A DNA stretch of 36,595 nucleotides, from IMG/VR virus record IMGVR_UViG_3300031727_000003, positions 1 to 36,595 of that record; one strand, given 5' to 3'. The position numbers and the translations under genes were made by a program. Every line of letters starts with the position of its first letter. The stretch's first letter is position 1. The notes beneath the pieces are model-generated. The model saw only the letters and a list, made by a program, of their open reading frames with translations. It did not search any database and was not told where the DNA came from. Of the stretch, positions 1-36,595 are shown piece after piece. Source of the stretch: a virus.

Positions 1-13
1 GGATAAGCTGGAG

Positions 14-436
14 ATGAAGTATAGTCCTTTGCTGGATGCGGATAGGCAATTAAATAACCTCAATCATCGGTTAACGCAGATTGAGTTAAAGAGACCACCG
101 GAGGTAATTGATGTTGTTGCGAAGGAAGTCAAAGAGGAAGAGGAGGTTAAAGAGGAAGTCAAGGTAGAGGATGAGGAAGATATTGATCCTATAGAGGAGC
201 TGGTCGATTTCGCGTATGAACAGCAGTTTGATTGGAATACGATCTCGGATTTGATGAAGGTGCGGTACGTGGAATTCTTAAAGCGGAAGCTCGGGACGAC
301 GAGTAAGGCTGTCGAGTTTCTGAAAATCAGCGTAACGTCTTATTACTCAGCAAAGAAAAGGGTGAGTGGAGATGAGAAAAAAGGTGGGAATGGGACTGAT
401 AGTTCTTATTTGGATGGTGACGGTCTGCCAAGCTAA
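14..436 (+). CDS. Acidic-linker protein with C-terminal helix-turn-helix, 5' end possibly outside window
   Basis: The reading frame stays open to the left edge of the window (codons from position 2), and the ATG at 14 is touched directly by GGAG with no spacing. The true start may therefore lie upstream and the gene may be 5'-partial. The visible 140 residues contain an N-terminal helical part, a very acidic Glu/Lys linker at about residues 38-62, and a C-terminal segment at about 84-117 (RYVEFLKRKLGTTSKAVEFL and following) that resembles a Fis-type helix-turn-helix. The basic helix pattern suggests DNA binding. A position just before the terminase genes would fit a regulator or packaging accessory protein, but I do not recognise a family. 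The last 65 bases overlap the next gene in another frame. Confidence 0.6.
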   Translation: MKYSPLLDADRQLNNLNHRLTQIELKRPPEVIDVVAKEVKEEEEVKEEVKVEDEEDIDPIEELVDFAYEQQFDWNTISDLMKVRYVEFLKRKLGTTSKAVEFLKISVTSYYSAKKRVSGDEKKGGNGTDSSYLDGDGLPS

Positions 437-1352
437 GGAACTGACTCTTGCTTGGGATTATAACAGAACGTACCTTGAGTTTACGGATGGCTTTCGGGTT
501 TACTATGGGGATACTGAAGGAAGTATGGTTAGGATTGCGGAGATACCGACCGCTGCCGTTGAAATATTAAGCGAGAAGCCGGTATTGTTGAATGAGACGT
601 TCGATAGCGATCCGGGTTCGAAGTATAATGTAACGCGGGGGAGTTGGGAGTGGGTGTCGGAAACGAAGAATATGAAGTTTGAGGGTTCGGACTTTATGGT
701 GGTCTTTGAGCTCCCCGCAGGGACGGATAATACGATGTCGTTCTGGTTCTGGCCTGAGAAGGGTCTCGGTGATCAGGCTCAACTCTATGTCTATAACAAG
801 GATGAAGCGGAATATGCACTTACCGGCTTTGGTTCGTATTACGAGTTGAGATTTGGTTCTTTGAGTGGAACTCGGTATTCGAATTTTAGGAAGTGTTACG
901 GAGGGGATTATGGGGGAGTTGATCCTAACGGTGCTTTTCCGTTACCGCGTTTCGACGAGTGCAATATTGTTGAGGGTCAGAATAATACCTGTAGCGGATA
1001 TTGGTTGAGAATGACGTGGAAATCGGGGTCTGACGGTTATTACGGTGCGACGGTTTATAATCAGAAGACTCAGGCTACGACCGAAGTGTCTGGACGCGAT
1101 GCTAAGGCGCTGAATATCAACAAGCTCGAAATCATATTAAAGGAACAGTCTGGTTGGATAGATAATATCGTCATCGGGGGTCAAATGGTGCTGTCGAAGC
1201 TGATCGATGTTGACGTGACACAGCTTCCTAAGTACTTTGCGGTGACCGCATATAACGGGAACGGCGAGAGCGACAAGAGCGAGGTGTATCTGTACGACCC
1301 TGTTACCGGTCAACCCATTCCTAATAACTTCCGTATCAAGGCGATGAGGTAG
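372..1352 (+). CDS. Secreted FnIII-like protein with inserted lectin-like (ConA/LamG) domain
   Basis: A GTG at 366 is in frame, but the ATG at 372 is preferred: GGTGAG at 361-366 sits 5 bases before it and the protein then begins MRKK. Residues 1-20 form a signal peptide (MRKK, hydrophobic core, cleavage near VCQA). Residues about 22-60 (TLAWDYN..FRVYYGD) look like the first strands of a fibronectin III domain, and residues about 280-312 (YFAVTAYNGNGESD) look like its last strands. Between them lies about 200 residues of beta-rich sequence starting near NETFDSDPG, resembling the ConA/LamG-like domains of the large spike gene in this window. I read it as a FnIII fold interrupted by a carbohydrate-binding-like domain. 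It is exported by its own signal peptide, so it is probably not an ordinary virion protein. Its function is unknown; adhesion or host-surface modification are possibilities. The overlap with the upstream gene suggests co-transcription. Confidence 0.75.
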   Translation: MRKKVGMGLIVLIWMVTVCQAKELTLAWDYNRTYLEFTDGFRVYYGDTEGSMVRIAEIPTAAVEILSEKPVLLNETFDSDPGSKYNVTRGSWEWVSETKNMKFEGSDFMVVFELPAGTDNTMSFWFWPEKGLGDQAQLYVYNKDEAEYALTGFGSYYELRFGSLSGTRYSNFRKCYGGDYGGVDPNGAFPLPRFDECNIVEGQNNTCSGYWLRMTWKSGSDGYYGATVYNQKTQATTEVSGRDAKALNINKLEIILKEQSGWIDNIVIGGQMVLSKLIDVDVTQLPKYFAVTAYNGNGESDKSEVYLYDPVTGQPIPNNFRIKAMR

Positions 1353-1367
1353 AAACCCAACTTTTGC

Positions 1368-1397
1368 TTGACAAGAACTCCTGTAAGCAAATATAGT
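1368..1397 (+). promoter_or_regulatory. Sigma70-type promoter before the terminase operon
   Basis: TTGACA at 1368-1373 (6/6) and TATAGT at 1392-1397 (5/6) are separated by 18 bases. It lies in the 81-base gap between the secreted FnIII gene and the small terminase gene. The expected transcription start is near 1404, where a CGTTAACG palindrome begins, so the promoter may be controlled by an operator at +1. Confidence 0.75.
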
Positions 1398-1403
1398 GGG
1401 GAA

Positions 1404-1411
1404 CGTTAACG
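1404..1411. promoter_or_regulatory. CGTTAACG palindrome, possible operator
   Basis: This perfect 8-base palindrome begins about 7 bases downstream of the -10 box of the terminase promoter. The same 8-mer occurs twice in the non-coding gap at 12795-12802 and 12827-12834. I noticed no other copy, although a by-eye search is not exhaustive. The repressor-site role is inferred from position only. Confidence 0.4.
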
Positions 1412-1433
1412 GAATCTTGGGAGAGAGGTCATT

Positions 1434-2048
1434 ATGAAAAAGTTTAACGCGTCGAGCAAGTATTTGAAGCTGAGTATTCCTGAGCTTCGTGAATATGGAA
1501 CGATGAAGGTCAATCAGCGAAACTTCAAGCAAGATAGATTTGCTGTTTGGACTGCTGTTCAGGAGTGTGAGGGGATGAACTGTGTCGCCGCTCATGCGTG
1601 TATCTACCGTGTAGTGGATCCTGATTACGACAGACCCAAGTGCACCGTGATGATGAAGTACTTGAAGCAGGTCGAAGCGATGATTCTGTATAATTTTGGG
1701 AAAGACTTATCGGAAGCTGATCTGTTTCGCGTCGGTATGCACCTTATCCCTTTGTATAAGCAACTCGTTCGATTCAAGATTTCGGAAATGGCGATTACGT
1801 CTCAAGGGGTGGCGGAGTTCGCAAAGAACGGTACGACGAAGATTAATGGCGTATTTAAGGAAATTCGGGAAGTTATTAGGAGCATCGATGCAGTTTGGAA
1901 AGAGCTTGGAATGACAGCGAATCGAATAATCCCAAATGCGCCCGATATACCGATGAGTGCGAACCCGACCTATTACGAGCAGATGGAACGCGACGCTTTA
2001 AAGGAACAACGCAAGTTGAAGATTGTGAGGCGAGATGCCACTCGTTAA
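1434..2048 (+). CDS. terS: Terminase small subunit (probable)
   Basis: This 204-residue protein would recognise phage DNA and recruit the large subunit for packaging. GAGAGAGG at 1421-1428 precedes the ATG at 1434. It overlaps the large terminase start by 14 bases, the normal position for terS. The C-terminal half (about residues 100-165: LYKQLVRFKISEMAITSQGV, then KEIREVIRSIDAVWKELGMT) resembles the helical end of P27-type small terminases. The N-terminal half has an unusual Cys cluster (ECEGMNCVAAHAC, residues about 44-56, plus C65) that could bind metal. There is no clear HTH by eye. The call rests mainly on gene order plus a weak family resemblance. Confidence 0.65.
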   Translation: MKKFNASSKYLKLSIPELREYGTMKVNQRNFKQDRFAVWTAVQECEGMNCVAAHACIYRVVDPDYDRPKCTVMMKYLKQVEAMILYNFGKDLSEADLFRVGMHLIPLYKQLVRFKISEMAITSQGVAEFAKNGTTKINGVFKEIREVIRSIDAVWKELGMTANRIIPNAPDIPMSANPTYYEQMERDALKEQRKLKIVRRDATR

Positions 2049-3939
2049 GCGCACAAGCGGTCTGCTTGTCAGTACGAGCCTCGATGATTGGATAGATGAG
2101 CGCGAGTACGAGCCCACGAGTTATCGGGATGGTGGTGAGGGTTTTATTCAGTGGTGCAACGACAATGTTTATGTGCCGATTTACCCTCCGGGTTCTTTGA
2201 CAGTCGTTTGGACATTGATGAGCAATCTTCCTGAAGAGGTGCACGTTCAGACGCAGAAAAGCTACGCGTCGATGTGGCGCAGACAGCAGAACATTTGCCG
2301 TAGAGCGTTGAAGATGCACAACGGCAGTTTCATCCATCGATTGATCGTCTTCTGCTGGCAGCGAGGTGAGGGAAAATCGCTGATCGCGTGTTTGATCCAG
2401 TTGTGGAAGTTCTTTAACTTTCCTCGACAGCAGATAATGTTAGGAGCGAACTCGAAAGATCAGGTTAAGTTCGTCCACTACGACATCATGCGCGACATCA
2501 TTCTCAATTCGCCCAACCTGATTAAGGCTGTTGGGAAAAGAAATATTCAGGAAAAGGAGATCAGGTTAAAGGGTATCGACGGACAGGTAAAGAGCCTGAT
2601 CCGTTCGATCTCGTCGTTTTCGGGTATCGTCTCGAACATTACGGGCTACACGTTCAGCGAAATTTTTGACATGAAGAAGCCCAAGTTCTTCGTCCAGCTC
2701 GACGGTAGTATCCGTAATATGCCCAACGCGTTGGGTGTGATCGATTCGACGGTGAGCGACAAGACCCACGTTCTGTATCAGCTTTACGAGAACGCGGTGA
2801 CGAAGCAGACCACGACCGTGTATTTCGACTACCGGTGCAGCAAGACGGGCGATCCTGACGATTACATGAACCCCCACATGACGAAGGAACAACTCGCAGA
2901 TTACAAGGCAAAGTTTCCCTTCGGCGAGTATGAGCGGTACTTTTTGAATGTCTGGGAAGCTGGTCGAACTCAGATATTCACCGACGCGATGATCGCCGCA
3001 ATTAGGATTTATGCGATTGACGATCAGACGTTGAACAATGCGGAGATTCAGGAAGCCTGCCAGCGTCGTCTCGATATTCTGAATAGCGTAGACAGCAACA
3101 ACGAAAAAGGTTTCGATACGGACTTCCTCTTCGACCAGATACAGTCAATCGATGCGCGATTCAAGTACATCGACGAGCTATGTCATATCGACGCGATGAG
3201 CAATTATCCTGCGACATTCGACATGCTCATGGCACTCTCAACGATGTTCGACACCGACTGGTCTATTTTGGTCGGGCTTGACTTCGGTGATCCGCTCGCG
3301 ACAAGAGGTCAAGCGCGAACCATGGTAAGCGTGATCGCGAAAGGTATGGTGGGAAGCAAGTCAAATCCAATAACAGCACGTCTATCAGAGGCAGCTCCTA
3401 AGTATTTTTATGTGTTGCTGTATCTTGCGAACATTGAGAACCATGCGGTAAACTCCGTTAAAGAGACCCTTGATCTCGTGGATATTGAGTATGACGGGAT
3501 CGATGTGATTTGCTCTGAACGTTGGGGTGCTTGGGATATAGGGGGATGGTGTGAAGAACGAGCTATCAAATTCGAAGCGATCTATCCGAACTACGACAGG
3601 CAAAAAGCAGCCTTCAAGGAGTTCTTCGTCTGTTGTAAAGAGGGAAGATTTAAAGCTCCGCACGTCCCAGTGCAAGGTTCAAAAACGGAAGACGTGCTAC
3701 GGGAAGAAATGGGTGCTTTCGATCATTGGACTAAATCCTCAGACCCAACGTCATCGTCTTACATGTTTGGTAGCAGGGAGAAGTTTGAAAGGGGAGGTAT
3801 TCAGGACGACTCGGTGTACTCAATCGGATGGGGTCTCTACGGTGGTCGAGAATTAGGGTTTAACGATTTTCGTATCAGGCGTTCTTCTGCTGGATTTGGC
3901 TTTTTCGCGCCCGGACGTGATTTAGTTGCCAAATATTGA
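2035..3939 (+). CDS. terL: Terminase large subunit (ATPase and nuclease)
   Basis: This is the DNA-packaging motor that translocates DNA into the prohead and cuts it. Of 634 residues, the ATPase half carries a Walker A-like WQRGEGKS at about 108-115. A Walker B-like YTFSEIFDM follows at about 205-213, where Ser occupies the usual Asp position before the catalytic Glu209. A coupling-motif-like VIDSTVS comes about 30 residues later. The RNase H-like nuclease half has GLDFGDP with Asp416 and a terminal acidic pair QDDSVYSIGW (Asp591/592). The length is typical of phage TerL. GTGAGG at 2025-2030 is the SD, within the end of terS. The substituted Walker B is the only oddity; the protein otherwise looks intact. 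Confidence 0.93.
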   Translation: MPLVKRTSGLLVSTSLDDWIDEREYEPTSYRDGGEGFIQWCNDNVYVPIYPPGSLTVVWTLMSNLPEEVHVQTQKSYASMWRRQQNICRRALKMHNGSFIHRLIVFCWQRGEGKSLIACLIQLWKFFNFPRQQIMLGANSKDQVKFVHYDIMRDIILNSPNLIKAVGKRNIQEKEIRLKGIDGQVKSLIRSISSFSGIVSNITGYTFSEIFDMKKPKFFVQLDGSIRNMPNALGVIDSTVSDKTHVLYQLYENAVTKQTTTVYFDYRCSKTGDPDDYMNPHMTKEQLADYKAKFPFGEYERYFLNVWEAGRTQIFTDAMIAAIRIYAIDDQTLNNAEIQEACQRRLDILNSVDSNNEKGFDTDFLFDQIQSIDARFKYIDELCHIDAMSNYPATFDMLMALSTMFDTDWSILVGLDFGDPLATRGQARTMVSVIAKGMVGSKSNPITARLSEAAPKYFYVLLYLANIENHAVNSVKETLDLVDIEYDGIDVICSERWGAWDIGGWCEERAIKFEAIYPNYDRQKAAFKEFFVCCKEGRFKAPHVPVQGSKTEDVLREEMGAFDHWTKSSDPTSSSYMFGSREKFERGGIQDDSVYSIGWGLYGGRELGFNDFRIRRSSAGFGFFAPGRDLVAKY

Positions 3940-3959
3940 TTTTAAGCGAAAAAAAGTAC

Positions 3960-3990
3960 TTGACAAATGGGCAGAAGCCTTTGTTATTAT
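3960..3990 (+). promoter_or_regulatory. Sigma70-type promoter before the portal gene
   Basis: TTGACA at 3960-3965 is followed, after 19 bases, by TATTAT at 3985-3990 (5/6). A GTTATT at 3983-3988 would give the optimal 17-base spacing but is a poorer match. It starts 20 bases after the terL stop and would give a leader of roughly 130 bases before the portal start. Confidence 0.6.
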
Positions 3991-4023
3991 TAGTCGTTGG
4001 CTCATGCTTGAGTCCATCGATTA

Positions 4024-4033
4024 ACCTCCTTTA
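4024..4033 (+). promoter_or_regulatory. Anti-Shine-Dalgarno copy in the portal leader
   Basis: ACCTCCTTTA is identical to the 3' tail of bacterial 16S rRNA as generally known. Its CCTCC (4025-4029) is complementary to the GGAGG at 4122-4126 that precedes the likely portal start. The leader RNA could therefore mask its own ribosome-binding site. On the opposite strand the same bases form a strong SD. The match is seen; the function is inferred. Confidence 0.4.
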
Positions 4034-4037
4034 TTCC

Positions 4038-4059
4038 TCGACGCCCATGCCAGCGTCGA
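4038..4059 (+). promoter_or_regulatory. Leader hairpin 1 before the portal gene
   Basis: TCGACGC (4038-4044) and GCGTCGA (4053-4059) form a perfect 7-bp stem around an 8-base loop. It has no T-run after it, so it is not a classical terminator. It stands just upstream of the longer hairpin at 4065-4109. Confidence 0.55.
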
Positions 4060-4064
4060 CCATA

Positions 4065-4109
4065 GATTGTCCCGAAGTGGTTTCAGCGGGTTCCCACTTC
4101 GGGACAATC
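4065..4109 (+). promoter_or_regulatory. Leader hairpin 2, 16-bp perfect stem
   Basis: GATTGTCCCGAAGTGG (4065-4080) is exactly complementary to CCACTTCGGGACAATC (4094-4109) across a 13-base loop. It ends 12 bases before the GGAGG of the portal gene. No U-tract follows. A perfect 16-bp stem with no mismatch is far longer than expected by chance in coding-dense phage DNA. It could be an mRNA processing or stability element, a translational switch, or a protein-binding DNA palindrome. Confidence 0.75.
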
Positions 4110-4131
4110 ACATCCAGCGATGGAGGACACA

Positions 4132-5757
4132 TTGAATCAGCAAGAGATCGCTGAGTATGTGATGAATATCCCAGATGAAGTCATGTCCAACATGACTTTT
4201 TCTGTTCCTTGGCAATTCGATGAGGGCACAAGCGAGCGAAAAGACCCCGATGGTTTCCCTACCACCTCTGATGGAAAAGAAGACGGCGCTCTCGCACGAA
4301 GATCACTTCAAGACCAATGCTGGGACAAATTTCAGCGAAACCCCCAAGTCAATACAGCGATTCGAGGTCTTGCTGGAAGAATGTGCGGAAACGGTTTTGG
4401 CGCGTCATCGGAGATCCGTCAGATCCAAGAAGTCCTCGATGAGATCACCTTTGATTGGAGGAATCGACTCTACGCTTTATGGCCCAAGTATGCCGCTCGT
4501 GCCGAAATAGAGGGTGAACTCTTTTTGCTCTTTACGCTTCACGAGAATGGTTTTGTTGAGGTTGACTTCGTTGATCCGACGACCGTAGATTCTGGTGGGG
4601 ATGACGGTACGGGTATCATTTTTCATCCCACAAAAGCGTTGATGCCCTTATTTTTCAACGTCCGCACGAATCGTCTCAACTCGACCAATTTAAAGGAACA
4701 CGAACAAATCCCAAGTATCTACGTTGCGAGATATCCTCAATTTGTCAACGATGTCAAAAAACATTTGGACTTCAAGGCAAGTTATCAAGAAAACAGCAAG
4801 TCCCGCAAGAAAGTATTTCAAGACTTCGGGGGTTATTACCGCTTCATGTGCTACTGGGAAAAAGGGTACATGACGCGTCGGGCGATAGGGTATTTGAGAA
4901 CAACCCTTGAGTGGTTGAATCATTACGAAAACCTGAAAAAGTACGAGATCGATCATAAGAAGTCCGCAGGGGCTTATGTCTGGACAGTACAGATCGAAGA
5001 CCCGAGAACGTTCAAGCTCTGGCTTTCTCTGTCAGACGAAGAAAGAGCGAAGACCGGTATCATGGCAAAGAAGACTCCCGGTAGTACGCTCGTTCTTCCC
5101 CCGGGCTGCACTCTCTCCGCCACTTACCCGCAGTTGTCGAAGATCAGCGAAGAAGACACCGACATTTTGAGCCTCATTACTGCGGGTCTCAATGAGCCCG
5201 AAGACATCAGTACCGGTGCGTCGAGAGCGCCGTATGCGAGTGTCAAAGCGTCACGTGGTCCTTATTCCGATCGAATGAGTGACGAGATCGCTTATTTTGA
5301 GAGGTTTTTGAAGTACGAGTTCTGGTCAACGATTTTCTTTCTCCGAAGCAAGGTAGTAAGATTTCCAACAAAATTCAAAGTTCGGGAAGCGACGAGTTTT
5401 GATGAGAACGGCGAGCCGAAGTTCGAGACGCTTCAAAAATCGCCCGAACATCTGGTCGATATTTCTTTTCCGACATCTGAGGTAATTGATTACGAAGCCA
5501 GAGCAAAGGGGCTGCTCGGTACGAAGCATGGTCCTGTGAGTGAGCAGATCGGTATTCCCAGTAGCGAAGTCGCAAGGCGGATGGGGTTTGGTGGTTACGG
5601 TCGTCTTCGTTTGCAGAAAGCGACAGAAGACAGCAGATATCCCGAACTCGTTTATTCTGCCGGTGTAGATGCCGAGAAAGTTCAGGAAACGACTGAAGGC
5701 GAGCCTGGTAAGATTACTGCACCCAAGAAAAAACTCGTAAAACGCACGACCGAGTAA
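4132..5757 (+). CDS. Portal protein
   Basis: Portal proteins form the dodecameric ring at the head vertex through which DNA passes. An ATG at 4120 is in frame but has no SD. The in-frame TTG at 4132 lies 5 bases after GGAGG (4122-4126) and is the more likely start, giving 541 residues. The sequence matches the portal pattern: an N-terminal segment about interactions with the head (NPQVNTAIRGLAGRMCGNGF), a beta-rich wing (EGELFLLFTLHENGFVEVDF), and a helical stem and crown with acidic and basic stretches. The Lys/Glu-rich C-terminus (KITAPKKKLVKRTTE) is probably disordered. It sits between terL and the protease gene, the standard place, and its size is typical. Expression may depend on the structured leader upstream. 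Confidence 0.85.
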   Translation: MNQQEIAEYVMNIPDEVMSNMTFSVPWQFDEGTSERKDPDGFPTTSDGKEDGALARRSLQDQCWDKFQRNPQVNTAIRGLAGRMCGNGFGASSEIRQIQEVLDEITFDWRNRLYALWPKYAARAEIEGELFLLFTLHENGFVEVDFVDPTTVDSGGDDGTGIIFHPTKALMPLFFNVRTNRLNSTNLKEHEQIPSIYVARYPQFVNDVKKHLDFKASYQENSKSRKKVFQDFGGYYRFMCYWEKGYMTRRAIGYLRTTLEWLNHYENLKKYEIDHKKSAGAYVWTVQIEDPRTFKLWLSLSDEERAKTGIMAKKTPGSTLVLPPGCTLSATYPQLSKISEEDTDILSLITAGLNEPEDISTGASRAPYASVKASRGPYSDRMSDEIAYFERFLKYEFWSTIFFLRSKVVRFPTKFKVREATSFDENGEPKFETLQKSPEHLVDISFPTSEVIDYEARAKGLLGTKHGPVSEQIGIPSSEVARRMGFGGYGRLRLQKATEDSRYPELVYSAGVDAEKVQETTEGEPGKITAPKKKLVKRTTE

Positions 5758-5767
5758 GGGGGCGAAA

Positions 5768-7120
5768 ATGCCATGGACAGTCGGGGACGTTGATGATTTC
5801 AAGAAAGGACTGACTCCAGCACAAAAGAAAAAATGGGTCAGTATCGCTAACGGTGTTCTTAAGGATTGCCAATCGAAGGGTGGGAAAGATTGTGAAGGAA
5901 AGGCAATTCGTATTGCAAACTCGAAATTCAGCGAGGAGATGAGCATGAAAGGAGATGTGACGACTCAAAAAGTTCCCAAAGGCGCGTTGCGCTTTGTAGA
6001 GGAAGGCTTTCACGCATTTGCCGTTACCGATGAGAGCAAGATTCCTAAGATCCAGATGACAGCTTATAATGGGAAAGTCATCAAGGGTCATTGGTATTGG
6101 GGAGACTTGGCTATCGATCTTTCTGGAATGAAGTTCGCTTCGGGCAAATTCCCCATTCTTGAGAATCACAACACCGACAGGAAGATCGGTTTTCATGACG
6201 GCAAACCCGACATCTCCGAAAACAAACTCGAATTGATTCCTGAGAAGACGAAACTGGTCGATACCGAGACCGCGAAAGAGTTTGTCAAACTGTCTTCTGA
6301 CGGTTTTCCTTATCAGGCAAGCATTTATGCTAAGCCTACCGAAATACAACGCCTCTTGGAGAACGAAACGACAGATGTTAATGGGTTCACTTTTAAAGGC
6401 CCAGGTACGGTATGGAGGAAAAGTGAGTTCAAAGAGGCGTCTGTTTGCGTCTTCGGTTGGGATTCGACAACGAAGTCCTCTGCGTTTTCGAGGGAAGTGA
6501 CCGAAGACGTTGAATATATAGAAAATGCGAACCAGTTTGAGGATACTATGGTCGCAGAAACAGAGGGCAATCACACTGAGAAAGGAGGTGAAAACATGAA
6601 TTTGGAAGAACTGAAAGCAAAGTATCCCGATCTGTTCGCGCAGTTTGCGAATGAGGTGAAGGCTGAACTCGAAGCGGCGTTCGCTAAGGAGAGGGAGAAA
6701 CTCACCGCGGAAAAGTCTGATCTCGAAAAGAAACTCGGCGACAGCGACAAACGCCTTGCCGATCTCGAAAAGAAAGACGCTCTGCGTGAGGAACGCGAGA
6801 GAGAGGCTACCGCTGATCGTATTTGGTCTTCGAAGCTGTCTGAGTCCGACGTTGCCGATCACATGTGGGACAAGGTGAAGCGCATGGTCTCTTTCAAGAA
6901 GTTCGTCAAGGATGACGTTCTTGATGTCGAGGCGTTCAGCAAAGCCGTTGACGATGAGGTGAAGGATTGGGAAGCTCGTTTGGCTCAACAGTCTGTCACA
7001 GGTGTTGGTTCGGTCGGTCGCAAGTCTGACGGTGAATCGACAAACGCGGCTGATGCAGAACAAAACAAAAAGTTCACAGACGATCTGCTGTCCCGTGCAG
7101 GTCAAAAAGTAACTGCTTAA
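5768..7120 (+). CDS. ChaB-like / prohead protease / scaffold fusion protein
   Basis: This 450-residue protein combines head maturation protease and scaffold. Residues 1-57 (TPAQKKKWVSIANGVL..CEGKAIRIANSKF) resemble the small ChaB-like domain often fused in front of phage proteases. Residues about 65-260 form the protease: His134 in ENHNT with GFH downstream, Ser185 in YQASIYA and the FKEASVCVFGWD block (Ser225) match the His/Ser pattern of prohead proteases; I favour Ser185 as the nucleophile. Residues 277-450 are a charged coiled coil typical of scaffold, ending in DDLLSRAGQKVTA. GGGGGCG at 5758-5764 serves the first ATG. Two well-placed internal SD/ATG pairs (5933-5947 and 6581-6598) predict shorter in-frame products, as in lambda C/Nu3. 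Confidence 0.85.
   Translation: MPWTVGDVDDFKKGLTPAQKKKWVSIANGVLKDCQSKGGKDCEGKAIRIANSKFSEEMSMKGDVTTQKVPKGALRFVEEGFHAFAVTDESKIPKIQMTAYNGKVIKGHWYWGDLAIDLSGMKFASGKFPILENHNTDRKIGFHDGKPDISENKLELIPEKTKLVDTETAKEFVKLSSDGFPYQASIYAKPTEIQRLLENETTDVNGFTFKGPGTVWRKSEFKEASVCVFGWDSTTKSSAFSREVTEDVEYIENANQFEDTMVAETEGNHTEKGGENMNLEELKAKYPDLFAQFANEVKAELEAAFAKEREKLTAEKSDLEKKLGDSDKRLADLEKKDALREEREREATADRIWSSKLSESDVADHMWDKVKRMVSFKKFVKDDVLDVEAFSKAVDDEVKDWEARLAQQSVTGVGSVGRKSDGESTNAADAEQNKKFTDDLLSRAGQKVTA
5933..5947 (+). promoter_or_regulatory. Internal ribosome-binding site and ATG (protease without ChaB-like domain)
   Basis: GAGGAG at 5933-5938 lies 6 bases before the in-frame ATG at 5945 (codon 60). Starting here would remove exactly the ChaB-like region and give a conventional protease-scaffold protein. 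An alternative ATG at 5939 (codon 58) directly touches the SD and is less likely. Confidence 0.4.
6581..6598 (+). promoter_or_regulatory. Internal ribosome-binding site and ATG for a separate scaffold protein
   Basis: AAAGGAGGTG at 6581-6590, as strong as any SD in the window, stands 5 bases before the ATG at 6596. That ATG is in frame with the protease gene (codon 277) and marks the exact protease/scaffold boundary. Confidence 0.75.
6596..7120 (+). CDS. Nested scaffold protein (internal start of the protease gene)
   Basis: The predicted product is 174 residues, starting MNLEELKAKYPDLF and consisting mainly of a Glu/Lys-rich coiled coil (about residues 15-70) and a C-terminal helical part. 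Scaffold proteins of lambda-like phages (Nu3) are made from an internal start inside the protease gene and share its C-terminus. Here the SD, spacing, frame and domain boundary all match that arrangement. The scaffold would direct capsid shell assembly and then be degraded by the protease half of the longer product. It is followed directly by the decoration and capsid genes. The evidence is by analogy and sequence, with no direct proof of translation. Confidence 0.7.
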   Translation: MNLEELKAKYPDLFAQFANEVKAELEAAFAKEREKLTAEKSDLEKKLGDSDKRLADLEKKDALREEREREATADRIWSSKLSESDVADHMWDKVKRMVSFKKFVKDDVLDVEAFSKAVDDEVKDWEARLAQQSVTGVGSVGRKSDGESTNAADAEQNKKFTDDLLSRAGQKVTA

Positions 7121-7126
7121 CATACC

Positions 7127-7156
7127 CCATTTAGAAGGGAGGTGAAAAAGTATGCC
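7127..7156 (+). repeat. Duplicated translation leader, copy 1
   Basis: Thirty bases from CCATTTAGAAGGGAGGTG to the first codons (ATGCC) are repeated with one mismatch at 7842-7871. Both copies carry a very strong SD and precede highly expressed head genes. The two copies imply a local duplication or selection for a translation-enhancing leader. Confidence 0.8.
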
Positions 7157-7838
7157 TGATATTCCTTCAATTATCAGAGGAGCACAGGACGATTATCGCA
7201 CTCTTTATTACAGCGAACCCATGGCAGCCCTTAAAGTTCCCGTCACCCTGCAATCCGGTTACGGTGTCTTGAAGTTGGGAACTGCTCTCGCGCTTAATAA
7301 ATCTGCCGCTGTTACTGGTGGACGCGATCAACTCGTTCCGTACAACCCCACGTCTTTTACCGGCGCTGAGAATCATCCCGGTAGAGCGTATCTCGTTGCA
7401 AATTCCGGCACGACCGACAGTTTTGTCTATGTCGCGATGGATGACAGCTACAAGTTCAAGGTGGGCGACGATCTTATCATCAACGACAATACGACGTCCG
7501 CAGAGAACAAAGGAGCGATCACAGCCATCGATCGGACGACTGAACTGCATCGGGCAAAAATCACGTTTACCACGGCTATTGGTGGAACTGCTTTTACCAC
7601 GGCTCGGTATGCGTATGTTTGCGTCGAGGCTGGTGACAACAGCAACGGTTATTCCGACTGCGTTGGTATTTTGGAAAAGTCGGTCGATACCGGCACCGGT
7701 GAACACGCGAAAGGTGCTGTGGCAACCCTGATCCTCGGTAATGCGGTCTTGTACGAGGGTCTTTTGACAAACATCGATAGTGCGGCAAAGACTGATTTGA
7801 GTGCCGCTTCTTTCGGTCAATACATGTATATGAAGTAA
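7152..7838 (+). CDS. Head decoration protein (lambda D-like)
   Basis: This protein of 228 residues is encoded directly before the major capsid protein, where lambda-type phages place the decoration gene. Decoration proteins bind the expanded capsid and stabilise it. The opening (GYGVLKLGTALALN) and the closing part (KGAVATLILGNAVLYEGLLT) match the pattern of D-like proteins, in which the start of the chain docks on the capsid and a charge/value strand precedes the end. The middle (about residues 75-150: VYVAMDDSYKFKVGDDLIIN, then AITAIDRTTELHRAKITF) is an extra beta-rich domain with a KVGDDLIIN turn. It resembles the extra domain in the capsid protein downstream. It is larger than lambda D (110 residues) because of this insertion. 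The SD is in the duplicated leader. Confidence 0.75.
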   Translation: MPDIPSIIRGAQDDYRTLYYSEPMAALKVPVTLQSGYGVLKLGTALALNKSAAVTGGRDQLVPYNPTSFTGAENHPGRAYLVANSGTTDSFVYVAMDDSYKFKVGDDLIINDNTTSAENKGAITAIDRTTELHRAKITFTTAIGGTAFTTARYAYVCVEAGDNSNGYSDCVGILEKSVDTGTGEHAKGAVATLILGNAVLYEGLLTNIDSAAKTDLSAASFGQYMYMK

Positions 7839-7841
7839 AAT

Positions 7842-7871
7842 CCATTTAGAAGGGAGGTGAAACAGTATGCC
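7842..7871 (+). repeat. Duplicated translation leader, copy 2
   Basis: This is the partner of 7127-7156 (29 of 30 bases identical; A to C two bases before the G of AGT ahead of the ATG). It provides the SD AGGGAGGTG for the major capsid gene. Confidence 0.8.
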
Positions 7872-9180
7872 CCGTGGAGCAAGTGAAATACCCATTCTAA
7901 GGTTGGAAGTTCTGCAGGACTTCATTACGAAGTTCAAGGCAGCTCCCAATCTGTTATTTTCGAACCTTTTTTCCGGCACACGAAATGCTGAGAGCGACAC
8001 GATCAAGTGGGAGTCTCAGAGAGGTGGTCGGGGAATGGTTCCGTTTGTACCGCCCGGTGCACCTGCACCGGTATCGGCGCCGCATGGGATTGCTCAACAT
8101 CAAGCGACTGCCGCTTACTGGAAAGAAAAGCGGTATTTTGATGAGGAATTTTTGAACAATCTTCGCAAGCCGGGTACTGACGCCACACATCAAACCGCAT
8201 TGGACACTCTTGCGGACAACTTGGCTGATCTCGTCAACAGGGCAAATCGGAGAAAAGAGTGGATGTTCTCCAATATGCTTTTGAACAACGGGTTCAGCTA
8301 TCAGGTCAAAGGTGGCTACACCGTCGATCTTGAATACGGTATACCTTCGGATCATCGGGTGTCGCTGACGTCCTCGTACTACTGGACCGATGGTGGGAGC
8401 AAGGACATTCTCGGTGACATCAAAGACGGTAAGCGTAAAATAGCCGAAGCAAACGGCGGCGTCGTCGATACCGCGATTTGTAACAGCGCGGTTCTTGACA
8501 TGATCGGTAAAGACAGTTCAATTCGAAGTCTTTTGCAGACCAATGCTTTTGGCAACGGTTCGCTCATGGCAAGCGCAGGTGTCAACAACCTCGCTCTCGT
8601 CAACGCGAAAGTTCTCGGAACGTTGCTGGATATTCCGAATTTCGTTATTTACGATGAGATGTATGAGGTCAAAGCCGAACTTACCGGTGGTGTTACCGGC
8701 GGGTCTACAACCTGGATCCAAGTGAACGATGCGTCTGATTTTGATGCCTACGAAAAACTCACCATCTGGGACAGAAGTGCCCCCGATACTTACGAGTCAC
8801 GTTACATCATTTCGGTCAATAAATTCACCAATCAGGTTCAGATCGAATACCCCTTCACCTACAGTTATGTTGCCGGAGAGGACTACGTCACGATGCAACG
8901 GTACTATGTGCCCAGTGACAAGTTCGTTATGATGGCTTCAACTGTTGAAGGTCAACCCATTGCTCGTTACATTCAAGCTCCTTTCGGTCTGGGTCGCCGA
9001 TGGGGTCTCTATACTGATCGAAAAGATGAGTGGGATCCTGAGGGTACTTGGATTCGTGTGCAAGACAAAGGTTTGCCCGTGTTGTATCACGTGGATGCGC
9101 TCTACACCATTGATGTAGCCGCGACCGCTGGTGAGTCTGCAACTACGACTTCCACCACGACCACGACCTCCGGTTCCTAA
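7867..9180 (+). CDS. Major capsid protein (lambda E-like) with Thr-rich C-terminal tag
   Basis: This 437-residue protein builds the capsid shell. The N-terminus (APNLLFSNLFSGTRNAESDT) and the following VPFVPPGAPAP segment, then KRYFDEEFLNNLRKPG, are characteristic of the phage capsid E family. An extra beta-rich segment at about residues 272-346 (WIQVNDASDFDAYEKLTIWD, later IEYPFTYSYVAGEDYVTM) interrupts the fold before YYVPSDKFVMM. It resembles the small insertion domains that decorate some capsid proteins. The chain ends with ATTTSTTTTTSGS, a tag shared with other virion proteins here. The gene has the duplicated strong leader, consistent with high expression. The order protease-scaffold, decoration, capsid is lambda-like. 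Confidence 0.9.
   Translation: MPRGASEIPILRLEVLQDFITKFKAAPNLLFSNLFSGTRNAESDTIKWESQRGGRGMVPFVPPGAPAPVSAPHGIAQHQATAAYWKEKRYFDEEFLNNLRKPGTDATHQTALDTLADNLADLVNRANRRKEWMFSNMLLNNGFSYQVKGGYTVDLEYGIPSDHRVSLTSSYYWTDGGSKDILGDIKDGKRKIAEANGGVVDTAICNSAVLDMIGKDSSIRSLLQTNAFGNGSLMASAGVNNLALVNAKVLGTLLDIPNFVIYDEMYEVKAELTGGVTGGSTTWIQVNDASDFDAYEKLTIWDRSAPDTYESRYIISVNKFTNQVQIEYPFTYSYVAGEDYVTMQRYYVPSDKFVMMASTVEGQPIARYIQAPFGLGRRWGLYTDRKDEWDPEGTWIRVQDKGLPVLYHVDALYTIDVAATAGESATTTSTTTTTSGS
9142..9180 (+). repeat. Thr-rich tag coding sequence (capsid protein)
   Basis: ACN/TCC codons encode TTTSTTTTTSGS at the end of the major capsid gene. The codons are mixed (ACT, ACG, ACC), so it is not a simple DNA triplet repeat. 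Similar tags end genes at 10662, 13877 and 24431 and the spike modules at 29333 and 30575. Confidence 0.85.
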
Positions 9181-9199
9181 TTTAAAGGAGGAATAATCG

Positions 9200-9538
9200 A
9201 TGAGAATCGAACAAGTCAAATTACTACGGACTTTGAAATCTGGCAAACGCGTGTGGGTAGAGGGATCTTATTTTCCGAACGATGAGTACCCCTCTATCCC
9301 ACATGAAATTCTAATGGAAATAAAAAACGGCACTGGAACAGTCGAAGTCTTAAAGCAGAGTGCGGAGATCGAGGTTCCAAGTGACGGAACAGAAACCACT
9401 TCAACGAGTGTTGACGTAGAAACGTTCGACGCGGGGAGAGCTCCGCTCGAAAAAGCCCTGCAAGAAGAAAAACGGCAAATCGAAGCCGAAGAGATACCCA
9501 CTAAGCCCAAGAGAAAGTCGAAACTTGTCAGGAGATAA
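9200..9538 (+). CDS. Small head/neck protein, unknown
   Basis: This 112-residue protein has SD AAAGGAGG at 9184-9191, 8 bases before the ATG. The first 55 residues (VKLLRTLKSGKRVWVEGSYF, later IKNGTGTVEVLK) look like a small beta-barrel. Short proteins of this kind often follow the capsid gene. The C-terminal half is acidic and then very basic (KPKRKSKLVRR), which could contact DNA. It carries a Thr/Ser cluster (TETTSTSVDV) in the middle but no terminal Thr tag. Its role is unknown; I infer a virion or head-completion function from position only. Confidence 0.7.
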   Translation: MRIEQVKLLRTLKSGKRVWVEGSYFPNDEYPSIPHEILMEIKNGTGTVEVLKQSAEIEVPSDGTETTSTSVDVETFDAGRAPLEKALQEEKRQIEAEEIPTKPKRKSKLVRR

Positions 9539-9541
9539 GAG

Positions 9542-9994
9542 ATGACCAAGCAACAACTGATGGCTCGACTGATTGAGGAAGTCAAGGGTTTATCGCAGTA
9601 TTTGACTACCGACGATTACGAAAATGCTTCGGATGATGCGATAAACGAGTTTGACGCTTCTTTTCCTGTCAGCGGGCAATTGGTTGAATACTGGGTTAAA
9701 AAACGTGCGAAGAGGCACTTGTTCTATTATCTTTTGACCGAGAGCGCCCATAAGTTCAAATTCGAGCAAATCAACCTGCAACACAGGTTCGATCATTATA
9801 GCAAACTGATAGAGATAGAGGACAAACAGTTCGAGAGTTTTATGGAAGAACGTCCTGATCTGTTTGCTGGCGTCGATAGTTATAAAGTGTTCGGTACGAA
9901 GATTGACGCGGGCTTTGCGTACTCTGAGTACGGAAGAGATATAACTTACGACGATGACCAAAAGGTAGCGTTTGATCCCAAAGAGAGTGATTAA
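9542..9994 (+). CDS. Head-tail connector / adaptor (probable)
   Basis: This 150-residue, largely helical protein starts just after the previous stop with GGAG upstream. The layout (short N-terminal helix, DDAINEFDASFP loop, then long helices with WVKKRAKRHLFYYLL) fits the adaptor proteins that bind the portal ring, such as the gp6/gp15-type connectors. That assignment uses gene position between capsid and neck genes and general fold features; no diagnostic motif is visible. Its stop codon overlaps the next start (TAATG). Confidence 0.55.
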   Translation: MTKQQLMARLIEEVKGLSQYLTTDDYENASDDAINEFDASFPVSGQLVEYWVKKRAKRHLFYYLLTESAHKFKFEQINLQHRFDHYSKLIEIEDKQFESFMEERPDLFAGVDSYKVFGTKIDAGFAYSEYGRDITYDDDQKVAFDPKESD

Positions 9995-10662
9995 TGAGCA
10001 TCGGCCCTGACATTGAAGAAGTCTTGGACGAAGTGGGGACTTCGTATACGATTCTTCGTGACAGCGGAAACGTTACGGGAGAAAAGACCTATTACAAAAC
10101 GAACAGTCAGGTAACAAAACCGTTTATCAGGGAATTCTTTCTCGAAGCGTGGTTCCGATACAGTACACAGGCTATCGGAGGGGACTACATACGGTTCGAT
10201 AAAACTGGGGACATTTTTCTGCTCATGAACAAGTCTCCCCAGATGTTTGAGGATTCAATCATCAAATACGATGTTGTCCTTTACAAGTGCAACGTCGTGA
10301 TTGATATTCTCAGACCTGTAGAATCTGATGGTTGGGATGCAAACTACCAAAAATTAACATCGTGGCAATACATAGCAGAGAGTCAGCCCGCGCTTATTAC
10401 GACTCCCCTTTACGGGCACGACCTTGCCACTGATGAGGAATTAGGGTACTTAGGACTCGAAGTACACGAACTTTACCTTCCTGAATCACTGGGCGTTCAA
10501 GTTCTTGATCGTATTCGGCTCAATCTCTCAGACTATTATCGTGTTGAAACGATAAAACCGAGACGTTACGCTAACGTCAACGTTATCGAAATCGGTGAGG
10601 ACACGAGGGCTGCTCAGTCGACCACCACGACTTCGTCTTCGACTACAACGACTACGGTGTAG
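9994..10662 (+). CDS. Neck protein (head closure-like) with Thr-rich C-terminal tag
   Basis: This 222-residue protein begins at the TAATG overlap. The sequence is mostly beta (EYLYKCNVVIDIL-like strands: IIKYDVVLYKCNVVIDIL; LGVQVLDRIRLNLSDYYRVE), consistent with a head-closure or stopper protein sitting below the adaptor. VLDRIRLNLSDYYRVETIKP near the end is the kind of beta-barrel strand pair found in head-closure proteins that measure a position or bind a ring neighbour. The final 14 residues (STTTTSSSTTTTTV) are the Thr/Ser tag also seen on capsid and tail proteins. The specific role is inferred from position. Confidence 0.6.
   Translation: MSIGPDIEEVLDEVGTSYTILRDSGNVTGEKTYYKTNSQVTKPFIREFFLEAWFRYSTQAIGGDYIRFDKTGDIFLLMNKSPQMFEDSIIKYDVVLYKCNVVIDILRPVESDGWDANYQKLTSWQYIAESQPALITTPLYGHDLATDEELGYLGLEVHELYLPESLGVQVLDRIRLNLSDYYRVETIKPRRYANVNVIEIGEDTRAAQSTTTTSSSTTTTTV
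10621..10662 (+). repeat. Thr-rich tag coding sequence (neck protein)
   Basis: Encodes TTTTSSSTTTTTV at the end of the neck gene. Codon choice differs from the other tags, so recent copying of DNA is not obvious. Confidence 0.8.
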
Positions 10663-10663
10663 T

Positions 10664-11071
10664 ATGTTGATGGATTTGTTCATTGTGCCTCGAAAGGCAC
10701 AAATTGATGAATCAAAGGGCGACCGCGCAATCAGAAGCGTTGCGTCGATTTTAAAGGCTGCTCATTTGGCTCGCAGTTGGGAACAGATCAACAACACGCC
10801 CAAACAGTCGATTTATTACTCGGTTGTCTTTGATAACGAATGGTTCGATTCCCGTCTGGTATTAGACTTGAACGCGTTTCTGGTTTATTCTGTCGGGATC
10901 GACATGTTCTCCCTTTTCAGAGTCAACGGCGAAGGCGAAGTGTCATACCAACCTCGAGTTTTCAACAGCAGTTTGAAACTCAATCCTGACATTAAAAGCC
11001 AACCTTTGCCGTTTAATCACAAAACGATCACGTTTGAAAAGATACTCGGCGGGTGGCTCTACTTTGATTAA
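10664..11071 (+). CDS. Neck/tail-completion region protein, unknown
   Basis: The open frame reaches back to 10595, but the upstream codons overlap the Thr-tag of the preceding gene and encode an Arg-rich shadow (RLRLRLQRLR). The ATG at 10664, one base after the upstream stop, is the likely start (ATG at 10670 is an alternative). It encodes 135 residues (MLMDLFIVPRKAQIDESKGD) with alternating hydrophobic strands (SIYYSVVFDNEWFDSRLVLD, later FLVYSVGIDMFSLFRV). No SD is evident, so translation may be coupled to the upstream gene. I do not recognise a family; a neck or tail-completion role is inferred from position. Confidence 0.65.
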   Translation: MLMDLFIVPRKAQIDESKGDRAIRSVASILKAAHLARSWEQINNTPKQSIYYSVVFDNEWFDSRLVLDLNAFLVYSVGIDMFSLFRVNGEGEVSYQPRVFNSSLKLNPDIKSQPLPFNHKTITFEKILGGWLYFD

Positions 11072-11609
11072 CCTCGAAATAGTATTTGATCGTTCTGATA
11101 TAAGCCGTTATCTTCGGGCGTTGAAGCGCATCGAACGTGCGGTCAATCGCGAGAAGGTTGAATTGCCCTACCGTTGCGCGGTCGACTACGTCAATCTTTT
11201 ACGGTATAATATCATGACGCAGAAGGGGATGGGAAGTTACCCTCCTTACAATCCAAGGTATGAGAGTTGGAAGTCACAGTACTTCGCGACTACCGGATTT
11301 TGGGTCATGAGAGGTTCAATCATCAATTCGTTGACTGTGTATCGGGCTGGTCATGTTCAAAGATGGGTAGGGGGTTTACCTCCTAATGCTGGTTCAGTTC
11401 CGGGCAGTTCTTGGTTCGGTCCCCCGGGCACTGGCAGACCCAAGTCTATAAACATGTACGCGTATGTAAACGAGTACGGTGGAAATTACGGCGGTGCGTA
11501 TCATCCACCGAGACCGATTTTCAGACCGACTAAGATCGAATATCAGCGTAGCGGCTTTGGTAAGCGTGTCAAAGAGTCGAAAGATTTGATTGGAAGGAGT
11601 TGGCAGTAA
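11064..11609 (+). CDS. Tail-completion / minor tail protein (HK97 gp10-like position)
   Basis: The frame opens at a TTG at 11034, but the TTG at 11064, preceded by GGCGGGTGG and overlapping the previous stop, gives a natural start (INLEIVFDRSDISRYLRALK). It encodes about 181 residues. The N-terminal helix pair (RYLRALKRIERAVNREKVEL) followed by LLRYNIMTQKG and the C-terminal PPRPIFRPTKIEY motif (proline-arginine then final helix) recall HK97 gp10-like tail-completion proteins. In that family a PxRPF-like motif precedes the last helix. The middle Gly/Pro-rich stretch (SVPGSSWFGPPGTGRPKSIN) is an extra loop. The position before the tail terminator supports the call. Confidence 0.65.
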   Translation: MINLEIVFDRSDISRYLRALKRIERAVNREKVELPYRCAVDYVNLLRYNIMTQKGMGSYPPYNPRYESWKSQYFATTGFWVMRGSIINSLTVYRAGHVQRWVGGLPPNAGSVPGSSWFGPPGTGRPKSINMYAYVNEYGGNYGGAYHPPRPIFRPTKIEYQRSGFGKRVKESKDLIGRSWQ

Positions 11610-12001
11610 TGGAAGAACCCGTCAGTTTCAATCCCGAACATACTCCAGAAGACCTAATCGAGGCTATCGACAGAAAGTATGAGGAGTTAAAGGGGAAGGA
11701 AGATCGCGTCAGTTTGAAATGGGGGCACTTCTCTCGTGGAATGAATATGGAAATCAGAAACTATCTCGTTGAACTGCCTGAACATTCACAGATACGCGAG
11801 CGGTACTTATACGTCCAACTTTATTGGACTGCGAGAAGTCGTCTCCTTGATCTTCATAAGGGGCATAAACTCCTATCTCGCGGCAGAATCAAACGCGAGA
11901 CAAAACTGGCAAAAGACCTCAAAAGCATGATTCTAACGGGCAAATTTTTGAAACCCGTTTCTCAGGACGAGCAGATCGCGTCGTTTTTGAAAAGAGCTTA
12001 A
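11609..12001 (+). CDS. Small helical protein of the neck region, unknown
   Basis: GGAAGGAG at 11592-11599 and the TAATG overlap support the ATG at 11609 rather than the in-frame TTG at 11600. The 130-residue product (MEEPVSFNPEHTPEDLIEAI) is predicted mostly helical and strongly basic in its second half (KGHKLLSRGRIKRETKLAKD). No family is recognised. It is tightly packed between tail-completion genes, so it is probably co-translated with them. Confidence 0.7.
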   Translation: MEEPVSFNPEHTPEDLIEAIDRKYEELKGKEDRVSLKWGHFSRGMNMEIRNYLVELPEHSQIRERYLYVQLYWTARSRLLDLHKGHKLLSRGRIKRETKLAKDLKSMILTGKFLKPVSQDEQIASFLKRA

Positions 12002-12002
12002 T

Positions 12003-12215
12003 ATGGACATATTGGAAGTATACCCAAAAGATTGGCATGTTCGTCTCGAATTAACGCTTACAGAGATCACGATGCTCCTTGATTTTTTGGACAAATGCGA
12101 GTTTCAGGGAGACTTGACTGATAAACGGTACGCTCAGGCAAAAGAGTATGTGACTGGAGATTTTTTTCCCAAACTCGACAAACTGTTTGAGGAAATGGTT
12201 AGAAGGAGCGGGTAA
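12003..12215 (+). CDS. Small unknown protein (70 aa)
   Basis: A 70-residue frame starts one base after the previous stop and overlaps the next ATG by one base. The protein is helical and amphipathic (LTLTEITMLLDFLDKCEF). The tight overlaps on both sides are the best sign that it is real. There is no recognisable domain and only a weak SD. Confidence 0.6.
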   Translation: MDILEVYPKDWHVRLELTLTEITMLLDFLDKCEFQGDLTDKRYAQAKEYVTGDFFPKLDKLFEEMVRRSG

Positions 12216-12688
12216 TGGCACTCGACGCTACAGCACGAGAGACCAATTTTAAGGACAGTATCAAGAAGTACATCGTTGACAATATGTGGACGATTGAGAA
12301 AGTCCCAGTCAGTTTCGATCCCGCGCTCGCTAATCCCAAAATTCCCAATAACTACCAACTGACAACTTGGATCAATGTTCGTTTTGGTGATCTGTATCGG
12401 GATGATTTGAGTCGTGCGAACATAGAAATCCGATGTTGTACGCGACAAGATAACGAAGGTTACAAACTCGCTCAACTGACCGATAAAGTTTTGGGTTACT
12501 TTACGACGACTTCCGGTGATGGCATAAAGCGCATTACATTTTACCGCAGTTATCCGTCACCGACACCTTGGCAAGTCATCGGGGGCATTGTCGTGCAGGA
12601 CGTCATCGAGTCCGGTGTTTATAAAGCCGAAGACGAGACGAATTACAAGGTTATCAACATCGTGCTGAGATTCGCCAGCAAGATTTAG
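12215..12688 (+). CDS. Tail terminator protein (probable)
   Basis: This 157-residue protein is encoded last before the tail tube region, the usual position of tail terminators (lambda gpU, HK97-type). They cap the tube and join it to the head. The alternating strands and helices (KYIVDNMWTIEKVPVSFDPA; WINVRFGDLYRDDLSRANIE; QLTDKVLGYFTTTSGDGIKR; YKVINIVLRF) fit the alpha/beta fold of that family. GGAG upstream (AGAAGGAGCGGGTA) serves the ATG at 12215. No single motif proves it. A 254-base gap follows, so it is likely the end of a transcription unit. Confidence 0.65.
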   Translation: MALDATARETNFKDSIKKYIVDNMWTIEKVPVSFDPALANPKIPNNYQLTTWINVRFGDLYRDDLSRANIEIRCCTRQDNEGYKLAQLTDKVLGYFTTTSGDGIKRITFYRSYPSPTPWQVIGGIVVQDVIESGVYKAEDETNYKVINIVLRFASKI

Positions 12689-12693
12689 GAAGA

Positions 12694-12717
12694 ACCGGTA
12701 AAGAAAACGTTACTGGT
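12694..12717 (+). terminator. Weak terminator-like hairpin after the tail terminator gene
   Basis: ACCGGTAA (12694-12701) pairs with TTACTGGT (12710-12717), allowing one G-U pair, with an 8-base loop. It begins 5 bases after the stop codon. Only a scattered T stretch (TTAATTTTA) follows, so it is a weak or non-classical terminator. Confidence 0.35.
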
Positions 12718-12794
12718 GCACTTAATTTTAGAACGTCTAACCATTTTATTTTCTTCGATAGTTTTGGTTTAGGAGTATCTTACACTGACAAAAA

Positions 12795-12834
12795 CGTTAA
12801 CGATTTTTACCAAAAATCGCGATTATCGTTAACG
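12795..12834. promoter_or_regulatory. Inverted repeat containing two CGTTAACG palindromes
   Basis: CGTTAACGAT (12795-12804) and ATCGTTAACG (12825-12834) are perfect inverted repeats 20 bases apart, each itself containing the CGTTAACG palindrome seen at the terminase promoter. An alternative inner stem CGATTTTT/AAAAATCG with a 3-base loop lies between them. This looks like a paired operator; it could also fold in RNA. Confidence 0.55.
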
Positions 12835-12842
12835 GTAACTTT

Positions 12843-12868
12843 TTTGAGCGTCATCAAAAACGCTCAGA
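12843..12868 (+). promoter_or_regulatory. Hairpin in the 12.8 kb gap
   Basis: GAGCGT (12846-12851) pairs with ACGCTC (12860-12865) around an 8-base loop; the stem extends with a T-A, a G-U and another T-A pair to 12843-12868. A T-run precedes it and an A-run lies in its loop. No T-run follows, so on the + strand it is not a standard terminator; on the - strand an A/T tract follows. Confidence 0.4.
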
Positions 12869-12880
12869 TTCGAAAAGCAC

Positions 12881-12913
12881 AGCGCCTCAGGCGCTCAAAT
12901 TTGAGACTTTTTT
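12881..12913 (+). terminator. GC hairpin followed by T-run, possible terminator
   Basis: AGCGCC/GGCGCT form a 6-bp GC-rich stem with a TCA loop (12881-12895). A run of six Ts begins at 12908, 12 bases after the stem; between them lies the palindrome CTCAAATTTGAG. The long spacing makes it a weak intrinsic terminator candidate. It lies about 30 bases before the zinc-ribbon gene. Confidence 0.35.
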
Positions 12914-12942
12914 AAAAACGAATATCAGAGCATAGGTAATTA

Positions 12943-13239
12943 ATGTCACGCTCGAAAAAGACGTTCTATAAATGCGGCAAATGCGGAAAGACGCTGATCG
13001 AACGCAGACCAAGTGGCATGTGGTATTTCATCTTTGGCAGGAACAAAAAGTTCATCCCTGTCGAAATGCACATTCACGGCAACGTCAAGATGCGTTGTTT
13101 ACGTCGCTCTTGCAGGAAAGCAAACCCGACATATTGGAACATCTTCAACTTTTTTCCACAACCAATGGAAACAATCGACGATTTGGTCGAATCTCTACCG
13201 GCTAACATTGATTCTAATACGAAAGGAGGTGAGGACTAA
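12943..13239 (+). CDS. Small zinc-ribbon-like protein
   Basis: This 98-residue basic protein has CGKC at about residues 11-14 and CLRRSC at about 52-57, giving a CxxC...CxxxxC arrangement suitable for one zinc ion. The pattern resembles, loosely, Com-like phage zinc fingers that bind mRNA, although the second pair has four rather than two residues between the Cys. The C-terminal part (ANPTYWNIFNFFPQPMETID) is aromatic and then acidic. It is inserted between the tail terminator and tail tube genes, preceded by a structured gap and ending in a TAATG overlap with the tube gene. It may be a regulator or an inserted accessory gene (moron). The longer overlapping frames at this locus look like shadows. 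Confidence 0.65.
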   Translation: MSRSKKTFYKCGKCGKTLIERRPSGMWYFIFGRNKKFIPVEMHIHGNVKMRCLRRSCRKANPTYWNIFNFFPQPMETIDDLVESLPANIDSNTKGGED

Positions 13240-13877
13240 TGCCGAGAACTGGACCTACCACAAAAGACGCAACCACAGTCCCTTTGGGGCTTGCTCAAAT
13301 CAGAATTGGTTCGTCTGCTACTTATATCGGACAAGTTAGACCGATATTAAATTCCACCGATTCTATCGGTGCCCTCGCGAATACCAAGCTCACGCTGAAT
13401 CAGGAGTTTTATAAACTCGAATCGGGGTATCCCATGCTTGAGGATGCCGTTTTCCCCCTTCGGGAGTCGGCGATGCTTGAATGTTCGTTCAAAGAGTTGA
13501 CGCCCGCTAACATGGCGTTGGCTAAAGGTCTTGACCCTTCTGGTGCAGAGTATTCTGCTGCCCACAGTGGGACAATATCTTTGGGTGGTTTGCAGACACC
13601 CGCGTATGTCAGAATGGAAGCGGTTTACACCTTTCCTGATGGCACGAACACGATGACCATAATCTTCCCGCGAGCGCAAGTTTTGTCTGCGCCCGAAGTT
13701 GACTTTCAAATGGAAGAAATTGCCGCAGTTCCTATCTCTATCGAAGCGAAACGTGCAGATAGTGAAATGGCTGGTGGACACCCCGGTTGGGATGACAAAC
13801 CCCTTGGGAGACTCTACTGGGATGACGGTCAAGGAACTATGACGACAACCTCTACCACGACAACGACGACCGCTTAA
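13239..13877 (+). CDS. Major tail tube protein with Thr-rich C-terminal tag
   Basis: This 212-residue protein would polymerise into the tail tube. GGAGGTG at 13225-13231 is the SD, and the ATG overlaps the upstream stop. The order (terminator, tube, frameshifting chaperone, tape measure) supports the call. Its sequence is beta-rich, with a tube-like pattern of a long N-terminal arm (TTVPLGLAQIRIGSSATYIG), the core (MLECSFKELTPANMALAKGL) and a barrel strand (YVRMEAVYTFPDGTNTMTII) followed by PRAQVLSAPEVDFQ. The end is GTMTTTSTTTTTTA, the Thr tag. No sheath gene follows, so the tail is non-contractile. Confidence 0.85.
   Translation: MPRTGPTTKDATTVPLGLAQIRIGSSATYIGQVRPILNSTDSIGALANTKLTLNQEFYKLESGYPMLEDAVFPLRESAMLECSFKELTPANMALAKGLDPSGAEYSAAHSGTISLGGLQTPAYVRMEAVYTFPDGTNTMTIIFPRAQVLSAPEVDFQMEEIAAVPISIEAKRADSEMAGGHPGWDDKPLGRLYWDDGQGTMTTTSTTTTTTA
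13839..13877 (+). repeat. Thr-rich tag coding sequence (tail tube)
   Basis: Encodes MTTTSTTTTTTA at the C-terminus of the tail tube protein. Its end (ACGACCGCTTA then A) closely matches the end of the fibre gene tag at 24402-24431 (ACGACCGCTTA then G), suggesting that these two may share an origin at DNA level. Confidence 0.85.
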
Positions 13878-13899
13878 TCGGGAGTCTGAGGAGATAAAA

Positions 13900-14385
13900 A
13901 TGCCGGATGAGGACATGAAAAAACTTAATCCCCAGATTGCGAGTGTTTTAGTCGGCACTCGCAATCTGAGGAAGATTAATATTTATCCGCTTTCCGTTGG
14001 TGACCAACTTTCCATGACAAGTGTTATTACCGAAGCACTCGAATCTTTTAGGAACGCAGACGATGACGAGGAAATGGCAGGTGTCGTCATCGCTCTGTTA
14101 CAAAAGAACCTGCCGATGATTTTAGAATTTGTAACCGACTCAGATAAGGAGACGCCAGAAGAACTTTTGAAGGACATAACAAACACTCAGGTTCTCGATA
14201 TTGCACAAATCGTCTATGAACAAAACTACGCAGGGTTTTTAAAAAAAGCCAAGAGCCTCTTCGAGAGCGTGATGAAGAAAGCGGAAAGTTTACCAGTTTC
14301 GAAGAGGCCGTCACAGCCGTCTGTCAAATCTACGGATACAGACTCGAAGACATCTACCGAAGACGATTCAAAGATGGTGGATTAA
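13900..14385 (+). CDS. Tail assembly chaperone, short form (lambda G-like)
   Basis: This is the 161-residue zero-frame product. GAGGAG upstream serves the ATG at 13900. The chaperone, with its longer frameshifted form, binds the tape measure and tube subunits during tail assembly and is absent from the finished virion. The middle is helical and acidic (ALESFRNADDDEEMAGVVIA, LLKDITNTQVLDIAQIVYEQ). A slippery sequence at 14238-14247 interrupts it at codon 113-116, and the last 40 residues (Ser/Thr/Lys-rich) look like an unstructured tail. The position between the tube and the tape measure is diagnostic. Confidence 0.85.
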   Translation: MPDEDMKKLNPQIASVLVGTRNLRKINIYPLSVGDQLSMTSVITEALESFRNADDDEEMAGVVIALLQKNLPMILEFVTDSDKETPEELLKDITNTQVLDIAQIVYEQNYAGFLKKAKSLFESVMKKAESLPVSKRPSQPSVKSTDTDSKTSTEDDSKMVD

Positions 14386-14645
14386 CTGTCGGGCAAGTAA
14401 CAACCCTATACAATCACTGGCGAAAGAGAGACCTCGAGAGTTGGAAGGTTCAAGCGCGTATCATGGGGGCTGAATTTAAAGAAGACGGTCAACCCTCTGA
14501 GGAAGTCAAAGAAGAAGAAACACCAAAACTGTTTGGTGACCCAGATTCGTATAAGCATCTTTCTGAGGAAAAGCGCAAGGAGATGACCGAGCGCATGAAG
14601 AATCGCTTCTTCGGAATGGCTGCTTTGAGAAGATGGTCGTCTTAG
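13900..14645 (+). CDS. Tail assembly chaperone, -1 frameshifted long form (lambda GT-like)
   Basis: Reading zero frame to 14244 (115 codons) and then the -1 frame from 14244 gives an uninterrupted extension of 133 codons to TAG at 14643-14645. The fused product is about 248 residues. The extension reads sensibly: SFEEAVTAVCQIYGYRLEDI, then YRRRFKDGGLTVGQVTTLYN, then HWRKRDLESWKVQARIMGAE, and ends FGMAALRRWSS. That is the T-domain-like helical part expected of such fusions. An ATG at 14463 exists within the extension but has no SD, and the frame is open far upstream of it, so a frameshift is more likely than a separate gene. Lambda and many siphoviruses use the same -1 mechanism. Confidence 0.82.
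14238..14247 (+). promoter_or_regulatory. -1 ribosomal frameshift slippery site
   Basis: The zero-frame codons TTT TTA AAA AAA contain two overlapping X_XXY_YYZ heptamers: T_TTA_AAA at 14238-14244 and A_AAA_AAA at 14241-14247. Both allow tandem slippage into the -1 frame that stays open to 14645. A small stem CTCT/AGAG with a TCG loop (14257-14267) follows; no SD-like stimulator is obvious upstream. Confidence 0.82.
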
Positions 14646-14655
14646 GAGAAAGTAA

Positions 14656-17600
14656 ATGCCTGATCCGTCTGACTTAACTCTCGGAGTACTTTTTAGGGCC
14701 AGAGAAGATCCCAACTTCAAGCGAATCACCCGCCGGCTCGCGACTATTGTTACCGGTTTCCAGCAAGGTATGGACAAAGTCGATAGAGCCGCTAAGAAAG
14801 CAGCCCAATCTATCAAAGAGATTGACGCTGCCTCTCGTCGAGCTGAAAAAGGTCTTTCCGGCGCCGCTCGCGGTGGCGATCAATTCAACAAGCAGATAGG
14901 ACACATCAATCGCGGTCTTGATCGATTGATACGCTCGTTTCAGGTCGTTGCCGCTTACTGGATAAGTGGTACGTTGTTTCGCGGTCTTACTCAAGGACTG
15001 AGGGTAGGCGCTGAAAACATCATCAACTTTGACCAAGCGTTATACAATCTGAAAGCGATCACAGGAGCAACTTCGGGGGAGATCGCGGCGATGCGTGATG
15101 TCATCGGCGAAACTGCGATTAGAACCAAGTTTTCCTCTACCGAGATCGCAGAAGGTATGGTGCTTCTCGGTCAAGCTGGTTTGTCCGCAGGTGAATCGCT
15201 TAAAGCGGTTCAAGCGGTTGCTGACTTAGCCGCTGGTACTCTCAGCGATTTTAAAAACGTAACTGACCTTGTAACGACTGCACTTCGAGCGTTCAACATC
15301 GACGCAGGAGAAACGAGGCGCGTTGCTGACATCATGGCGAACGCTGTCAACAAGTCGAAACTGACCATCGACAAACTCAGGACGGCGTTCAACTATGTTG
15401 GTGCTGGCGCAGCACAAGCGGGTCTCTCACTCGAACAGACAGCGCAAACGATGGCGCTACTCGCTAACAACGGTATGCGGGCGTCGACCATCGGTACCGG
15501 TCTTCGTCAAGTCTTGTCGAGATTGCTTGCGCCTAATGCGAAGCTCAGAACGGCGATGGCAGAGTACGGTCTTCAACTTGATCGCGCATCGGGTGAAGCA
15601 GACTGGTTCGAAAAGCAGATCGCGAAACTCACTTCGGTCATGTTTGACTTTGAAAGAAACACGGTCGACATGTCGAAGGCTTATCAGTTGTTTGGTCTTC
15701 GTGGGGCTCAAGCAGCCGCAATTCTCGTCAGTTCGTATATGAAACTCGACGGTACTTGGGAGCGTATGCTCGCGAACATGAACGAGATCGGCGCGGCTCA
15801 GCGAATGATGGAAGAACAGTCTAAAGGACTCGGTTTCAAGGTCAAGAACTTGACTGACCAGTTAAAGGAACTTGCGATTGTCGCTGGCGAAGCTGGAGGT
15901 GCTGGTGCTTTTGGCAAGATGATCGATGCTCTCAGAGACGCGACAACTCGGATGGTTTATTTCGGCAAGACTGGAATTGGTCAAGTTATTTTCAACGCAG
16001 GTCTTCTTATTACGACCCTATACTCTTTGAAGGCTGTGCTTTTAGCAGTTGGCTACGCTTTAAAAACTATCAGCGGTAGTCTTGGAGCTTTCTTTCTTAA
16101 TCCGATAACATTAGCCATTGGAGCTGTCGCACTTCTCGGAGCTGGGATTGTGACCCTAATGACGCGTCAAAACAGACTTAATAAAGAACTCGAAAAGTCT
16201 GTGGCGATCAATCGTGGTTATACCGCGAGTCTTCAAAATTACAAGCTCCAACTTCAAGCGGTAGATGAAGGCTCAAAAGAGTACGCGGCAGTTATTGGTC
16301 GACTGATACAAGCTCATCCAGAACTCAAGGACAAGATTGATAAGTCGAATCAAAGTCTTGAGGAAATGCTGGAAATCATTGAGAATATAGAGAAGACGAA
16401 GTTGGACGATATTTGGAAAGCGACCGCGCAACGTCTTGCCAACATGAGCGACAATCTTGCTATGACCATAAAGCGTTGGAAAGAAATAGGGGAAGCTCAA
16501 GGCGCTTATGGTAAAAACTTCCTAAATTTTATGAAAGCGACGAAAGGGGGATCGGAAGACGCTGAGGCTATTCAGCAAGCGATAGAAGGGTGGGCGAACG
16601 ATCTTTTCAAGGTCAGAGAAAACTCGGAAGAAGTCGAAAAGATGTACGCTCGGATTCGTGGCACTCTCAAAAATATAAAAACCCTCGAAAAAGGAAGTGT
16701 TAATCTTCAAGTCGCAAAGGGCGTAGCTAAGGTTGATGATGAACTCTTGGACATCAGCGATCACACGAAGGAGTGGATTTCTGGTTCGGAAGTGATTGAG
16801 TTTATCATGAAGATGGTTTTGGATAAGTACAAAGAAATTTCCAACATGGCTGATAACGTATCCAAAAGACACGAGGATTTAGCAAGAAAAAGAGTTGATC
16901 CCATGAATCAGCTTGGCTACCGCGACTTCTACGAAAAGCTCAATGACCTTGACAAGTTCACTTTTGCCGAGGCATGGGATCGTACCGTTGAAGCGTGGGC
17001 TAAGCGTCTGCGTTTCATGGAGGTAAACGAGCGTCAGAAGTACAAGACTCAGGAAGAGTGGGAAAAGCACACCCTCGAAATGAAGCAAAAGTTTTTCGAT
17101 AAGGAACTTGAAGATTGGGATAAAAATGGTGAAAGAAGACTAAAGTCCTATAAGAAGTTGATGGACAAAATCATGGAGTTTCGCGTCAAGACGTTCGGAG
17201 CAGGTCTTGATGAGGGATTTTATGATCTCAAGAAAAAGTATGAGGGACTGAAAAAGACAATCGATGATATGACCCTCGATCAAAAGCAGAAGAAGGAGTT
17301 TCTTGCCGATCTTTGGGCTGGTTTTTATAAAGAGATGCAGGCACTTGTCGATGAGGGCAAATTACCCGGCACATTGTTCCAGCAAAAAGAAATTGAGGCT
17401 TTTCAGTCCAAACTTGCGAAAGCTGGTGGTATTACGATGCCGGGTGCAGGCAAAATACCGTCGCGATCAAAAACACCTGCGGAAGAGGAAAGACCCGATC
17501 AAAAAGAGTGGATAAAGCAACAGGAAGCACTCGAAAAAGAACTCGCAAAATGGCGAAAAGAAGAGGCGAAATACGAGGCGGAGCTCACTGAGGAGAAGTA

Positions 17601-18270
17601 TCGTCGCGGTGAAGTTTCGGCTCAGCAGTACTTTGATAAGTTACGTGTTCTGGTTAACGAAGGAGGTATGGAGTGGAGAGACTATCTCGAAATCGTTGAT
17701 CGCGAGACACGCGACGTTTGGGGCAATCTGCGAGAGGGTTGGAAGAAGTACTTCGGTGAGATGGAGACAAGTGCTGAGTTCTTTGAACGGTTCGGTACTG
17801 AGCTTCCTGAGCAGATTGCCAATAATTTTGCTGACGCTTTCGGCGACTTTGTTACCGGTGTGAAGAACGCGAAAGAAGCGTTCCAAGACTTTGCTCGTGA
17901 CATGTTGAGATGGATCGCTGAAATCTTTGCAAAGCGGGCGATGATGCAAGCGATGTCATGGATAGGTTTTCATAGTGGGGGAATGTACGGTGAAAGTAAG
18001 GGTGCACCGAGAAAACTCAAACGCCCGACGTTTGCTGTCAAACTGCATGATGGTCTTATGCCTGATGAGTTTCCTGCGATACTCAAGAAGGACGAGGGAG
18101 TCTTCACGAAGAAACAGATGCAAGCTCTCGGCATGATGATAAACGGTGGTGGAACGCAGATCAGCGTTCCTGTAAATATCAACGGGGGTGCTAACGGCGA
18201 CATGCTGAAACGGTATCTACCGAATGAAATCGAGGACGTCATCCTAAAGACGATGCGTAAGTACTCTTAA
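14656..18270 (+). CDS. Tail tape measure protein
   Basis: At 1204 residues this is the tape measure that sets tail length and is ejected with DNA; by the general ratio of about 0.15 nm per residue the tail would be near 180 nm. AGGAG upstream of the ATG at 14656 is the SD. Residues about 122-340 (FDQALYNLKAITGATSGEIA; FSSTEIAEGMVLLGQAGLSA; LRTAFNYVGAGAAQAGLSLE) match the conserved tape measure domain. A hydrophobic region at about 437-500 contains two probable membrane segments. Long charged helices follow from 510 to 1060, then a final segment (FFERFGTELPEQIANNFADA; RWIAEIFAKRAMMQAMSWIG; HSGGMYG; VFTKKQMQALG) typical of tape measure C-termini. No peptidase or lysozyme motif is visible. Confidence 0.93.
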   Translation: MPDPSDLTLGVLFRAREDPNFKRITRRLATIVTGFQQGMDKVDRAAKKAAQSIKEIDAASRRAEKGLSGAARGGDQFNKQIGHINRGLDRLIRSFQVVAAYWISGTLFRGLTQGLRVGAENIINFDQALYNLKAITGATSGEIAAMRDVIGETAIRTKFSSTEIAEGMVLLGQAGLSAGESLKAVQAVADLAAGTLSDFKNVTDLVTTALRAFNIDAGETRRVADIMANAVNKSKLTIDKLRTAFNYVGAGAAQAGLSLEQTAQTMALLANNGMRASTIGTGLRQVLSRLLAPNAKLRTAMAEYGLQLDRASGEADWFEKQIAKLTSVMFDFERNTVDMSKAYQLFGLRGAQAAAILVSSYMKLDGTWERMLANMNEIGAAQRMMEEQSKGLGFKVKNLTDQLKELAIVAGEAGGAGAFGKMIDALRDATTRMVYFGKTGIGQVIFNAGLLITTLYSLKAVLLAVGYALKTISGSLGAFFLNPITLAIGAVALLGAGIVTLMTRQNRLNKELEKSVAINRGYTASLQNYKLQLQAVDEGSKEYAAVIGRLIQAHPELKDKIDKSNQSLEEMLEIIENIEKTKLDDIWKATAQRLANMSDNLAMTIKRWKEIGEAQGAYGKNFLNFMKATKGGSEDAEAIQQAIEGWANDLFKVRENSEEVEKMYARIRGTLKNIKTLEKGSVNLQVAKGVAKVDDELLDISDHTKEWISGSEVIEFIMKMVLDKYKEISNMADNVSKRHEDLARKRVDPMNQLGYRDFYEKLNDLDKFTFAEAWDRTVEAWAKRLRFMEVNERQKYKTQEEWEKHTLEMKQKFFDKELEDWDKNGERRLKSYKKLMDKIMEFRVKTFGAGLDEGFYDLKKKYEGLKKTIDDMTLDQKQKKEFLADLWAGFYKEMQALVDEGKLPGTLFQQKEIEAFQSKLAKAGGITMPGAGKIPSRSKTPAEEERPDQKEWIKQQEALEKELAKWRKEEAKYEAELTEEKYRRGEVSAQQYFDKLRVLVNEGGMEWRDYLEIVDRETRDVWGNLREGWKKYFGEMETSAEFFERFGTELPEQIANNFADAFGDFVTGVKNAKEAFQDFARDMLRWIAEIFAKRAMMQAMSWIGFHSGGMYGESKGAPRKLKRPTFAVKLHDGLMPDEFPAILKKDEGVFTKKQMQALGMMINGGGTQISVPVNINGGANGDMLKRYLPNEIEDVILKTMRKYS

Positions 18271-18279
18271 GGAGTAGCT

Positions 18280-18642
18280 ATGGACAAAATGATTCTCGAC
18301 AGCTACACGTTTCCTGAGAATCCACAAGAGATGGATTTGGTCGAAGCGAAAAAAGTCGTTGCTAAGGTCACGACTTACGGCGGTCAAGCGATATTTCAGT
18401 ACGCCGCGAACATTCAGGATTTATCGATAGTCTTGAAGTGGGACAACATCAGCGAAACGTTCTGGGACAATCTTCGAACAAAGTACCTGTCAACCAGTGA
18501 AGTCGTTTTTGATCCTCAAGATGGCAACACGTACAATATCGTCGTTGAGGACTTGACGGGCAAGTACGTTCAATACGGGCTCGAAGATATACCTGTCAGG
18601 AAAGATGTCGAATTGACCCTAAATATCAGATCAACGGTGTAA
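18280..18642 (+). CDS. Small tail tip protein (minor tail protein)
   Basis: This 120-residue beta-rich protein follows the tape measure directly (AAGGAG SD, 4 bases before the ATG) and precedes the hub. The pattern (DSYTFPENPQEMDLVEAKKV; YAANIQDLSIVLKWDNISET; FDPQDGNTYNIVVEDLTGKY) recalls the small distal tail or minor tail proteins located here in siphoviruses. It would sit at the tip between tube and hub. No enzymatic motif is visible. The function is inferred mainly from position. Confidence 0.6.
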   Translation: MDKMILDSYTFPENPQEMDLVEAKKVVAKVTTYGGQAIFQYAANIQDLSIVLKWDNISETFWDNLRTKYLSTSEVVFDPQDGNTYNIVVEDLTGKYVQYGLEDIPVRKDVELTLNIRSTV

Positions 18643-18644
18643 AT

Positions 18645-21600
18645 ATGTCTCTGACACTCGACTCGAATCTACAGACCCAGCTTGATGGGATTGATAGAAA
18701 ACCAATAGCAAAAGTCGTTTCAACGTCTTTCTCGTCTTCTGTTCCGTTTGATGGAAATAATCTCGCTGTCTATGCGGACGATCACAACCTCGAAATCGAT
18801 CTTCGGGAGCACAGCACGGGCGCTCTGACGATGTCGTGCTATACGGATACTAATAAAACTCTGCGGTACTTTATTACGGACGAAGATCGTCTCACATGGA
18901 GCGAGTACAATATCACTATCAACAATTCCTACAATGAGCCGATAAATGATGTCTCTCACGTCGAGTTGACGAATGGAAATATTGGAATAGTATACACTCA
19001 CGGACTTGGTTACGGTTATTATTTCAAAAGTGCTATCGTTAATTCGACAACAATGACCTATTTGTCGGGTGCGACAATCGGCACTTTCAGCAACTACGAC
19101 ACCCCGTATGGAACGAGTCTGATCTATGTTCCAGCTACCGGTTTGTATCACGTTTACTACGTTTGGAGAGATTACGACGCCGGTCCTCTGTATTACATGT
19201 CTCGAAGAACGACCTCGAACTTCACGAGTTGGTCAAGCGCAACTAACATAACCCCCGCGAGTCTCGGCAGCACTCTCAAATATATGAGCATCCACGCTTT
19301 TCTGGCGTCAGACGGCGACATCATCCTCAGTTTTGACAGAACTGGACAAGTCGCTGATTCTGGTTTCGAGACGACTCAATGCTATTACATGATTTCACAG
19401 GATAACGGTTCGACGTGGTCGACACCGACCGCAGTCACGTCATACCCCGGAACTGGTTTTGCGGGACGTCATCCTACCGTGTCAGAGAAGTCCGCCGGTA
19501 TTTATTATTGCTTTCACGAGAGATCAACTTTCATGGCTATCGATGAGGATACGACGGGAGTTCTGAACGATTGCGCTCTTGGCATGCACGTATCCGATAT
19601 CTGGCTTTATAACGATCTTGTTTATTGTACGGGAAGTTATAACTGGTCTGGTAACAGATTTTGTTGCGGTATGTGGGTGTTCGATCCTGATGATATGTCA
19701 CTCGTAAAGCAGTACACTAAAACCACAACACCTGGTTGGGATTCTAATTTAGCGGAAAATTATTTTTCGGAGAACTATTGGAACTTTGGCGATGGAAAAT
19801 ATTTTTGTAAATCAGTAAGTTCGGAACTTTATGGTATCGATCCCTACAATATGGTGGGTGCTGTCATCATCGCTACCTATGATGGAGTTACCGATCAATG
19901 CACCACGTATTATTTCGGCTACAATTCGAGTGTTGTTCATCCTACTTACGGTTGGCAGGTCAATGTCGTTGTCGAAGAAAACGATGGTCCGAGCAATTTG
20001 ACTGTTCGATTTGCTTTTGCTGATGCGACGAACGACAGGGTCTACGTCACTCTTTTCGACAACTATGTTTACGATCAATGTTTTGTTCTTGGTTATATCG
20101 ATCTCACAGAATCGGCTGATCCTATAACGGGTGAATATACTTGGAACGAGGTTGTAAGATGGCGAAATGAAGATTTTATCCCAGCGTATGATCCCGGCTC
20201 TGATTATTTTGATGTTCTTTTGTATTTCGAAGGAGCAAGATTCTGTAAGGAAGATAACAAATTTCTTTTTTGGAGGGGTAGAGAAGCGGGCGGTATACCG
20301 GTTATGATGGTCATGGATGCTTCTACCGGAGTAATTCAACACTACATATCCGGACACACCAGTAGTGCTGTTCCTTATAACGGTTTCGCTCACGCCTATA
20401 TTTACAACAGCATTATTTACGCCAGTTTTCTATATTCGGATACTGTTGGTCAAGAGAACTGGAGAGGTCTATGGGTTTATAACACGATCAGCGGTTCGAT
20501 GACGGTTGCTCGACCCGGTTATGAGACGAAAAATCAATACTGGTTCAACGATTTCGACTTTTCGGACATAGCAAATAACTATATCTGGATGTCGAGTGTC
20601 GATGGCGCGGTTCGTTACCATACTGGGTCTCAAACTTTCGAATTGTGGAACGATGACAACATACCGGGAATAACGAGTCCCAATAGTCCTTATTATTACG
20701 ACGACGAAGACTTTTGCGGAATTGCTTACAACGCATCATCGGGCGACGTCTATGTTGGAGGTTGTTATTCGGTAGATGGTTTTCTTGGTCTGCGACGGTT
20801 CAACGTCAACGGTGACTACTTCAAAGGCAAGTATGCTGTCGGTACGAAGTCTGGAACTGATCTCGGTCTTGGGGAAATTAACGATCTGACTCTTGGAAAC
20901 TACGAGAAGGATATCATCACCGTCGCAGACGAGGACGATATTCTTTGGGCTTACTGGGATCACGTCGATTATTCGAGTACGACGCGTACTGTTTACTGGG
21001 ACAACGATCAGTCAGAAGTAGATGTCTCAAACGATTTGACCGATGTCCTTGAAATCTCACATCAGATTGATATGCCATCAGAAGTCAGGTTTGCTCTCGC
21101 TAACGGTTATTGGTACGACATTCAGAACAGTTTATCCGCGAGATCGTTTCTTTTCAGAAAAGGTCGAAAAGTCACCGTACAGTTGGGAGAGATAGTAAAC
21201 GGAACATCGTATTGGGTTAATCAAGGAACGTATGTCGTCGAAGAAACCAAATTGTCGTATTCGAGACCCGAGCATGTCGTTCTCGAAGTGACAGCAAGAA
21301 CCATTGACTCCCTTTGGCGAGATGCTCGGATCGTTTTGACTGAGTATTACGATAACGCGCAACCCAAAAATGTTGTTGAGGATTTAGTTGATGACTGGAC
21401 AGTTTTGGAGGGTGCAGAGTATGCCATTCCTACTTTTGATGACACCCACGAGATTTGGCATCAATGGTCAGATGAAACGTTGTATGATGTCATCAAGGAT
21501 ATCCTCGATCATTTCGGTTACACGTTCTTTTTTACCACAGCGGGCGTCTTCACTCCTAAGAAAGTCGATTTCGAAGCGTCGGTCAGTCACGCGTACAGTG

Positions 21601-22454
21601 GTCAGACACAGATAACCGAATACACACCCGATACTTCTTTTTCTAATTTCGTCAATAAGATCAGAGTCATAGGAGAATCGCATGACTTTATTGAGGTTCT
21701 CTACGACGCGGAAATGATAACAACGCTTGCTGGAACTGTTGGTTGGTGGAACGAAACATTCACGAAACGCGTTTATTACAACGAGGAACGAACGAAGACC
21801 TGTCGCAATCCGTATATAAACGCCAACATCAGTCTGGGCGATTTCAGTTATTTCATATTTAAGGGTGGTGGAAAAGAGTATATCAGCGACGAAGACCCGA
21901 ACGAGACTTGGGTCGAGATAACCTTTGAAGGTCCGAACTTGATCCCCGTAGTTGTGGGACTCGCTATTGGTGTCGTCGCTCTCGGGGCGATTGCGTCGGA
22001 GTGCTTTTTATTTTGTGGCCCATTCATCTTCGGCACAAACGTCATGATAAGCCTGCTTTGCTATGCGTTGTTGGCGACAGCGACTTACGATGTCGAGATA
22101 TGGGCTCATCCTATAGGAAAACAAAAACAAAACATTCAATATGTCGCTTTAGATCAGGATGGTCTGAACATCATCAATCAGCAAGAGGTCGTTGAGGAGA
22201 TCGAGGACGCTCTCTGCTATACTGTAGGAGCTTGTCAACGTGTTGCTGAGTTCGAGCTTAACGTTCTGAGATACCAGAGGGAAAGAATCCGTTTAACGAA
22301 GCTCGCTCATCTTCAGGATGAGTTGTTGGACATGATTACCGTCAAGCATCCTTACAGCAATCAGACCATGCAAATCATGATCGCGAGCTTGAAACGAACT
22401 TTGGTCATTCGCAGAGAAATGTTGGATACGATTGAGGGTTGGAGAATTGCGTAA
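18645..22454 (+). CDS. Tail hub protein with large beta-propeller insertion and membrane segments
   Basis: This 1269-residue protein has an N-terminus (LDSNLQTQLDGIDRKPIAKV, SSVPFDGN) and C-terminal half (VLEISHQIDMPSEVRFALAN, VTVQLGEIVNGTSYWVNQGT, LEVTARTIDSLWRD, YDVIKDILDHFGYTFFFTTA) typical of a tail hub. Between about residues 50 and 780 lies a long beta-rich region with repeated YxxxxG/W strands and a sialidase-type Asp-box SQDNGSTW at 251-258; I read it as a propeller-like, probably glycan-binding or glycan-degrading insertion. Residues about 1098-1150 (IPVVVGLAIGVVALGAIA, then ISLLCYALLATATY) form two hydrophobic segments that could enter a membrane. The C-terminal helices (RYQRERIRLTKLAHLQDELL) end the hub. 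No SD is obvious. The order fits tape measure, tip, hub. Confidence 0.8.
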   Translation: MSLTLDSNLQTQLDGIDRKPIAKVVSTSFSSSVPFDGNNLAVYADDHNLEIDLREHSTGALTMSCYTDTNKTLRYFITDEDRLTWSEYNITINNSYNEPINDVSHVELTNGNIGIVYTHGLGYGYYFKSAIVNSTTMTYLSGATIGTFSNYDTPYGTSLIYVPATGLYHVYYVWRDYDAGPLYYMSRRTTSNFTSWSSATNITPASLGSTLKYMSIHAFLASDGDIILSFDRTGQVADSGFETTQCYYMISQDNGSTWSTPTAVTSYPGTGFAGRHPTVSEKSAGIYYCFHERSTFMAIDEDTTGVLNDCALGMHVSDIWLYNDLVYCTGSYNWSGNRFCCGMWVFDPDDMSLVKQYTKTTTPGWDSNLAENYFSENYWNFGDGKYFCKSVSSELYGIDPYNMVGAVIIATYDGVTDQCTTYYFGYNSSVVHPTYGWQVNVVVEENDGPSNLTVRFAFADATNDRVYVTLFDNYVYDQCFVLGYIDLTESADPITGEYTWNEVVRWRNEDFIPAYDPGSDYFDVLLYFEGARFCKEDNKFLFWRGREAGGIPVMMVMDASTGVIQHYISGHTSSAVPYNGFAHAYIYNSIIYASFLYSDTVGQENWRGLWVYNTISGSMTVARPGYETKNQYWFNDFDFSDIANNYIWMSSVDGAVRYHTGSQTFELWNDDNIPGITSPNSPYYYDDEDFCGIAYNASSGDVYVGGCYSVDGFLGLRRFNVNGDYFKGKYAVGTKSGTDLGLGEINDLTLGNYEKDIITVADEDDILWAYWDHVDYSSTTRTVYWDNDQSEVDVSNDLTDVLEISHQIDMPSEVRFALANGYWYDIQNSLSARSFLFRKGRKVTVQLGEIVNGTSYWVNQGTYVVEETKLSYSRPEHVVLEVTARTIDSLWRDARIVLTEYYDNAQPKNVVEDLVDDWTVLEGAEYAIPTFDDTHEIWHQWSDETLYDVIKDILDHFGYTFFFTTAGVFTPKKVDFEASVSHAYSGQTQITEYTPDTSFSNFVNKIRVIGESHDFIEVLYDAEMITTLAGTVGWWNETFTKRVYYNEERTKTCRNPYINANISLGDFSYFIFKGGGKEYISDEDPNETWVEITFEGPNLIPVVVGLAIGVVALGAIASECFLFCGPFIFGTNVMISLLCYALLATATYDVEIWAHPIGKQKQNIQYVALDQDGLNIINQQEVVEEIEDALCYTVGACQRVAEFELNVLRYQRERIRLTKLAHLQDELLDMITVKHPYSNQTMQIMIASLKRTLVIRREMLDTIEGWRIA

Positions 22455-23599
22455 TGCCAAGAATGTATAACAAAAAGATCAGCGCGTCTACGATAGATCG
22501 TCGTGTTAGGAAACGAGTTGAGGAAAGGGACGCAATCGTTTGGTCTATTGATGTCCAGCACGATATTGTGAACGTCAAGATTCAAGGTTCCGATACACTT
22601 ATCAAGGCGCATTATCATCAGGTTTTGACGCAAATCCCCAGTTACGTGAAAGTCGGTAGTGCTGTCACGATCAGACATCGAAGGGGAAACAAGGGCTACG
22701 TTGAGGTTGTTGGTACTGGTCGTGCTATACCTTCTCCAGTAACAGGTGGGACTGCTATACCGCCAACTTCTTTGATCGATGCGGTTCTCACAGGAATGGA
22801 AGTGTATGCTACCGATCCAGCATCTTTAGCTGTGGGAGTAAATTCAGGCACTTTCAGATACAACAACACGATTTACGTGTTCTCAGGAACGGCAAACTTT
22901 TTTTACACGATGAACGACCCATCTGAGTTGCTTATGGGTTCGAATGATGTTACTATGGGCGGACAGTATTTCGCTTTAGATATCCCTGCTGCCCCTGCTA
23001 CACCTCAGTACGGTAGATATGACCTTATCGTCATTGGTACTGACGGCGACCTCGATGTCATATCCGGTACTGCGGTAAATCTGTCAACGACAGAACCTGC
23101 AAAACCATCTGTTCCTTCGAATCACGTATTGGTTGATTGGATTTTCATCATGTATGGGGACACGGTCATAACCAGTGATATGATTGGTAAGAATTATCAA
23201 GCTCCCGCCCCGCAAGAGATTACAACTGAAATATCGGGAAGTTGGGTTGACAGCATCATTCTCGGTTACGACGCATTAGAGTGGAATGCAAACTACTCTT
23301 TTGACAGCATTAATCCCTACTGCACGATAACGATTTCCGCAATCGATCAATACGGTGGAACGATTCAACTCAAAGAGCGAGTCAAGTTAACGTTGAACGG
23401 GGGCTACGGTGAGGTCAAGGGTAGCTATACCGACTGGAGCAGCAGTTACGCCGAGTCGTATTACAATACTTCCGTGTCGTTCACATACCGACGCGATCAA
23501 TCGCAAACCGAATTTTCGCCCGTGCTGACTTTTGAAGCCACGAGTTTTGCGAATGTTTATGTGCTGCCGTTGATAAGCAGCGGAGGAGGGAGAATATGA
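22454..23599 (+). CDS. Tail tip / baseplate-like protein
   Basis: The frame opens at a TTG at 22439, but the ATG at 22454, overlapping the hub stop (TAATG), is the likely start (MPRMYNKKISASTIDRRVRK, 381 residues). A basic N-terminal helix is followed by a small beta-barrel (AIVWSIDVQHDIVNVKIQGS; YVKVGSAVTIRHRRGNKGYV) reminiscent of OB-fold tail tip proteins. The rest (about 85-381) is beta-rich, ending in an Ig-like pattern (YCTITISAIDQYGGTIQLKE; SVSFTYRRDQSQTEFSPVLT). It is encoded between hub and fibre genes and probably links them. No catalytic motif is visible. The last codons (GGAGGAGGGAG) double as the SD for the next gene. Confidence 0.7.
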   Translation: MPRMYNKKISASTIDRRVRKRVEERDAIVWSIDVQHDIVNVKIQGSDTLIKAHYHQVLTQIPSYVKVGSAVTIRHRRGNKGYVEVVGTGRAIPSPVTGGTAIPPTSLIDAVLTGMEVYATDPASLAVGVNSGTFRYNNTIYVFSGTANFFYTMNDPSELLMGSNDVTMGGQYFALDIPAAPATPQYGRYDLIVIGTDGDLDVISGTAVNLSTTEPAKPSVPSNHVLVDWIFIMYGDTVITSDMIGKNYQAPAPQEITTEISGSWVDSIILGYDALEWNANYSFDSINPYCTITISAIDQYGGTIQLKERVKLTLNGGYGEVKGSYTDWSSSYAESYYNTSVSFTYRRDQSQTEFSPVLTFEATSFANVYVLPLISSGGGRI

Positions 23600-23883
23600 G
23601 TGAGCAATCAACTGGTTTCGTGATCGTCCCAGATCGCGAAAATGACGCGAATGAGACGAAAGACATGCTGAGACATATACAAGAGCAATTGGACTACGCT
23701 ACGAAGCTCCTGGAAACTCTGGTTAATACTCTCAGTCTCGCTCACAAGACGAAAAACGACGCGAGCGATTTATTGAAGCTCAATTCGACCATGTTGAACT
23801 CTTTGATCGGGAATAAGGACTTCGAGGGGAAAGATCAAATTATGGAAATGATTCAGAAACTTTCTGATTTAGGGAGCAAGTAA
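23596..23883 (+). CDS. Small coiled-coil protein, unknown
   Basis: This 95-residue, almost entirely helical protein (MLRHIQEQLDYATKLLETLV, then SDLLKLNSTMLNSLIGNKDF) has heptad-like leucines, suggesting a coiled coil. It overlaps the preceding gene by 4 bases and uses its GGAGGAGGGAG as SD; its stop overlaps the next ATG. It lies between tail tip and fibre genes. It could be a trimerisation or assembly helper for fibres, but no family is recognised. Confidence 0.7.
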   Translation: MSEQSTGFVIVPDRENDANETKDMLRHIQEQLDYATKLLETLVNTLSLAHKTKNDASDLLKLNSTMLNSLIGNKDFEGKDQIMEMIQKLSDLGSK

Positions 23884-24431
23884 TGACAACCTATCATCAT
23901 ACCGCATACATCGACGGTACGACTCAGTTCAAAGCCTCTGATATGAACGCTCCTTTAGCAACGCTCGACGCGGCTATAGGGAGTTTTAGTGGCATGGCTG
24001 GGAAGATAGCCCGAGTAAACAGCGGCGAAACGGCACTCGAATTCTTTGATCCGACGTATGACATTGGTGGTTCGTTCAACGGTAGTCCTACCGCGAGTCT
24101 CGTTATCATGCGTTTCCCTATAGTGCATAGTATTTCGTTTCCTGCAGGAATGTCGCAAAGTCGATTCATCGCAGGAACTGCGGCTACTGGCTCAACGGTA
24201 TTCAGTTTGCAGAGAAGCGGAACTCAATTTGGCACAGTCACATTCGGTGCTGGAAGTGCAATCGGCGTTTTCAGCGTCGGTACAGAGACCGCTTTCGGCG
24301 TCGGCAACATATTGACTATTGTTGCTCCAGGTACTCCTGATTCTACTTTGGCCGATCTTGGTTGGTGTCTGGTAGCAAATAGGAACGTAGCAACGATGGC
24401 GACTACAAGCACAACGACAACGACCGCTTAG
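23883..24431 (+). CDS. Short tail fibre-like protein with Thr-rich C-terminal tag
   Basis: This 182-residue protein begins TTYHHTAYIDGTTQFKASDM followed by NAPLATLDAAIG, a start common among phage fibre proteins that wrap around a preceding structural protein. The body is small-residue beta repeats (FIAGTAATGSTVFSLQRSGT; VTFGAGSAIGVFSVGTETAF) as expected for a fibrous trimer. It ends NVATMATTSTTTTTA, the Thr tag. The stop overlaps the SD (TAGGAG) of the next gene. It is probably displayed at the tail tip. Confidence 0.7.
   Translation: MTTYHHTAYIDGTTQFKASDMNAPLATLDAAIGSFSGMAGKIARVNSGETALEFFDPTYDIGGSFNGSPTASLVIMRFPIVHSISFPAGMSQSRFIAGTAATGSTVFSLQRSGTQFGTVTFGAGSAIGVFSVGTETAFGVGNILTIVAPGTPDSTLADLGWCLVANRNVATMATTSTTTTTA
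24402..24431 (+). repeat. Thr-rich tag coding sequence (short fibre)
   Basis: Encodes TTSTTTTTA at the fibre C-terminus. Its final bases, ending ACGACCGCTTA, resemble those of the tail tube tag, so partial DNA copying between the two genes is possible. Confidence 0.8.
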
Positions 24432-24439
24432 GAGTTACG

Positions 24440-25966
24440 ATGACAATCAATTATGTAGATATTGTTGGTGGTAACGACGGAACGGCTGACGGCACGACCT
24501 CACTTCCATATCAAACGATTGATGCCGCAGTGGTCGGGCTTGCGGGAGGTGATGAGGTGCGCGTCAAGAAAGTGGACGTGACCGCGCTATCCGGGACTGT
24601 TTCTTTTACAAACGGTTCGGCATCTGTGAACACGTCGGCCGATCAGACAAGCGTTCTCACGACAGGGGATTTTATCAGCAAAAGCGCAACCGGAGGTACT
24701 GAGGGCTGGTGGCGTATTCTTTCGTTGACTTCATCGGTCATAACCCTTGAGGAAATATATACTGGGGAAACAGCCGCTACCATTACTGGTTACTGGGTCA
24801 CGCCGATCACCTATGATACCACCGACTCTGATGGAAGTTCATATAATGGAACATCAAAATCCAGCCTGTTAAAAGTAACCGGCGGCTGGAATTTTAGTAA
24901 TGAGACTCGTGACGGTTATACTTTCTTGACCTCAAGCGGTGAAACATATTCTATAAATATCCAGATGGATTATGTAGAAGTAGCTTATTTTGTTGTCTAT
25001 GGTGAGACCTATTCATTTCGTTCCTCATCGGATTATAGTTATTTTCACGATCTATACGCACTTTCTGATTCCGGTGCTTCTGATAGGGCTTTTTATTTTG
25101 TGGGCTGTGATGATCTTATCCTCGAAAATTGTATTGCTTCCCATTGTGGTTACGGATTTGACATCACCGGATCAAGTTTGCAAATCGATTCATTGACTGT
25201 TTGGCATGCTGTTGGTGCCAACGCGATTAATTTCGGTACAAGTCATGGACTACTGGCTAAAAACCTTTACGTGAACAAAGTAACCTCTACGGATTTTGGA
25301 TTATCACTGAGTAGTGTGCTTTGGGGCTTTATTTACAATTTTGAAGTTGAGACAACCTATGGAGGAGTATTTGTAAGTAATTGTGTCAATGTGTCTATCG
25401 ATACGTTAACTATAGGGACTGCTACGAATGATGGCGTTCGATTAAGTACCGGCACCTATGGAACCATTTGCAGAAATATAACTATGGGCACTATCGGTGG
25501 TGAGAACTATCAAAATATAGTAGGCAGCTTAACGACTTCCGGTAGTGAACTTGTCGTAATAAACTCCGGGGTCAGCTACCATATAAACGGCTATGATAGT
25601 ATAGTTCGCAGGTCTAACACCGCAGATGCTCGAAGCGGCACCTGTGTTCAATTAACGCCTATTGATGCAGATGATCCTGTATTTTTCAAAGTTGGGGTAC
25701 ACAAAATAGCATCAACCGCAAGCGACATCACATTATCCGTTTACCTCAAGGAAGATGGCAGTTTAAACGGAAATGTGTATCTATTTGCTGTAAGAGAAGG
25801 AAGGGCTGTATCAAGTTACGAGTATCAAACGGTTACGTCGAGCTACGCCCAATATTCGGTTGTTGTCGATACTGCCGATCTCGTCGTGGACGAGTATTTG
25901 GAGCTGCATTTAGGAGTTACGGGCACGGCGGGAAACCTTTACGTTGACGACTTCTCAGCGAGTTAG
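24440..25966 (+). CDS. Right-handed beta-helix tailspike-like protein
   Basis: This 508-residue protein begins NYVDIVGGNDGTADGTTSLP and YQTIDAAVVGLAGGDEVRVK, the classic opening of parallel beta-helix spikes (pectate lyase-like). About 20-residue coils follow (YVEVAYFVVYGETYSFRSSS; LILENCIASHCGYGFDITGS; LLAKNLYVNKVTSTDFGLSL). The C-terminal 120 residues (SSELVVINS.. to LYVDDFSAS) form a jelly-roll-like carbohydrate-binding domain (VFFKVGVHKIASTASDITLS, then AQYSVVVDTADLVVDEYLEL). It would bind or cleave host surface polysaccharide. The DNA is more AT-rich with different codon habits from the head genes, suggesting acquisition from elsewhere. No Thr tag is present. Confidence 0.75.
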   Translation: MTINYVDIVGGNDGTADGTTSLPYQTIDAAVVGLAGGDEVRVKKVDVTALSGTVSFTNGSASVNTSADQTSVLTTGDFISKSATGGTEGWWRILSLTSSVITLEEIYTGETAATITGYWVTPITYDTTDSDGSSYNGTSKSSLLKVTGGWNFSNETRDGYTFLTSSGETYSINIQMDYVEVAYFVVYGETYSFRSSSDYSYFHDLYALSDSGASDRAFYFVGCDDLILENCIASHCGYGFDITGSSLQIDSLTVWHAVGANAINFGTSHGLLAKNLYVNKVTSTDFGLSLSSVLWGFIYNFEVETTYGGVFVSNCVNVSIDTLTIGTATNDGVRLSTGTYGTICRNITMGTIGGENYQNIVGSLTTSGSELVVINSGVSYHINGYDSIVRRSNTADARSGTCVQLTPIDADDPVFFKVGVHKIASTASDITLSVYLKEDGSLNGNVYLFAVREGRAVSSYEYQTVTSSYAQYSVVVDTADLVVDEYLELHLGVTGTAGNLYVDDFSAS

Positions 25967-25974
25967 GATCTGAT

Positions 25975-26856
25975 ATGAAATGGACAGTCGCGCTATTCGG
26001 TCATGAGAAACCCGAGTTCTATGTACAGGACGCGAATACCAATACGAATCTGTATTCGTTTGTCGAAGACCCCGGCGAACTCCCCTATGGAATGAAATTG
26101 CATCGATGTATAGGAAATGCGAGACGAGCGAAGCCGGGTGACGTGATCGACAGTAAACCCGAAAAATGTTGGAATTGCGATGAAAACCAGTATCGTGAGA
26201 TCGCACAACTTTTGAGAAACCGTTCATATCTAACCAATAAAAAATCCGAAATCAAAGCCAAATACGTTGCACGATCACGAGGGAAAGACTGGCGAGTTGA
26301 AGCGCGGTTCGAACGCCTTTGGCGGGATAGAATAAGGAGTCACGGTTTGAATGACCCCGCTTTGATCCCAGACGAAATCATAACGCACTTCAATAAGGTT
26401 CGAGGTTCAAGCCTATGGCATTATAGGGGAGAGAACATCTGGGGAGAAAACGAGCGAAGGCGTTTTTTGGTTGTCGGTATAGACGGTCCTACGGATGAGC
26501 AGTGGGAAGGTCTTACTGAACCAGAATGGGATATTGATACATATTTAGAGTACAATCCCAAAAGTGAATCGGAATTCATGACGGATACCGAAGGAAAAGG
26601 AAATTACAACGAGTATCTTCAACAGTTGAGAGACCAATGTTTGTTTCCACAAATGCACAGCAAACAGAGACGTTTCCAGATAACCCTTGATGATCTGAGT
26701 TCAATGGGGGTTGATATTGACCGTATGTTAGACCCGAATATTGAGTATGTACCCAATGTTGGAACGACCCATACGAACTGCTTTGACAAATTGAATGCCC
26801 GAAAAGTTAAAGCAGTAGATAAACTCCGCACAATTCAGCCGAAAGAGATTGTCTAA
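25975..26856 (+). CDS. Unknown protein between two spike genes
   Basis: This 293-residue protein is not recognised. It starts MKWTVALFGHEKPEFYVQDA (AGGATC is a weak SD). It has a CWNC pair at about residues 63-66, a basic helical middle (RSYLTNKKSEIKAKYVARSR, WRVEARFERLWRDRIRSHGL), and a mixed C-terminal part with many Trp and Asp/Glu (TDEQWEGLTEPEWDIDTYLE). It looks like a globular, soluble, nucleic-acid-binding or assembly protein rather than a fibre, which is odd at this locus. The start and stop overlaps (TAATG at 26854-26858) place it in the fibre operon. A spike-assembly role is possible; an unrelated accessory gene is equally possible. Confidence 0.65.
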   Translation: MKWTVALFGHEKPEFYVQDANTNTNLYSFVEDPGELPYGMKLHRCIGNARRAKPGDVIDSKPEKCWNCDENQYREIAQLLRNRSYLTNKKSEIKAKYVARSRGKDWRVEARFERLWRDRIRSHGLNDPALIPDEIITHFNKVRGSSLWHYRGENIWGENERRRFLVVGIDGPTDEQWEGLTEPEWDIDTYLEYNPKSESEFMTDTEGKGNYNEYLQQLRDQCLFPQMHSKQRRFQITLDDLSSMGVDIDRMLDPNIEYVPNVGTTHTNCFDKLNARKVKAVDKLRTIQPKEIV

Positions 26857-29800
26857 TGGCTTGTTACGATACTGAACCATATCTATGTACCTATGATTCC
26901 GGTGGCGGAAAAGACTATTCTTCTCTTTCTACTTGGGGGACAGACACCGACAACGATTTATCGGGGTATACAGGGCCTGTTATTCTCGATTGCTATGACA
27001 GTCAAAGCCATAACGATCCCGGCAGTATTTATGCCGCGACTAATACAAGCACGACCGCTTATCGATGGATCAGGTCTTCTCCAAACTGCACCGTGCCATT
27101 TTCTGGACGGGCTGGCACCGGAGCTTATTTTTACCGTTCGACAACTACCGGTTTTACTTTTGAGCTTAAAGAATCGTATTGTATGGTGTCGGAAATAGAA
27201 GCGTCTTTGCCATCTCTGGACAATGGATCAACATATTATTGCTTTGAGATATCGGGGACAAATGTCAACGGAGCAAAAGTCGTAAATTGTATTGCACATG
27301 ATAGTGTGAATGTCGGTGCTGGTGGCGCTGCCGGGTTTTCATGCAGAGTAGGCAGCAGTTCTGGATTACCAGTAAGTTTTATTTATAACTGTATCGCTTA
27401 CGACAATGATGGCAATGGTTTTTACAATTACTCTTTTTATTGCAGTGGTTCTGGTTGCATTAACGCGATATTGAACTGCACATCTATTGGAAATACTTAT
27501 GGATTCCAGGGTGTTTCTACCGGTGCTAATAGTTATGGTTATGCTTTTTCATGCTATGCGGCTAATAACACCACATCAGATTTCAATGACGCATCGGGTA
27601 AATGGGCCGCTGACAACCCCGGTTGGAACGCGTCGAGTGATGAAACCTCAGACTTATATGGACAAGTATCGACCAATTACAAATTTAATCTCGATCTGAC
27701 AACTTCAAATCTTGATTCCGATTATCTTCCGACATCAGCGACGAATTTGTATGGCGCTGGCGGCTCTGGGGATAATTACGGTCGTAATCCATACGATGAT
27801 TTTTCAGGTGCTATCACCGATTTTGACGATTGGTTGAAAAACGATCAGTCTGGGGATTCCCGCTCAAAATTGGATATTCAAGGGACATCGCGTCCGACTC
27901 CGGATACCGCAGATGTTTCTTGGGCAATTGGTGCGGCTGAGTATGTAAGTCCGTCCACTTTGAGTTCGAATAGTTTCGATAATTGGAAAGACGGTTCGCC
28001 CATTGTTGAACCAGATGGCGACGGTTCCTTCGATGACTGGAAAGACGGTTCACCTTTTGTTGAATCTTCTACGAATCCAACCTTATTCGAAACAGACTTC
28101 ACCGAAGCTGGTGCCGAAGACGACTGGACAGATATTTGGGAAACCACCAATTTCAGTCATTCCGTAGGCACATCTTCCTCCGAGGCACAAGTCGGCAGCA
28201 AAAATCTCGCCATCGATCTTGTCACACTCAATGGAAGAGGTTGTGCGACATACGATCCCCCAGGAGCTTCCCTAACAGATTGCGAGGTTTTGACACTACT
28301 CAATCTGGCAGATGTTTTCTGGAGCACGAGCAGTTGCACTATTTACCTTCGGGCATCTGGGAGTCAATCAAGTGAAACTGGATACTATCTGGGTCTTTTT
28401 GGTTCTTCTTCCGATAGGATCATGTTTGTTAAATATGTTTCGGGCAGCGCAACAACTTTAGAAGATTTGACAGGTTGGAACAGTATCAGTACGACCAGTC
28501 AACCTGTATGGGTTCGTTTTAAAGTAGTCGGATATGATTTTTATGCTAAAATATGGAATTATGACAGCATTGAACCTGCTGAATGGAGTATGATTTCCAG
28601 TGATCCAGGAAGTTCAATTGCTTCGGGTGCTGTAGGACTTGGAAGAAACGTAGAAACCTCCGGTCATCCAGTTCACTATGAATATTTTGCGGTTGACACT
28701 TCGGGCACGACGATTCCAGTTCCTGACCTTACCGCTGGAACAAGATTAGATCAGCTTAGTCCGTTAAATAAGTTCAGTACAACTTATGAATGGTCCGGCA
28801 CGGGCGTTTATGTTGTCCCACAAAAAGTGCCTTCTGGATTAAATGGGAAATATGTCAAAACCGTTAGTTTATATGCAGATACAGCGGGAACTTCCGCAAG
28901 GATTGCTCTCTACAAAGGTACAGACGACACTACTCCTGATGGCGCTTCTTTGGTTGAAGACTTCGGTGAATTTACCAGCGGAACATCTGGGGCGTATCTT
29001 GATATTCAATTAACTGAATCGTGTCAGGTTAGCACCGACGACATTCTCTGGATTTGTTTTAAAAATGACGGAACGGGAACTGCTTGGGGATTTGTATATG
29101 TATATAACGACGCTTCGCCCTTTTCGATGCCCAACGATGTGTGCAACGCTACCGGACGACATAATATAAGCGCCGGAGTTAGTAGCGATCCGTCTGTTGC
29201 TTGGCCTGCAAGTTTCAGCGGTATTACTTCTTCGGCTGGGGACACTTTTTATGCGGTCAAAGTACTCTTTGACGATGCAGAACCCGGCGCAACAACCACG
29301 ACAACAACCACGATCTCGACTACTTCCACTACCGTAGTCCCTACTTTCTTCGAAACAGATTTCACCGAAGCCAGTCCACTTGATGATTGGACGGAGATTT
29401 GGAACACTTCTGGATTCACGACGAGTGTTAATACGTCGAGTCAGACCGCTCAGGTAGGTTCGAAAAACCTCTATGTTGCTCAGACAACGACTTCTCAACG
29501 CTCGGCTATCGTTTGGGATGGGTCGAGTGGACCCGGTACAGTCACAGATGCCGAAGTCCTTTGCCTTGTTAGTGTTGGTGACAACATTTACAACTATGAT
29601 ACCCCATTTAGGATACATGTTCGTACTGGCGGCAGTACTGGCAGTGAAGATGGTTATCTTCTTACCATCGGTGGGGGCTCTACCGATGCAATAGGAATTT
29701 TTAAATATGTCGCTGGTGCAGCACCTCTCGTAACTGGCGGTAGTGCAGATATCCAGTTGTTTAGTAACTCTTCGCAATTTTGGGTTAGATTTCGAGTTAT

Positions 29801-30647
29801 CGGTACATCATTAAAAGCAAAAGTTTGGTTGTATTATTATGCCGAGCCAGAAGAATGGTGCCTCGATGTTACTGATTCCGATCATACCTCTGGTACGTTA
29901 GGTCTTGGTATATATACCCAATATGCCCACTTTTATTGTGAGTATTTTGCGGTTGATACATCCGGTGGTACTGTACCTGTTCCCACGTTGACGTCAGGAG
30001 AACTTATTGATTGTTTATCGACTAATTTGATGGTAACCTCAACATATTCAAGCATTAATTATGTTCGGCTTGTAGGTTATCCAATTCCAGATTCTCTTGA
30101 TGGGAAATATATTAAGGAAATAAAATTTTATTGCACCGCTTGGTATGACAATGTCCGATTTGCCGTGTACGTTAATAGCGACGAAACCGATCCATCTAAT
30201 GGTGCGACACTCGTTGAAGATTTAGGAGTTATAACAGCAGTTGACAACTCTTGGAACACTATTGCTCTTACTGAAAGTTATCAGGTCAGTTACGGGGACG
30301 TTGTTTGGATAGGCTACAAAGGCGACGACGCTAATAGTAGGATTGTATATTCAGATAAAAAAGGCGATGCTATGGATCAGTTGTGTAATGACACTGGTCG
30401 ATATGACATATCATCGGGCGTCAGTACGGACGAAACCGTAGCGTGGCCATCAGACATAAGCGGCATATCGGGTTCGACGGGTGATTATTGGTATCTTTTG
30501 CCCGTCTATTTTCAAGATGGGCCTTTAGATGCAACAACCACGACAACAACCACGATCTCGACCACGTCGACCACAGATGGGGGTGGTCCTCCGCCTGGTC
30601 CGGGAACGGGCAACGAAAACACGGTGATTGTTATCGCTACAATATGA
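26856..30647 (+). CDS. Large modular spike: beta-helix, two tandem ConA-like/jelly-roll modules, Thr linkers
   Basis: This 1263-residue protein begins with a right-handed beta-helix (about 1-365) with repeated NCIAHD, NCIAYDND, NCTSIGN coils, closing at WAIGAAEYV, a motif typical of such helices. Two short repeats (FDNWKDGSPIVEP and FDDWKDGSPFVES, about 374-402) follow. Then two tandem modules of about 410 residues start at LFETDFTEAGAEDDW and FFETDFTEASPLDDW. Each has a ConA/LamG-like part (AQVGSKNL..; EYFAVDTSG) and a second beta-sandwich (LVEDFGEFTSG; LVEDLGVITAV). Each module ends in a Thr run (ATTTTTTTISTTSTT). The chain ends GGGPPPGPGTG and a short hydrophobic tail. The modules probably bind glycans on the host surface. 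AT-rich DNA suggests recent acquisition. Confidence 0.75.
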   Translation: MACYDTEPYLCTYDSGGGKDYSSLSTWGTDTDNDLSGYTGPVILDCYDSQSHNDPGSIYAATNTSTTAYRWIRSSPNCTVPFSGRAGTGAYFYRSTTTGFTFELKESYCMVSEIEASLPSLDNGSTYYCFEISGTNVNGAKVVNCIAHDSVNVGAGGAAGFSCRVGSSSGLPVSFIYNCIAYDNDGNGFYNYSFYCSGSGCINAILNCTSIGNTYGFQGVSTGANSYGYAFSCYAANNTTSDFNDASGKWAADNPGWNASSDETSDLYGQVSTNYKFNLDLTTSNLDSDYLPTSATNLYGAGGSGDNYGRNPYDDFSGAITDFDDWLKNDQSGDSRSKLDIQGTSRPTPDTADVSWAIGAAEYVSPSTLSSNSFDNWKDGSPIVEPDGDGSFDDWKDGSPFVESSTNPTLFETDFTEAGAEDDWTDIWETTNFSHSVGTSSSEAQVGSKNLAIDLVTLNGRGCATYDPPGASLTDCEVLTLLNLADVFWSTSSCTIYLRASGSQSSETGYYLGLFGSSSDRIMFVKYVSGSATTLEDLTGWNSISTTSQPVWVRFKVVGYDFYAKIWNYDSIEPAEWSMISSDPGSSIASGAVGLGRNVETSGHPVHYEYFAVDTSGTTIPVPDLTAGTRLDQLSPLNKFSTTYEWSGTGVYVVPQKVPSGLNGKYVKTVSLYADTAGTSARIALYKGTDDTTPDGASLVEDFGEFTSGTSGAYLDIQLTESCQVSTDDILWICFKNDGTGTAWGFVYVYNDASPFSMPNDVCNATGRHNISAGVSSDPSVAWPASFSGITSSAGDTFYAVKVLFDDAEPGATTTTTTTISTTSTTVVPTFFETDFTEASPLDDWTEIWNTSGFTTSVNTSSQTAQVGSKNLYVAQTTTSQRSAIVWDGSSGPGTVTDAEVLCLVSVGDNIYNYDTPFRIHVRTGGSTGSEDGYLLTIGGGSTDAIGIFKYVAGAAPLVTGGSADIQLFSNSSQFWVRFRVIGTSLKAKVWLYYYAEPEEWCLDVTDSDHTSGTLGLGIYTQYAHFYCEYFAVDTSGGTVPVPTLTSGELIDCLSTNLMVTSTYSSINYVRLVGYPIPDSLDGKYIKEIKFYCTAWYDNVRFAVYVNSDETDPSNGATLVEDLGVITAVDNSWNTIALTESYQVSYGDVVWIGYKGDDANSRIVYSDKKGDAMDQLCNDTGRYDISSGVSTDETVAWPSDISGISGSTGDYWYLLPVYFQDGPLDATTTTTTTISTTSTTDGGGPPPGPGTGNENTVIVIATI
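27972..28064 (+). repeat. Two short repeats in the large spike
   Basis: Copies at 27972-28010 and 28026-28064 (39 bases each, start to start 54 bases) encode SFDNWKDGSPIVE and SFDDWKDGSPFVE. They link the beta-helix to the tandem modules. Confidence 0.85.
29289..29333 (+). repeat. Thr-rich linker coding sequence 1 (large spike)
   Basis: Encodes ATTTTTTTISTTSTT at the end of module 1. Its first 32 bases are identical to the copy at 30531. Confidence 0.85.
30531..30575 (+). repeat. Thr-rich linker coding sequence 2 (large spike)
   Basis: Encodes ATTTTTTTISTTSTT after module 2, just before the Gly/Pro-rich C-terminus. The first 32 bases equal those of the copy at 29289. Confidence 0.85.
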
Positions 30648-30666
30648 AAGGAGGATAGTTAATTAA

Positions 30667-31101
30667 ATGGCTGAGCAAGGGATAAGAAATTGTGAACATT
30701 GTGACCAACACTCCCCGCTTCGTGAAGATGTCCTCAGAGCTACAAAGGACTTAGAATATGTATGCGCTAAAATGAATAAACAATGCGAGACAGTGGAACA
30801 TTTGTATAAGGAAGTGGATCAGAGATTGAAAACGAAACCTTTCTACGTGCTGATTTCGATTCTAATAACCGTATTGATTTTCATATTAGGGATGCAGTTA
30901 ACCACATACGAAAACGTTGGCGAGATGCAACGTAATATGGAGATAGTAAAATATGAGATAAAAGCGGATCTGGCTAAACACGAAGGCGAAACGTCTCAAC
31001 TTATTAAGCGGGTCGACGCGATCACTCAAGAGCAGAAGATTTTAATGGAGCAGGTTCTGAAACATGTTGGAAAGTATCCCTTTACGGATGAAAGAAGATA
31101 A
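30667..31101 (+). CDS. Single-pass membrane coiled-coil protein, possible inner-membrane spanin or holin partner
   Basis: AAAGGAGG at 30647-30654 stands 12 bases before the ATG, a long but usable spacing. The 144-residue protein has a cytoplasmic N-terminus with a CEHC pair, one clear membrane segment at about 59-77 (FYVLISILITVLIFILGM), and a C-terminal coiled coil (MEIVKYEIKADLAKHEGETS, then QLIKRVDAITQEQKILMEQV). The N-in topology with a periplasmic coiled coil is the plan of inner-membrane spanins; a lipoprotein two genes downstream could be its outer-membrane partner. XhlA-type haemolysin-like proteins are another option. The lysis-cassette position supports a lysis role. Confidence 0.65.
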   Translation: MAEQGIRNCEHCDQHSPLREDVLRATKDLEYVCAKMNKQCETVEHLYKEVDQRLKTKPFYVLISILITVLIFILGMQLTTYENVGEMQRNMEIVKYEIKADLAKHEGETSQLIKRVDAITQEQKILMEQVLKHVGKYPFTDERR

Positions 31102-31107
31102 GTTGAA

Positions 31108-31548
31108 ATGTATATCCCAAAATACTTCAAGCTACAGGAGTTTTTTCCAAAATACTTTTACGAACAATACATCTCAGTTTTAGGTGAGTGCATGTGGTCG
31201 TTAATCGATAATCGAATACTCTGGACAGCAGACGCTTTGAGGTCTCGTTACGGTACGATGGTCGCTAACGATTGGCTCTGGAGAGACGATGAACACGCGT
31301 TTAATTATCGAGGATACCGACCGAAAGATTGTTCTGTCGGTGCGACATTCAGTATGCACAAGTTCGGAAGGGCTTTGGATTGCAAATTCAAAAACGTTAC
31401 AGCAGAGGAGGTGCGGACAGATATAAAGAAAAATGATAGCTACTCGTTTAAACATATAACGACCATTGAGGTCGGTGTTACGTGGTTACATTTCGATTGT
31501 AGAAACCATGATAAATTGAAATATGGGATAAAACTAATCAAACCGTAG
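31108..31548 (+). CDS. Endolysin: M15-family peptidoglycan peptidase
   Basis: This 146-residue enzyme carries the M15 zinc-peptidase signature SMHKFGRALDC (SxHxxGxAxD: Ser82, His84, Asp91) and WLHFD (His128, Asp130). His84, Asp91 and His128 are the expected zinc ligands. Such enzymes cut peptide bonds in peptidoglycan at the end of infection. It has no signal peptide, so it would need the neighbouring holin to reach the wall. There is no separate cell-wall-binding domain, in keeping with single-domain lysins of phages of diderm hosts. The upstream SD is weak. It is encoded 6 bases after the coiled-coil membrane gene. Confidence 0.88.
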   Translation: MYIPKYFKLQEFFPKYFYEQYISVLGECMWSLIDNRILWTADALRSRYGTMVANDWLWRDDEHAFNYRGYRPKDCSVGATFSMHKFGRALDCKFKNVTAEEVRTDIKKNDSYSFKHITTIEVGVTWLHFDCRNHDKLKYGIKLIKP

Positions 31549-31556
31549 GAGTTGCT

Positions 31557-31862
31557 ATGACAGAGGTCACCGTGGAACAAGAGTGCTTGGATGAAAAGCC
31601 AATCGTGAAGAAGAAAAACTATTTCGAGATGTTTTTTGCCACGATTATCATTCTGCTTGTCGGTGGTTATTTGTATGGGGTAACGTTTACCACAATCCCA
31701 GAAGAAAACATCAGGATCGTTGACACGATTTTAGGCTTTCTTCTTGGGTCTGTTATCGCGCCCATTATCATCTGGGCTTTTAGGAGTTCTAAAGCTCAGA
31801 TTGATAGGGAAAATGCGGAACTTCAAGTCTCGCAAATCAAAAACGGTAAAGGAGGTAAGTGA
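31557..31862 (+). CDS. Holin (two membrane segments)
   Basis: This 101-residue protein starts 8 bases after the endolysin stop with AGGAG upstream. It has a charged N-terminus (EKPIVKKKN), membrane segment one at about 24-42 (EMFFATIIILLVGGYLYG), a short acidic loop (TTIPEENIRIVDT), membrane segment two at about 55-74 (ILGFLLGSVIAPIIIWAF), and a basic C-terminus (IKNGKGGK). This is the class II-like holin plan. The location beside the M15 lysin makes lysis the best reading. Its C-terminal codons contain the AAAGGAGG SD of the next gene. Confidence 0.75.
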   Translation: MTEVTVEQECLDEKPIVKKKNYFEMFFATIIILLVGGYLYGVTFTTIPEENIRIVDTILGFLLGSVIAPIIIWAFRSSKAQIDRENAELQVSQIKNGKGGK

Positions 31863-32195
31863 ATGTTTAAGAGAGCGATAATCCTCATCCTGACAGTTTT
31901 TCTTCTGAGTGCGTGTACTGCGAGCGTTCAAGTTCCTGAAATGACTCCAACGCAGAAGTTGACCTACATGTATCAGGTTTACAATGCACAGCACGAGGAC
32001 TACTTAGCTATGGCGAGCAGTCCTAATCTTACCGAGGAACAGAAGCAAGTACTCAGAGCGAAGAAACCCATACTCGAATCGTTGCAAGTAATGATTCCCG
32101 CCTACGATCAGAGTATCAATGACGGAGCTCCTTCGGTAGATAAGGAACAACAAATTTACAATCTTCTTAATAAGTTGCAAACGATGTCCAATTAG
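31863..32195 (+). CDS. Small lipoprotein, possible outer-membrane spanin
   Basis: AAAGGAGG in front of the ATG at 31863 is a strong SD. The 110-residue precursor has a signal sequence (MFKRAIILILTVFLL) and a lipobox LSAC with Cys18; Thr at +2 predicts outer-membrane sorting in a diderm. The mature part is helical (YMYQVYNAQHEDYLAMASSP, then TEEQKQVLRAKKPILESLQV). Two-component spanins pair a lipoprotein with an inner-membrane coiled-coil protein, which exists at 30667-31101. Known o-spanins are often shorter and Pro-rich; this one is not, so the assignment is tentative. Confidence 0.7.
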   Translation: MFKRAIILILTVFLLSACTASVQVPEMTPTQKLTYMYQVYNAQHEDYLAMASSPNLTEEQKQVLRAKKPILESLQVMIPAYDQSINDGAPSVDKEQQIYNLLNKLQTMSN

Positions 32196-32209
32196 AAAGG
32201 AGGTGAAGT

Positions 32210-32392
32210 ATGTCCACAAGTGCTGTGTCTGTTGCTATCGCTGGCTTTGTCGAACTGGCAAAACTGGGTTTGCAAGTTTACTTCTCTTCCGTGCGTCAAG
32301 CGGGTTTGACGGATGAGCAAGCTGAGGAACTTCTGCAATCAGAACGAGATCGGTTCAACGAAAATGTCAGCAAGCCTTTACCCGAAGTATAA
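32210..32392 (+). CDS. Small helical protein of the lysis region, unknown
   Basis: AAAGGAGGTG at 32198-32207 strongly supports the ATG at 32210. The 60-residue product has a moderately hydrophobic N-terminal helix (STSAVSVAIAGFVELAKLGL) and a hydrophilic helix (LTDEQAEELLQSERDRFNEN). It could be membrane-associated. It is encoded between the lipoprotein and the secreted FnIII gene. No family is recognised. Confidence 0.65.
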   Translation: MSTSAVSVAIAGFVELAKLGLQVYFSSVRQAGLTDEQAEELLQSERDRFNENVSKPLPEV

Positions 32393-32416
32393 AAACAGAA
32401 ATGAAAGGGGAATAAA

Positions 32417-33145
32417 ATGAAAAAAGTCTTTTTTGCGGCTGCTGTGATTTTCATTGGTCTGATCTTTTTGAGCATATACGCCTACGCTTTGGATAAGACA
32501 GTCACTTTTGAATGGGACGCTTTCACTGGGGAACAAGCGAATCTGGTCAATGGCGGTGACGTGCAGATTTTTCAACGCACTCTGCCTGATGGTGCGTATG
32601 ATTACAATTCGCCAGTAAAAACCGTTCCTCAGTCTGTTGACAGTTCGGGCAATTCGATTCCAGTTCAAGCAGATGTTGTCGTTAATTTCCCTGATGGACA
32701 GTCTACAAGTTACGGTTTTGTTGCCAGAGCCAAGAATGAATACGGGGCAAGCGAAAATTCAAATGAGGTCGTCGCTTCTCTTGATTTGACTTCGTTGCCT
32801 AACGTTGCTGATTTGACAGCCGTCTACAATAAACAGACGAAAACGATTGACTTTTCTTGGACACAAAACGAGCCTGACCGAGTGACTTCTTGGAGACTCT
32901 ACCGTTCAGATGTTTCTGGTGGTCCGTATACCGAGATCGATCATATTATCTGGGACGGTACGTCGACCACTCTGACGTCGAGCCAGTCAATTATTCCCGA
33001 AGCTGGTCAAAAAGAAACGTATTACTTTGTCGTAGTCGCCTTTGGTGAGGACGGTATTTCGAGTGGCGATTCGAACGAAGTCACGGTTACGATTGACCGC
33101 AGACCTGCTCCGAAAGTCATTAATCTGAGAGTAACGGTCGAGTAG
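32417..33145 (+). CDS. Secreted protein with two FnIII-like domains
   Basis: AAAGGGG upstream of the ATG at 32417 is the SD. The 242-residue protein has a signal peptide (MKKVFFAAAVIFIGLIFL, cleavage near AYA at 24). A FnIII-like domain (about 28-120: TVTFEWDAFTGEQANL...SYGFVARAKNEYGASEN) and a second one (about 130-230: KTIDFSWTQNEPDRVTSWRL...YYFVVVAFGEDGISSGDSNE) follow. It is the second exported FnIII protein of this phage; the first is at 372-1352. Both end in a short, extended C-terminus. Two exported, structurally similar proteins at the two ends of the late region suggest a shared role outside the cytoplasm, perhaps binding the cell surface or virion. No catalytic residues are recognised. 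Confidence 0.78.
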   Translation: MKKVFFAAAVIFIGLIFLSIYAYALDKTVTFEWDAFTGEQANLVNGGDVQIFQRTLPDGAYDYNSPVKTVPQSVDSSGNSIPVQADVVVNFPDGQSTSYGFVARAKNEYGASENSNEVVASLDLTSLPNVADLTAVYNKQTKTIDFSWTQNEPDRVTSWRLYRSDVSGGPYTEIDHIIWDGTSTTLTSSQSIIPEAGQKETYYFVVVAFGEDGISSGDSNEVTVTIDRRPAPKVINLRVTVE

Positions 33146-33149
33146 TTTA

Positions 33150-33179
33150 TTGACTTCATTTTCGGTTTGATGTTACGAT
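33150..33179 (+). promoter_or_regulatory. Sigma70-type promoter with extended -10, before the 595-aa structural gene
   Basis: TTGACT at 33150-33155 (5/6) is separated by 18 bases from TACGAT at 33174-33179 (4/6), which is preceded by TGT, an extended -10 motif. It lies in the 78-base gap after the secreted FnIII gene. Confidence 0.5.
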
Positions 33180-33223
33180 TTCGGCAGAGTGTTTGACTAT
33201 TACTTTTTACGGAGGACTAAACA

Positions 33224-35011
33224 ATGGCAATCGCTGACGATTTTAGTGTCAATCTTAGCGGGGACATTCGCTATGTTGGTGCGGCTCATGGTGCTGCCGG
33301 CGCAGGCTACTACACGGTAATTGAGCTCCACAGGTGGTTGCAGGATATTGCCGATGATGCTGAGCCGGCAACTGCTAACGACCTTGTAGACATCACGAGT
33401 GAAACCCCCTCTGAGCGTTCAACTGACAATATTATCAAGCTGATTAACGGTTACAATATTGACCAGACCGCTTCGGAGCACCTTTATGATGGGTCTATCG
33501 TTCAAGGAGAATCTGGGGTCGATCAAGAAATTTGGGATGGTATCGTCGTTATCGCGAACGAAGGCATGGATTTACAAGTCATGCAGGACGGCGCACAGGT
33601 AACGAACGATTTTTGGAATACCGTTCCCGACGGTGAGACTGAAAAGGGTTTGAATCGTGATACGGATAACGGTATCTCTCACCGCTTCATGATTATGGTT
33701 CATGACTACGTTGGATCTGGTGGGGATATCGACGGTCGTCGTATGATAGGTATGACGCGTGTTGATTACACAACGCGGCCCAGTGGTAACTACGGCAAGA
33801 CATTCTCCGAGTTCAAGATCAACGGTACTGCTCGCGGCAACAACGTTATGGCTCTTACCTATGCCGACGACCTCAACGATAATGCCGATGCTTCTTCTTA
33901 TACGGGCATTACAAACGAGACCGTAGGGTATGCGGCTATCGACGTCAACGGAGACAGCACAGATGAGTATTACTACTCGGAGTGGAACCGAGCGACGAAC
34001 AGTATCAACCAACTCTATCAGTACTTGAAGTATCTGACTCGTGGAGCGGCAGCTAACGTTGGCTCTTTGTACGGTATTGACGCGAAGATATTCCGCGGTA
34101 TTACACATCAGTTGAACGGTACTCAAGCGAGTGGCACGTTCGTTGAGCCTGAAGAACTTACATGGTCTGGTGGTTCTGGTCAACTGCTTGCTGTGGATAG
34201 TACGTCTTCGGCTACGAAGATCTGGATGCAGATTCTTACCGGTCAAGCTCCTACTTCGGGTACTGTTACAGGTAACGGTGGAGCGACTTTTACCGTTTCG
34301 GGAGCTACCGAGCGTCCGGTGTCGACACCGTTCTGCGGTACTTCCACCGGTTCTGCTTTGATTGGTGCTTACGGCTTCGGTGTTGAAGCACTTGATCTCG
34401 GACCTAATGATACGGTATTCGATCTCAGTAATGCACCGTGGAGTGCGCCGAACAACGTTGCATTTACCGTTGGCGGTGTTGTCAGCGGAGAAGATCGTAT
34501 TCTCGTTGGTCCTGATACTGGTCAGGGCAACAGTGTTCTCAATGTGGGACAGTTTACCGTTCCGACTGGTGGTTACTCGTCTGGTGCTGCTTCTGTTACG
34601 GTAGAAGCCGGTACGGAAACTCCTGGTACTGGAACGCAAAGTGCTGTCGATACACCAAGTTCGGGCACAATTCGTATTCAGGATGATAACGGAGTCTATC
34701 AGCGTGTTACCTACACTGGATATAGTGTGGGAGCTGGTACAATGACGTTCACGGGTTGTACGGGTGTTCCTGATGCTTCTGCGGGCAACGATGTCTACAT
34801 TTCCTACATTGACGCTCTCTACAACGGCACTTCTGCTACCAACCAATATACTGCCGTTTACTATCCCAGTGGCAGCGGACGTTTTCTGTTTGTTCGTGTT
34901 CGAGACGGAGGTACTGCTGGAGATGCGGAGGGAATCAAGACGTTCGAGACAGCCGCAACGTTAGGCTCGTCTGACAGTAGCGTGACAGCGATTAGAACCG
35001 CAGACGTATAA
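33224..35011 (+). CDS. Virion structural protein (unknown, 595 aa)
   Basis: CGGAGG upstream of the ATG at 33224 is a good SD, and the gene has its own promoter. The first 300 residues (SGDIRYVGAAHGAAGAGYYT, VIELHRWLQDIADDAEPATA, DNIIKLINGYNIDQTASEHL, YDGSIVQGE) look globular. The rest is beta-rich with Gly/Thr repeats (GGSGQLLAVDSTSSATKIWM; GTIRIQDDNGVYQRVTYTGY; GRFLFVRVRDGG), as in fibre or virion surface proteins. I have a general impression of similar N-termini in marine and environmental phages, where they are annotated as structural proteins; I cannot verify it here. Strong expression signals favour an abundant virion component. Confidence 0.7.
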   Translation: MAIADDFSVNLSGDIRYVGAAHGAAGAGYYTVIELHRWLQDIADDAEPATANDLVDITSETPSERSTDNIIKLINGYNIDQTASEHLYDGSIVQGESGVDQEIWDGIVVIANEGMDLQVMQDGAQVTNDFWNTVPDGETEKGLNRDTDNGISHRFMIMVHDYVGSGGDIDGRRMIGMTRVDYTTRPSGNYGKTFSEFKINGTARGNNVMALTYADDLNDNADASSYTGITNETVGYAAIDVNGDSTDEYYYSEWNRATNSINQLYQYLKYLTRGAAANVGSLYGIDAKIFRGITHQLNGTQASGTFVEPEELTWSGGSGQLLAVDSTSSATKIWMQILTGQAPTSGTVTGNGGATFTVSGATERPVSTPFCGTSTGSALIGAYGFGVEALDLGPNDTVFDLSNAPWSAPNNVAFTVGGVVSGEDRILVGPDTGQGNSVLNVGQFTVPTGGYSSGAASVTVEAGTETPGTGTQSAVDTPSSGTIRIQDDNGVYQRVTYTGYSVGAGTMTFTGCTGVPDASAGNDVYISYIDALYNGTSATNQYTAVYYPSGSGRFLFVRVRDGGTAGDAEGIKTFETAATLGSSDSSVTAIRTADV

Positions 35012-35025
35012 TTAGGAAGTGACTC

Positions 35026-36595
35026 ATGGCAACTCCCACGTTTTCGTCTACACCTACAATCATAGACAGCGCGGAGTCAATATCTAACTGGGGTGGTGAT
35101 TCGTTTGCGCTCGAATCGGATATTAAGATCGCGGGCAGCACCTCCGTTTGTTGTGCTATAACCTCTACTGGTGCCAATGATGTTTACGTGTCAGGTTCGT
35201 GGGACTTTTCAAGCGACGTGCATTTGCGGCTCTGGGTCAATACCACCCTAACACCTTATGTGGACATACAATCTAATAACGGTATTCAAATCTTTCTTTA
35301 TGACGGATCGAATACTGCTTACTGGACAGTAGGTGGAAGTGATACTTACTTTGGTGGTTGGAAACAGTTTGTTGTCTACACAGGAAATTCTCCCACAAGT
35401 GGTTCCGTGACCAAGTCATCGATCACGAGAATCGGTATGAGGTTCAACAATGCTTCCAGACCTAAGAACATTGTGAACACTTGGTTAGATCAGTGGACAT
35501 ACGGTAGTGGCTATACTATAACTGGAGGAACATCTGGAGATGAACTGACTTGGGGAGACATCGCTGCCTTAGACTCGGTTTCTGCATACGGTATCGTATC
35601 CGAAGTTGATGGTGTTTACTTTCTTGCTGGAGATATTTATATCGGCAATGGGGCAACGACTACATACTTGATTGATGAAGGCGAAGTGCTTGTCTTTAAA
35701 GATGTTCCTGTAAGTACTTCTTTGTACGGTATCACTGGTCAGGGTTCTGGTTGCCATATTGCGATTGACGGAGGTGTTATCTCCGCTGCTGGTTCTCAAA
35801 ACTATCGATTTGATATGGACGAGACGAATCTAACCTCCTTTTCGATGGCGAACAAGCAGATTGCACAAGCGGGTCTAATCAACTTCAAATCTGGACAAAG
35901 TGTAACCTACTGCTCTTTTAACGGTTGCAGTAGAATCACGCCAAGCACTTCCACGTTCGAGAACAACACAATAGCGAACTATTCTGGCACAGATGGCGCT
36001 TTGTTATGGCCAGGTGGAACAAGTGTCGCAAATTGCACCTTTATCGCTAATGATCGCGCTGTTGAAATCACTCAAGCCTCAAATCAGACGTTTGATGCTC
36101 TGATTTTTTCCTCGAATACCTATGACGTTCATCTCAACAACGGTGGCAGTAGTATTGACGTCTCGAAGAACAATGGTTCTAATCCTGCAACGTATGTTGC
36201 TACTGGTGGTGGTACGGTAACGTTCGTTGGCGCTTCGGTTACTGTTAAGGCTATCGTTCAAAAAGCAGACGGTACAAAGATCGAGAACGCGAGAGTTTTC
36301 TTGCCAGCGTCTGCCTCAGCGACCGGTGGCTTACCCTATCAAGCATCTGTGTCGATCACTAACAGTGGAACAACTGCGACAGTTACCCATTCTGGTCATG
36401 GACTGAGTACCGGAGATTATGTCGTCATAGAAGGCGCAAGTCTCGTTGCAAACAACGGTGTCCATGAGGTGACTGTAAACTCCACGTCCGAGTATGAGTA
36501 TACGATGTCTTCCTCACCTGGAAGCAGCCCGACGGGAACGATCACGAGTACGTTCGTTTTTCTGTACGGGCTGACTGATTCAAACGGTTCTATCA
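35026..36595 (+). CDS. Beta-rich structural (fibre/spike-like) protein, 3' end outside window
   Basis: An ATG at 35026, 14 bases after the previous stop and preceded by AGGAAG, opens a frame of 523 codons with no stop up to the last base of the window. The protein is beta-rich. About residues 1-150 form a jelly-roll-like domain (IDSAESISNWGGDSFALESD; FSSDVHLRLWVNTTLTPYVD; KNIVNTWLDQWTYGSGYTI). Repeats with Cys/Asn coils (VTYCSFNGCSRITPSTSTFE; SVANCTFIANDRAVEITQAS) then suggest a beta-helix. Near the edge, PYQASVSITNSGTTATVTHS and GHGLSTGDYVVIEGA resemble the small FCCH-like beta domain common in phage structural proteins. It probably forms part of a fibre or virion surface appendage. Confidence 0.8.
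   Translation, partial: MATPTFSSTPTIIDSAESISNWGGDSFALESDIKIAGSTSVCCAITSTGANDVYVSGSWDFSSDVHLRLWVNTTLTPYVDIQSNNGIQIFLYDGSNTAYWTVGGSDTYFGGWKQFVVYTGNSPTSGSVTKSSITRIGMRFNNASRPKNIVNTWLDQWTYGSGYTITGGTSGDELTWGDIAALDSVSAYGIVSEVDGVYFLAGDIYIGNGATTTYLIDEGEVLVFKDVPVSTSLYGITGQGSGCHIAIDGGVISAAGSQNYRFDMDETNLTSFSMANKQIAQAGLINFKSGQSVTYCSFNGCSRITPSTSTFENNTIANYSGTDGALLWPGGTSVANCTFIANDRAVEITQASNQTFDALIFSSNTYDVHLNNGGSSIDVSKNNGSNPATYVATGGGTVTFVGASVTVKAIVQKADGTKIENARVFLPASASATGGLPYQASVSITNSGTTATVTHSGHGLSTGDYVVIEGASLVANNGVHEVTVNSTSEYEYTMSSSPGSSPTGTITSTFVFLYGLTDSNGSI

Follow-up and report, generated by a model that had tools for sequence, protein, structure and literature searches.

A putative structured leader RNA behind a conserved promoter in the terL-portal interval of an uncultured phage

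The interval between the gene for the terminase large subunit (terL) and the portal gene raises, in the virus record considered here, the question of what an apparently structured leader does immediately upstream of the head genes. The window, by which we mean the whole stretch of DNA that was analysed, is this 36.6-kb record (36,595 nucleotides). A first-pass annotation had placed in the interval a promoter, a copy of the anti-Shine-Dalgarno (anti-SD) tail of 16S rRNA, two hairpins, and a Shine-Dalgarno (SD) sequence before a TTG start codon, and every one of these elements can be read from the sequence (Table 1). It had interpreted them as a possible switch, in which pairing between the anti-SD copy and the SD would keep translation of the portal gene low. 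The promoter and the structured leader have gained support from relatives of the virus, and the switch on the portal gene has not.

Table 1. Coordinates of the features discussed, in the window unless a relative is named
Feature	Position	Strand	Basis or remark
terL, terminase large subunit, upstream gene	2035..3939	+	PHROG large-terminase profiles, best E 1.7e-9
Promoter, TTGACA (3960-3965) and TATTAT (3985-3990)	3960..3990	+	sequence; 19-bp spacer ending in extended -10 TGT
Small hairpin at predicted transcript 5' end	3998..4016	+	fold prediction; start inferred near 3997
ACCTCCTTTA, pyrimidine stretch complementary to portal SD	4024..4033	+	sequence
7-bp hairpin TCGACGC/GCGTCGA, 8-nt loop CCATGCCA	4038-4044/4053-4059	+	sequence; fold, pair probability 1.0
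16-bp perfect hairpin GATTGTCCCGAAGTGG/CCACTTCGGGACAATC, 13-nt loop	4065-4080/4094-4109	+	pair probability 1.0
Shine-Dalgarno GGAGG	4122..4126	+	predicted paired with 4025-4029 (pair probabilities)
Portal start codon TTG	4132-4134	+	
Portal-like gene, TTG start	4132..5757	+	Pfam Phage_portal_2 E 9.9e-5, under curated cut-off; between terL and protease; many relatives
Head maturation protease	5768-7120		
Major head protein	7867-9180		
Large-RNA gaps in distant relatives	L031:2319-3000; L062:2157-3000; L067:2309-3000		
Large-RNA gaps in distant relatives	L346 ~5330-6060; L369 ~3500-4210	- (both)	

The promoter behind terL

The portal-like gene occupies the usual portal position. Searches of phage isolate records with the DNA and with the portal protein did not find relatives of the window's portal region, and the search of genome contigs matched six MAG contigs only. 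The relatives compared here include portal-protein relatives from IMG/VR, for which the best 80 of 239 were fetched and to which other queries added further sets; the comparison set consists of 111 non-redundant terL-portal junctions. The closest clade comprises relatives with a terL 76-82% identical to that of the window. One contig, L001, is nearly identical to the window, differing at 4 of 5538 positions, and one of these (4110) lies just outside the 16-bp stem.

The hexamer TTGACA is found after the terL stop codon (-5 to +100) at 68 of the 111 junctions, whereas only 4.8% of control windows (288 of 6045) contain it. Within the closest clade both the A-tract with TTGACA (AAAAAAGTnCTTGACA) and the motif TGnTATnAT are invariant, and the spacer is 19 bp. 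Hexamers of the TTGACA/TATAAT type are thus found at a conserved place, as in sigma-70-type promoters, and, judged from this conservation, the annotated promoter behind terL is genuine and well supported. A stock promoter scan that allowed spacers of 16-18 bp did not pick it up. A scan with a 16-mer of the promoter returned at least 120 matches, and among the matches listed none was accompanied by the terL or portal gene of the window. Two other promoter-like intergenic sites in the window (1368 and 33150) have short leaders without a comparable hairpin.

The palindrome CGTTAACG occurs three times in the window (1404-1411, 12795-12802 and 12827-12834), where 0.85 copies are expected and at least three were seen in 4 of 100 shuffles; one copy lies just 3' of the 1368 promoter and two lie in the intergenic gap at 12689-12942. 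In four relatives (L044, L069, L077 and L202) perfect 8-10-bp palindromes of the GGATA...TATCC type directly follow the terL stop codon. They share bases with the -10 element and are followed by a T-rich stretch, an arrangement that is operator-like or attenuator-like.

The terL-portal gap exceeds 300 nt at 29 of the 111 junctions, several of which hold small genes, and on the evidence of these contents it is a slot for gene gain by insertion across the phage family. Small Cys-rich (zinc-ribbon-like) ORFs lie between the promoter and the portal gene in L002, L004, L196, L197 and L204; the window is without one.

The leader of the window and the portal ribosome binding site

A transcript of the window's lineage would open with a leader of around 135 nt, in which a small 5' hairpin (about 3998-4016), missed by the first-pass annotation, is followed by the 7-bp and 16-bp hairpins. 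The leader (3997-4134) folds at a predicted -54.3 kcal/mol, compared with -34.7 +/- 3.5 kcal/mol in shuffled sequences (z -5.6, 0 of 200 shuffles as low), in agreement with the structured leader first described. The arms of the 16-bp hairpin rank first among the inverted repeats of the window. Both arms together were found in IMG/VR only in the near-identical L001 contig, and single arms of this stem elsewhere in IMG/VR look like chance matches. No covariation can be counted at the window's own stems, where L001 is identical. A further hairpin of 17 bp with 94% complementarity (13929-13972) is located 30 bases inside the ORF at 13900-14385, near its start codon.

The leader had been described as unlike any known riboswitch, and indeed no covariance model of Rfam 15 matched any part of the window at the gathering threshold; a permissive search of 3900-4200 gave only a chance miRNA match (E 0.5) on the opposite strand. 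A role as an intrinsic terminator or attenuator was considered and rejected for the 16-bp stem, because it is followed by ACATCC and no T run; the stem is also absent from the terminator scan.

In the predicted fold of 3997-4170 the SD is 94-100% paired. Its main partner is 4024-4033, and opening this pairing would cost 4.7 kcal/mol. The annotated pairing of CCTCC with GGAGG is therefore present as a helix in this fold, but the two alternative folds suggested to arise from it are not: the CCUCC:GGAGG helix encloses both hairpins, so that all three coexist in the minimum-energy structure and the predicted leader has no mutually exclusive open and closed forms. As an exact copy of the host's own 16S tail ACCTCCTTTA is putative; to our knowledge only the core ACCUCCUUU of the tail is near-universal. 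Dinucleotide shuffles of the leader contain CCTCC in 25% of cases and an 8-base anti-SD match in 0.8%. The accessibility of the window's SD is not significantly below that of shuffles (P 0.215; rank 0.12 in a 34-leader comparison). Among the leaders of 34 relatives, SD occlusion does not go beyond chance (mean rank 0.485, P 0.75), which leaves a family-wide anti-SD hypothesis unsupported.

In the clade the TTG codon and the strong SD before it (GGAGG or GGGGG) are kept both by the viruses that have hairpins and by those that lack them. The weak start is therefore independent of the leader fold, and low initiation at the portal gene, if wanted, would need no hairpins. Portal-specific control by an anti-SD/SD switch, as originally proposed, is not borne out, the SD helix being at chance level in the window and in the 34 relatives. 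A mild brake on the portal gene by CCUCC-SD pairing, confined to the window's lineage, is possible.

Hairpins and a large RNA in related phages

Most relatives have a short leader (often 20-60 nt) that folds weakly. The closest clade is variable in this respect. The window and L001 have their hairpins followed by the portal gene. In L002/L003 and L004 a single strong hairpin is followed by two small ORFs, the first of them a Cys-rich gene, before the portal gene is reached. L196, L197 and L204 carry a small Cys-rich gene but lack a strong hairpin. The strong hairpin of L002 and L004 stands behind the same promoter as that of the window (z -3.2 and -4.5, respectively), and the two leaders are clearly homologous, with an alignment score of 44.5 versus 7.2 in shuffles. 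In their stems (GTTCGGGGTGAG/CTCACCCCGAAC in L002 and GTTCGGGGGTG/CACCCCCGAAC in L004) the two arms have changed together, and the core of the loop, TTTACTCCTTTC, is the same in both leaders. This comparison, of two sequences, points to selection for pairing beside the promoter, with a different gene downstream. As the first gene in L002 and L004 is not the portal gene, the hairpin would seem to go with the transcript and not with the portal. L004 has no CCTCC 5' of the hairpin and in L002 the CCTCC faces a mismatched SD, GAAGG, which likewise counts against an anti-SD/SD switch on the portal gene. The leader of the window does not align significantly with that of L002 or L004, so the argument for selected pairing, supported by these relatives at the same place, would extend to the window by position and architecture only. 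A possible homology between CTCCTTTATTCC in the window and CTCCTATTATTCC in L197 (P 0.03, in a single comparison out of six) is not relied on.

Two other relatives, L048 (from its promoter at 1941) and L164 (from 2272), have leaders of about 190 nt up to the portal gene with two strong hairpins. In the second of these hairpins the loop AATGCCACG is invariant and 15 of 15 pairs are kept with five double changes, although this is equalled in 15 of 500 shuffles and only two sequences are compared. The motif ATGCCA is common to the loop of the window's 7-bp hairpin and to L048/L164, perhaps by chance (11 occurrences, 7.5 expected).

The same slot contains a larger RNA in five diverged lineages (L031, L062, L067, L346 and L369). 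Their terL-portal gaps, of roughly 680-850 nt, start at the same promoter and encompass a conserved structured RNA of around 600 nt; the three gaps that were measured for ORFs hold none longer than 53-73 amino acids. The five-sequence alignment supports 86 pairs in 12 helices, and 37 of the 86 pairs are changed on both sides. Double changes fill 62 cells of the alignment. Shuffles give 23 +/- 3.6 such cells, with none of 500 reaching 62, and slid partners give 12 at most. The same alignment served to derive the structure, which tips the comparison with the slid versions in its favour, and the letter shuffles take no account of relatedness. A covariance model of the conserved core (R1) finds the held-out L062 at E 6e-24. 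Rfam gave no match to several copies at the gathering threshold, and the full L062 gap searched at E up to 1 gave only a chance miRNA match. On these comparisons, a large RNA with no Rfam match is well supported in the distant relatives and, while outside the finding on the window, it is the most novel thing that was encountered. R1 has no match in the window, L001, L002 or L004, and so gives no support to the idea that the window leader is a degenerate form of that RNA. A pattern search with GGTGTCCTTCC for further copies added only matches that look like chance.

Candidate roles and known systems

The leader is best explained, tentatively and at somewhat less than an even chance, as a structured 5' leader with a transcript-level role on the head-gene message. 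The sigma-70-type promoter behind terL would start a transcript that runs through the portal, protease and capsid genes and on, and stable stem-loops near its 5' end would shield or process this mRNA, either by protecting the 5' end or by providing a site for a double-strand-specific RNase; the CCUCC-SD helix would then slow translation of the first gene only mildly, if at all. This reading fits best, because the hairpin of the nearest relatives stays with the promoter, whichever gene follows, and keeps its pairing while the sequence changes. Three close relatives, L196, L197 and L204, manage without a strong hairpin, which counts against it. The translational brake of the first-pass annotation, in which CCUCC pairs with the portal SD, the hairpins hold the two close together and the weak TTG is rarely used, is unlikely as the main role, despite the largely paired SD and its freeing cost, and despite the same order of elements (CCTCC, hairpin, GGAGG, then a GTG start) in a distant relative, L066. 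The frequency of CCTCC in shuffled leaders, the unexceptional accessibility of the SD in the window and in the 34 relatives, and the lack of the arrangement in L002/L004, whose first gene is a different one, all weigh against the brake.

A protein of the phage or host, or another RNA, might instead recognise a hairpin loop that the stem merely presents, which would mean autogenous control or antitermination. The retention of loops above changing stems in both L002/L004 and L048/L164 makes such a loop-binding factor a serious rival, but the loops of the window differ from those of L002/L004, its ATGCCA match to L048/L164 may be fortuitous and there is no candidate binder, so that we regard recognition of the loop, and with it either form of control, as improbable for the window. 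Still less probable is that the hairpin acts as a DNA palindrome (an operator, packaging or recombination site) or is left over, without function, from genes gained and lost in this slot. The insertion slot and the palindromes that overlap the -10 element in four relatives are in favour, yet the concerted arm changes of L002/L004 fit a structure better than a fixed DNA site, the palindrome of the window is some 75 bp 3' of the -10 element, with both arms confined to the window and its near-identical contig, and a leader that folds well beyond shuffles would be unexpected of a remnant. The broadest proposal, that the phage family keeps its terL-portal interval, with the conserved promoter at its head, as a slot dedicated to RNA elements, in which the window leader, the L002/L004 and L048/L164 hairpins and the 600-nt RNA are lineage-specific versions of one head-assembly or packaging function, is highly speculative. 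Rather than a switch on the portal gene, the hairpins resemble a lineage-specific element that belongs to the head-gene message as a whole, and the window adds a modest new case of a structured phage leader, with a putative role. Were it to control that message, it would show concretely how a layer at the RNA level can lie between the packaging genes and the head genes of an uncultured phage family.

Among known systems, the leaders of ompA and of phage T7 gene 10 carry 5' stem-loops that stabilise the mRNA. The lambda N leader is a phage leader that is processed by RNase III, and the long perfect stem of the window could likewise be a substrate for a double-strand-specific RNase, although its 16 bp are short for an efficient RNase III site. 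Stabilising 5' stem-loops have been described by Emory, Bouvet and Belasco (1992) and, for papA, by Bricker and Belasco (1999), both as cited in PMC3997798. As such mRNAs are outlined there, the window is similar in having a predicted stem-loop a few bases from the 5' end, at 3998-4016 for a start that is predicted near 3997, and further stable stems in the untranslated leader, a likeness that also makes a transcript-level role the best fit; it differs in that its 5' end is predicted only and its strongest stem lies about 70 nt away. SD-sequestering leaders are known from late genes of phage T4 such as gene e, with inhibition described for early transcripts that contain the gene (PMC3014915). 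The window resembles gene e in the predicted intramolecular pairing over its ribosome binding site, but this pairing is neither conserved in relatives nor beyond chance.

Of more weight than the window leader is the wider comparison: five lineages carry in this slot a large RNA with strong covariation and no match among the Rfam models. GOLLD and ROOL are known large phage RNAs, often found near tRNA islands (PMC12286853). The 600-nt RNA sits instead between terL and the portal gene, and the Rfam models of GOLLD and ROOL did not match it; like them it is large, elaborately structured, phage-encoded and non-coding, and its location between the packaging motor and the portal would make a role in head filling directly testable.
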